A stretch of DNA of 42,934 bases. Source: Candidatus Omnitrophota bacterium (GTDB taxonomy: Bacteria > Omnitrophota > Gorgyraeia > Zapsychrales > Aceulaceae). How positions within the stretch are numbered: position 1 is the stretch's first letter; each line of letters opens with the position of its first letter. The stretch spans positions 1 through 42,934 of the forward strand of contig JAKQPK010000045.1 in assembly GCA_029564765.1 (NCBI GenBank), written 5' to 3'. Under the pieces are notes generated by a model. It was not told the origin of the DNA. It ran no database searches and worked only from the letters and a program-made list of their open reading frames with translations. A program made the position numbers and the translations under genes. Shown here piece by piece: positions 1 to 42,934 of this stretch.

Positions 1-2
1 CA

Positions 3-80
3 GCGGCGTTGGAAAAAGATGTTTTGGCTGAAGTTCCGGAGTGCGATACCGTTGTGCATTTTAAGCATAAGGCCTTATAG
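3..80 (+). CDS. C-terminal end of an unidentified protein (partial)
   Basis: The third frame is open from the window edge to a TAG at 78-80 and gives 25 residues ending in ECDTVVHFKHKAL. Its codon choice resembles the neighbouring genes, while the second frame closes within 30 bases. The alternating charged and hydrophobic pattern ending in VVHF loosely recalls the dimerisation tail of cation diffusion facilitators, but 25 residues cannot establish this. The upstream part lies outside the window, so the function is unknown. Confidence 0.4.
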   Translation, partial: AALEKDVLAEVPECDTVVHFKHKAL

Positions 81-166
81 ATCTTTAAGTAGTTTCTTAT
101 CAAAGTTGGCGATGTTTTAAGGAAATAAATCATTCTTAGATATTTCATTAGAAAGGCGCTATAGCC

Positions 167-466
167 GTGCTTGACGAGCAAGATCGATTACGTTACCAGG
201 ATTTTCAAGAGGCACAAGCCGAGGCATGGGAAGGCCGTTGTCGTAGCTGCGGGATGTGCTGCGGGATAAAAGACGGTGATCCGTGCGAAGAGCTCATGCG
301 TCAAGAGGATGGAGCGTTTTTGTGTCGTGTTTATGCCAGTCGGCTAGGCTTGCACAAAACAAAATCCGGCAGAGAATTCCTTTGCGTGCCAATTCGTGAT
401 ATTCTATACAAGGACTGGCCGGGAAAAGAAACATGCGCGTATCAGCGGATCAAAAGAAGTTCATAG
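167..466 (+). CDS. Small Cys-rich CxxCxxCC protein (YkgJ/UPF0153-like)
   Basis: This 99-residue protein starts at GTG 167 with a GAAAGG ribosome site about 10 bases upstream. Residues 25-32 carry a CRSCGMCC cluster, and further cysteines follow in DPCEE, FLCRVY, FLCVPI and ETCAY. The CxxCxxCC pattern is the hallmark of the YkgJ family (zinc or iron chelating, usually uncharacterised), and the spacing of the later cysteines suits a single metal or Fe-S site. There is no signal peptide, so it should be cytoplasmic. The gene ends 15 bases before the double-receiver gene and may be cotranscribed with it. The family assignment rests on the motif only; the biochemical role is unknown. Confidence 0.7.
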   Translation: MLDEQDRLRYQDFQEAQAEAWEGRCRSCGMCCGIKDGDPCEELMRQEDGAFLCRVYASRLGLHKTKSGREFLCVPIRDILYKDWPGKETCAYQRIKRSS

Positions 467-481
467 ACATAAAGAGAGATC

Positions 482-1423
482 ATGGGAAAGACAGTTTTAG
501 TTATTGACGATGTAAAAGAAGATCGAGAATTTGTAGAAGCTATTCTGGATTCTCAGGGCTATAATGTTCAAGTCGCCGCAGACGCTTCTAGCGGGCTACA
601 AAAGGTCAAAGAGCAAGCCCCAGCTGTTATTATTTTAGATATTTTAATGCCGGAGATCAGTGGCTTGGATTTCTTTAAGGCTGTCCGTCAGAATGAGTCA
701 ACTCGCCGTATTCCTATTTTTGTTGTTTCTTCAAGAGCTAAAATGGCAGATGTTTTCTTGTCAATGGGTGTTGATGGTTTTATGCCTAAGCCTATCGCTG
801 TCGATCATTTTCTAGAACAGGTCAGCAAGCTTGTCGGGCGCTTGCCGGATCCCGGGAGCGTTCCAGCGCCTACTTCAAACACTGCCGCCATTAAGCCCGC
901 GGAAAAGGTCTTAACAGAGGAGAAAAAGGCCACACAGGCACCTTCGATAAAAGCAGAAGAGAAAAAAACAGGCGCAGGCAAAAAGATCGTTATCTTTGGC
1001 TCTGACGAAAAGATCCTGCAGGATATGCGTCAGCAGTTAGAAAAAGCGAAACATATCGTGACCTTGGTCCAACAGGAGGCAGAGGTTGTTTCTGTTGTCA
1101 GCGATGTAAAGCCTGACCTTGTTGTCCTTGATCTAGGCGCTGAGCTGCAGATCCCTATTGATAAGCTTGTCTACACTATTGATATTTTAACGCCTAAACC
1201 TAAAAAGGGCAGCCTTGATCCTAAAAGCCTATCTATGAAAAAGACAACAATTATTCTTTATAAGGTCGATAAAGGCGGGATCGAGGTCAATACAGATCTA
1301 GCCGGGAACCTGGCAGATGTTGAAGCTCTGCTGGATCGCTGTGTCCACAACGGCGCAGAGAAATATATTGGGTTATTTTCATCATTTTCATTTATGTCTA
1401 AGATCAAAGAATTTCTGGCGTAG
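482..1423 (+). CDS. Double-receiver response regulator-like protein
   Basis: The protein has 313 residues. Residues 3-118 form a canonical receiver domain with acidic pair D9/D10, phospho-acceptor D53 in VIILDILMP, switch serines near 83-84 and K103 in MPKP. A charged, Pro/Ala/Lys-rich linker spans about 120-165. Residues 168-313 look like a second, degenerate receiver: strand KKIVIFGSD, aspartate D217 in PDLVVLDLG and a GAEKYI stretch near the end, but no conserved lysine and a weak acidic pair. There is no DNA-binding or enzymatic output domain, so it probably works by protein contacts. It lies upstream of a second response regulator and a histidine kinase, which suggests a phosphorelay in which only the first domain is phosphorylated. 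That functional reading is inference. Confidence 0.8.
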   Translation: MGKTVLVIDDVKEDREFVEAILDSQGYNVQVAADASSGLQKVKEQAPAVIILDILMPEISGLDFFKAVRQNESTRRIPIFVVSSRAKMADVFLSMGVDGFMPKPIAVDHFLEQVSKLVGRLPDPGSVPAPTSNTAAIKPAEKVLTEEKKATQAPSIKAEEKKTGAGKKIVIFGSDEKILQDMRQQLEKAKHIVTLVQQEAEVVSVVSDVKPDLVVLDLGAELQIPIDKLVYTIDILTPKPKKGSLDPKSLSMKKTTIILYKVDKGGIEVNTDLAGNLADVEALLDRCVHNGAEKYIGLFSSFSFMSKIKEFLA

Positions 1424-1476
1424 GTCATGTATTTGCGCATTGTCATCGCGTGTTATCTGCTAAAGAGGAGGGTCTC

Positions 1477-1818
1477 ATGAGAAAAATATCTGTTGTCATT
1501 CTGCTGCTACTTTTTGTCCTTTGTCCAAATGCCTTTGCCCATCCGCCTCAAGATATTATTTTGGCATATGACCCATCCAGCAGGACGCTAGCCATCGAGG
1601 TGCTGCATTCTAGCTATGACCCAAACCGTCACCATATCAATCGTCTTGAGGTCAGTATCAATGGCAATGTGATCCTGGAAAAGACACCTAATCGTCAGAA
1701 CAATACAAAACTTGAGGTCAATATTCTTATTCCCCATGTGGATGCTGGCGCCACGCTGGAAGTCAAGGCATTCTGTAGTCGAGGAGGAACGCTGACTAAG
1801 AGCATCATTGTTCCATAA
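1477..1818 (+). CDS. Secreted Ig-like (desulfoferrodoxin-like fold) protein
   Basis: I place the start at ATG 1477, just after a strong GAGGAGGG site, rather than at an in-frame GTG at 1450. It gives 113 residues. The first 22 or so form a typical signal peptide (MRKIS, a Leu/Val-rich core, then a cut after AFA). The mature part begins HPPQDIILAYD and contains HHINRLEVSINGN and a closing GGTLTKSIIVP, all in short beta-like blocks. This pattern resembles small secreted proteins often labelled desulfoferrodoxin-like, although no iron-binding set of His/Cys ligands is evident. It sits between two response-regulator genes, so it might be a periplasmic partner of the downstream sensor kinase. The function is unknown. 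Confidence 0.65.
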   Translation: MRKISVVILLLLFVLCPNAFAHPPQDIILAYDPSSRTLAIEVLHSSYDPNRHHINRLEVSINGNVILEKTPNRQNNTKLEVNILIPHVDAGATLEVKAFCSRGGTLTKSIIVP

Positions 1819-1844
1819 GCAAGTTTATAAAGGAGAAATAAAGT

Positions 1845-2216
1845 ATGCATAAGATCTTGATCGTTGAAGATGATATTGATCTGGCGATGGTTTTGCAGAT
1901 GAACCTAAGCTCTAAAGGATACAAGGTCCTGATCGCCCATGACGCGCTTTCCGGGACCAGTTTGACCCACGCGGAAATGCCGGATGTCATTATTTTGGAT
2001 ATCAATATGCCAGCGGGCGGCGGACTGGCAATGCTTAAGAATATCAAGTTATCCATTAAAACGAAAATGATCCCTGTCGTTGTGTTGTCAGGATCAGAGG
2101 ATGAAGAACTGATCCACACGGTGCTGCACAGCGGAGTGGAAAGTTATATTAAAAAACCGTACGACCTTGAGGATCTTTGTCGGCATATTAAGGCCGCTTT
2201 GCATATAAAAGAATAA
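1845..2216 (+). CDS. Single-domain response regulator (CheY-like)
   Basis: The whole 123-residue product is one receiver domain: acidic pair E8-D9-D10 in IVEDD, phospho-acceptor D52 in VIILDINMP, switch residue S82 in VLSGS and K104 in YIKKP. An AAGGAGAAATA ribosome site precedes ATG 1845. It has no output domain. Its stop codon lies two bases before the ATG of the following sensor kinase, so the pair is almost certainly translated together and the kinase is the likely phosphodonor. It may act as a phosphate shuttle or by binding partner proteins. Confidence 0.9.
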   Translation: MHKILIVEDDIDLAMVLQMNLSSKGYKVLIAHDALSGTSLTHAEMPDVIILDINMPAGGGLAMLKNIKLSIKTKMIPVVVLSGSEDEELIHTVLHSGVESYIKKPYDLEDLCRHIKAALHIKE

Positions 2217-2218
2217 AC

Positions 2219-4114
2219 ATGTTTAAAGAATTGAAACTTGGAGTAAAGTTTTTCCTTTCCCTGATCCTGATCTCGATCATTCCGTTGGTTGTCATCAGCG
2301 TTTTTAATTATTTGTACACAAAAGCGCGTCTTCAGGAAAGCACGATCGGGAATTTGCGCGCGATCAATGATTCTCGCGCGGCGCATGTCAACCAATTTAT
2401 CCGTTTGCGTCAAGAGCAAGCCAAAGAACTTTCGGGGTCATATGCAATCCGGCTTTTAGATCCCCAGGGTGCGAATTCTTTACAGCTAACAGATTCTATC
2501 CAGCGTCATATCGATTCGGTCTACTACGAGATCAAGCGAGCATCCCGCAGCGATTATGAATACATTGATCAACCCTCGGGCATTAACAATATTAGCATTT
2601 GGGATATCCATGGCAATATCATCGCTGATACGAATCGTTTGCTGATCGGAAAAAAAGTGCCGTTTAAATTTTTGCATATTTTATATGAAAAAGGCGCTTA
2701 TTTTATGGGGTTTGAAGAAGATCCTTATACAAAAGAAAAGTTTTTGACGATCTTAGACGGTGTGCGTAACTGGGGCACAGAAGAATATTCTGGGGTCGTT
2801 CTCTTAAAAAGTCGCGCGGATGTCCTTAACGATATCACGGCGGCGCGGGAGGGCTTAGGTCGGAGCGCAGAGACATATATTGTCGATAAAGAGCGACGCA
2901 TGATTACGGAATCGCGCTTTGTTAAGGATGCTATCCTGAGCTTGGAAGTCCGGACAAAGGCTACAGACGCTTGTTTTAGCCCTGAGCATCGGCAAGGCCC
3001 TGTCGCGTATAAAAATTATCAAGGGCGCAGTGTTCTAGGCGTGCAAAAATATTTGCCAGACCAGCAATGGTGCGTTGTGACCGAGATCGATACCAAGGAG
3101 GCTTTTACTCCTGTTATTGTTTTTCGTAACCGTATCCTGTTTGTTATGGGATTCTTGATCATTGTGGTCTTGATCTTGGTGCACTTGGCTGGCCGCGCGT
3201 TCATTCGGCCGATCCTCGCGCTTCGTGATGCATCGCTGAATGTGGCAAGAGGTAAGTATGACGAGGCCATTGATGTGCAGGGCAAGGACGAACTAGCGGA
3301 TCTGTCCCGTTCGTTCAACCAGATGGCTAAGGTCCTGGCCAGCACAACAACTCAGCTAAAGGAAAAGAACAAGATCCTTGAGGAGCAAAAAGAAGAGCTC
3401 AAGAAAAAAGATCAGCTCAAGTCTGAATTTGTTTCCATGGTTTCTCACGAGCTACGCACCCCGATGTCAATTATCAAAGGAAGCCTTTCACAGTTGTTGG
3501 ACGAAAGCGCCCAGAATACCAAGGAAATCAAAGATAGGCTTTTAAATATTTCTCTTAGCAGTATTAAGCGCTTGACAGACCTTATTAACAACTTGCTGGA
3601 TTTATCAAAGATCGAAGCAGGAAAAATTGAACTGCGCAAAGCCTATCAAGATATTACCGGCCTTATGCGTGAGGTTTGCCGTACTTTTGAGCTGCAGGCA
3701 AAAGACCACCGCATCGAAATGCGCTGTCGTTTTTCAGCTGAACCTATCATGATCGATGTGGATAAGGATAAGATGATCCAGGTCCTTGTTAACCTTATCG
3801 GTAATTCTCTGAAGTTCGTTGAAAAAGGTTTTATTGAGGTCTCCGCTGAGGACCAGGGTGGTCACGTGCAGTGCATGGTCGAAGACTCGGGGCCAGGGAT
3901 CTCTAAAGAAGATCTCGTGAAAGTTTTTAGTAAATTCCAGCAGTTCAATCATCCTCTCGCGCGTGATCCCGGGACAAAGGGAACGGGTCTGGGGCTCTCC
4001 ATCTCTAAAGGTCTTGTTGAGCTTCATGGAGGAAAGATCTGGATCGAAAGTGAAGTCGGCGTTGGGACAAAATTTATTTTTACTTTGCCAAAAAACAGCA
4101 GCCCTGCTAAATAA
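2219..4114 (+). CDS. Membrane sensor histidine kinase (Cache-like sensor, HAMP, HisKA, HATPase)
   Basis: This is a 631-residue transmembrane kinase. A first membrane helix spans about 11-33. An extracytoplasmic sensor region of about 260 residues resembles a double Cache domain (SIWDIHGNIIADTN, then ETYIVDKERRMITES). A second helix lies at about 304-325. A HAMP linker follows, then a coiled coil rich in Lys and Glu to about 400. H410 in SHELRTP is the phospho-accepting histidine. The ATPase part shows the N box (NLIGNSLKF), G1 (EDSGPGI), F box (FSKFQQF) and G2 (GTGLGLSI). No receiver domain is fused to it. It follows the single-domain regulator at 1845 by two bases. The ligand cannot be predicted; Cache domains usually bind small molecules. 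Confidence 0.93.
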   Translation: MFKELKLGVKFFLSLILISIIPLVVISVFNYLYTKARLQESTIGNLRAINDSRAAHVNQFIRLRQEQAKELSGSYAIRLLDPQGANSLQLTDSIQRHIDSVYYEIKRASRSDYEYIDQPSGINNISIWDIHGNIIADTNRLLIGKKVPFKFLHILYEKGAYFMGFEEDPYTKEKFLTILDGVRNWGTEEYSGVVLLKSRADVLNDITAAREGLGRSAETYIVDKERRMITESRFVKDAILSLEVRTKATDACFSPEHRQGPVAYKNYQGRSVLGVQKYLPDQQWCVVTEIDTKEAFTPVIVFRNRILFVMGFLIIVVLILVHLAGRAFIRPILALRDASLNVARGKYDEAIDVQGKDELADLSRSFNQMAKVLASTTTQLKEKNKILEEQKEELKKKDQLKSEFVSMVSHELRTPMSIIKGSLSQLLDESAQNTKEIKDRLLNISLSSIKRLTDLINNLLDLSKIEAGKIELRKAYQDITGLMREVCRTFELQAKDHRIEMRCRFSAEPIMIDVDKDKMIQVLVNLIGNSLKFVEKGFIEVSAEDQGGHVQCMVEDSGPGISKEDLVKVFSKFQQFNHPLARDPGTKGTGLGLSISKGLVELHGGKIWIESEVGVGTKFIFTLPKNSSPAK

Positions 4115-4127
4115 AAAGGGAAATCAT

Positions 4128-4661
4128 ATGTCATTTTTAGACCTTGTCAAGAAACGTCAGAGTTGCCGCAAGTATTTGCCGGCGTCTGTGCCCTGTGATG
4201 TTCTTGAGCGCTGCCTCGAGGCAGCGCGGCTGTCTCCCTCGGCGTGTAATTCGCAGGCATGGCGTTTTATTGTGGTGGCAGAGCCGTCTTTGCGCGCGCG
4301 ATTAGCCGAAAAAGCGTTCGCTGGCGTGTATGCTATGAACGGCTTTGCCAAGGAAGCCCCAGTGTTGGTTGTTGTGGTCACCGAGCGCTCCAAGTATGTT
4401 GCGCAAGTTGCCGGAGCCACTCGCGGCACGCAATATAATTTGATCGATATTGGGATCGCGTGTGAACATTTTATCCTGCAGGCTACCGAAGAAGGTTTGG
4501 GCACCTGTTGGATCGGCTGGTTCGATCAGAAGGGAGTCAGGGAGGTTTTGGGTTTATCAAAACATGATTGCCTGGACATTGTGATCAGCGTCGGATATCC
4601 TGCGGATGCACAGAGGGAAAAGGTGCGCAAGACAACAGGGGAGATGAGCGAGATAAGATGA
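4128..4661 (+). CDS. Nitroreductase family FMN oxidoreductase
   Basis: The start is ATG 4128, preceded by AAAAAGGGAAA and 13 bases after the kinase stop; the longer in-frame extension overlaps the kinase gene and is not convincing. The 177-residue product begins with the family signature RQSCRKYLP, followed by LEAARLSPSACNSQAWRF (FMN-binding Ser and Asn), a central helix region (NLIDIGIACEHFILQATEEGLGTCWIG) and the closing VISVGYPAD. This is the length of short nitroreductases. It should bind FMN and reduce nitro or quinone substrates with NAD(P)H in the cytoplasm, but the true substrate is unknown. It may be the last gene of the signalling group. Confidence 0.9.
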   Translation: MSFLDLVKKRQSCRKYLPASVPCDVLERCLEAARLSPSACNSQAWRFIVVAEPSLRARLAEKAFAGVYAMNGFAKEAPVLVVVVTERSKYVAQVAGATRGTQYNLIDIGIACEHFILQATEEGLGTCWIGWFDQKGVREVLGLSKHDCLDIVISVGYPADAQREKVRKTTGEMSEIR

Positions 4662-4666
4662 AATTA

Positions 4667-4782
4667 AAATTCGAAATCCGAATATCGAAACTCTAAACAA
4701 GTCCAAATGTTCGAAATGTTTTGTCACTGGAATTCTGAGAATTTAAGCTTGTTTAGGATTTAGAACTTATAATTTTGAATTT
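4667..4782. repeat. AT-rich imperfect palindromic intergenic element
   Basis: Two 35-base arms, 4667-4701 and 4748-4782, are inverted copies matching at 26 of 35 positions, with a middle of about 46 bases. The left arm carries runs such as TTCGAAATCCGAATATCG, and the right arm ends a few bases before the rtcB ATG. This style (CGAAATCC, TTCGAA, AAACAAGTCCAAATG) resembles dispersed palindromic elements I recall from genomes of uncultured phyla; that recollection is unverified. The right arm contains TATAAT at 4768-4773, which could serve as the -10 of rtcB. Confidence 0.65.
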
Positions 4783-4788
4783 GTTTTT

Positions 4789-5961
4789 ATGCCTACCTTC
4801 CAAATTATCCACAACATCCCCGTCTGGGGTGAGCCCATCGAGGGCGCGCTTTCCCAAGCGATTAACTGTGCCAAAACAGCGGATTATTGTGCTTTAATGG
4901 CAGATCATCATCCAGGCTACGCGGTTCCCATCGGAGGTGTTGTGGTGTATCGCGATAAGATCACCCCCTCAGGTGTGGGTTATGATATTGCCTGCGGTAA
5001 TAAGGCGGTTTTGCTGGATATCCCAGCTGAAGAAGTAAAAAAGAACATCCATAGGATCATGGATGAGATCTTTGAGAGATTATCCTTCGGCATTGGTATG
5101 AAAAATCGAGAATATGTTGATCACGCGCTTTATAACGACCCGGCCTGGAAGATCAAGCCTGTCAAAGATCTTAAAAACCTCGCGCGTGAACAGCTGGGAA
5201 CTGTCGGCAGCGGCAATCATTATGTGGATATTTTTTTGGATGAACAACAGCGTGTGTGGGTGGGTGTGCATTTTGGTTCGCGCGGTTTTGGCCACCGCAT
5301 CGCGACTTATTTCATCAAAGTCGGTGGCGGTCGCGATGGCATGAATGTGGACCCAGTTCTTTTTTCTGATAAAAGCTCTATCGGCGAAGATTATATTGCG
5401 TGCATGAAACTGGCAGGCCGTTACGCTTACGCGGGCCGTGATTGGGTTTGTAATCGCGTGGCTAAGATCTTAAAGGCTAACATTAGGGAAGAAGTGCACA
5501 ACCATCATAATTTTGCCTGGAGAGAAGAGCACCGCGGCGAGAAATACTGGGTGATCCGCAAAGGTGCCACGCCAGCTTTCCCTGGTCAAAAGAGTTTTAT
5601 CGGCGGCAGCATGGGAGATGTTTCTGTTATCGTTGAGGGCGTGGAATCCAAAGAAAGCACAAAGGCCTTTTTCTCGACCGTGCACGGCGCGGGCCGCGTG
5701 ATGTCGCGCACGCAGGCCGCCGGGCATTTGCGCCGGGGCAAGCGTATGGGCGGCAAAGTTTCCCGCGAGATGATGAATAAATGGCTTCGTGAGAAAAAAG
5801 TCGAGCTACGTGGCGCTGGAACTGACGAGTCCCCGCATTGCTACAAGCGATTGCCCGATGTCTTGGAATATCATCAAAATACGCTTAACGTTTTACATAC
5901 CCTGACGCCTGTGGGAGTTGCGATGGCAGGTGAAGGAGAATATGACCCATTTTGCGATTGA
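4789..5961 (+). CDS. rtcB: RtcB-family RNA ligase
   Basis: The 390-residue protein is close to the usual RtcB size (about 400). RtcB joins 2',3'-cyclic phosphate or 3'-phosphate RNA ends to 5'-OH ends, using GTP and manganese, in tRNA or RNA repair. Family motifs are visible in order: ADHHPGYAVPIGGV; SGVGYDIACG with the metal-binding cysteine C69; GTVGSGNHYVDI; GVHFGSRGFGH; HNHHNFAW; IRKGATPA; GSMGDVSVIVEG; and HGAGRVMSRTQA, which contains the histidine that carries GMP in characterised enzymes. ATG 4789 has no Shine-Dalgarno site; it lies seven bases after the palindromic repeat. No archease gene is in the window, although many RtcB enzymes use one. The downstream neighbour is a PsiE-like membrane protein. 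Confidence 0.93.
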   Translation: MPTFQIIHNIPVWGEPIEGALSQAINCAKTADYCALMADHHPGYAVPIGGVVVYRDKITPSGVGYDIACGNKAVLLDIPAEEVKKNIHRIMDEIFERLSFGIGMKNREYVDHALYNDPAWKIKPVKDLKNLAREQLGTVGSGNHYVDIFLDEQQRVWVGVHFGSRGFGHRIATYFIKVGGGRDGMNVDPVLFSDKSSIGEDYIACMKLAGRYAYAGRDWVCNRVAKILKANIREEVHNHHNFAWREEHRGEKYWVIRKGATPAFPGQKSFIGGSMGDVSVIVEGVESKESTKAFFSTVHGAGRVMSRTQAAGHLRRGKRMGGKVSREMMNKWLREKKVELRGAGTDESPHCYKRLPDVLEYHQNTLNVLHTLTPVGVAMAGEGEYDPFCD

Positions 5962-6050
5962 CAAGAATAGGATAAAGACGATAGACTGTGCAGGACAAAA
6001 AGAGAGAATCGTCAAATAAGATTTTTATGTTTTGACCACAGGAGGCTTGT

Positions 6051-6479
6051 ATGGGATTCAATAGCCAGAGCGCGTTAACCGTGTTTGAACGATCGATCAT
6101 CCGGGTGCTGATCCTTTTGATGATGATCACGATCCTTTTTGGGACTATCGAGCTGGGGTATGTTATCCTCAAGACTCTTCTTGCGCCGCCAATGTTTTTG
6201 TTCAGCTTGGAGAGCCTGCTGGATATTTTTGGGTTTTTCTTCATGATTTTGATCGGGATTGAAGTTTTGGAAACGATCAAGGCGTATATCAAGAAAGACC
6301 ATATCCACGTTGAGATCGTTTTTTTAGTCGCGATGATCGCTATTGCGCGCAAGGTCATTATTTTGCAGATGGACAAGATCGATCCCTTAGGGTTGATAGG
6401 GATTGCGGCGATCATTTTATCATTGACTGGAAGTTATTATATTATTAAAAAAACGTATAATGTAAAAGATGAAGAATAA
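6051..6479 (+). CDS. PsiE-family (phosphate-starvation-inducible) membrane protein
   Basis: This 142-residue protein has an excellent AGGAGG site before ATG 6051. It has four membrane helices: about 15-37, 47-70, 88-105 and 113-132. The amphipathic segment IKAYIKKDHIHVEIVFLVAMIAIARKVI is the most conserved part of the PsiE family. PsiE proteins are inner-membrane proteins of unknown biochemical function, named for phosphate-starvation induction in E. coli. No Pho box is evident upstream. The gene is followed by a 437-base gap, so it likely ends a transcription unit, though no clear terminator follows immediately. Confidence 0.85.
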   Translation: MGFNSQSALTVFERSIIRVLILLMMITILFGTIELGYVILKTLLAPPMFLFSLESLLDIFGFFFMILIGIEVLETIKAYIKKDHIHVEIVFLVAMIAIARKVIILQMDKIDPLGLIGIAAIILSLTGSYYIIKKTYNVKDEE

Positions 6480-6591
6480 ACTTTATTTTAAGATAATAAG
6501 GGGGATTTTTAATTTATTTCTAAGCAAAATATAAGTGATTGGAATGTAAAGGTTTATAGGTTACAGAAAAAGATGTAAGAAAGATTTTTTC

Positions 6592-6620
6592 TTGCAAGAT
6601 AAAAAGAACGGGAGTAGAAT
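6592..6620 (+). promoter_or_regulatory. Sigma70-type promoter for a candidate small RNA
   Basis: A -35 TTGCAA (6592-6597) is separated by 17 bases from a -10 TAGAAT (6615-6620). Transcription should start near 6627. The only nearby downstream element is a short transcript ending at the terminator at 6687-6718. Confidence 0.55.
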
Positions 6621-6626
6621 ACAGCC

Positions 6627-6718
6627 AATTACGTAGGCATGGAGGAGTTGGTATGAGAGCTTGGCTCCTATAGAATGTGTTTTTTAGGGCAGTCCCGCCA
6701 AAGCGGGACTGCCCTTTT
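6627..6718 (+). ncRNA. Candidate small RNA of about 90 nt, or leader transcript with mini-ORF MRAWLL
   Basis: The unit is bounded by the promoter at 6592-6620 and a perfect terminator. Inside it, GGAGGAG at 6641-6647 precedes ATG 6653 and a six-codon ORF (MRAWLL, stop 6671-6673). AGCCAA near the 5' end can pair with TTGGCT at 6661-6666, which would enclose the ribosome site and mini-ORF. It could be a trans-acting small RNA, a leader peptide or a premature-termination product. I do not recognise a known RNA family. Confidence 0.45.
6687..6718 (+). terminator. Intrinsic terminator, 12-bp perfect stem
   Basis: GGGCAGTCCCGC (6687-6698) and GCGGGACTGCCC (6703-6714) pair perfectly around a CAAA loop, followed by TTTTCCTTTTTT. 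This is one of the strongest terminators in the window. It closes the candidate small RNA and could also catch read-through from the PsiE gene. Confidence 0.9.
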
Positions 6719-6810
6719 CCTTTTTTAAATATCTTCAGGTTCCATATATAAAAATGACTTCTTAGCTTTTGCGCGAATTTAGTGATCCTCGTCTCAAGGA
6801 GGTAACGCGT

Positions 6811-6861
6811 ATGAATGTCAATGTCAAAGGACCCGTAGGGTATTCAGGGGGCAGTCCTTAA
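6811..6861 (+). CDS. Mini-ORF MNVNVKGPVGYSGGSP (possible leader peptide)
   Basis: A near-perfect AAGGAGGT site (6796-6803) lies seven bases before ATG 6811, and 16 codons follow before TAA at 6859-6861. The last five codons and the stop overlap the left arm of the palindrome at 6847-6881, so a ribosome finishing the ORF would block that hairpin. AAGGAC at 6827-6832 could pair alternatively with GTCCTT at 6854-6859. This layout resembles attenuation leaders upstream of the cheD-like and EF-G-like genes, but no enriched control codon is obvious except Gly. The peptide may be fortuitous. Confidence 0.35.
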   Translation: MNVNVKGPVGYSGGSP

Positions 6862-6881
6862 AATCTTTAAGGACTGCCCCC
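6847..6881. repeat. 16-bp perfect palindrome with 3-nt loop (attenuator or REP-like)
   Basis: Arms 6847-6862 and 6866-6881 are exact reverse complements around the loop ATC, starting GGGGGCAGTCC and ending GGACTGCCCCC. The following TTAAAATTTT is only a moderate U-tract, so termination is possible but not certain. The core GGGCAGTCC/GGACTGCCC is shared with the terminator at 6687-6714. The form also resembles GGGACAGTCC-type palindromes that I associate with REP/RAYT elements; this was not verified. Confidence 0.75.
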
Positions 6882-6916
6882 TTAAAATTTTAACCATTTT
6901 AGATCGGAGGAGCTCA

Positions 6917-7372
6917 ATGAAAAGATCCGTTAATGTGCATAAAGGAGAAGCAACAGCGGGATGTGGTGAGATCATCTTGAAGTCAGATGTTCGCGATACT
7001 TCATGCTTTTGTATCATCGCTCGTGATGCGGCACATAAAATAGGGGCTTTGGCTCACGCTCTTTTTATTCACGGGGGAGCCAAAGAGAAAAAAGACCCTT
7101 TGCTCAACAAGGAAGCCAGACAAGCCATCGACAAGATGCTGTCCAATATGACTTTATTAGGCGCTCAGCCAAAAGATATTGAGGTTGAAATGATCGCCAG
7201 CGAAAATGTCCGACACGATGATCCCGATCAAGATTTTGAAGAAGAGGTGCGGTGTATTTGCGATGTGCTAAAGGAACGCCATATCAAATGTCGCGAACAC
7301 ATTGTTCAGGATATCGGAGCGCATCATGCGGCTTTGGACGTTGAAACAGGTAAGATTTTTTTAGAAGACTAA
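6917..7372 (+). CDS. Divergent CheD-like (glutamine deamidase fold) protein
   Basis: The 151-residue protein follows a GGAGGAG site. It aligns by pattern with CheD, the chemoreceptor glutamine deamidase. C30 in DTSCFC and H47 in GALAHAL have the same 17-residue spacing as the catalytic Cys and His of CheD, and it ends with the family-like DIGAHHAALDVETGKIFLE. Several conserved features are altered: the usual TxGLGSC becomes SDVRDTSC, so the conserved Thr is missing, and the GGA motif is replaced by ASENV. No chemotaxis gene is nearby. It lies 30 bases upstream of an EF-G paralogue and is probably cotranscribed with it. It may be a deamidase acting on a non-chemotaxis target, but activity is uncertain. 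Confidence 0.65.
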   Translation: MKRSVNVHKGEATAGCGEIILKSDVRDTSCFCIIARDAAHKIGALAHALFIHGGAKEKKDPLLNKEARQAIDKMLSNMTLLGAQPKDIEVEMIASENVRHDDPDQDFEEEVRCICDVLKERHIKCREHIVQDIGAHHAALDVETGKIFLED

Positions 7373-7402
7373 AAAGTCTTTTCTTGATGAAAGGATTATC
7401 TT

Positions 7403-9349
7403 ATGGAAGCTAAATTTAAACGTGATATAGCCCTTTTGGGTCATGCGCATGCTGGTAAAACATCTCTGGCGGAAAGCCTTCTGTTTTTTGCTGGAGAAAT
7501 ATCCCGCAAGGGTGATGTCCAAAAAGGGAATTCAACCAGTGATTTTAATGAGGATGAAATTAGTCGCCAAATTTCGATCAATACTAGTCTTTTGACGGCT
7601 CGTTTTCGAGATCATCAGATCCAGATCTTGGATACTCCAGGCTATTCTGATTTTATCGGAGAAACGATATCCGCCCTTAGGGCCGTAGATTCAGCGATCT
7701 TGGTTGTAGACGCTGTTAATGGTGTCGAGACCGGAACAGTTGATATTTGGGAAAAGCTGGAAGATATGAACATGCCTAGGCTTATTTTTATCAATAAAGC
7801 GGATAAGGCTGAGGCAGATGTCGATCAGGTGATCAAAAATCTTCAAGAAGATCTTTCATCAAAAGCGCGTGTTATCAATTTTGCTGACGCGTCCTTCATT
7901 GAGGCTGTGGCAGAAACTGATGATACGTTGATCGAGAAATATTTAGAGCAGGGAAGTTTATCGGCAGATGAAGCTGTTTGCGCTTTGCATAAAGCTGTTT
8001 TGCAAGGGCAGATCTTTCCGATCTTAAGCGGAAGCGCTTTTCTGGATCAGGGTATCAAAGAATTGATGGAAGCTGTCCTGGCTTATCTGCCTTCACCGAT
8101 CGAACATCCGGTGCTGGAAGCCCACATCCCTCATTCTCAAGAGATCAAGCGCATTTTGCCTTCTGAGCAGGCTCCTTTGTCCGGATTTGTTTTTAAGTCG
8201 ATGTTTGATCCACATTTGGGGCATTTGTCCTTGGTCCGCATTCTTAGCGGAACACTTAAACCCAACACGGCCTTTCTCAACGCTAATCAAGGGGCTAAAG
8301 AAACTGTCAGCTCTATCACGATGCTCAAGGGAAAGGAACAGATCGCTGTTTCGCAGGCCAGCTGCGGGGATATTGTCGCGTTGCCAAAATTAAAGAATAC
8401 GCATGCGTGTGATACATTGTGTGAGGATAGGGAACCTGTTGTTTTTGATCCGATCACTTTTCCAGAACCTTCCATTTCTGCTTCTGTCAAGCCTAAGACG
8501 CGTGCGGATGAAGAAAAAATATCCACAAGCCTGCATAGGCTTTGTGAGGAGGATCATACGTTTCGCGTGCATCGGGATAACGACACCAAAGAGCTTATTG
8601 TTTCTGGGGTTGGAGATCTGCATCTTAAGGTTATTTTAGAACGCATGAAAAGCCGTTATCATGTGGATGTGGATTTAGGAACGCCTAAAGTTTCTTATCG
8701 TGAAGCGATCACAAAAACGGCGCGGGCACGTTATCGTTATAAAAAACAGTCGGGTGGGCGGGGGCAGTATGGCGATGTGGAGCTTGAGCTCTCTCCTTTG
8801 CCGCGCGAAGGGCAAGAGTTTGAGTTTGTGGACAAGATTTTTGGTGGAGCGATCCCCAAAAGTTATGTCCCTTCAGTAGAAAAGGGCGTGCGACAAGCTT
8901 TTCATGACGGTATCTTGGCTGGATACCCGATGATGAATGTTCGTGTTACCGTTCTCGATGGATCCTATCATGATGTTGATTCTTCGGACATGGCGTTCCA
9001 GATCGCTGCGGCTATGGCATTTAAGGAAGCCGCCAAGTTGGCCGCAGCGGTTATTTTAGAGCCGATCATGGAGACGAGTATTATTATTCCTGATGAGTTT
9101 GTAGGTCAAGTGACCAAGGATATCAGTTCTCGCCGTGGAAAGATCATGGGCTCAGATTCTAAAGGAAAAAGCCAGACCATCAAAGCGCTGATGCCCTTGA
9201 CGGAAATGTTTAGATACGCCACGGACCTTCGTTCGGTGACAGCGGGGCGAGGGCATTACACGATGAAGTTCTCGCATTATGAGCGAGCGTCGGAAAAGGT
9301 AGCAGCGCAGGTGATCGCTGAGCGCCAGCATATCAGAAAAGAATCATAG
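7403..9349 (+). CDS. Elongation factor G-like GTPase (EF-G paralogue)
   Basis: At 648 residues this is shorter than ordinary EF-G (about 690-700). The GTPase domain shows the P-loop GHAHAGKT (13-20), DTPGY, NKAD in place of the usual NKxD form NKMD, and SGSA. The switch I region reads DEISRQISINTS rather than ERGITI, which is typical of EF-G-like paralogues rather than the main translocase. Domain II (FVFKSMFDPHLGHLSLVRILSG), domain III, the domain IV stretch SGGRGQYGDVELE and the C-terminal EIIxP-like region (LEPIMETSIIIPDEFVGQVTKDISSRRG) are all present. It follows the CheD-like gene by 30 bases and ends at an intrinsic terminator. It may act in ribosome recycling, rescue or stress translation, or as a second EF-G; sequence alone cannot decide. 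Confidence 0.88.
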   Translation: MEAKFKRDIALLGHAHAGKTSLAESLLFFAGEISRKGDVQKGNSTSDFNEDEISRQISINTSLLTARFRDHQIQILDTPGYSDFIGETISALRAVDSAILVVDAVNGVETGTVDIWEKLEDMNMPRLIFINKADKAEADVDQVIKNLQEDLSSKARVINFADASFIEAVAETDDTLIEKYLEQGSLSADEAVCALHKAVLQGQIFPILSGSAFLDQGIKELMEAVLAYLPSPIEHPVLEAHIPHSQEIKRILPSEQAPLSGFVFKSMFDPHLGHLSLVRILSGTLKPNTAFLNANQGAKETVSSITMLKGKEQIAVSQASCGDIVALPKLKNTHACDTLCEDREPVVFDPITFPEPSISASVKPKTRADEEKISTSLHRLCEEDHTFRVHRDNDTKELIVSGVGDLHLKVILERMKSRYHVDVDLGTPKVSYREAITKTARARYRYKKQSGGRGQYGDVELELSPLPREGQEFEFVDKIFGGAIPKSYVPSVEKGVRQAFHDGILAGYPMMNVRVTVLDGSYHDVDSSDMAFQIAAAMAFKEAAKLAAAVILEPIMETSIIIPDEFVGQVTKDISSRRGKIMGSDSKGKSQTIKALMPLTEMFRYATDLRSVTAGRGHYTMKFSHYERASEKVAAQVIAERQHIRKES

Positions 9350-9368
9350 GGCAAGTTTTGTAAGAAGG

Positions 9369-9411
9369 AATCAGGGCGAGCTGTTTTTTTCATGGCTTGC
9401 CCTGATTTTTT
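9369..9411 (+). terminator. Intrinsic terminator after the EF-G-like gene
   Basis: A 13-bp stem (9369-9381 with 9395-9407, one G-U pair) around CAGGGC/GCCCTG is closed by a T-rich loop and followed by a T run. It lies 20 bases after the EF-G-like stop and should end that transcript. Confidence 0.85.
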
Positions 9412-9425
9412 CGTGCAATATTTTC

Positions 9426-9454
9426 TTGTCCCACTGTTGACAAAAGAGTAAAAT
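9426..9454 (+). promoter_or_regulatory. Promoter placing transcription start at the ATG (leaderless)
   Basis: TTGTCC (9426-9431), a 17-base spacer and TAAAAT (9449-9454) form a sigma70-type promoter. Only seven bases separate the -10 from ATG 9462, so the mRNA should begin at or next to the start codon. No Shine-Dalgarno site is present. Confidence 0.6.
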
Positions 9455-9461
9455 ACATCCC

Positions 9462-9938
9462 ATGCCAGCGGTTCAAGAGTTTCGTAAACTTCTTCATAGG
9501 GTTCAGTTCCTTCACGTGGCGACTGCTTCACGCGATGGGCAGCCAAATGCTGTTCCCAAGCTTATTTTAGCGGTCGATGATGATGCTGTTTATTTGGTTG
9601 ATTGCACGATCGGTAAGACCTGGGAGAACCTAAAGCGAGATCCAAAAGTGTCGTTATCTTTTGTGGATGAAGAGTCCTTGAAGGGCTACCAGATCAACGG
9701 GAATGCGGTTGTCTTGGAAGGCGAGAAGATAACGCCTGAGCTGAGAAAGCTCTTGGAGGAAAAAGAAGTAGCCCTTACTGTCAAGCGGATCCTAAGCGGT
9801 ATTCATACAAAGAAAAAACATGAAGATTTTGAAATGGGCATGTCCGATAAATTTGTTGTTTTTAAGGTAGATCTTTTAGAGGTTGTTGAGGTTGGTTATA
9901 AGGGGAATTTGCAGCGGCAGGCGTTAAGAAAAAAATAA
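9462..9938 (+). CDS. Pyridoxamine 5'-phosphate oxidase-like flavin-binding protein
   Basis: This 158-residue protein has the split-barrel PNPOx-like pattern: HVATASRDGQPNAVPKLI near the N-terminus, AVYLVDCTIGKTWENLKRDPKVSLSFVD (the NL..dP.v segment) and GYQINGNAVVLEG. Such proteins bind FMN, F420 or heme and often act as small cytoplasmic oxidoreductases; the cofactor is not certain here. The start has no ribosome site and probably lies at the 5' end of a leaderless transcript. A terminator precedes it, and a lipoprotein gene follows by 24 bases. Confidence 0.85.
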   Translation: MPAVQEFRKLLHRVQFLHVATASRDGQPNAVPKLILAVDDDAVYLVDCTIGKTWENLKRDPKVSLSFVDEESLKGYQINGNAVVLEGEKITPELRKLLEEKEVALTVKRILSGIHTKKKHEDFEMGMSDKFVVFKVDLLEVVEVGYKGNLQRQALRKK

Positions 9939-9962
9939 TGATCTTATGGAAAGGAGTTCATC

Positions 9963-10154
9963 ATGAAAAGGATCGTGTGCGCGATGATGCTTCTTGCTCT
10001 GACAGGATGCATGTTCATTGTGCGAGAAGAGCAAAATGTTAAAAGTGTTGGCATCAGCAAACAAGACGCTCAAGAGCGTATCCAAGCTCTTGACGCGACA
10101 GAAGAGAGCAGGAAGGCGGGCGTTTGGCCATTTTTAGAGAAGAACAAAAAATAA
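9963..10154 (+). CDS. Small lipoprotein
   Basis: An AAGGAG site precedes ATG 9963. The 63-residue product starts with a lipoprotein signal (MKRIVCAMMLLALTGC); the lipobox LTGC predicts lipidation of C16. The mature part is short and highly charged, with no domain I recognise. An envelope location is likely. Its stop is 11 bases before the next gene, which also encodes an exported protein, so the two may act together. Confidence 0.75.
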   Translation: MKRIVCAMMLLALTGCMFIVREEQNVKSVGISKQDAQERIQALDATEESRKAGVWPFLEKNKK

Positions 10155-10165
10155 AAGGATCAGCG

Positions 10166-10525
10166 ATGATTGCCTTGCGTCGTCAAGCAATAGGCTTGTT
10201 TTTCGTCTTTTTCTGCATCCTGGCTCTTTCCGTAAACGTTTTCGCGCAGCCAGACCAGGCTCCTGCAGCCCAAGGCGGTGATGTTCCCGAGGGTATGGAG
10301 GTCATCCAAGTAACTGGTGGATATCGGTTGATCGTCCCCCAGGGAGCCAAGACAAGACGGGTAGGCGCGCAGATCATCGTTGAGGGAGATAAAGAATATT
10401 ATTCACGACGGTTTTATGAACTGTCAGGTGAGATTGTTGATCTCAAAGCTCAGGTCGAAGAACTTAAGCGCCAGGTAGGCGAGCTTAAGAAAAATGCTCA
10501 GGAAACAAAGGCGGAAAGGCATTAA
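10166..10525 (+). CDS. Exported coiled-coil protein of unknown function
   Basis: I choose ATG 10166, after AAAAGGATCAGCG, over an upstream in-frame start that overlaps the lipoprotein gene and would precede the signal peptide. The 119-residue product has a signal peptide with a cut after NVFA, a Pro/Ala/Gly-rich stretch, a compact beta-like segment (GGYRLIVPQGAKTRRVGAQIIVEG) and a C-terminal heptad coiled coil from about 85 to the end. It is probably periplasmic and perhaps anchored by oligomerisation. It pairs with the lipoprotein gene just upstream. I do not recognise the family. Confidence 0.7.
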   Translation: MIALRRQAIGLFFVFFCILALSVNVFAQPDQAPAAQGGDVPEGMEVIQVTGGYRLIVPQGAKTRRVGAQIIVEGDKEYYSRRFYELSGEIVDLKAQVEELKRQVGELKKNAQETKAERH

Positions 10526-10563
10526 GATCTTTTTAGGGACGTTATCGTGCGCTTAAAAATCCA

Positions 10564-10591
10564 TTGCTTTAAGAACAGAAACATTTATAAT
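10564..10591 (+). promoter_or_regulatory. Promoter of the TPR-SPOR/miaA/hflX unit
   Basis: TTGCTT (10564-10569), a 16-base spacer and a perfect TATAAT (10586-10591) lie just upstream of the TPR-SPOR gene. Transcription should start near 10598. Confidence 0.6.
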
Positions 10592-10631
10592 GAAGCCTCT
10601 CTTGTTAATGTAAAAACGAATGGCTACTGAT

Positions 10632-11402
10632 ATGAAAAGAAATCATTTGATCCTGACCACTATTTTGTTGTCTGTTGGCTTGAGCATTCTTAGCCCAGCG
10701 CGTGTTTTTGCGTCCTTGGAAGATGTTAAAACAGCGGTTTTGCAAGAAGATTTCTCTGCGGTTATGGATTTATGCGAGAAGGCTTTAAGAAAGAATGTTG
10801 GCGATGAAGAAGAAATGTTTTTGTATTATCTAGCTTTAAGTCAGCTGTATCTTGGGGAGAACGATAAGGCTCGGGGTAATTTTCAGAAGATCATCGACGG
10901 AACTAAGGACATGGACCTTTATGATCAAGCTTCGGTCGGTGTCATCAGCTCCTACGATATTGCCGGCGATTATCGTGAAGCCCTCAAACGAGCTCATCAG
11001 CTATTAATGCAAAGACCCGGCTCTAACTATCTGAGCTTAGTGTATTTGAAGATCGCGCGTGCCAACCTCAAGCTTCGCAATTGGGAGCCTGCGCGACGCT
11101 ATCTAAGAAAGATCATGGTTGATTTCCCGGATAGTCTTGAGGCGTATACAGCAAAGCAGCTTTTGGAAGAGAAGCAATTTTTTACGGTTCAGGTTGGCGC
11201 TTTTTTAAGCCAGGAGCGGGCCCAGCAACTCATGGAAGACCTCAAAGTACGCGGATATTATGGGTATATGGTGCAAACAGAAGATAAAAAAGGAAATAAA
11301 TTCTACCGCGTGCGTGTTGGCGAGCTCGCCTCATTGGACGCGGCCAAGAAATTAAAAGAAAAATTATCAACGCTTGGCTATCCCACCCTGATCTATCCTT
11401 AA
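10632..11402 (+). CDS. Exported TPR-SPOR domain protein
   Basis: Either ATG 10620 or ATG 10632 can start this frame. I prefer 10632 because it begins the signal peptide directly (MKRNHLILTTILLSVGL, cut after VFA); neither has a clear ribosome site. The 256-residue product has two or three TPR-like helical pairs from about 30 to 175 (LALSQLYLGENDKARGNFQKI; LVYLKIARANLKLRNWEPARRYLRKI). A C-terminal SPOR domain runs from FFTVQVGAFLSQERAQ to GYPTLIYP. SPOR domains bind denuded peptidoglycan at division sites, so a periplasmic cell-wall or division role is likely. miaA begins seven bases downstream. Confidence 0.85.
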   Translation: MKRNHLILTTILLSVGLSILSPARVFASLEDVKTAVLQEDFSAVMDLCEKALRKNVGDEEEMFLYYLALSQLYLGENDKARGNFQKIIDGTKDMDLYDQASVGVISSYDIAGDYREALKRAHQLLMQRPGSNYLSLVYLKIARANLKLRNWEPARRYLRKIMVDFPDSLEAYTAKQLLEEKQFFTVQVGAFLSQERAQQLMEDLKVRGYYGYMVQTEDKKGNKFYRVRVGELASLDAAKKLKEKLSTLGYPTLIYP

Positions 11403-11409
11403 ACCGCGC

Positions 11410-12351
11410 ATGCGTAAAAAACTTATTTTTATTGTTGGCCCCACCGCCTCAGGGAAGACGGATGTTGCTTTATGTTTGGCTAAGAGGTTAGACGCGGAAA
11501 TCGTTTCCTGTGACGCGATGCAAGTCTACAAAGAGATTTCGATCTTAACAGCTAAACCGTCAGCGCAAGCTTTAAGATCGGTCAAACATCATCTGATCAA
11601 CACGATCTCTGTGAGCGAGGATTTTGATGTTTCTATCTTTCGTACGAAAGTTCTTGCAGCTATTAAGACCATTGAGCGAAAAAAGAAGATCCCTTTGATC
11701 GTTGGGGGAAGCGGTTTGTACATGGCGATCTTGCTTGACGGTATCTTTAAAGAAAAGCGTAATAGTTCTTATGCTCTCGTGCGTCAACGTATTGAACAGG
11801 AGATCAAAGAGTTTGGGCTTGAGGCTGTTTACGCTCGGTTGCAACGTGTGGATCCTGCTGCTGCTTTTAAGATTCATGTTCATGACGCAAGAAGGATCAT
11901 CCGCGCTTTGGAAGTTTATGAGACCCAGGGAAAGCCGATAAGCGTTCTTAAGCAAAAGCGCAAAGGCTTATGGAGCACCCACGATGTGGCTGCCTTTGTG
12001 ATCTCGTTCGATCGCGATGTTCTGTATGCCCGCATTAACGCGAGGGTTGAACAGATGTTCGCTTCTGGTGCGGTCGATGAGATCCAAAAGATAAGCAAGA
12101 AATCTATTAGCCAGACCGCCTTAGGCATTATCGGCCTTAAAGAGATCAGACAGGTGTTAGGAGGGAAAATAACTCAAGCACAGGCGAAAGAGATCATTCA
12201 AAGGAATACTCGGCGTTACGCGAAACGACAACTCACCTGGCTTCGCAAGGATCCTCGCCTGACATGGGTCAAGGCTGGAGCCATGGAAGATGCCGACCAA
12301 ATAGCAGATAAAATATTAGATATATTGAGGAAAGCGAGGAGAGATGACTGA
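11410..12351 (+). CDS. miaA: tRNA dimethylallyltransferase MiaA
   Basis: The 313-residue product matches the usual MiaA length. It adds a dimethylallyl group to A37 of tRNAs that read codons beginning with U. Visible motifs are the P-loop GPTASGKT (10-17), IVSCDAMQVYKE with the catalytic Asp near 35, TAKPS, HHLINTIS, GGSGLYM (99-105) and the C-terminal RNTRRYAKRQLTWLR. The start lacks an obvious Shine-Dalgarno site, so coupling to the SPOR gene seven bases upstream is plausible. Its end overlaps hflX by eight bases. The miaA-hflX pairing is common, though hfq, often between them, is absent. Confidence 0.97.
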   Translation: MRKKLIFIVGPTASGKTDVALCLAKRLDAEIVSCDAMQVYKEISILTAKPSAQALRSVKHHLINTISVSEDFDVSIFRTKVLAAIKTIERKKKIPLIVGGSGLYMAILLDGIFKEKRNSSYALVRQRIEQEIKEFGLEAVYARLQRVDPAAAFKIHVHDARRIIRALEVYETQGKPISVLKQKRKGLWSTHDVAAFVISFDRDVLYARINARVEQMFASGAVDEIQKISKKSISQTALGIIGLKEIRQVLGGKITQAQAKEIIQRNTRRYAKRQLTWLRKDPRLTWVKAGAMEDADQIADKILDILRKARRDD

Positions 12352-13576
12352 GCGTGCACTATTAGTGATCATTACTTTTCGCAAAGGTCATGATTGGCCT
12401 ATTAAGGATATCGCAGATGAATTGAACAGCCTTGTTGTTTCTTGCGGCGCTGAAGTTATAGACATTGTTTTATGCAAGAATATTGATCCCAACCCGAGTT
12501 CTTTGATCGGCGAGGGCAAGGTCAAGGAGATCGCAGAAGTTTGTCTTAATAAAGATATTGATGTTGTGATCTTTAGTGAGGACCTGAAAGGGAATCAGCA
12601 ACGTAATCTGGAAGAAGTTTTTGAGACAAAGACCATTGACCGCACGGAATTGATCCTCGATATTTTCGCCCGCAGGGCGGTTTCACAAGAAGGAAAGATG
12701 CAGGTAGAACTAGCGCAGCTGGAATATCTTTTGCCCCGGCTTACGGGCAAAGGTGTCGAAATGTCCAGGCCTGGAGGCGGGATCGGAACATTAGGCCCTG
12801 GCGAAACAAAGTTGGAAGCTGATCGTCGACGGATCAATCAGCGTATTTCAAAGCTCAAGCATGAGCTTAGCGAGGTCGCGAAGTCCAGAAAATTAAAACG
12901 TAAAAAACGTCAGGACAGCAAGACCCCAGCCATTTCTTTGGTTGGTTATACCAACGCAGGGAAGTCGACACTGCTTAATCTTTTGACAGACGCCCACCAA
13001 GAGACCAAAGACGGCCTTTTTACAACGCTGGACCCTTTGTCGCGTCAATATATCCTTCCTAACCAGCAAAAGGTTATTTTTTCTGACACAGTTGGTTTCA
13101 TGCATCGCCTTCCCCACAAACTGATCGAAGCGTTCAAGGCAACCTTAGAAGAGGTATCGGAAGCAGACCTGTTGTTGCATGTTGTTGATGTGAGTCATCC
13201 AAAATTTCGTGATTATCATGAATCTGTTCTTGAGGTTCTCAAGGAGCTTGGCGCTGATAAAAAACCTGTTGTCACAGTTTTCAATAAGATCGACAAGGTG
13301 GCAGACCATCACGAGCTGGAGAATCTCACGGATAGCTTTGAACACGCTGTTTTTATTTCTGCGAAGACAGGTGATAATTTAGGAACGCTCATTTTGCGTA
13401 TCCAAGACCTAATAGGCGAATCATTGGTAGAAGTTTCTGCGGATCTTCCCTTGAATCGGATGGACCTTATCAATCTTATTCACAAGCATGGGCATATGCG
13501 TAGCATTGAATACCTTTCTGACCGGATCCATGTTTGTGCAACGGTTCCCCCCAGGATCGCTGATAAGTTGCGATAA
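12344..13576 (+). CDS. hflX: Ribosome-associated GTPase HflX
   Basis: This 410-residue protein has the HflX N-terminal domain (SSLIGEGKVKEIAE; QLEYLLPRLTGKG; RPGGGIGTLGPGETKLEADRR), a basic helical linker, and a G domain with P-loop GYTNAGKS from residue 201, DTVGF, and NKID. HflX binds the large ribosomal subunit and splits stalled 70S ribosomes after heat stress. The start overlaps the end of miaA, so translation is coupled; AGGAGAG lies just upstream. A weak hairpin, GTTTTC-TGTA-GAAAAC, lies about 45 bases after the stop, but no strong terminator is visible. Confidence 0.97.
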   Translation: MTERALLVIITFRKGHDWPIKDIADELNSLVVSCGAEVIDIVLCKNIDPNPSSLIGEGKVKEIAEVCLNKDIDVVIFSEDLKGNQQRNLEEVFETKTIDRTELILDIFARRAVSQEGKMQVELAQLEYLLPRLTGKGVEMSRPGGGIGTLGPGETKLEADRRRINQRISKLKHELSEVAKSRKLKRKKRQDSKTPAISLVGYTNAGKSTLLNLLTDAHQETKDGLFTTLDPLSRQYILPNQQKVIFSDTVGFMHRLPHKLIEAFKATLEEVSEADLLLHVVDVSHPKFRDYHESVLEVLKELGADKKPVVTVFNKIDKVADHHELENLTDSFEHAVFISAKTGDNLGTLILRIQDLIGESLVEVSADLPLNRMDLINLIHKHGHMRSIEYLSDRIHVCATVPPRIADKLR

Positions 13577-13662
13577 GATTTCTTTAAGATTTCTATAAAC
13601 CGTTGCTATTCATTTAGTTATGTTTTCTGTAGAAAACGCTACCTTGTCTTTTTGTAAAAAAG

Positions 13663-13690
13663 TTGAAATTCACGAATAATAGGGTATACT
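13663..13690 (+). promoter_or_regulatory. Promoter of the giant repeat protein
   Basis: TTGAAA (13663-13668), a 16-base spacer and TATACT (13685-13690) predict a start near 13697 and a leader of about 105 bases. In the leader, AATCCAC (13699-13705) can pair with GTGGATT (13744-13750), enclosing a small GAAAG/CTTTC hairpin. An AGAGAGGC site precedes ATG 13803. The leader may stabilise a long mRNA. Confidence 0.5.
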
Positions 13691-13802
13691 TTCATTGCAA
13701 TCCACTACCACGGAAAGAGATTCTTTCAGAGAACATTCTTAACGTGGATTTTACACTTAGTTAAAAATTAAAGATTTTTACATCTTAAAAGAGAGGCAAA
13801 AA

Positions 13803-16800
13803 ATGAGAAAGAATTTATGCAAGAAATTTTTAACATGCTTATTCGTAGCGATGTTTGCATTGGGCTTTGCCCATGTGGCATCAGCTGCCAATATCCTTGC
13901 AAATCCCGGATTTGAAAATGGGATCAATGCTTGGAATGTCGCTGGAACAGGCTGGCAGGCCCAAGGCACGGTTGTCCATAGTGGATCGTCCGCTGCTGAA
14001 AATACGATCCCAAGTCTTGCGAGCGCGGGACACTACGGTTCTCTTTCTCAAACATTCTCTGCAGTTCCTGGAACGACCTATTACGCGACCCTTTATGCGC
14101 AAACTATCATTGCCCCTCTTTCAACAGCAAACGCAGGCTTACAGATCGCATTTCTTAATTCTAATGGAACCGTTATTGATTATTATCAAGACAGCATCGG
14201 AGGAACAACAGGTTGGCGCCAGCTGTATGTTGCCAAACCAGCTCCTGCCGGAACTGTTGAGGTAAGATTTCAGGCTTATGTATTCGCTATGCAGGGAGAC
14301 ACCTTAGCGGTTGGCGGAAAAGCATATTTTGATGATGCTGTATTAGATACAAATTATATCGCGCCACCGACACATCCTTTTGGCCTTTATAATCCTAGTT
14401 TTGACAACGGTCTTCATGATTGGTGGCAGAATGGTCCGAATTGGACCATTGAAACAGCGCAGCCCCACTCAGCTCCTTATTCGGCAAAGAACACGATAGG
14501 AACGATCCCTGGCTATGATTATATGGCAGACCTTGCTCAAGATGAACCTGTTGCAGTGGGACAATCCGTCTATGCGACATTAAGAGTGAAGACAGCTATT
14601 AATCCTTCTTCCAGTGCTCAGGCCGGGGTAATCGTCGATTTCTTAAACGCTAACCGCCAGCCTATTGCGGGAACAGAGGTTCAGAATACCGTTGGGGGGA
14701 ATACGCCATGGTCTTTGATGTATGTGACCGCGGTAGTTCCTTCAGGTGCTGCTTACGTACGATTTCGTGCATTCGTTTTTGCGAGCCAAAACGATCCTTT
14801 AGCCGTTGGTGGTATCGCGTATTTTGATGATGGTGTTCTCTCAACAACATATATCGCGCCTCCTAATAATAGCCAGCTTGTTAATCCTGGCTTTGAGAAC
14901 GGGTTAAATGGTTGGAGTTTAGCAGAGCCGTATGTTGTTAATGGGACTCCAGCAACATGGAGTTTGGAAACAGCCGCGCCTTTTGCTGGAATCCGTTCAG
15001 CAAAGAACACGATCAATATTACTAGCCTTCATGCGAACGCAACTAGTTATTATACGACATCCAGCCAGACATTAAGCGCGACCCCTGGAACAACGTATTA
15101 TACGACCCTTCATGCGAAAACAGCGATTAGTCCAGTATCTCAAGCGCAAGCTGGATTGTTAGTGGAATTTTTAGGATCGGGAGGAGTTGTTTTATCAAGC
15201 GCCCAAGATACGATTGGCGGCAACACAAGCTGGAAACAGCTTTATGTGGCGGCAGCAGCACCGGCGGGCACAACCCAGATCCGATATAGCTGCATGGTTT
15301 CGGCTGCCAAGACTGATACAGCAGCGCATAATGGCGTAGCCTATTTTGATGAAGCGATCTTGAGTACGACCTATATTGCTCCTCCAGGAGGAAGCCAACT
15401 TGTCAACCCCGGATTTGAGAATGGGTTAAATGGCTGGAGCGTGACAGAGCCTTACCTTGTTAGCGGTGCTCCGGCAACATGGAGCTTGGAAACAGCCGCG
15501 CCTTTTGCTGGAACTTATTCAGCAAAGAACACGATCAATATCAACAATCTTCATGCTAACGCGACCAGCTATTACGCGACCGTAAGCCAAACATTTAACA
15601 CTACGCCTGGAACAACCTATTACGCAACAGCCCAGGCCAAGACCTCTATTAATTCTTCTTCTCAAGCTCAGGCCGGGATCTTGATCGAATTTTTGGACGC
15701 CTCTAATAATGTTATTTCTGGATCGGGCGCTCAGGATACGATCGGCGGGACTACAAGCTGGGATCTGCTTTATGCGAGCGCTGTCGCACCAGCGAATGCC
15801 GTCAAGGTTCGTTATGCCAACATGGTTTCCGCATCAAAAACAGATCTTGCTGCTCACGGCGGTCAAGTTTATTTTGATGCGAATGTTTTTGGAACGACTT
15901 ATATCGCGCCTCCTAACAATAGTCAGCTTGTCAACCCCGGATTTGAGAACGGCTTGAATGGATGGAGCGCAACAGAGCCTTATCTTGTTAGCGGTGCTCC
16001 GGCAACATGGAGTCTGGAATCGGCATCGCCTTTTGTCGGTCTCTATTCAGCAAAAAATACTATCAACATCACCAATCTCGATCCACTCGCTACGGATTAT
16101 TACGCAACCGTAAGCCAGACATTTATTACAACGCCAGGGACAACGTTTTACGCGACAGCGAACGCCAAGACAGCGATCAGTCCAACATCTCAGGCCCAAG
16201 CAGGGATCTTGGTCGAATTTCTTGATGTGAACAGTAACGTCCTTTCCTCCTTTCAGGATACGATCGGTGGGACAACAAATTGGCAGCAGCTTTATGTTGC
16301 CGCGACCGCGCCAACAGGAACGATACAAATTCGCTATAGCTGTATGATATCAGCTCTTAAGACAGATGTTGCGGCCCATAATGGCGTTGCTTATTTTGAT
16401 GAAAATATCCTGAGCACCAACTATATCGCGCCTCCAGGAGGAAGCCAGCTTGTCAATCCAGGATTTGAAAATGGTCTCAATGGCTGGGATATTGGTGAGC
16501 CGTATTTGACAAGCGGAACCCCAACAACATGGGGACTTGAGCTAACATCGCCATTCGCGGGAAGCTATTCTGCTAAAAATGTCATCAATATCACCAACCT
16601 TGATCCTGCGGCCCCGTCGTACTATGCGACCTCAAGCCAGACCCTAAGCGTTAATCCGGGGACGACTTATTATGCCACGCTTTACGCGAAGACAGCGATC
16701 AATCCGTCGTCTCAAGCCCAGGCAGGGCTCTTGATCGAATTTTTGGATTCTGCAGGTAATGTTGTTGCGGGCTCCAGCGGTCAAGACACGATCGGTGGTA

Positions 16801-19382
16801 CCCAGAATTGGGAACAGCTTTATGTGGCTGTTACAGCTCCATCAGCAGCCGTGCAGATCCGCTATAGCTGCATGGTGTTTGCCACTAAAACAGATACAGC
16901 AGCCCATAACGGTATCACATATTTTGATGAAGCTATCTTAACGACGACCTATATCGCGCCTCCAGGCACAACGCAACTTGTGAATCCTGGATTCGAAAAC
17001 GGTCTAAACGGTTGGGACATCTTAGAGCCGTTTTTGACAAGCGGATCTCCAGCGACGTGGGGTTTGGAATCAGCAGCTCCTTATGCTGGCGTTTTTTCAG
17101 CTAAGAATACGATCGATATTACAAATCTTGATCCGGCTGCCACGGAATATTATGCTACGGCCAGCCAGACCTTTAACACAACCCCTGGAACAACGTTTTA
17201 CGCAACGTTGCAGGCCACAACCGCTGTTAATCCTATAGCGTCAACCAAAGCTGGATTGCTGATCGAGTTCTTGGACTCGAACAACACCTTGCTTCCTAAT
17301 GGAGCGTTCAAGGATGTTATCGGCGGCAATACGCCATGGCGCTATCTTTATGTGGCAGCTACGGCCCCGACGGGGACGGTAAAAGTACGCTATAGCTGTA
17401 TTATCTCAGGGCCAAAGGATCCTTTGGCGCAGGGTGGTCTTGCAAAATTTGATAATGCGATTTTCGGCACGACCTATATTGCGCCTCCATCTCCATCGTT
17501 GGCGTTGTTGAATCCTGATTTTGAGAATGGATTGCATGACTGGGATATTGTCGAGCCAGCACTTGCAGGAGCAAACCCAACTGCGACATGGATCGCCCAG
17601 AGCACCCAAGTTTATAATGGTGTATTAGGGGCTAAAAACACTGTCAACATGGCTTTGCAGGCAAATCTTGATTATTATGCTGTTCTCTCTCAAGAGATCC
17701 CTGCAACGCCCGGGCAGCCGATTTATGCAACCGCGCAGACCAAGACGAGCTTTAATGTGAATTCAGGAGGGAAGGCCGGCTTGCGGATTGAGTTTTATGA
17801 CAGCAACAATAGCCTTATCTCTTATTTAAAGAATGAAGTTGGCGGGGTAAATAATTCCTGGTATCAGCTGCTCGTTTCGATCGGCGCAGCTCCTACAGGC
17901 ACAGTTAAGATAAAGTATATGCTTTATGTATGGGCACATAAAACTGATACTTTAGCCAACGGCGCAGTCGTTCATTTTGATGACGCGCAGATGAGCTTCA
18001 TTTATGTCAACCACTTAGGTTATTGGGGAGGTCAGGATATATTTCCTCAAGAAACAGCCCAGCAGACATATTATACAGGCGCTGCGGCAACGCGGATGAA
18101 TATTCGCTATCTTTTAGGTAATAGTCCGACCCAGTCCAGCATTTACAATACATATCATTGGAGCGGCCCAGGTAATGATATGCTTTCTGGTGAGATCATG
18201 ACCGCGCTTAATGCGGAAGTAGGATCTCCTTATAACTTCACAGATTGGTATCAGACGACAGTCCAGATTGACGCGATCAAGAATTTTGTTTATTGGATCG
18301 ACTATCTTCCTCCGGGCGGTATGTATTGCCCGGCATTTGTGCCAGTGAATGGCATGTTAAAATGGCGATTGGTTCGTGGCATCTCGACGAGTGTTAAGCC
18401 TCATCCCGTTGGACAGCCGATGCCAAATTTTAATGTCAACGGCATGTGGGTCAATGACCCATCCGTTTCTGGATTAGGATTCAATCTGTATCAGACAACA
18501 ACAGCTTTTCAGGTTGAATATTTGCCTCTGAATGGTCAATATAGAGCTGTCTATGAGCCACCGATTAATCTCAATCAGCAGATTTTTAGGCAACAAATAG
18601 CAAGAACAAGTGTATCCTTGATCCCCGCAACGCCGAGTCCGGACTTGATGCGCGAGATCCAAAGAGTACGCAATGCTTCCATAAGCAAATCTCAGGATTC
18701 TGCAGACTATTTGTTGTCGAAAGAAACAGATGGCATGGCACAGCTCCCGAACGCCCAAATGCAGACATTTGTTTTCAACAAAGAGTATTTGCGCCAAGCC
18801 TTACCGGCAGCCTTAAAACACGATGCAAGTTTTATGTCTTTGTTCAACAAGCCAGGCGATATTCGTCAATTTGAAGTTGTTTCTCAGGATAACAATTCGC
18901 CGTATGTTCTTCTGGCACTTGATTCAACTTCAGCGGTAACAGGGGGCATGGCAACTGCCGGAACCTCTCCAGCCTATAGAGCGAATACCATTCAGAAGAC
19001 AGCAACAGTCGCGACCACTACAAATACAAAAGTTGTTATAGAGGTCAATCCACTCAATGGAGCCATCACGCAAGTGACATGGGATAAGAACGGCGATGTT
19101 TATTTAAAGGTCAATCAAGTCCAAGCCGTTCAACTAGCTCAGACTTATTTAGCTAATGCGCAGACCACATCTGGTAAAAGTTACAGTGGGAACACCCAGA
19201 TGCAAACAAGTGGTATACCGCAGCTTGTATGGTCTCGTAATTTTAAAACATCACGTTTTCAGCCTAGCTGGCGCATCGTCTTTGCTAACAATCAAGTGGT
19301 TTTGGTTAACCAAAGTGGAGTCTGCACAGCCGTTGGCTCTGGTTCTAGTACCATAGGCAACGTTAATTTTAGTGATAAGTAA
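13803..19382 (+). CDS. Giant secreted protein: eight CBM-like repeats plus C39-like pseudo-peptidase domain
   Basis: The 1859-residue product starts with a clear signal peptide (cut after ASA, about residue 28). Eight repeats of 163-176 residues begin at NPGFENG-type motifs, at residues 34, 197, 361, 535, 711, 885, 1061 and 1237. Each has W near the start, SAKNT, a GTTYYAT strand, an AQAGLLIEFLD strand, DTIGG, and ends in YFD..L.TTYIAPP. The pattern fits a jelly-roll carbohydrate-binding module of the CBM4/9 type. After residue 1400 a region resembles C39-like peptidases (QQTYYTGAAATRM where CGPAA..M is expected; later GMWVNDP), but the Cys and the His before it appear replaced. The last 200 residues look PepSY-like. 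No anchor or sorting motif is visible. It is probably a surface or secreted glycan-binding protein and is monocistronic. Confidence 0.85.
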   Translation: MRKNLCKKFLTCLFVAMFALGFAHVASAANILANPGFENGINAWNVAGTGWQAQGTVVHSGSSAAENTIPSLASAGHYGSLSQTFSAVPGTTYYATLYAQTIIAPLSTANAGLQIAFLNSNGTVIDYYQDSIGGTTGWRQLYVAKPAPAGTVEVRFQAYVFAMQGDTLAVGGKAYFDDAVLDTNYIAPPTHPFGLYNPSFDNGLHDWWQNGPNWTIETAQPHSAPYSAKNTIGTIPGYDYMADLAQDEPVAVGQSVYATLRVKTAINPSSSAQAGVIVDFLNANRQPIAGTEVQNTVGGNTPWSLMYVTAVVPSGAAYVRFRAFVFASQNDPLAVGGIAYFDDGVLSTTYIAPPNNSQLVNPGFENGLNGWSLAEPYVVNGTPATWSLETAAPFAGIRSAKNTINITSLHANATSYYTTSSQTLSATPGTTYYTTLHAKTAISPVSQAQAGLLVEFLGSGGVVLSSAQDTIGGNTSWKQLYVAAAAPAGTTQIRYSCMVSAAKTDTAAHNGVAYFDEAILSTTYIAPPGGSQLVNPGFENGLNGWSVTEPYLVSGAPATWSLETAAPFAGTYSAKNTININNLHANATSYYATVSQTFNTTPGTTYYATAQAKTSINSSSQAQAGILIEFLDASNNVISGSGAQDTIGGTTSWDLLYASAVAPANAVKVRYANMVSASKTDLAAHGGQVYFDANVFGTTYIAPPNNSQLVNPGFENGLNGWSATEPYLVSGAPATWSLESASPFVGLYSAKNTINITNLDPLATDYYATVSQTFITTPGTTFYATANAKTAISPTSQAQAGILVEFLDVNSNVLSSFQDTIGGTTNWQQLYVAATAPTGTIQIRYSCMISALKTDVAAHNGVAYFDENILSTNYIAPPGGSQLVNPGFENGLNGWDIGEPYLTSGTPTTWGLELTSPFAGSYSAKNVINITNLDPAAPSYYATSSQTLSVNPGTTYYATLYAKTAINPSSQAQAGLLIEFLDSAGNVVAGSSGQDTIGGTQNWEQLYVAVTAPSAAVQIRYSCMVFATKTDTAAHNGITYFDEAILTTTYIAPPGTTQLVNPGFENGLNGWDILEPFLTSGSPATWGLESAAPYAGVFSAKNTIDITNLDPAATEYYATASQTFNTTPGTTFYATLQATTAVNPIASTKAGLLIEFLDSNNTLLPNGAFKDVIGGNTPWRYLYVAATAPTGTVKVRYSCIISGPKDPLAQGGLAKFDNAIFGTTYIAPPSPSLALLNPDFENGLHDWDIVEPALAGANPTATWIAQSTQVYNGVLGAKNTVNMALQANLDYYAVLSQEIPATPGQPIYATAQTKTSFNVNSGGKAGLRIEFYDSNNSLISYLKNEVGGVNNSWYQLLVSIGAAPTGTVKIKYMLYVWAHKTDTLANGAVVHFDDAQMSFIYVNHLGYWGGQDIFPQETAQQTYYTGAAATRMNIRYLLGNSPTQSSIYNTYHWSGPGNDMLSGEIMTALNAEVGSPYNFTDWYQTTVQIDAIKNFVYWIDYLPPGGMYCPAFVPVNGMLKWRLVRGISTSVKPHPVGQPMPNFNVNGMWVNDPSVSGLGFNLYQTTTAFQVEYLPLNGQYRAVYEPPINLNQQIFRQQIARTSVSLIPATPSPDLMREIQRVRNASISKSQDSADYLLSKETDGMAQLPNAQMQTFVFNKEYLRQALPAALKHDASFMSLFNKPGDIRQFEVVSQDNNSPYVLLALDSTSAVTGGMATAGTSPAYRANTIQKTATVATTTNTKVVIEVNPLNGAITQVTWDKNGDVYLKVNQVQAVQLAQTYLANAQTTSGKSYSGNTQMQTSGIPQLVWSRNFKTSRFQPSWRIVFANNQVVLVNQSGVCTAVGSGSSTIGNVNFSDK
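14883..17510 (+). repeat. Five near-identical tandem repeat units (about 525 bp each) within the giant gene
   Basis: Units starting at 14883, 15405, 15933, 16455 and 16983 are 522-528 bases long and keep long stretches of nucleotide identity, for example around the SAKNT and GTTYYAT codons. The first two units (13902, 14391) and the last (17511) are clearly more diverged. This points to recent internal duplication or gene conversion in the middle of the array. Confidence 0.85.
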
Positions 19383-19398
19383 GAGAATTATTTAATAA

Positions 19399-19429
19399 AA
19401 GAGCGGGCTTTATAAGCTCGTTCTTTTTT
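19399..19429 (+). terminator. Intrinsic terminator of the giant repeat gene
   Basis: A 12-bp stem (19399-19410 with 19414-19425, two G-U pairs) with a TAT loop is followed by TTTT. It lies 16 bases after the stop. Confidence 0.85.
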
Positions 19430-19436
19430 GTGCTTC

Positions 19437-19457
19437 ATAGTTAGATAAAATAACTAT
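19437..19457. promoter_or_regulatory. Inverted repeat ATAGTTA-N7-TAACTAT, candidate operator
   Basis: Perfect 7-base arms are separated by seven bases, just upstream of the promoter at 19473-19501. The 7-N7-7 layout equals that of the HspR box (HAIR) of other bacteria but the sequence differs. It is a plausible autoregulatory site for the adjacent MerR/HspR-like regulator. Confidence 0.4.
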
Positions 19458-19472
19458 AATAAATAGATAACC

Positions 19473-19501
19473 TTGACAAGATGATTAGTCTATGCTATAT
19501 T
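19473..19501 (+). promoter_or_regulatory. Strong promoter of the HspR-like/hsp20/clpB unit
   Basis: A perfect TTGACA (19473-19478), a 17-base spacer and TATATT (19496-19501), preceded by an extended TGC, predict a start near 19508. Confidence 0.8.
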
Positions 19502-19526
19502 TTAATCGAAATGAGGAGGTAGTCGG

Positions 19527-19823
19527 ATGGATCAGAAAGGTCCTTTTTCATTTGAGCTTCAGATCAAACCTGAGGACCCCGTATTTGTGATAGGTGTTGT
19601 TAGTAAGATGGTTGGGATTCCTATATGGACGCTAAGAAAGCTTGACGATATGGGCGTAGTTACTCCAATGAGAATTGGAAAAAAGACACGTTGTTATTCT
19701 AAAAAACAGGTTGAAAAGATAAGTTATGTTTATTATTTGATGCGGGAAGAGAAAGTGAATATTAGTGGAGTACGATTTTTATTAGAACAGCATGGAGGAG
19801 GTGGTGATGAGGGAGACATTTAG
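19527..19823 (+). CDS. MerR-family heat-shock regulator, HspR-like
   Basis: The 98-residue protein has a consensus GAGGAGG site before ATG 19527. Residues 20-90 form a MerR-type winged helix: FVIGVVSKMVGIPIWTLRKLDDMGVV, a short wing (MRIGKKTRCYSKKQVEKI) and the YLMREEKVNISGVRFLLE helix. There is no effector-binding domain, as in HspR, which represses dnaK, clpB and hsp20 genes in other phyla and uses DnaK as co-repressor. Its position immediately upstream of hsp20 and clpB supports that role. A 7-N7-7 inverted repeat at 19437 may be its operator. HspR identity is inferred from family and context. Confidence 0.8.
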   Translation: MDQKGPFSFELQIKPEDPVFVIGVVSKMVGIPIWTLRKLDDMGVVTPMRIGKKTRCYSKKQVEKISYVYYLMREEKVNISGVRFLLEQHGGGGDEGDI

Positions 19824-19844
19824 GTAAAAATTTTTGGGTTAAGT

Positions 19845-19871
19845 TTAGCAGTCAACATATTAGAGTGCTAA
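19845..19871. promoter_or_regulatory. CIRCE operator upstream of hsp20-clpB
   Basis: TTAGCAGTC-N9-GAGTGCTAA matches the CIRCE consensus (TTAGCACTC-N9-GAGTGCTAA) at 17 of 18 arm positions. CIRCE is bound by HrcA, encoded at 23805 in this window. A TTGGGT/CATATT pair overlapping it could be a weak internal promoter. Confidence 0.93.
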
Positions 19872-19894
19872 TAATAAGGAAAAGGAGGTTAACT

Positions 19895-20347
19895 ATGGCA
19901 ATGATCCCGTTGAAAAGAACAGAAGATCCAATAAAGGATTTTTTTGGTTTTGATGATGCGCTCAAACGTTTAACACTGTTTCCAACAGTGAATAAAACGC
20001 TCGCAGAGTTTGGTAATGTCTGGTATCCATCGATGGATGTTAGCGAAGACGAGAGAAGTCTTTATGTTCGCGTCGATCTTCCAGGATTGAAGCGCGAAGA
20101 TATTCATCTGTCCATGGAGAACGATACTTTGATCATTAAAGGAGAGCGCAAGATCGAGGAAGAGAAAAAAGGTAAAAACCACCACATTGTTGAGCGTGGA
20201 TACGGCAGCTTTCAGCGAAGCATCCAGTTGGGTGTTGGCGTTGATGAAGCAAAGATATCCGCGAAATATAAAGATGGTGTATTAGAAGTCGTTTTACCTA
20301 AGACAGCTAAAGAAGCTGAAAAGAAGATCAATATTGATCTTGGATGA
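19895..20347 (+). CDS. Small heat shock protein Hsp20 (alpha-crystallin family)
   Basis: ATG 19895 follows AAAGGAGGTT; an upstream in-frame GTG lies inside the CIRCE element and is not used. The 150-residue protein has an N-terminal variable arm, an alpha-crystallin domain from about 48 ([72 protein letters not shown]) and the C-terminal KKINID tail in place of the IXI motif. It holds unfolding proteins for refolding by ClpB and DnaK. It is cytoplasmic and under likely HrcA control. Confidence 0.95.
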
Positions 20348-20351
20348 GACA

Positions 20352-20380
20352 GTGCGCCTGCGCTTTATGCGCAGGCGCAC
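20352..20380. promoter_or_regulatory. Intercistronic hairpin between hsp20 and clpB
   Basis: GTGCGCCTGCGC (20352-20363) and GCGCAGGCGCAC (20369-20380) form a perfect 12-bp GC-rich stem with a TTTAT loop and no U-run. It starts four bases after the hsp20 stop. It may protect the hsp20 3' end from exonucleases and lower clpB expression. Its core GCGCCTGC/GCAGGCGC recurs after dnaK. Confidence 0.75.
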
Positions 20381-20421
20381 CTCAAAAACAAGATCAGGAA
20401 CAAAAGGACGGTGTTGAAACC

Positions 20422-23007
20422 ATGTTACGATTCGATAGATTCACTCTTAAAAATCAGGAAGCCATTCAAAAATCTTTAGAAGCAGCGCAAGCTCTTGGAC
20501 ACCAGCAAGTAGAAGTAGACCATCTTTTAGTGGCATACTTGCATGACCAAGACGGAGTTTTCACTAAAATACTGGTTGTGCAAAATGTTTCTAGCGAAAA
20601 ACTTTTGACTGAGCTTGAGAAAGAATTGAAGCGGAAGCCTATCGTTAAGGGTGCCAGCGTAACACCTTTTATTTCTGATGAGCTTAATAGGGTCTTAACC
20701 GAAGCCCAGAAGATCGCCCAGCAGATGAAAGACGACTTTTGCGCCCAGGAACATGTTTTTTTAGCTTTGTTAAAGCACGATAATGTTCTTTCTCGTTTTT
20801 TTAAGAAAGGTGGCCTGGGAAAAGATGACGTTCTTAAAATCGTTCAAGATATGCGGGGCGCGCAGCGTGTCACAGATGAGCGCGCGGAAGAAAAATATCA
20901 GACTTTGGAGAAATATACGCGCAATTTAACATGGCTTGCAAGCCAGGGAAAGCTGGATCCGGTGATCGGTCGGGATAATGAGATCCGCCGCGTGATCCAG
21001 GTCCTATCTCGCCGTACAAAAAACAACCCTGTTCTGATCGGAGAACCGGGTGTTGGCAAGACAGCTATTGTCGAAGGATTGGCCCAGCGGATCTTTAACG
21101 GCGACGTCCCAGAAGGATTAAAAAATAAGAAAGTTCTGACCTTGGACATGGGAAGTCTTGTCGCGGGATCTAAATTTCGTGGAGAGTTCGAGGACAGACT
21201 GAAAGCTTTGCTTAAAGAAATCGAGTCAAAAAATGGCGATATTATTCTTTTTATTGACGAGTTGCATACGATTGTCGGCGCGGGTAAAGCGGAAGGGTCC
21301 ATGGATGCTTCCAATATGCTCAAGCCTGCTTTAGCCAGAGGCCAGTTGCGTTGTATCGGCGCTACAACCCTTGATGAGTATCGTCAGCATATTGAAAAGG
21401 ATGCGGCTTTAGAGCGCCGTTTTCAGCAGGTTATTGTCGCCGAGCCCAGCGTGGAAGATACGATCGCTATTTTGCGGGGCTTAAAGGAGCGTTACGAGAT
21501 CCATCATGGAGTGCGTATTCAAGACTCGGCGATCGTGGCGGCAGCCGTGATGTCGGATCGCTACATTACAGAACGATTTTTACCAGATAAAGCAATTGAT
21601 CTCATCGATGAAGCAGCGTCAACTTTGCGCATCGAGATTGATAGCATGCCGCAAGAATTGGATATTAACGAACGAAAGATTCGCCAGTTGGAGATCGAAC
21701 GGCAAGCGCTCAAGAAAGAAAAAGATGAAGCATCGCTAGAGCGCTTAGCCAAGCTGGATGCTGACCTGGCAGGATTCCAGGAAGAAAATAAAAGTCTTCG
21801 CCTTCGCTGGAATAGTGAAAAGAAAATTATTGATAAGATCCGTCAAGTTAAAGCAGAGATCGAGAAAAAGAAGCTGGAAGAGAAAACAGCGGAAAAACAG
21901 GGTGACCTAGGAAAGGTGGCGGAGATCCGTTATGGTCAGCTTGTTCAGCTGAATAAAGACCTAGAAGAGCATAATCAAGAGTTGAGCCGCTTGCAGAAGA
22001 ATGGCTCCATGCTGAAAGAAGAAGTTGATGATGAGGACATCGCTGAGGTTGTGTCTAAATGGACAAAGATCCCTATCACAAAGCTTATGGAAGGGGAAGC
22101 AGAAAAGCTGATCCACATGGAAGAAAGTTTGAAAAAGAGAGTTGTTGGACAGGAGGCGATCATTGATCATGTCTCAGCATGTATTCGGCGCTCGCGAACA
22201 GGCCTTAACGATCCGCATAGGCCGCTAGGTTCTTTTTTGTTCGTTGGGCCAACAGGTGTTGGGAAGACAGAGCTTGCCAAGGCTTTAGCATGGTTTTTGT
22301 TCGATGATGAAAATGCGTTGATCCGTATTGATATGAGCGAGTACATGGAAAAGCATAGCGTTTCGCGTCTTATTGGCGCTCCTCCTGGGTATGTTGGCTA
22401 TGAAGAGGGAGGGCAATTGACAGAAGCTGTGCGTCGTCGGCCATACGCGGTCATTCTTTTGGATGAGATCGAAAAAGCGCACAGAGATGTTTTTAATACC
22501 TTATTGCAGATCCTCGACGACGGACGTTTGACCGATGGGCAAGGCCGGGTCGTGAATTTTAAGAACGCGGTCATCATTATGACTTCTAATCTGGGTAGCG
22601 AAGCTATCGCGGAAATGACGGACAAGGAAAAGATCGCTGACCAGATTCAGGATGTTTTAAAGACCTCCTTTCGGCCAGAATTTTTGAACCGTATTGACGA
22701 GGTGCTTATTTTTGGGCGTTTAAGCATAGAGGATACTCGCAAGATCGTGGATATCCAGGTTCGTTATTTGCAAGAACGCCTTGAGGAAAAGCAGATCACG
22801 CTGGAGCTTTCCGAGGCCGCTAAAAGCATGTTGGCGCAAGCCGGCTATGACATATTTTATGGAGCAAGACCTTTAAAGAGGACGATTCAGCGCTTGGTGC
22901 AGGATCCGATCGCGGTTAAGATGCTTTCCGGGGATATTAAGGCTAAGGATCATGTCGTAGCTGATGTTCGCAAAGGAAAAAGCGAGCTGTTCTTTGACAT
23001 AACATAA
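20422..23007 (+). CDS. clpB: ATP-dependent disaggregase ClpB
   Basis: I start at ATG 20422, which gives [16 protein letters not shown], the normal ClpB N-terminus; the longer frame would begin inside the hsp20 stop region and run through the hairpin. The 861-residue length matches ClpB (about 857). Two Clp N repeats occupy the first 145 or so residues, the first AAA+ module has Walker A GEPGVGKT (207-214) and a Walker B with FIDELH, the coiled-coil M domain spans about 400-525, and the second AAA+ module has Walker A GPTGVGKT (609-616) and [11 protein letters not shown]. ClpB threads aggregated proteins and works with DnaK/DnaJ/GrpE and Hsp20, all encoded here. Expression should follow the upstream CIRCE and HspR-like control. 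Confidence 0.97.
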
Positions 23008-23032
23008 TTTATCAAGCGCTCAAAAAGGTTTG

Positions 23033-23041
23033 TGCTATAAT
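23033..23041 (+). promoter_or_regulatory. Extended -10 promoter of the gene at 23075
   Basis: TGC-TATAAT at 23033-23041 is a perfect extended -10, about 30 bases upstream of ATG 23075; no good -35 is seen at the right distance. Confidence 0.55.
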
Positions 23042-23074
23042 GGCCCCTGATTTTTATATGACAAGGAGAATGTT

Positions 23075-23689
23075 ATGCACACAGAAGATATCTTTGCCTC
23101 AGGGACGTCCATGCGCGATCTGGCGCTCCAGGCCTCTAAAAGTTTTAAAAGCTCTTGGGTAGAATTAGGCCGTGCGCTTTATACGATCTGGAAGGACAAG
23201 CTGTATAAGTCTTGGGGATATCAGCAGTTTGATGCCTATGTTACAAAAGAGATCGGTATCCGTAAGCAAACATCGTTAAAGCTTTTGCGCTCTTATTATT
23301 TCCTGGAAAAAGAGGAACCGTCATATTTGCAAAAGGATTTTGCTGAAGAGGCTGACGCCGCGCAGATCCCAAGCTATGAGGCGGTAGATGTTTTGCGTTT
23401 GGCACGCTCTAAGGACCTTGACGAACAAGATTATCAAAAGCTTAAAGACAATCTTTTTGTTAAGGGAAAGGATTCCCGCGAGATCAAAAAAGATCTCACC
23501 TTGATGATGCGCCAGCGCGAGGAGATCGACCCTGAAGAAGCATGGCAAAAGAAAAAAGAAACAAATATCAAGCGATTTATCGGCACGTTGAAATCACTCA
23601 AGCGCGAAATGGACGAAACCAAGCTCCTTCCTGCGGATATGGCCAAAGAAGTTAACGCGCTCATTAAGAAACTCGAAGAACAGTTATAA
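23075..23689 (+). CDS. Conserved-looking hypothetical protein, all-helical
   Basis: An ACAAGGAGA site precedes ATG 23075. The 204-residue product is highly charged and mostly helical. The N-terminal half (SSWVELGRALYTIWKDKLYKSWGYQQFDAYVTKEIGIRKQTSLKLLRSYYFL) looks like a short helix-turn-helix or ParB-hub-like fold, and the C-terminus (about 140-204) is a Lys/Glu-rich coiled coil. There is no signal peptide or membrane segment. It has its own extended -10 promoter and sits between clpB and hrcA, both stress genes, but no CIRCE lies upstream. A DNA- or protein-binding role is possible; I do not recognise the family. Confidence 0.7.
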   Translation: MHTEDIFASGTSMRDLALQASKSFKSSWVELGRALYTIWKDKLYKSWGYQQFDAYVTKEIGIRKQTSLKLLRSYYFLEKEEPSYLQKDFAEEADAAQIPSYEAVDVLRLARSKDLDEQDYQKLKDNLFVKGKDSREIKKDLTLMMRQREEIDPEEAWQKKKETNIKRFIGTLKSLKREMDETKLLPADMAKEVNALIKKLEEQL

Positions 23690-23696
23690 GGTATTG

Positions 23697-23724
23697 TTGA
23701 CATCAGAAAGTTTTTTGTTATAAT
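23697..23724 (+). promoter_or_regulatory. Consensus promoter of hrcA-grpE-dnaK
   Basis: Perfect TTGACA (23697-23702), a 16-base spacer and perfect TATAAT (23719-23724) with an extended TGT. Transcription should start near 23731, exactly at the CIRCE element. Confidence 0.9.
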
Positions 23725-23730
23725 TTGCTT

Positions 23731-23757
23731 TTAGCATTCAGACTAGCAGAGTGCTAA
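23731..23757. promoter_or_regulatory. CIRCE operator at the hrcA transcription start
   Basis: TTAGCATTC-N9-GAGTGCTAA differs from the CIRCE consensus at one of 18 arm positions. It overlaps the predicted start site of the hrcA promoter, so HrcA binding should block initiation, the usual autoregulation. Confidence 0.95.
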
Positions 23758-23804
23758 TTCTAGAAAAGATAGAACAAAATAAGGATAACATTCAAGGTGA
23801 GCAT

Positions 23805-24554
23805 ATGACACCTAAGAGAATTGACCCGCAATATCGGAAAGAAAAGATTTTGTCTTACGTTGTGGAGGAGTATGTCCGTCACGTAACACCCATCAGCTCT
23901 AATCAAATTGTTGATGAATGTCTTTGCGATGTAAGTTCTGCCACGGTGCGTAATATTCTCGCAGAGCTGGAAGAGCAAGGGCTGCTGACGCATCCGCACA
24001 CATCTGCAGGTCGAGTGCCGACACAGTCTGGCTATCGCTATTATGTAAATAACTTGATGCATGAAATCAAGCTTTTGAATGAAGAAAAGAAGCGTATTTT
24101 ATCAGAATACCATCAAGGCGTTTCCGAGGTGGAGGATCTTTTGCGCCGAACCTCTGAAGTGTTGGCTCAAGAAACGAGATGCCCAAGCATCATCACTATT
24201 GATGGTGAGCATAAGATCTTCTGTCATGGCATGAGCTTTGTCGCTGGATATCCAGAGTTCCATAATATTGAACGCATTCAGCATATATTGCAGATCTTGG
24301 AGGCAAAAGAAAGGCTTTTGGAGTTGATCAATCGCGATATTGAAAAGAAGATCAAGATCTATATCGGTGATGAGGTTGGCTGTGATGATATTGAGGATTG
24401 TTCGCTTGTGATCTCAAAATTTGGTGCCGGACGTGGCCCTAAAGGGCGCTTAGCGCTCCTTGGCCCCACACGGATGAATTATGAAAAAGCCATATCCATG
24501 CTTGAGTATTTCTCAGAATTGATCGATGACATGTTAGAAGGGGAGAATCGATGA
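23805..24554 (+). CDS. hrcA: Heat-inducible repressor HrcA (short form)
   Basis: ATG 23805 follows AAGGTGAGC; an in-frame GTG at 23751 lies inside the CIRCE element. The N-terminal winged helix is well conserved: ISSNQIVDE, SSATVRNILAELEEQGLL, HTSAGRVPTQSGYRYYV. The C-terminal GAF-like end is also present: YPEF, YIGDEV, LVISKFGAGRGPKGRLALLGPTRMNYEKAI. The 249-residue length is about 90 short of typical HrcA (about 340), and the loss lies in the middle, between about residues 120 and 145, where part of the GAF-like core and the inserted dimerisation domain normally sit. No frameshift is evident. It should repress through CIRCE, with GroE or another chaperone as co-factor. It overlaps grpE by four bases. 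Confidence 0.92.
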   Translation: MTPKRIDPQYRKEKILSYVVEEYVRHVTPISSNQIVDECLCDVSSATVRNILAELEEQGLLTHPHTSAGRVPTQSGYRYYVNNLMHEIKLLNEEKKRILSEYHQGVSEVEDLLRRTSEVLAQETRCPSIITIDGEHKIFCHGMSFVAGYPEFHNIERIQHILQILEAKERLLELINRDIEKKIKIYIGDEVGCDDIEDCSLVISKFGAGRGPKGRLALLGPTRMNYEKAISMLEYFSELIDDMLEGENR

Positions 24555-25126
24555 GCGCGGCAAAAGAAAAACCTGAGATCCTTAAAGAAGATCAAGACAA
24601 GACACTTAAGAGCGACGTAGTCCAGGAGAATGATAAAACCGTTCTCTTAAAAGAGTCTGAGCACAAGCGATTGCTGGCCGAAGCCGCGGAGTATAAGGAC
24701 AAGTATTTACGTCTTTATGCAGAATTTGAGAACGCGCGCAAGCGTATGGAGCGCGATAAGGCGGAATTTCTGCGATATGCCAATCAGGAGCTGTTGGCAG
24801 ATTTTCTTGATATTTTAGACGATCTTGAACGTTCGTTAGAGGCTGCAAAAGCAAAACATGAAGATTATGACGCATTCTTGAAAGGTATCGAAATGATTAT
24901 GGCCCATGTGTATGATCTTTTGCGAAAAAATGATGTTGCTCCCATTGAGGCCAAAGGAAAACAATTCGATCCTCATTGTCATGAGGCGTTGATGCAGGAG
25001 GAGCGCGACGATGTTGAAGAAGGGGTCGTCGTTGATGAATTTCAGAAAGGTTACATGTTGGGCGAGAGAGTTTTGCGTACCAACAAAGTAAAGGTCGCAA
25101 AGAAAAAAGAACAAAAGAGTATTTAA
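24551..25126 (+). CDS. grpE: Nucleotide exchange factor GrpE
   Basis: The 191-residue protein starts within the hrcA stop (ATGA overlap), so it is translationally coupled. A charged, long helical N-terminus (to about 60) leads into the GrpE core: [74 protein letters not shown] and the beta part with [19 protein letters not shown]. GrpE releases ADP from DnaK and senses temperature. Confidence 0.97.
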
Positions 25127-25160
25127 GGATCACAAAGAAGTTGATACAAGGAGGTTGATT

Positions 25161-27062
25161 ATGGCAAAAGTTATCGGTATTGATCTAGGAACATCTAATT
25201 CAGCGGCCGCTGTTATGGAGAACGGGCGCCCGGTGATCATTCCTTCAGCGGAGGGCGCGGGTGTCGCTTCCGGCAAAGCGTTCCCGTCATTTGTCGCTTT
25301 TGATAAAGAAGGAAATCGTTTGGTGGGAGAGCCAGCTCGTCGTCAAGCTGCGGTCAATCCGCAGGGGACGATCTATGCCGCGAAGCGTAAAATGGGAACG
25401 AGCCATAAATTTCAAGTTTCGGGAAAAGAATTCACCCCTCAGCAGATCAGTGCGTTTATTTTGCAAAAGATCAAAGCGGATGCCGAAAAATATCTTGGCG
25501 ACACAGTTGAAGAAGCTGTCATCACTGTTCCGGCATATTTCAATGACAATCAGCGTCAAGCGACCAAGGATGCTGGCGAGATCGCTGGCTTAAAGGTTTT
25601 GCGTATCATCAATGAGCCAACAGCAGCCTGCTTGGCGTATGGCTTGGAAAAAGTTGGCAAAGAACTCAAGATCCTTGTCTTTGATCTCGGGGGTGGAACA
25701 TTAGATGTTACGATCATGGAGATGTGGGCGGAAGGAGGATTCGAGGTTCTTTCCACTAACGGCGATACACAACTTGGTGGTACTGACATGGATAATGTAT
25801 TGATCGACCATATCTGCCAGGAGTTCAAGAAAGAAAGCGGGATCGATCTAAAAAACGATAAAATGGCTTTTCAGCGTCTTCGTGAAGCTGCGGAGAAGGC
25901 TAAGGTTGAGCTTTCGTCGACAGTCTCAACAGAGGTCAACCTTCCTTTTATTACGGCCGATGCCTCAGGCCCAAAACATTTAACGCTTAAGATCGATCGC
26001 TCAAAGCTTGAGGAGCTTGTTTCTCCTATCGTTGATCGTTGCCGTAAGCCTTTAGAGGGCGCTTTAGCAGATGCCAAGCTGTCCGCTAAAGATATCGATC
26101 GTATTATCATGGTCGGTGGCCCCACACGCATGCCGATCATTCAGAAGTTCCTTGAGGATTATGTCGGAAAAAAGATCGAACGAGGCGTGGATCCTATGGA
26201 GTGCGTGGCTTTGGGCGCTGCCGTACAAGCATCGATCATCACAGGCGAGACCAAGGAGGTTTTGCTTTTAGATGTAACACCTTTGACCTTAGGTATTGAA
26301 ACATTGGGTGGTGTTTTTACAAAGATGATCGAACGCAATACCACGATCCCAACAAAAAAGAGCCAGATCTTTTCAACGGCTGACGACAATCAGAGCGCTG
26401 TCACGATCCGTGTTTTGCAAGGTGAACGACAGATGGCTAGTGACAACACAGAATTAGGCCGGTTCGATCTGGTTGGTATTCCCTCGGCTCCTCGCGGTAT
26501 CCCGCAGATCGAGGTGACCTTTGACATCGATTCCAACGGGATCGTTCATGTATCAGCAAAAGATAAGGCAACGGGCAAGGAGCAGTCGATCAAGATCACG
26601 GCTCCGACTAAGCTATCGGATACTGAGATTGACAAGATGGTCAAGGAAGCAGAAAAGTATGCGGACGAAGATAAGAAGAAACGTGAGCAGGCGGAAGTTG
26701 TTAACGAGGCTAACACATTCGCGTACGCGACAGAAAAGTCTTTGAAAGAGTATGGGGATAAGATCTCTGCTCAAGATAAAGAAAATGTTGAAAAAGAGCT
26801 CGGCAATCTTAAGGAAGCGATCAAAACTTCCGATGTGGCTAAGATCAAGCCTGCCATGGAGGCTTTGCAGAAGGTGAGCCATAAATTAGCGGAAGAGATG
26901 TACAAAGCGACCGCGGCTAAGCAAGCTGGTCAAGGCGCTCAAGACCAGTCCGGGCCGGGGGCGCAAGAGGCACCTGAGCCTGGAACTCAGCAGAAAGGTT
27001 CATCAGAGAAAAAAGAGGATGTCATTGACGCTGACTTTAAGGCGGAAGATGATAAGAAATAA
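25161..27062 (+). CDS. dnaK: Chaperone DnaK (Hsp70)
   Basis: ATG 25161 follows CAAGGAGGTTGATT; a start two codons upstream is less well placed. The 633-residue protein has the ATPase domain ([58 protein letters not shown]), the linker [15 protein letters not shown] and the substrate-binding domain to about 600. The tail is Gln/Gly-rich and ends in the DnaK-like VIDADFK. DLGTSNS replaces the more common DLGTTNS, a normal variant. It lies 34 bases after grpE in the CIRCE-controlled operon and is followed by a GC-rich hairpin before dnaJ. Confidence 0.98.
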
Positions 27063-27078
27063 TAGGTAAGGAAGGTTT

Positions 27079-27108
27079 GGGCGCCTGCATTTTTCGCAGG
27101 CGCCCTTT
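27079..27108 (+). terminator. GC-rich hairpin after dnaK
   Basis: GGGCGCCTGC (27079-27088) pairs with GCAGGCGCCC (27096-27105) around a T-rich loop, followed only by TTT. It could partly terminate transcription, lowering dnaJ relative to dnaK, or protect the dnaK 3' end. The core GCGCCTGC is shared with the hsp20-clpB hairpin. Confidence 0.6.
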
Positions 27109-27206
27109 AAGCATCTATGCGCTGGTTTTTTTAGAACGTATTTAAAGAAACTAGCACATCCTAATTTTATTTTGGATGATTTGGGGATCTGCAAAGGAGA
27201 ACTGGG

Positions 27207-28361
27207 TTGAAAAAAGATTACTACGAAATCCTTGGCCTTAAAAAAGATGCGAGCGAAGCTGACATCAAGAAAGCTTATCGTAAGCTAGCGCTTTCGCATC
27301 ATCCAGATCGCGTGGCGCCGGAGAAGAAGAAAGAGGCTGAAGAGAAATTTAAGGAGATCTCTGAGGCGTATGCCGTTCTATCAGATGCTAAGAAGCGTCA
27401 GCTTTATGATCAATATGGCCATGCGGGGATCGATCAGAATTATACGGCAGAAGACATCTTTCGCGGAGCGGATTTTAGCAGTATCTTTGGCAACATGGGT
27501 TTTGGTAACGGGGCGGATATCTTTGAAGATATTCTCGGAGGTTTTGGCTTTGATTTTTCTGGAGGTGGCCGTTCTGGACGTTCTCGTCGACCTAGGCGCG
27601 GAAAAGACATTCAATACGAGGTTGACCTAACTTTACAAGAAGCCTTTAGTGGTGTTTCAAAGACGATCAAGGTCCCTCGCCACGATCTTTGCGAGGCATG
27701 TAAAGGAACGGGCGCAAAGCCTGGGACTCAGGCTAAGACTTGTTCTCGTTGCCAGGGTCGAGGGCAGGTTATCACGGAAAGCGGTTTTTTCCGTATGGCA
27801 CAAACATGTCCGCAGTGTCGAGGAGAAGGAAAGACTATTTCTGAGTTTTGCTCTGCCTGCCAAGGTCAAGGCGTGGTAAGGACAACACGCAAGATCGATG
27901 TAAAATTTCCGGCGGGAGTTGACACAAGTTCCCAGCTAAGGCTTCAAGGAGAAGGCGAGGTCGGTCAGGCCGGTCGCGGGGATCTGTATATCTATATTCG
28001 CGTACGTGAACATGAAATATTTCAAAGAGATGGTCAAGATATTTACATGAATTTGTCATTAAGTTTCGTCAAGGCAGCTTTGGGTGGACAGATCAGCGTC
28101 CCAACGTTAAGCGGCAATGTGACCATGGACATCCCCGCGGGAACGCAAAGCGGAAAGATGTTCCGCCTTAAAGGTAAGGGCATGCCTAGTCTTCACGGTG
28201 ACGCTCCGGGTAATCAATATGTGCGCGTGATGATCTCTGTGCCGACAAAGCTTTCTTCTGAGCAGCGTCGGATCCTAGAAGAATATGCGCATGTCAGCGA
28301 TGAGGAAGTTCATGGTGGAAGCGAAACCTTTAGCGACAAATTAAAGAAAGTTTTTAAATAG
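27207..28361 (+). CDS. dnaJ: Chaperone DnaJ (Hsp40)
   Basis: A TTG start at 27207 with AAAGGAGA upstream gives the normal N-terminus [10 protein letters not shown]. The 384-residue protein has the J domain with HPD (32-34), a Gly/Phe-rich region ([25 protein letters not shown]), four zinc-binding CxxCxGxG repeats ([32 protein letters not shown]), and a C-terminal substrate-binding domain. It stimulates DnaK ATPase. A hairpin separates it from dnaK, and the TTG start should further reduce its level. Confidence 0.97.
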
Positions 28362-28386
28362 GTCTTTTTATTTAAGGAGTGCAGTG

Positions 28387-28677
28387 ATGCCAACTTATGA
28401 TTATGAATGCTCAGCCTGTGGATATGCTTTTGAAGAATTCCAGTCTATCTCAGAAAAGCATCTAAAAAAATGCCCTAAATGTAAGAAATCTTCTCTGCAT
28501 CGGCTTTTGGGAGCCGGAAGCGGTGTTATTTTTAAGGGAAGTGGTTTTTACGAGACAGACTACAAGAGTAAATCTTCCTCAGGTTCTACCAAGTCTAGCA
28601 CGGAAGCTCCTTGTTGCGCGACAGGATGCCCTCAGAAACAGTGCCCATCCAATCCCGCTAACAGCAATAAAAGCTAA
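28387..28677 (+). CDS. FmdB-family zinc-ribbon protein
   Basis: The start could be GTG 28384 or ATG 28387; ATG is preferred, with AAGGAG upstream. The 96-residue product begins MPTYDYECSACGYAFEEFQ and carries a second CPKCKK pair, forming the small zinc ribbon of the FmdB/regulatory-protein family, followed by GAGSGVIFKGSGFYETDY, which is typical for it. The tail is Ser/Lys/Cys-rich (CCATGCPQKQC) and likely disordered. The role of this family is poorly defined. It probably belongs to the dnaJ transcript. Confidence 0.9.
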   Translation: MPTYDYECSACGYAFEEFQSISEKHLKKCPKCKKSSLHRLLGAGSGVIFKGSGFYETDYKSKSSSGSTKSSTEAPCCATGCPQKQCPSNPANSNKS

Positions 28678-28749
28678 AAAGACCAAAAAAACCCTATCAA
28701 ACGCTTTTATGAAATTCTGAAGATTTTGGTTTCGTGACATTTTTTATTC

Positions 28750-28758
28750 TGCTATGAT
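28750..28758 (+). promoter_or_regulatory. Extended -10 promoter of the DUF1015/accD unit
   Basis: TGC-TATGAT at 28750-28758 resembles the extended -10 found upstream of other genes here; the -35 (TTCGTG, 16 bases upstream) is poor. A start near 28765 would give a leader of about 47 bases. Confidence 0.4.
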
Positions 28759-28811
28759 TTTTTATATCTTGAATTAATTTGATAGGCTTATATTGTAAAG
28801 GACCGCTAAGC

Positions 28812-30080
28812 ATGACCCAGATCAGATCATTTAAGGCAACATATTATAACCCCAAGAAGGTGGACGATATTTCTCAGGTCGTTTGCCCTCCTTACGATGT
28901 CATCTCACCTAAAGAGCAGGCCGCTTTTCATCAGGCACACCCCTTTAACTATGTGCGTGTTTTATTAGGCCTTGATAAGCCGGGTGACAGCAGTCACGAT
29001 AATAAATATAGCCGCGCTAAAAAGATTTTTACAGAATGGATCGATAAAGGTGTCTTGATCGAAGATGAAAAACCATGCCTATATGTCTATCGGCAGGAAT
29101 ATAAGGTTTTTGGCCAGAGAAGGTCTCGCCTGGGTTTCTTGGCGCTGATGCGTCTTCATGATAAAGAGCAGTCGAAAGTTTTTCCGCATGAAAATACGCA
29201 TATGGCGGCCAAGGTCGACAGGTTGCGGTTATTGCGCAATGTCAAGGCGAGCTTGTGCCCTATCTTCGTCTGTTATTCTGATCAATACAAGAAGGTAGAA
29301 GATATTTTCCAATCTTTTATCCATCAGAATCAACCGTTCATCGATGTCGTGGATTCTGATGGTGTCCATCATGTGCTTTGGCGCATGGATGATGAGACAG
29401 CTATTGGTCAAGTCCAGAGCTTTATGTCAGATCAAGCCTTATTTATCGCCGATGGTCATCATCGCTACGAGGTGGGAATGGAGTATCGCCGTCTTCGCTT
29501 GCAGGATAAAAAACGGGCGACCGGCAAAGAACCGTTCAATTATATTATGACCTATTTTACTAATCTGGATTCTAAGGACTTGGCTATCTTGCCGATCCAT
29601 CGCGTCGTTAAAAAGATGCCTAAGAACCTTGATTTCTTAGAAGAATTCTTCCGCGTTGACCGTGTCAGTGATATCAACGAACTTAAGATCTTGTTAGGCC
29701 GGGCTGGCAAGAATGAAAATGCTTTTGGCCTGTATACATCCGATGTGATAAAATTATTACGTCTTAAGAACAAAACACTCATTGATGAGCATATCCATGA
29801 AGGCAGCAAGGAATATCGCAGTCTTGATGCGACGATCTTGAAATATTTTATTTTCGACCGGATCAAAATTGCCAGCGAAGAGATCATTTACAAAAAAGAC
29901 ATGCAGGAAGCTATTGACATGGTGAATAATCGTGAAGCCGCGGCTTGTTTCATCCTAAACCCTGTCCGCGTCGATCAATTGAAATCCGTCGCCTTAAATG
30001 GTGAAAAGATGCCTCCCAAAACAACGTATTTTTATCCCAAAGTATTATCTGGCTTAACGATCTATAATATGAATGCTTAG
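28812..30080 (+). CDS. DUF1015-family protein
   Basis: ATG 28812 follows AAAGGACCGC. The 422-residue product matches the DUF1015 family: an N-terminal RSFKATYYNPKKVDDISQVVCPPYDVIS, NYVRVLLG, the conserved FPHENT and the signature IADGHHRYEVGMEYR, then NFDF-like and IHRVVK segments. Members are widespread in bacteria and often lie near serine-biosynthesis genes; related proteins have been linked to serine kinase activity, which I treat only as a hint. It has no membrane segment. accD begins 12 bases after it, which is the only metabolic context here. Confidence 0.9.
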   Translation: MTQIRSFKATYYNPKKVDDISQVVCPPYDVISPKEQAAFHQAHPFNYVRVLLGLDKPGDSSHDNKYSRAKKIFTEWIDKGVLIEDEKPCLYVYRQEYKVFGQRRSRLGFLALMRLHDKEQSKVFPHENTHMAAKVDRLRLLRNVKASLCPIFVCYSDQYKKVEDIFQSFIHQNQPFIDVVDSDGVHHVLWRMDDETAIGQVQSFMSDQALFIADGHHRYEVGMEYRRLRLQDKKRATGKEPFNYIMTYFTNLDSKDLAILPIHRVVKKMPKNLDFLEEFFRVDRVSDINELKILLGRAGKNENAFGLYTSDVIKLLRLKNKTLIDEHIHEGSKEYRSLDATILKYFIFDRIKIASEEIIYKKDMQEAIDMVNNREAAACFILNPVRVDQLKSVALNGEKMPPKTTYFYPKVLSGLTIYNMNA

Positions 30081-30092
30081 ACAAGAGGGTTT

Positions 30093-30938
30093 ATGGCGCT
30101 TTTTGGAAAAGAAAAATACACGCTAGTTAAGGTTCGCAAGAAGGTTATTCCTGACGGCCTGTGGATCCAGTGTCCAGAGTGCCAAGCACCGCATTATAAA
30201 AAGAGCCTTAAAGACAACCTGAACGTATGCCCTAAGTGTAGCCATCATTTACAGCTTACGGCTTCCGAGCGAGTCGATCTAATGGTCGATCCAGGCACTT
30301 TCCAGGAGCACGATGGGAATCTTACAGCTGTGGATCCTTTGAAATTTGAAGGTCCTAAGACATACCTTGAGAAATTAAAAGGTGATCAAGAGGCCACTGG
30401 GCTAAAAGATGCCGTCTTGACCGGAGTTGGAAAAATGGACGGTTTTGACGTCGCCTTAGGCGTGACGGATTCTCGTTTTATTATGGGATCCATGGGATCT
30501 GTGGTAGGTGAAAGGATCACGCGGATCATTGAGTACGGGACCAGTCATAGCTTGCCGGTTGTGATCATTTCAGGTTCAGGAGGCGGGGCGCGCATGTATG
30601 AAGGGATGTTCTCGTTGATGCAAATGGCTAAAACATGCGCGGCTCTTGGTCAACATCAAAAGGCTGGCCTTCTTCATATTTCGATCCTGACGAACCCAAC
30701 GATGGCAGGGATCATGGCATCCTTTGCTGGTGTTGGTGATGTCATCATCGCCGAACCCCGGGCTTTGATCGGTTTTGCCGGGCCTCGCGTGATCGAACAG
30801 ACGATCCGCCAAAAACTGCCTCAGGGTTTCCAGCGTTCAGAATTCCTTCTTAGCCATGGGCTTATTGATATGATCGTTGAACGCAAAGATCTCAAAAACG
30901 CTGTCGTCAAGATCATCCGCTATACACAAAAAGATTAA
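30093..30938 (+). CDS. accD: Acetyl-CoA carboxylase carboxyltransferase subunit beta
   Basis: The 281-residue product carries the N-terminal zinc ribbon (C27, C30, C46, C49) followed by the crotonase-like carboxyltransferase core (FDVALGVTDSRFIMGSMGSVVGERI; SGSGGGARMYEG; GDVIIAEPRALIGFAGPRVIEQT). With AccA it transfers carboxyl from biotin to acetyl-CoA, the first step of fatty-acid synthesis. AccA, AccB and AccC are not in the window. A weak AGAGGG precedes the ATG. No clear terminator follows, only a pyrimidine-rich stretch. Confidence 0.97.
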   Translation: MALFGKEKYTLVKVRKKVIPDGLWIQCPECQAPHYKKSLKDNLNVCPKCSHHLQLTASERVDLMVDPGTFQEHDGNLTAVDPLKFEGPKTYLEKLKGDQEATGLKDAVLTGVGKMDGFDVALGVTDSRFIMGSMGSVVGERITRIIEYGTSHSLPVVIISGSGGGARMYEGMFSLMQMAKTCAALGQHQKAGLLHISILTNPTMAGIMASFAGVGDVIIAEPRALIGFAGPRVIEQTIRQKLPQGFQRSEFLLSHGLIDMIVERKDLKNAVVKIIRYTQKD

Positions 30939-30986
30939 GTTTTCTCCTTTTTTCCTTTCTTTGTAGTCTTCCCACCAATTTTCTCA

Positions 30987-31014
30987 TTGCAGCCCAAAGG
31001 TGTTTTGCTATAAT
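30987..31014 (+). promoter_or_regulatory. Promoter of the ABC ATPase/diguanylate cyclase unit
   Basis: TTGCAG (30987-30992), a 16-base spacer and perfect TATAAT (31009-31014) with an extended TGC predict a start near 31021, 27 bases before ATG 31048. Confidence 0.7.
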
Positions 31015-31047
31015 AGGGAACTAATTAGAATAAAGGGTTCAAACATT

Positions 31048-32151
31048 ATGGCGCGTATTATTTTAAAGAATATTAGCAAGGCCTACAAGGATGGCGTGAA
31101 AGCTGTCAAGAATATCGATTTGACGATCAATGACAATGAATTCTTGGTCTTAGTAGGCCCTTCCGGCTGTGGAAAATCCACCACTTTGCGTATGATCGCT
31201 GGCCTGGAGGATATTTCTGAAGGCAGCATCCAGATCGATGACCGCGTCATTAATGATGTTCCAGCCAAAGATCGCGATATTGCCATGGTTTTTCAGAATT
31301 ACGCGCTGTATCCGCATATGACCGTTCTTGAAAACATGTCGTTTGGTCTGCGACTTCGCAAGTATCCTTTAGAAGAGATCCGCAAGCGTGTTCATGAAGC
31401 GGCCGAGATATTGAACATTAAGCATTTGCTTGAAAGGCGTCCCGGCCAGCTTTCTGGCGGTGAGCGTCAACGTGTTGCGGTAGGGCGAGCTATTGTTCGC
31501 AAGCCAAAGGTCTTTTTATTCGATGAGCCTTTAAGTAATTTGGATGCAAAAATGCGCGTTCAAATGCGCACAGAGATCCACAAGTTGCGCTTGCGGCTTC
31601 AAACAACATTTGTGTATGTTACTCATGACCAGACAGAGGCTATGACATTGGGGGATCGTATCGCTGTCATGAAAGATGGCATCGTTCAGCAATGCGCTGA
31701 TCCGATGACCATCTATGACCATCCGGTCAATAAATTTGTGGCTGGCTTTATTGGTTTCCCGCCGATCAATTTAATGACCGGTAGGTTGTTGCGCCGTAGC
31801 GGAAAAATATTTTTTGATGAAGGGCGTTTCCAGGTAAAATTAGTCGACCGAATGTATCCGGCCGTAACGGCGTATGAAGGCAAGGAGGTTATCCTTGGCG
31901 TCCGCGCAGAAGATATTTATGATAAATTACTAGTTTCGGAATCTTCCGCGGACAGTACGGTTACCGTGATATGTGAGGTTGTCGAACCTCTGGGGTCGGA
32001 AGTATATTTATATCTAAACACAGGCCGGCATAGTTTTATTGCGCGTGTTGCAGCACATAACCGTCCGGAAGTTAATCGTGAAATGAGTTTGGTGTTTGAT
32101 ATGAATAAGGTGCATTTCTTTGACCCAACCACAGAACAAACCATCATTTAA
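31048..32151 (+). CDS. ABC transporter ATPase, MalK/UgpC type (orphan)
   Basis: ATG 31048 follows the promoter closely; an in-frame ATG at 31000 would lie upstream of the predicted transcription start. The 367-residue product has Walker A GPSGCGKST (37-45), Q-loop VFQNYALYPHMTV, signature LSGGE (135-139), Walker B ending D159-E160, H-loop VTHDQTEAMTLGDRI, and a TOBE-type C-terminal domain. It is the ATPase of a sugar, glycerol-phosphate or polyol importer. No permease or binding-protein gene is nearby, so it may serve several transporters encoded elsewhere. The next gene overlaps its end by about 32 bases. Confidence 0.92.
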   Translation: MARIILKNISKAYKDGVKAVKNIDLTINDNEFLVLVGPSGCGKSTTLRMIAGLEDISEGSIQIDDRVINDVPAKDRDIAMVFQNYALYPHMTVLENMSFGLRLRKYPLEEIRKRVHEAAEILNIKHLLERRPGQLSGGERQRVAVGRAIVRKPKVFLFDEPLSNLDAKMRVQMRTEIHKLRLRLQTTFVYVTHDQTEAMTLGDRIAVMKDGIVQQCADPMTIYDHPVNKFVAGFIGFPPINLMTGRLLRRSGKIFFDEGRFQVKLVDRMYPAVTAYEGKEVILGVRAEDIYDKLLVSESSADSTVTVICEVVEPLGSEVYLYLNTGRHSFIARVAAHNRPEVNREMSLVFDMNKVHFFDPTTEQTII

Positions 32152-33418
32152 TTTGCGGTTTTTGCTTGTAACGGCTTTGTTGGCGTTGCTAGCGATTCTC
32201 TTTATTTATGCTATTCATTATGACGGAGCGTTCTTTTCCGTCATTCTTTTTTCTCAGCTGTTCGTCCTGGCCGCTCTTCTTTATTTTCGTCGCTACCTTG
32301 AAAAAGAAATAACAGAGATCCATCTCAAGAAAGAAGAATATCTCGAAGAGATCAATTTGCTTAATCTTGACCTGAAGAAGGAAGAGCTGACACGCAAATC
32401 ATTGTTCCAGCGCGTTGAGGCGTATGCACGACTTAAAAGTTTAGCTGAAAAATTAAGCCTCTGCGCAACGCATTTGCAAGCAGCAGAGATCCTGGCGGAT
32501 CGCGTGAGCGAGTTGTTTAGCGGTGACCGAACAACAACACTTCTTTATTTGTCCTACCCAACGACAGGCGATCTTGGGCTTGTAGTAGCTGTCAAGAAAG
32601 GATCCAGGATCCAGATATTATCCAAAAAAGGTGATATGTTCGACGCTTGGGTCGTTAAGAATCTTAAGCCTTTGTTGATCGAGAGCGCTAGAACAGACTT
32701 TCGTTTTGACGCGGAAAAGAACGCGCCTCTGAAAGATGACCGAGAATACGCGTCTCTGATCGCTGTGCCCTTAATGGTCGGGGTAAAGATCCTGGGGGTG
32801 TTGCGCGTTGATAGCCCAGAAGAAAAATATTTCTCTACAGATGACTTACGTTTCTTATCAAGGATCGCGGATCTAGGTGCCGTTTCTTTGGAAAGTGCCC
32901 AGCTGTACGAACATTTGCAGGATCTCGCGATCAAGGACGGTTTGACCGGGCTTTATTTGCGTCGCTATCTGTGGGACCGCATGAGCGAAGAGCTGCCGCG
33001 TCAGCTGCGACGTAAACAAGAGATGTCATTGTTGATGATGGACCTGGACCATTTCAAGAAATACAATGATCGTTTTGGACATGTGGCAGGGGATATCGTT
33101 TTAAGAACGTTGAGCGATCTTTTGATAAAGCATTTTCAGCAGCCGGGTAATATTGTTTGCCGCTATGGCGGGGAAGAGTTTGCCGTCATGCTTCCTGACT
33201 GCAGTAAAACGCAAGCGCAGGCACTCGCAGAGGATTTTCGCGCGCAGATCGCCCAAGCCGAGATCGTTTTGCGCAGAGAGAAGACCACTATTACTGTTTC
33301 GATCGGAATTGCTTCTTTCCCATCGGACGCGCAGATCAAAGAAGAGCTTGTCCAGAAAGCGGATCAGGCATTGTATGCCGCAAAACAAAAAGGTAGGAAT
33401 AAAGTATGTTTAGCGTGA
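32120..33418 (+). CDS. Membrane diguanylate cyclase with GAF-like domain
   Basis: The likely start is TTG 32120, overlapping the ATPase gene, with AAGGTG upstream; another TTG at 32153 is possible. The protein (432 residues) has two membrane helices (about 13-31, 37-55), a coiled coil (57-100), a GAF-like sensor (about 105-270) and a GGDEF domain starting DGLTGLYLRRYL with catalytic GGEEF at 350-354. This should make c-di-GMP from GTP. The inhibitory RxxD site nine residues before the motif is replaced (QPGN), so product inhibition is unlikely at that site. It overlaps the next, similar gene by 13 bases. Confidence 0.92.
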   Translation: MTQPQNKPSFNLRFLLVTALLALLAILFIYAIHYDGAFFSVILFSQLFVLAALLYFRRYLEKEITEIHLKKEEYLEEINLLNLDLKKEELTRKSLFQRVEAYARLKSLAEKLSLCATHLQAAEILADRVSELFSGDRTTTLLYLSYPTTGDLGLVVAVKKGSRIQILSKKGDMFDAWVVKNLKPLLIESARTDFRFDAEKNAPLKDDREYASLIAVPLMVGVKILGVLRVDSPEEKYFSTDDLRFLSRIADLGAVSLESAQLYEHLQDLAIKDGLTGLYLRRYLWDRMSEELPRQLRRKQEMSLLMMDLDHFKKYNDRFGHVAGDIVLRTLSDLLIKHFQQPGNIVCRYGGEEFAVMLPDCSKTQAQALAEDFRAQIAQAEIVLRREKTTITVSIGIASFPSDAQIKEELVQKADQALYAAKQKGRNKVCLA

Positions 33419-34440
33419 TGCTTTATTTGAGTGTTCTTTTTGTGGCTGGCGTCTTTTGGATTGCTCGGCAATTTGTTCAGCAGACGCGCCAAGGACAGCT
33501 GACAGTTCTTTTTCGTATTCGTAAAGATCTTGAGGATCTTCTGCGCCAGAGAAGCGATCTTGTCAAACAAAAGGATCTGATGTCTAGGAAAGCAGACCAA
33601 TTGTTCACGCTGTACGACATGACCAAAGAGATCGTTCGTAAGTCCAACGAGCAAGAGGCGTTTGAAGTTTTCCGAACAGCTTTGAAAGCGAATGTTCGCT
33701 TTCAAGATTGTCGCCTTGTGCATGCCGAAGGTGACCGCCGCAAGCAAATGATGAGCCCAACAGAGTATCTTATTTTTCCTATTCGAGGCCATCATCATGT
33801 CCTCGGGTATATTGGCATTAAGGGGCTGGAGGATGATGAGAAGGACAAATTTGTTATCCTTGCGCAACAATTCGCGTTGGCTTTGCAGCGCGTAAAGTTG
33901 CATCAAGAAGTCGAACAATCTGCCATTACGGACAGCCTTACAGGTGCGCACACGAGGCGATATTTGATGGAAAGGCTTGAGGAGGAGATCGCTCGTTCAA
34001 AAGCGCGCCAGATGGCTTTATCCCTATTGATGGTAGACGTTGATTATTTTAAGAGCTTTAATGACAAATACGGGCATTTGGTCGGCGACCAGATACTACG
34101 CTCTATCAGCTTGTTGATCCAAGAGAACACTCGTGAGATCGATTATATTGGCCGCTATGGCGGAGAAGAGTTTTGCGTTGTGCTTCCCGATACTGATTCA
34201 GAGGGCGGGCTTTTTGTTGCTGAGCGTATCCGTAAATCGATCGAAGAATCCGACATTCACGCCTATGATACGAGACTGAAGGTTACGGTCAGTATTGGTA
34301 TCGCGAGCATACCCAAGGATACTGATAATGCTTTGGAGCTTATTGACAAGGCGGATTGGGCTCTTTATCGATCAAAGAAGCGTGGACGAAACTGCATTAC
34401 CTCTTTTGGCGCTTACAGTAAAGAGCCTCAGCAGCCATAA
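33406..34440 (+). CDS. Second diguanylate cyclase, with intact I-site
   Basis: The 344-residue product starts at ATG 33406 inside the end of the previous cyclase gene. One N-terminal membrane helix (3-21) is followed by a coiled coil, a small GAF-like region (about 70-165) and a GGDEF domain with DSLTGAHTRRYL, DVDYFKSFNDKYGH and GGEEF at 252-256. An intact RxxD I-site (REID, 243-246) lies before it, so it should be feedback-inhibited by c-di-GMP. The two cyclases look like a tandem duplication that has since diverged in sensor length and regulation. A weak AT-only hairpin (34451-34465) follows. Confidence 0.92.
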   Translation: MFSVMLYLSVLFVAGVFWIARQFVQQTRQGQLTVLFRIRKDLEDLLRQRSDLVKQKDLMSRKADQLFTLYDMTKEIVRKSNEQEAFEVFRTALKANVRFQDCRLVHAEGDRRKQMMSPTEYLIFPIRGHHHVLGYIGIKGLEDDEKDKFVILAQQFALALQRVKLHQEVEQSAITDSLTGAHTRRYLMERLEEEIARSKARQMALSLLMVDVDYFKSFNDKYGHLVGDQILRSISLLIQENTREIDYIGRYGGEEFCVVLPDTDSEGGLFVAERIRKSIEESDIHAYDTRLKVTVSIGIASIPKDTDNALELIDKADWALYRSKKRGRNCITSFGAYSKEPQQP

Positions 34441-34531
34441 ATATTTATATCTATATATAATATAGTTTTGAAATAGTTTGTAATTGACTGCCAGAGAGCC
34501 ATTTCCGTTCTTGTAAAAGTCGGACATTTTC

Positions 34532-34560
34532 TTGAATCACTGATGGTTTTCAGGTACAAT
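34532..34560 (+). promoter_or_regulatory. Promoter of the ROK-lptD-sugar operon (leaderless start)
   Basis: TTGAAT (34532-34537), a 17-base spacer and TACAAT (34555-34560) lie so close to ATG 34570 that the transcript should begin within about three bases of the start codon. There is no Shine-Dalgarno site. Confidence 0.65.
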
Positions 34561-34569
34561 AACGTCTCT

Positions 34570-35493
34570 ATGAAGAATTTTGTTATTGGTATTGATGTCG
34601 GCGGAACAAATATTAAGATAGGCTTGGTCACCGAACAGGGGCGCATAGCCGCACGCAGACATCTGCCTACCTTTCCGTACACTAAAGATAAAAATATGCT
34701 GATCCAAGCGATCGCGCAGGAATGCCTTTCGCTCTTAAAGGTTCGTCATTTAGATATCGATCAGGTTCTTGGCGTTGGCATCGGCTTGCCAGGTTTGGTC
34801 AATACGCAGAAAGGCGTTGTTCATTCTTTGACCAACATTCCCGGCTGGAAGAACATTGCTCTCAAGAAGATCATGGAAGCCAAGTTGAAAATACCGGTTT
34901 TTATTGATAATGATGTTAATGTGATGACATTGGCAGAGTGGAAGTATGGAGCTGGCCGGCGGATGCGCAACATGATCTGCATCACGATCGGAACAGGCTT
35001 GGGTGGCGGGTTAATCATTAATGACGCGCTTTATCGCGGCGAAGGATTCGCGGCGGGTGAGCTCGGACATGTTCCTTTAAGTGAGGACGGACAGCGGTGC
35101 AATTGCGGGGGATGGGGCTGTCTTGAAACATATGTAGGCAATCGATATTTAAATATACGGGCAAAAAAGATCTTCAAAAAAGATATGGCGCTTGAAAGAA
35201 TAACACGTCAGGCTAACCAGGGAGACCAGCGATCGGCCATGTTCTGGAAAGAAGTGGGTGAGCATATAGGCAATGGTCTTACTGGTGTCGTGAATGTTCT
35301 GAACCCTAGCGGCATTGTCATTGGGGGAGGGATCGCCCAAGCGCATCGTCATATGTTCAAGGTCATTCAATCAACGATCAAAAAGCGCGCCATGCACGTA
35401 CAAGGAAGTATGGTTAAAGTTTTTAAGTCAAAATTGGGAAGCGACGCCGGCGTGATCGGCGCGCGTGTCCTCGTCAAAGAGATGTTAGGCTAA
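34570..35493 (+). CDS. ROK-family sugar kinase (glucokinase-like)
   Basis: I use ATG 34570, which gives MKNFVIGIDVGGTNIKIG; the longer frame starts inside the promoter. The 307-residue product has the phosphate-binding loop DVGGTNIKIG, IGLPGLVN, FIDNDVNVMTLAEW with the catalytic Asp, GTGLGGGLI, and the ROK zinc motif ELGHVPL...CNCGGWGCLE. The substrate is probably glucose or an N-acetylhexosamine. Its stop is one base before the lptD ATG, so the two are coupled. It may supply hexose phosphate to the nucleotide-sugar enzymes encoded downstream. Confidence 0.93.
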   Translation: MKNFVIGIDVGGTNIKIGLVTEQGRIAARRHLPTFPYTKDKNMLIQAIAQECLSLLKVRHLDIDQVLGVGIGLPGLVNTQKGVVHSLTNIPGWKNIALKKIMEAKLKIPVFIDNDVNVMTLAEWKYGAGRRMRNMICITIGTGLGGGLIINDALYRGEGFAAGELGHVPLSEDGQRCNCGGWGCLETYVGNRYLNIRAKKIFKKDMALERITRQANQGDQRSAMFWKEVGEHIGNGLTGVVNVLNPSGIVIGGGIAQAHRHMFKVIQSTIKKRAMHVQGSMVKVFKSKLGSDAGVIGARVLVKEMLG

Positions 35494-35494
35494 T

Positions 35495-37846
35495 ATGGTC
35501 AAGAAACTTTGTTTTGTTTTTCTAGCGATTGCGCTATGCGCCAGGACAGCGTGTGTATGCGCGCAATCCGATGATCAGCCACCTCGTGCGGATCAAAGCA
35601 TTGATTCCCGGCTGCAGGACCAAGAATCTTTTTCCAGCGACATTGTTGATGCTGCTGAACCCAGCGCAGCGGACCATGATCCCCAAGAACTTCACAGCCA
35701 GGCAGACGTTACGCCGGATCAGTCTGCTCAGTCTCCAGAGCTCATTGTCTCCCAGACATCTTCTGAGCCGCAAAATCTTTCTGTCCAACCTGTGGAAATT
35801 GATGGGGACAACGTTGAGTTCATGCAGGAAGAGAATAAGGTTATCATTAATGGTAATGTTTCCATTGCCAGGGGAGATACGACCTTGCGTTGCGATCATG
35901 TTGAATATTACCATGCGACAAAACAAGCCATTGCCAGCGGGAATGTTGTTCTGTCGAGCCCCAAAGGACAAATTCGCGGTCAAAGTTTAAAGTTTAATTT
36001 TGAGACCATGACCGGTGATTTTGAAGGGGCAAAGATCATCGCAGATCCTTATTACGGTCAAGGAGAAATGATCTCCAAGGTCGCGGATAATAAGATCGAG
36101 ATGACGAGAGGCTATATTACGAGTTGTGACCTTGATAAGCCTCACTACAAGATATATTCAAAGAAGATCGATATTCATCCGCAAGATAAGGTTCAGGCGA
36201 AAAGCGTGCGCATGTTGGTCGGTAAAGCGCCCTTGTTTTATCTGCCAAGTTTTACGCAGGTCATCAACGACAAAAAGCCTCGCGTTACATATACCCCTGG
36301 ATACAAAAAAGAATGGGGCATGTTCCTTTTAACAGCTTGGCGGTATTATTTTAATGAAAATTTTAAGGGAGCGCTGCATGTCGATTTTCGCGAGCGCAAA
36401 GATGTCGCCGTCGGCGGAGATTTGAACTACCAGATCCCTGGCTTTGGTGAAGGTTTGATCAAGACGTATTATATGAACGAGCGTACGATCAATGCTAAGC
36501 GCTGGTTCCAGGAAAGAAGAACGCCCACGATCGAGAAGGAACGCTTTAAGGCTGAGTGGCGTCATAAATGGCAGATCGATGAAACATCGCAATTCGTTTC
36601 TCAGTATTATAAATTAAGCGATAACGATTTTCTTAAGGATTATTTTGAGCGGGAGCACGATCGCGATTCTCAGCCGACCACGTTTTTCTTGTATACCAAG
36701 AATTTCGGTAATGGTACGTTCAGTCTTCGCACCGATAAACGTGTCAATCGATTTACATCCACTGTGGAGCGCCTGCCAGAAATGGGATACAATATCAGCA
36801 GCCAGCAGATCGCAGGATCCAATTTTTATCTCCAAAGCAACAATCTGTTCTCTCATATGACTTACCCTAACGCTTCTCCGACAGAGATCCGGCTTCACAC
36901 CACGCGTCTGGATTCGCAAAACCGCATTTCTTATCCTACAAAGGTGGGATTTATTGATATTACACCTTTTGTTGGGCAGCGAGAGACATTTTACACGAGG
37001 ACCAAAGACCCATCTCGTTATCATATTACCCGAAGCGTTTTTGAGACAGGCGCAAACCTAAGTACGAAATTTTATAGGACTTTTGATGTGCATGCTGATC
37101 TCTGGGGAATAGAGATCGATAGGATACGACATATCATCAATCCTTCCGTTGAGTATCGCTATGCTCATACGCCAAGTTTTCCGGCTCAGAAACTTGATGT
37201 ATTCGATAGCAGCATTGATTCTCTGACGAGGGGCCATCGTCTTGATTTTACCTTAGAGAATCGCTTCCAGACAAAACGGGATAATAAAAATATCGATTTT
37301 CTGCGCATTGTTGGAAAGACGGACTTTTTGCTTAAGGAAAATCAAACATATGACGGCACGAGCGTCCTGTCATCGAAAGGTAGCTTCAACACCGTGACCT
37401 CTGATATTGAATTTCGTCCTATAGACTGGTTGACCTTTTATAGCGATACAAGCTATAGCGCGCAGGAATCGCGCTTAACATCAGCCAATTTCGAAGTGTA
37501 TGTTAATGAAGGCAAGCGATGGTGGTTCAGTATTGGCAAACGATATCAAGTTGATATGAACGACCAGATCACCGCTGAAATTGGCTATACGCTTAACCCT
37601 AAATGGAAGTTCCGCATTTACGAAAGATTTGAAGTTAGCGGGGAAGGTCAGAAAGAGCAACAGTATATTATCACACGTGATCTGCATTGCTGGGAAATGG
37701 ATATGGCCTTTAATGAGCGTGGCGGCCAGGGGAGTGAGATCTGGGTCGTTTTTCGCTTAAAGGCTTTTCCTGATCTAAGTATTGACTTCATGAACACGTC
37801 CTTTAACCGCAGAAAAGCGGGCTCTCAAAGCTCGGAAGGGTTGTAG
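35495..37846 (+). CDS. lptD: LPS-assembly outer membrane protein LptD
   Basis: The 783-residue product has a signal peptide with a cut near CAQ (24). It has an acidic Gln/Ser-rich stretch to about 100, a periplasmic OstA-type jelly roll (VEFMQEENKVIINGNVSIARGDTTLRCDHVEYY; KQAIASGNVVLSSPKGQI; GDFEGAKII), and then a long beta-barrel from about 215, with repeated aromatic beta strands. LptD inserts LPS into the outer leaflet with the lipoprotein LptE. No LptE gene is adjacent. The gene shows that this cell is a diderm with LPS or a similar lipid. It is coupled to the ROK kinase and followed within five bases by ugd. Confidence 0.93.
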   Translation: MVKKLCFVFLAIALCARTACVCAQSDDQPPRADQSIDSRLQDQESFSSDIVDAAEPSAADHDPQELHSQADVTPDQSAQSPELIVSQTSSEPQNLSVQPVEIDGDNVEFMQEENKVIINGNVSIARGDTTLRCDHVEYYHATKQAIASGNVVLSSPKGQIRGQSLKFNFETMTGDFEGAKIIADPYYGQGEMISKVADNKIEMTRGYITSCDLDKPHYKIYSKKIDIHPQDKVQAKSVRMLVGKAPLFYLPSFTQVINDKKPRVTYTPGYKKEWGMFLLTAWRYYFNENFKGALHVDFRERKDVAVGGDLNYQIPGFGEGLIKTYYMNERTINAKRWFQERRTPTIEKERFKAEWRHKWQIDETSQFVSQYYKLSDNDFLKDYFEREHDRDSQPTTFFLYTKNFGNGTFSLRTDKRVNRFTSTVERLPEMGYNISSQQIAGSNFYLQSNNLFSHMTYPNASPTEIRLHTTRLDSQNRISYPTKVGFIDITPFVGQRETFYTRTKDPSRYHITRSVFETGANLSTKFYRTFDVHADLWGIEIDRIRHIINPSVEYRYAHTPSFPAQKLDVFDSSIDSLTRGHRLDFTLENRFQTKRDNKNIDFLRIVGKTDFLLKENQTYDGTSVLSSKGSFNTVTSDIEFRPIDWLTFYSDTSYSAQESRLTSANFEVYVNEGKRWWFSIGKRYQVDMNDQITAEIGYTLNPKWKFRIYERFEVSGEGQKEQQYIITRDLHCWEMDMAFNERGGQGSEIWVVFRLKAFPDLSIDFMNTSFNRRKAGSQSSEGL

Positions 37847-37851
37847 TCTCC

Positions 37852-39180
37852 ATGAACGTGACGATCGTTGGTTCCGGCTACGTAGGATTGGTAACGGGTA
37901 TTTGCTTGGCTGAGATCGGCCATAACGTTATTTGCGTTGATAGCGATCACAAAAAGATCCAAAGCTTAAAGAACCTGAGATCCCCGATCTATGAACCTGG
38001 GCTTGAAGCCTTATTAAAGATAAATGTCCGTAAAAAGCGTCTTAGCTTTATGACATCCGTTACCGAAGCAGCTAAAAGATCTTCTGTTGTCTTTATTGCT
38101 GTTGGAACGCCATCGCGTAAGGATGGAGAAGCAGACCTTTCGTACGTTGAGAAAGCCGCGCGCGAGATCGCCTGCGGTATGAATGATTACAAGCTGATCG
38201 TTGAGAAATCAACGGTCCCAGCTCAGACAGGACAGCGGATCGAACGCGCTGTTCAGTTGACATTAGACCAGAAAGCGAAGAAGCGTAGGAATAAAACAAT
38301 AGAATTTGATGTCGCCTCCAACCCAGAATTTTTGCGCGAGGGTTCTGCGGTGCAGGATTTTATGCACCCCGACCGCATTGTTATTGGCGTGCGGACCAAG
38401 AGGGCTGAAAATTTATTAAAGGAACTCTACAGGCCTTTGAATGCTCGGCTGATCGTTACTGACATGAATTCTGCTGAGATCATCAAGCACGCTTCCAATT
38501 CATTTCTTGCGACCAAGATCTCTTTTATCAATGCGATTGCTCAGGTCTGCGATAGTGTTGGTGCTGATGTCCTAAAGGTGGCTGAAGGGATGGGATGCGA
38601 TCGACGTATTGGTAGAGAATTCTTATCGGCAGGCATCGGCTTTGGAGGAAGTTGTTTTCCTAAAGATGTGGATGCGTTCATTCGTTTAAGCGAAAAGAAT
38701 GGTTATGACTTCGCTCTCTTAAAAGAGGTGAGGAGTATCAATGAATTCCAGAAAAAGAAATTTGTTAAAACGATCGAGAACGTTTTGTGGATCCTCAAAG
38801 GCAAAACGATCGGCATCCTAGGCCTTTCATTCAAACCCAATACGGATGATATGCGCAATGCCCCATCTCTTGATATTATCCGAGACCTTCAAAAAGAAGG
38901 AGCGAAGATCAAGGTTTTTGATCCTCAAGCGATGCCGAAAGCGAGAAAGATGCTTTCTAAGACGATCTTCTGCAAGAACGCTTATGACGTTGCCAAGGGC
39001 GCGGATTGTTTGCTTTTGTTGACCGAGTGGGAAGAGTTTCGGCAGCTTGATTTTTCTAAGGTTCGTCGTTCGATGGGCCGCCCTCTTGTGTTCGATGGCC
39101 GAAATTTCTTATCCAAAGCCGTTATGGAAAAATGCGGCTTTGAATATGTTGGCATCGGCATAGGCAAGAAAAAAATATAA
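37852..39180 (+). CDS. ugd: UDP-glucose 6-dehydrogenase
   Basis: The 442-residue enzyme oxidises UDP-glucose to UDP-glucuronate with two NAD+. The N-terminal Rossmann motif is GSGYVGLVTG, followed by EPGLEALL, VGTPSRKDGEADLSYVE, EKSTVPAQTG, NPEFLREGSAVQDFMHPDRIVIG, the central helical KHASNSFLATKISFINAIA, catalytic C268 in GFGGSCFPKD and the C-terminal GLSFKPNTDDMRNAPS. It feeds the UDP-xylose synthase encoded at 41423. It lies five bases after lptD. Confidence 0.96.
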   Translation: MNVTIVGSGYVGLVTGICLAEIGHNVICVDSDHKKIQSLKNLRSPIYEPGLEALLKINVRKKRLSFMTSVTEAAKRSSVVFIAVGTPSRKDGEADLSYVEKAAREIACGMNDYKLIVEKSTVPAQTGQRIERAVQLTLDQKAKKRRNKTIEFDVASNPEFLREGSAVQDFMHPDRIVIGVRTKRAENLLKELYRPLNARLIVTDMNSAEIIKHASNSFLATKISFINAIAQVCDSVGADVLKVAEGMGCDRRIGREFLSAGIGFGGSCFPKDVDAFIRLSEKNGYDFALLKEVRSINEFQKKKFVKTIENVLWILKGKTIGILGLSFKPNTDDMRNAPSLDIIRDLQKEGAKIKVFDPQAMPKARKMLSKTIFCKNAYDVAKGADCLLLLTEWEEFRQLDFSKVRRSMGRPLVFDGRNFLSKAVMEKCGFEYVGIGIGKKKI

Positions 39181-39185
39181 CCCTT

Positions 39186-40121
39186 ATGAAAATCCTTGTG
39201 ACAGGCGGAGCTGGTTTTATCGGCTCTCATTTTATTGAGCTACTGTTAAGCCGTTATCCTCGTTGGCATATCACAAACGTTGATAAGCTGACTTACGCTG
39301 GAGATCCAAGAAATTTATCGGGGATCTCAAAGACAAAAAATTATCGTTTTGTCCGTGCGGATGTCTGCGATCGAGTTGCCATGGAAAAGGCTATGAAAGG
39401 AAAGGATGCGGTCTTTCATTTTGCTGCTGAGACACATGTTGATCGTTCGATCAAGAATTCGCAAGTTTTTTTAAGAACCAACGTTATGGGTACTCACGTG
39501 CTCCTTGAAGCAGCTCTAAAGAATAAGATCAAGCGGTTTGTGCATGTGAGCACAGATGAAGTTTATGGAAGCCGTGTGAGAGGCTATTTCAAGGAAGCTG
39601 ATATTTTAAATCCCAGCAGCCCTTACGCGGCAAGCAAAGCGGCGTCAGACTTGCTTGCCCTGTCTTATCGCACAACATACGGGATGCCAATCGTGATTAC
39701 GCGTAGCTCCAATAATTTTGGGCCGCGTCAGTATCCAGAGAAAGTGATCCCTCTTTTTGTAACGAATCTTTTGAAAGGGAAGAAAGTGCCTTTGTATGCG
39801 CAGGGACTTAATACACGTGATTGGATCTACGTAAAAGATAATTGTACTGCGATCGATCTTATTTTTCATCGGGGCAAAGATGGAGAGATTTATAATATCG
39901 CGGCAGGCAATTATCTAACGAATATAGATTTGACCAAAGAGATCTTGAAGAAGCTTAAGAAACCTTTATCGATGATCGAGCACGTGAAAGATCGCCTGGG
40001 GCATGATTTTCGTTACGCGCTGGACACCGGTAAGTTAAAAAAGCTAGGATTCAAGCCCCGCTATTCTTTTGATGAGGGGTTGGAGCAAACCATGAATTGG
40101 TATCGAAATAATGGATGTTAA
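39186..40121 (+). CDS. rfbB: dTDP-glucose 4,6-dehydratase
   Basis: The 311-residue SDR enzyme shows [33 protein letters not shown], the catalytic STDEVYG (Thr-Asp-Glu), YAASKAASD and TRSSNNFGPRQYPEK, a set diagnostic of dTDP-glucose 4,6-dehydratases. It makes dTDP-4-keto-6-deoxyglucose, precursor of rhamnose and other deoxysugars. It is about 30-40 residues shorter than typical RfbB, with a compact central part. rfbA, rfbC and rfbD are absent from the window, so completion depends on genes elsewhere, or the substrate is another NDP-glucose. It overlaps the next gene by 11 bases. Confidence 0.9.
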   Translation: MKILVTGGAGFIGSHFIELLLSRYPRWHITNVDKLTYAGDPRNLSGISKTKNYRFVRADVCDRVAMEKAMKGKDAVFHFAAETHVDRSIKNSQVFLRTNVMGTHVLLEAALKNKIKRFVHVSTDEVYGSRVRGYFKEADILNPSSPYAASKAASDLLALSYRTTYGMPIVITRSSNNFGPRQYPEKVIPLFVTNLLKGKKVPLYAQGLNTRDWIYVKDNCTAIDLIFHRGKDGEIYNIAAGNYLTNIDLTKEILKKLKKPLSMIEHVKDRLGHDFRYALDTGKLKKLGFKPRYSFDEGLEQTMNWYRNNGC

Positions 40122-41412
40122 GGCGCTAAAAAAGAAGATCGATCAGAAAAAGGCTTGCATTGCTGTCATCGGCTTGGGATATGTTGGCTTACCGTTAGCG
40201 GTTAGCTTTGCCAAGGCGGGATTCAAGGTCTATGGCTTAGATAAGAATCATGAGCGTGTTGATAGGATCAGGCATGGGAAAAATTATAACGAAGATGTTT
40301 CTTTAAAAGATATCGCGATTTTGCTAAAAAAGAAGGTCTTTGAAGTTTCTGGAAACCTTGCGCTTCTTGAGCGTGCGGATGTTATTATTATTTGTGTTCC
40401 AACGCCTCTGAAGAGTAAATATACGCCAGATGTATCCTACATCAAAGGGGCTGTTGAAACTATTTGTCGACATCTCAGGCCTGGCAAGATTGTCATCTTG
40501 GAGAGCACAACATATCCAGGCACAACGGAAGAATTCATCAGGCCTCTTCTGGAAAAGGGCGGCTTAAGGGTTGGAAAAGATTTTTATTTAGCTTTCTCGC
40601 CTGAGCGTATTGATCCTGGTAACAAAAAGCATCCTGTCACAAAGATCCCCAAGATCGTTGGTGGGCTTGATGCACAGACGAGCTTGTTGGCAAAAACTTT
40701 GTATGAAAAGATCGTTAGCCGCGTTCATGTCGTTTCCTCTGCGCGCGCGGCAGAGATGACGAAATTGCTGGAGAATACGTTTCGTCTTGTGAACATCAGC
40801 TGGGTCAACGAAGCTATGATGATGTGTCATAAGATGGGCATTGATATCTGGGAGGTTATCGAGGCGGCAAAAACAAAACCTTTCGGCTTCATGCCATTTT
40901 ATCCGAGCTTGGGCGTTGGCGGTCATTGCATTCCGGATGATCCTTTATATTTGTACTGGAAGGCCAAGCATCACGGGATCAGTTCAAAGTTCATTAAGCT
41001 TTCGGCAGATACAAACGATAAAGTTCCGCGCTATGTCCTGTCCCGCCTTCATCAGCTCCTCAAGGCTCGAGGCGTTGCCAGAAAGAAACCACGTATCCTT
41101 GTTGTGGGTGTCACGTATAAAAAGGATGTCAAGGATCTGCGGCGTTCGCCGGTCATTGCTTTTCTTGAATTGTTGAAGAAAGTCCAGCATCAGGTTGTTT
41201 ATCACGATCCGTTCATTCCATATTTGAGCATTGACCATTTGGATATGGAGTCCGTTACCTTGGCGCCACAAGAAGTCCGCAAGGCTGATTGCGTGATCGT
41301 CGCCGTGCCGCATACGAAGATCGATTATGCACTGATCTTGAAAGAAGCGCAAAATATTTTCGATCTGTGCAATATTTACGCGGGAAAGAACAAAAAAGTC
41401 CACAAACTATAA
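40111..41412 (+). CDS. UDP-N-acetylhexosamine 6-dehydrogenase (WbpA/WecC type)
   Basis: The 433-residue protein belongs to the nucleotide-sugar dehydrogenase family: [85 protein letters not shown], catalytic C273 in [11 protein letters not shown] and [17 protein letters not shown]. The PERIDPGN and GGHCIP forms point to UDP-GlcNAc or UDP-ManNAc oxidation rather than UDP-glucose. The 11-base overlap with rfbB indicates coupling. The product would be an acidic HexNAc-uronate for O-antigen or capsule. It is distinct from the ugd at 37852. Confidence 0.93.
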
Positions 41413-41422
41413 AAGGGTTTTT

Positions 41423-42370
41423 ATGAGCGCGCGAACAGTTCTTATTACCGGTGGGGCAGGATTTATTGGAAGCCATTTATGTGATCGTTTTATCAAGGAT
41501 GGTTGCCGCGTCCTTTGTCTAGATAATCTTGTAACAGGAGATAAGCGCAATATTCAGCACTTATTAGGCAATTTTCGGTTTAAATTTATCCATCATGATA
41601 TTTCCAAGAAGATCATTGTTAAGGGGCCGATCCATTTTGTTTTGCATTTCGCATCACCGGCAAGCCCTATTGATTATATGGAGCTTTCGATCCAGACGCT
41701 TAAGGTAGGCGCTTTGGGCACGCACAACGCGTTGGGTATCGCAAAGGCTAAGAAAGCCAGATTTCTTCTAGCGTCGACTTCGGAAGTGTATGGAGATCCT
41801 TTAGTGCATCCGCAAACCGAAGATTATTGGGGGCATGTCAATCCGATCGGTCCTCGCAGCGTTTATGATGAAGCTAAGCGTTTCGCGGAGGCGATCACCA
41901 TGGCGTATCGACGTGTTCACAAAGTCAATACATCCATCATCCGGATCTTTAACACGTATGGCCCGCGGATGCGTATGCGTGATGGCCGCGTCGTTCCGAA
42001 TTTTATCTACCAAGCTTTATATAAAAAACCATTGACCATTTATGGCACCGGTCATCAAACACGATCATTTTGTTATGTTGATGATCTGGTGGATGGTATC
42101 GTGCGTTTAGCGCGTTCAAAAGTGTCCATGCCGATGAATATGGGTAATCCTAACGAATTTACCATCCTTGAGCTTGCGAATATGATCGAGGATATTAGCG
42201 GTCAGAAGCTCAAGAGAATAAAAAAACCTTTGCCTCAGGATGATCCAAAACAAAGGCGTCCGGATATTTCTTTCGCCAAGAAAGAATTTGGTTGGACCCC
42301 TAAGGTGCAGCTAAAAGAAGGCCTAGGAAGAACTTTTGCCTGGTTCCAGCAACAGCGACAAGAGAAGTAA
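41423..42370 (+). CDS. UDP-glucuronate decarboxylase (UDP-xylose synthase)
   Basis: The 315-residue SDR protein shows [113 protein letters not shown] and [13 protein letters not shown]. The block from ASPASP through [11 protein letters not shown] is specific for UXS enzymes. It converts UDP-glucuronate, made by the ugd product, to UDP-xylose. It is 10 bases from the preceding gene and seven from the next. Confidence 0.93.
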
Positions 42371-42377
42371 GTATTTT

Positions 42378-42934
42378 ATGAAAAATGATTCGAAGATATT
42401 GATCGTCGGGCATGATGATGTGATCGAAAGATCTCTTGTCCAAGGATTTCGCGCGAGGGGATTCTCAAAAGTTTTCTCGAGTTCCATGATCGCGCTTGAT
42501 ACGACGATCCAGTCATCGACGTACCAATTTTTTGCTCAGGAGCGGCCTGAATATGTTTTTTTGGCTTCCGTCCGTTCTGGCGGGATCGAGGCGAACCAGA
42601 AGAGCCCGGCAGATTTTTTCTATGCCAATAGTGAAAGCCAGAACAATGTTGTGTACGCTGCGCGTAAGTTCGGCGTAAAGAAGTTATTGTATTTCGCAAG
42701 TTCGTGCGTTTATCCTAAAGAAGCAGAACAGCCTCTTGAGCCAGAGTCCTTGATGACGGGCGAAATGGAGCCGACCAGTAAGGCGTATTCGACAGCAAAA
42801 TTAGCGGGTATCGTTCTATGCCAAAGCTATCGAAAGCAGTACGGACTTGATGCGACCGTTGTGATCCCGGCGACCATTTATGGGCCTGATTCAGATACGG
42901 ACCTTGCCACGGCGCATGTGCTGGGAGCCTTGGT
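42378..42934 (+). CDS. GDP-L-fucose synthase-like SDR protein (partial, 3' end beyond window)
   Basis: The frame is open from ATG 42378 to the window edge (185 codons). ASSCVYPKEAEQPLEPESLMTG, EPTSKAYSTAKLAG and LCQSYRKQYG are characteristic of GDP-4-keto-6-deoxymannose epimerase-reductases, with S108/S109, C110, Y137 and K141 in place. The N-terminus is unusual: the expected glycine-rich GxxGxxG loop reads GHDDVIE, so NADP binding may be altered. The substrate and activity are therefore less certain than the family. It is the last visible gene of the sugar operon; the GDP-mannose dehydratase partner would be elsewhere or just downstream. Confidence 0.85.
   Translation, partial: MKNDSKILIVGHDDVIERSLVQGFRARGFSKVFSSSMIALDTTIQSSTYQFFAQERPEYVFLASVRSGGIEANQKSPADFFYANSESQNNVVYAARKFGVKKLLYFASSCVYPKEAEQPLEPESLMTGEMEPTSKAYSTAKLAGIVLCQSYRKQYGLDATVVIPATIYGPDSDTDLATAHVLGAL

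Follow-up and report, generated by a model that had tools for sequence, protein, structure and literature searches.

Does a short intergenic stretch that carries its own promoter and terminator encode a free-standing small RNA, or is it one part of a larger regulatory arrangement? The question is raised by a locus in a contig from a metagenome-assembled genome of a Candidatus Omnitrophota bacterium, of which 42,934 nucleotides were analysed (hereafter the window). Downstream of psiE, a first-pass annotation had proposed an undescribed small RNA with an embedded six-codon open reading frame (ORF). Here, we find that this unit is one copy of a leader that stands before an operon with a cheD-like gene and a second EF-G, and we consider the chances slightly better than even that it is the 5′ leader of this operon and acts as a translation-sensing transcription attenuator. 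Leader anatomy, conservation, covariation, the exclusive link to the operon and the fixed spacing between start codon and terminator are computed results; how the leader would act is our reading of them.

Anatomy of the locus

The promoter, GGAGGAG site, MRAWLL frame and terminator that the first-pass annotation had described are all in place (Table 1), as confirmed from the sequence and by a consensus scan. The terminator had been called a perfect 12-bp stem; it is perfect, and its length is 13 bp. Transcription of this unit (unit 1) is expected to start near 6627. A single promoter match of this quality is not rare, as 3 kb of scanned sequence held 11 matches of 9/12 against 5.4 expected. 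The window has six terminator-like hairpins, and that of unit 1 is both the strongest and the only one with a short Shine-Dalgarno (SD)-led ORF before it. Folding of 6626-6722 gives a z-score of -3.9, a signal due to the terminator; without the terminator, the region folds no better than shuffled sequences (z -0.14). This bears on AGCCAA (6623-6628) and TTGGCT (6661-6666), which had been said to pair around the SD and the ORF: they can do so, but the pairing has no statistical support, and the favoured fold has the SD paired with GGCUCC instead. Unit 1 rises above chance because it is conserved, that is, homologous units also have an SD-led short ORF ending at the hairpin.

Table 1. Positions of the leader units and neighbouring genes in the window.
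Feature	Position	Strand	Sequence or basis
psiE	6051-6479	+	gene upstream of unit 1
Unit 1 promoter	6592-6620	+	-35 TTGCAA (6592-6597), 17-nt spacer, -10 TAGAAT (6615-6620); 9/12 consensus; consensus scan, and equivalent promoter before every first unit (18 operons)
Unit 1 Shine-Dalgarno	6641-6647	+	GGAGGAG; SD-like site precedes the start codon in homologous units
Unit 1 leader mini-ORF	6653-6673	+	MRAWLL-stop (ATG AGA GCT TGG CTC CTA TAG)
Unit 1 intrinsic terminator	6686-6715	+	arms 6686-6698/6703-6715, 4-nt loop, TTTCCTTTTTT tail; T-rich tail 6716-6726; hairpin covaries across units
Unit 2, whole	6788-6890		between unit 1 and the cheD-like gene
Unit 2 Shine-Dalgarno	6796-6802	+	AAGGAGG; homologous position in family mates
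Unit 2 leader mini-ORF	6811-6861	+	MNVNVKGPVGYSGGSP-stop, extends into the hairpin; ATGAATGT start common to family mates
Unit 2 hairpin	6846-6882	+	weak T-run; ends 34 nt before cheD
CheD-like gene	6917-7372	+	first of operon; predicted glutamine deamidase/methylesterase fold; NCBIfam CheD E=8.9e-9
EF-G paralog	7403-9349	+	second EF-G; switch II DTPGY, not DTPGH

Unit 2 was absent from the first-pass annotation. Two units in series are found in the window, in its family mates (G001-G003) and in one further genome (G033). A T-run follows the hairpin in nearly all homologous units, unit 2 of the window having a weak one.

The first-pass annotation had recognised no known RNA family, and an Rfam search of the window agrees: no family reaches its gathering score, and the best sub-threshold match by score is L20_leader (24.1 bits, with 58.7 needed). 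A tRNA search found none. Two simpler origins of the hairpin were rejected. One was a REP-like dispersed repeat: the genome holds three copies of the GGCAGTCC hairpin, of which two are at the unit locus, and its half-sites are no commoner than a control. The other was a terminator sequence in use across the lineage: GGCAACTC hairpins are seldom found elsewhere, by a pattern that misses the AGGGCAACTC form.

The operon behind the leader

Many bacteria have a second EF-G, and little is understood of what it does or how it is regulated. The paralog in the window has all EF-G domains by domain search, and a separate main EF-G with DTPGH is encoded in the same genome. The histidine of DTPGH is replaced by tyrosine in 12 of 12 aligned Omnitrophota paralogs. 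EF-G domain IV was sought in 19 relatives; a second EF-G turned up in G000-G003, G011, G015 and G018, and these are the same genomes that have the CheD-like gene. In E. coli, EF-G mutants of this switch II histidine mostly show impaired GTP hydrolysis and always impaired phosphate release (PMC4532990). By its sequence, the paralog would be a spare EF-G with an altered GTPase. As side observations, the paralogs (the window's 7403-9349 and homologues L034-L044) also have a changed RGIT motif in switch I besides DTPGY, lack part of the G domain and travel with the CheD-like gene, and the paralog of G001 (L065, about 2264, G001 C3) has an apparent frameshift near residue 504, either an assembly error or a pseudogene.

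The CheD-like protein matches NCBIfam CheD with the E-value given in Table 1 but at 35.7 bits, under the trusted cut-off of 243. Its profile matches the T. maritima CheD structure 2F9Z (E=1.5e-8), and Cys30 and His47 are invariant, a Cys/His pair as in CheD. By these comparisons, the gene appears to be a distant CheD relative. We know of no role for a CheD-like enzyme in translation.

Conservation and covariation of the leader

The same leader lies directly before cheD-EFG in 18 of 18 Omnitrophota operons examined. It consists of a TTGCCA-17-TAAAAT promoter, an SD, a short ORF starting (A/T/C)TG-AAY-GTN and then the terminator hairpin. Every first unit is preceded by a promoter of this type at the equivalent position. 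In 12 of the 18 operons, 31-51 nt lie between the end of the last hairpin and cheD, a gap that leaves little or no room for a promoter, so that cheD is most likely transcribed through the hairpin; some genomes have 130-270 nt between the two. The units always precede cheD-EFG, and in most genomes a separate promoter for the operon would hardly fit; the short RNA is therefore most readily seen as a prematurely terminated 5′ leader. The first-pass picture of a complete small transcription unit outside Rfam therefore holds, while its reading as a free-standing small RNA gives way, the units being found always directly before the operon of the cheD-like gene and EF-G paralog.

Conservation in relatives had been set beforehand as the test of the candidate. 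The unit is conserved, though a plain DNA search misses it (no match in 54 relatives). The leaders were first gathered by their position upstream of cheD, and their co-occurrence with it is circular when taken alone. Four parts of the comparison escape this circularity: the leader's absence from other places, the genome left out of the model, the covariation and the constant spacing. Covariation, which had also been suggested as a check, was assessed in a hairpin alignment of 22 units and 11 pairs: 98.3% of cells are paired, changes on both sides occur in 7 of the 11 pairs, and the covariation score is 0.399 compared to 0.193 ± 0.018 in shuffles.

A covariance model built from this alignment was used to search 81 genomes of the order and then 384 of the phylum. 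Matches of at least 50 bits were found in exactly the 15 of 384 genomes with a cheD-like gene of at least 200 bits, and the next-best match scored 48.8 bits. Most units of the 15 genomes had gone into the model, and the independent parts of this result are the 369 genomes without a strong match and the recovery of G072, a genome left out of the model. Where the context of matches below 50 bits was read, most proved to be ordinary terminators at the ends of genes, or look-alikes upstream of other genes. The leader is likewise absent before an Omnitrophota EF-G relative without cheD (L043), which has a plain promoter, and was not found at distant EF-G relatives in Bacillota and Eremiobacterota.

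A model that excluded the whole family of the window ranked the paired units of G001 and of G003 first and recovered G002 more weakly; it did not recover the window's own units. With only the window excluded, its units score 35.0 (unit 2, which reaches 50.1 bits with model R1) and 33.1 bits. They come second and third in the genome, where a gene-end terminator ranks first. The window's copy is the most divergent found, and it is assigned to the leader by synteny and by its family mates no less than by its score.

Two side observations concern the hairpin. The GCA/TGC core of the stem is invariant in 22 of 22 aligned units (the window's 6686-6715 compared), though neighbouring pairs covary. One locus (L003:1430-1540; G000 C2:171902) has a hairpin almost identical to the unit 1 terminator and a TTGCCT-17-TAAAAT promoter before it, with no obvious mini-ORF.

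The mini-ORF and its distance to the hairpin

Of 23 homologous units, 20 have an SD-led ORF that ends at the hairpin, where shuffled sequences would give 2.1. Conservation is concentrated at its beginning. The start codon is ATG in 11 units, TTG in 11 and CTG in one; the second codon is AAT (12) or AAC (5) in 17 of the 23; and the third is GTN in 16, with all four third bases in use. MRAWLL in unit 1 departs from this usual MNV start. Past codon 3, the peptide is not conserved and codon-position counts carry no coding signal. Neither an RLR motif nor any other conserved arrest motif of the macrolide type was found, M-N-V alone being common to the units.

The distance from the start codon to the GCA core of the hairpin is 38.9 ± 2.4 nt. 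The stop codon is more variable: its median position is 7 nt before the core, and three outliers run into or past the hairpin. Units whose ORF enters the hairpin include unit 2 of the window, G072 and L035. In the last of these (G047, L035:1437-1529), no stop precedes the hairpin, and translation of the ORF would carry on across it. With a stop codon in the A site, a ribosome extends over roughly nine bases more. Given this reach and the spacing between stop codon and core, such a ribosome would arrive at the base of the hairpin in most units and would just miss it in unit 1 of the window, where the stop codon lies 12 nt before the hairpin. For comparison, the toeprint in the vmlR leader lies 16 nt from the A of the start codon (PMC9226507).

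Competing folds were also sought. The 5′ arm of the terminator pairs with upstream sequence no more than in shuffles (mean z -0.34), and a hairpin with the SD in its loop is weak over all units (mean z 0.75). The latter is good in unit 1 of the window's family, where the arms are GCCAATT/AGTTGGT, TGACCC/GGGTTA and TGACCT/AGGTTA. The lack of a detectable antiterminator points to direct occlusion of the hairpin by a ribosome.

A leader that may sense translation

We infer from this pattern that the mini-ORF is translated, that the terminator acts and that ribosomes control it, as well as the inducing signal and the direction of control. Transcription would begin near the site given above and, by default, the polymerase would stop at the leader terminator and release an RNA of roughly 95 nt. 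A ribosome would load at the strong SD and read the mini-ORF. On arrival at the last codons of the ORF, it would touch the base of the terminator with its front edge and keep the 5′ arm unpaired; with the hairpin blocked, the polymerase would continue through cheD and the EF-G paralog. What most likely triggers this is slow elongation, termination or recycling of ribosomes, and the spare EF-G would then act on such ribosomes. In the window and its three family mates, this test would be repeated twice in series.

Several features count against attenuation: the missing antiterminator, which sets the leader apart from studied analogues, the free peptide with no coding signal, the 12-nt stop gap in the window, the weak T-run of unit 2, the G047 ORF that lacks a stop ahead of its hairpin, and the weak or failed recovery of the window's units by models built without the window or its family. 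A fuller version goes further still, and we hold it to be speculative and on the whole unlikely. In it, the leader would represent a new class of attenuator peculiar to the phylum. No antiterminator would be involved: a ribosome that has reached the end of a mini-ORF with almost no sequence constraint would itself block the terminator, which lies at a set distance. The resulting feedback loop would sense slow termination or recycling and call up a GTPase-impaired EF-G and a CheD-like enzyme that relieve the slowness, with a doubling in one family for a sharper response.

Alternative readings

The sign of control could be the opposite one, a reading that we find improbable but the most serious of the alternatives. 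Free flow of ribosomes through the mini-ORF would keep the terminator open, turning the operon on under good initiation and off when loading fails or ribosomes stall early. This would suit the conservation of the SD, start codon, MNV codons and start-hairpin spacing and the lack of conservation of the stop codon, and where the ORF enters the hairpin, any translating ribosome would open it. However, a cell would more plausibly call on an alternative EF-G under impaired translation, and the studied leaders of ribosome-acting factors (hflXr and vmlR) are induced by stalling.

A somewhat smaller chance goes to a fixed terminator with basal read-through, whereby the leader does no more than hold cheD-EFG expression steady at a low level, and the mini-ORF either is incidental or helps translation to re-initiate downstream. 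The absence of both an antiterminator and a conserved peptide is in keeping with this, and re-initiation after a leader peptide has been proposed to raise downstream translation (PMC4833913). Yet the SD, the start codon and the spacing to the hairpin are kept across families while the rest drifts.

The original idea now has a poor standing. By this reading, the unit would make an independent small RNA that acts in trans, or a short mRNA encoding a functional micropeptide, and would precede cheD by chance. This would account for the complete promoter-terminator unit and for the genomes with a wide gap before cheD. Against it, the unit is always at this one locus, at most 51 nt follow the hairpin in the 12 operons noted above, and neither the peptide nor a seed-like region is conserved: apart from the SD and start codon, no unpaired stretch is kept among the aligned units. 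The constant operon and the little room for another promoter in most genomes also speak against the trans-acting form. Finally, that the terminator belongs to psiE (upstream and on the same strand in the window) and the ORF is a chance occurrence is scarcely credible, given that the leader accompanies cheD irrespective of the upstream gene, which is not the same from genome to genome, and that a conserved promoter lies between that gene and the hairpin.

Relation to known systems

For the translation-sensing attenuator that we favour, the logic resembles, by analogy, the control of tet(M), HflXr and VmlR. The tet(M) gene encodes an EF-G-related ribosome factor, with premature termination downstream of a short leader ORF. 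Transcription attenuation in the Tn916 tet(M) leader goes back to Su et al. 1992, as cited in PMC5418344. The Omnitrophota leader shares the short ORF and, as proposed, premature termination before an EF-G-related factor; it differs in its unrelated sequence, an ORF of mostly 8-11 codons, its chromosomal cheD/EF-G operon and the tandem units of some genomes. In Listeria, rli80-hflXr similarly has a constitutive short leader RNA, also listed as a small RNA, and a short ORF before the gene of a ribosome-acting GTPase, but it uses antiterminator/anti-antiterminator folds and an RLR motif (PMC6310831), neither of which was found here. The vmlR leader of Bacillus subtilis has a tiny ORF (MIN), an essential SD and start codon, several peptide variants that work and a terminator before a ribosome-protection gene; its antiterminator, pause hairpin and SD-sequestering hairpin (PMC9226507) were not detected in the Omnitrophota leader. 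The latter would work like attenuators of the antiterminator type and is not classed as a member. Bacteroides EF-G2 (fusA2) is also a second, divergent EF-G under its own control, with the DNA-binding regulator BT4338 as the switch (PMC6989115), whereas Omnitrophota have a leader ORF instead.

A search of the literature available to us found no description of this leader. Omnitrophota, a phylum with few cultured members, hereby gain a cis-regulatory RNA family of their own that is absent from Rfam. The leader probably lets the cell make its spare EF-G only under certain ribosome behaviour, and a paralog with a dedicated leader that appears to read this behaviour makes paralog function testable. 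As a last observation, a possible SD, mini-ORF and terminator precede other genes (for a PAS protein and secreted LamG-like proteins) at L117, L118, L122 and L127 in families f15 and f36; judging by these cases, leader mini-ORFs with terminators may be more widespread in Omnitrophota.
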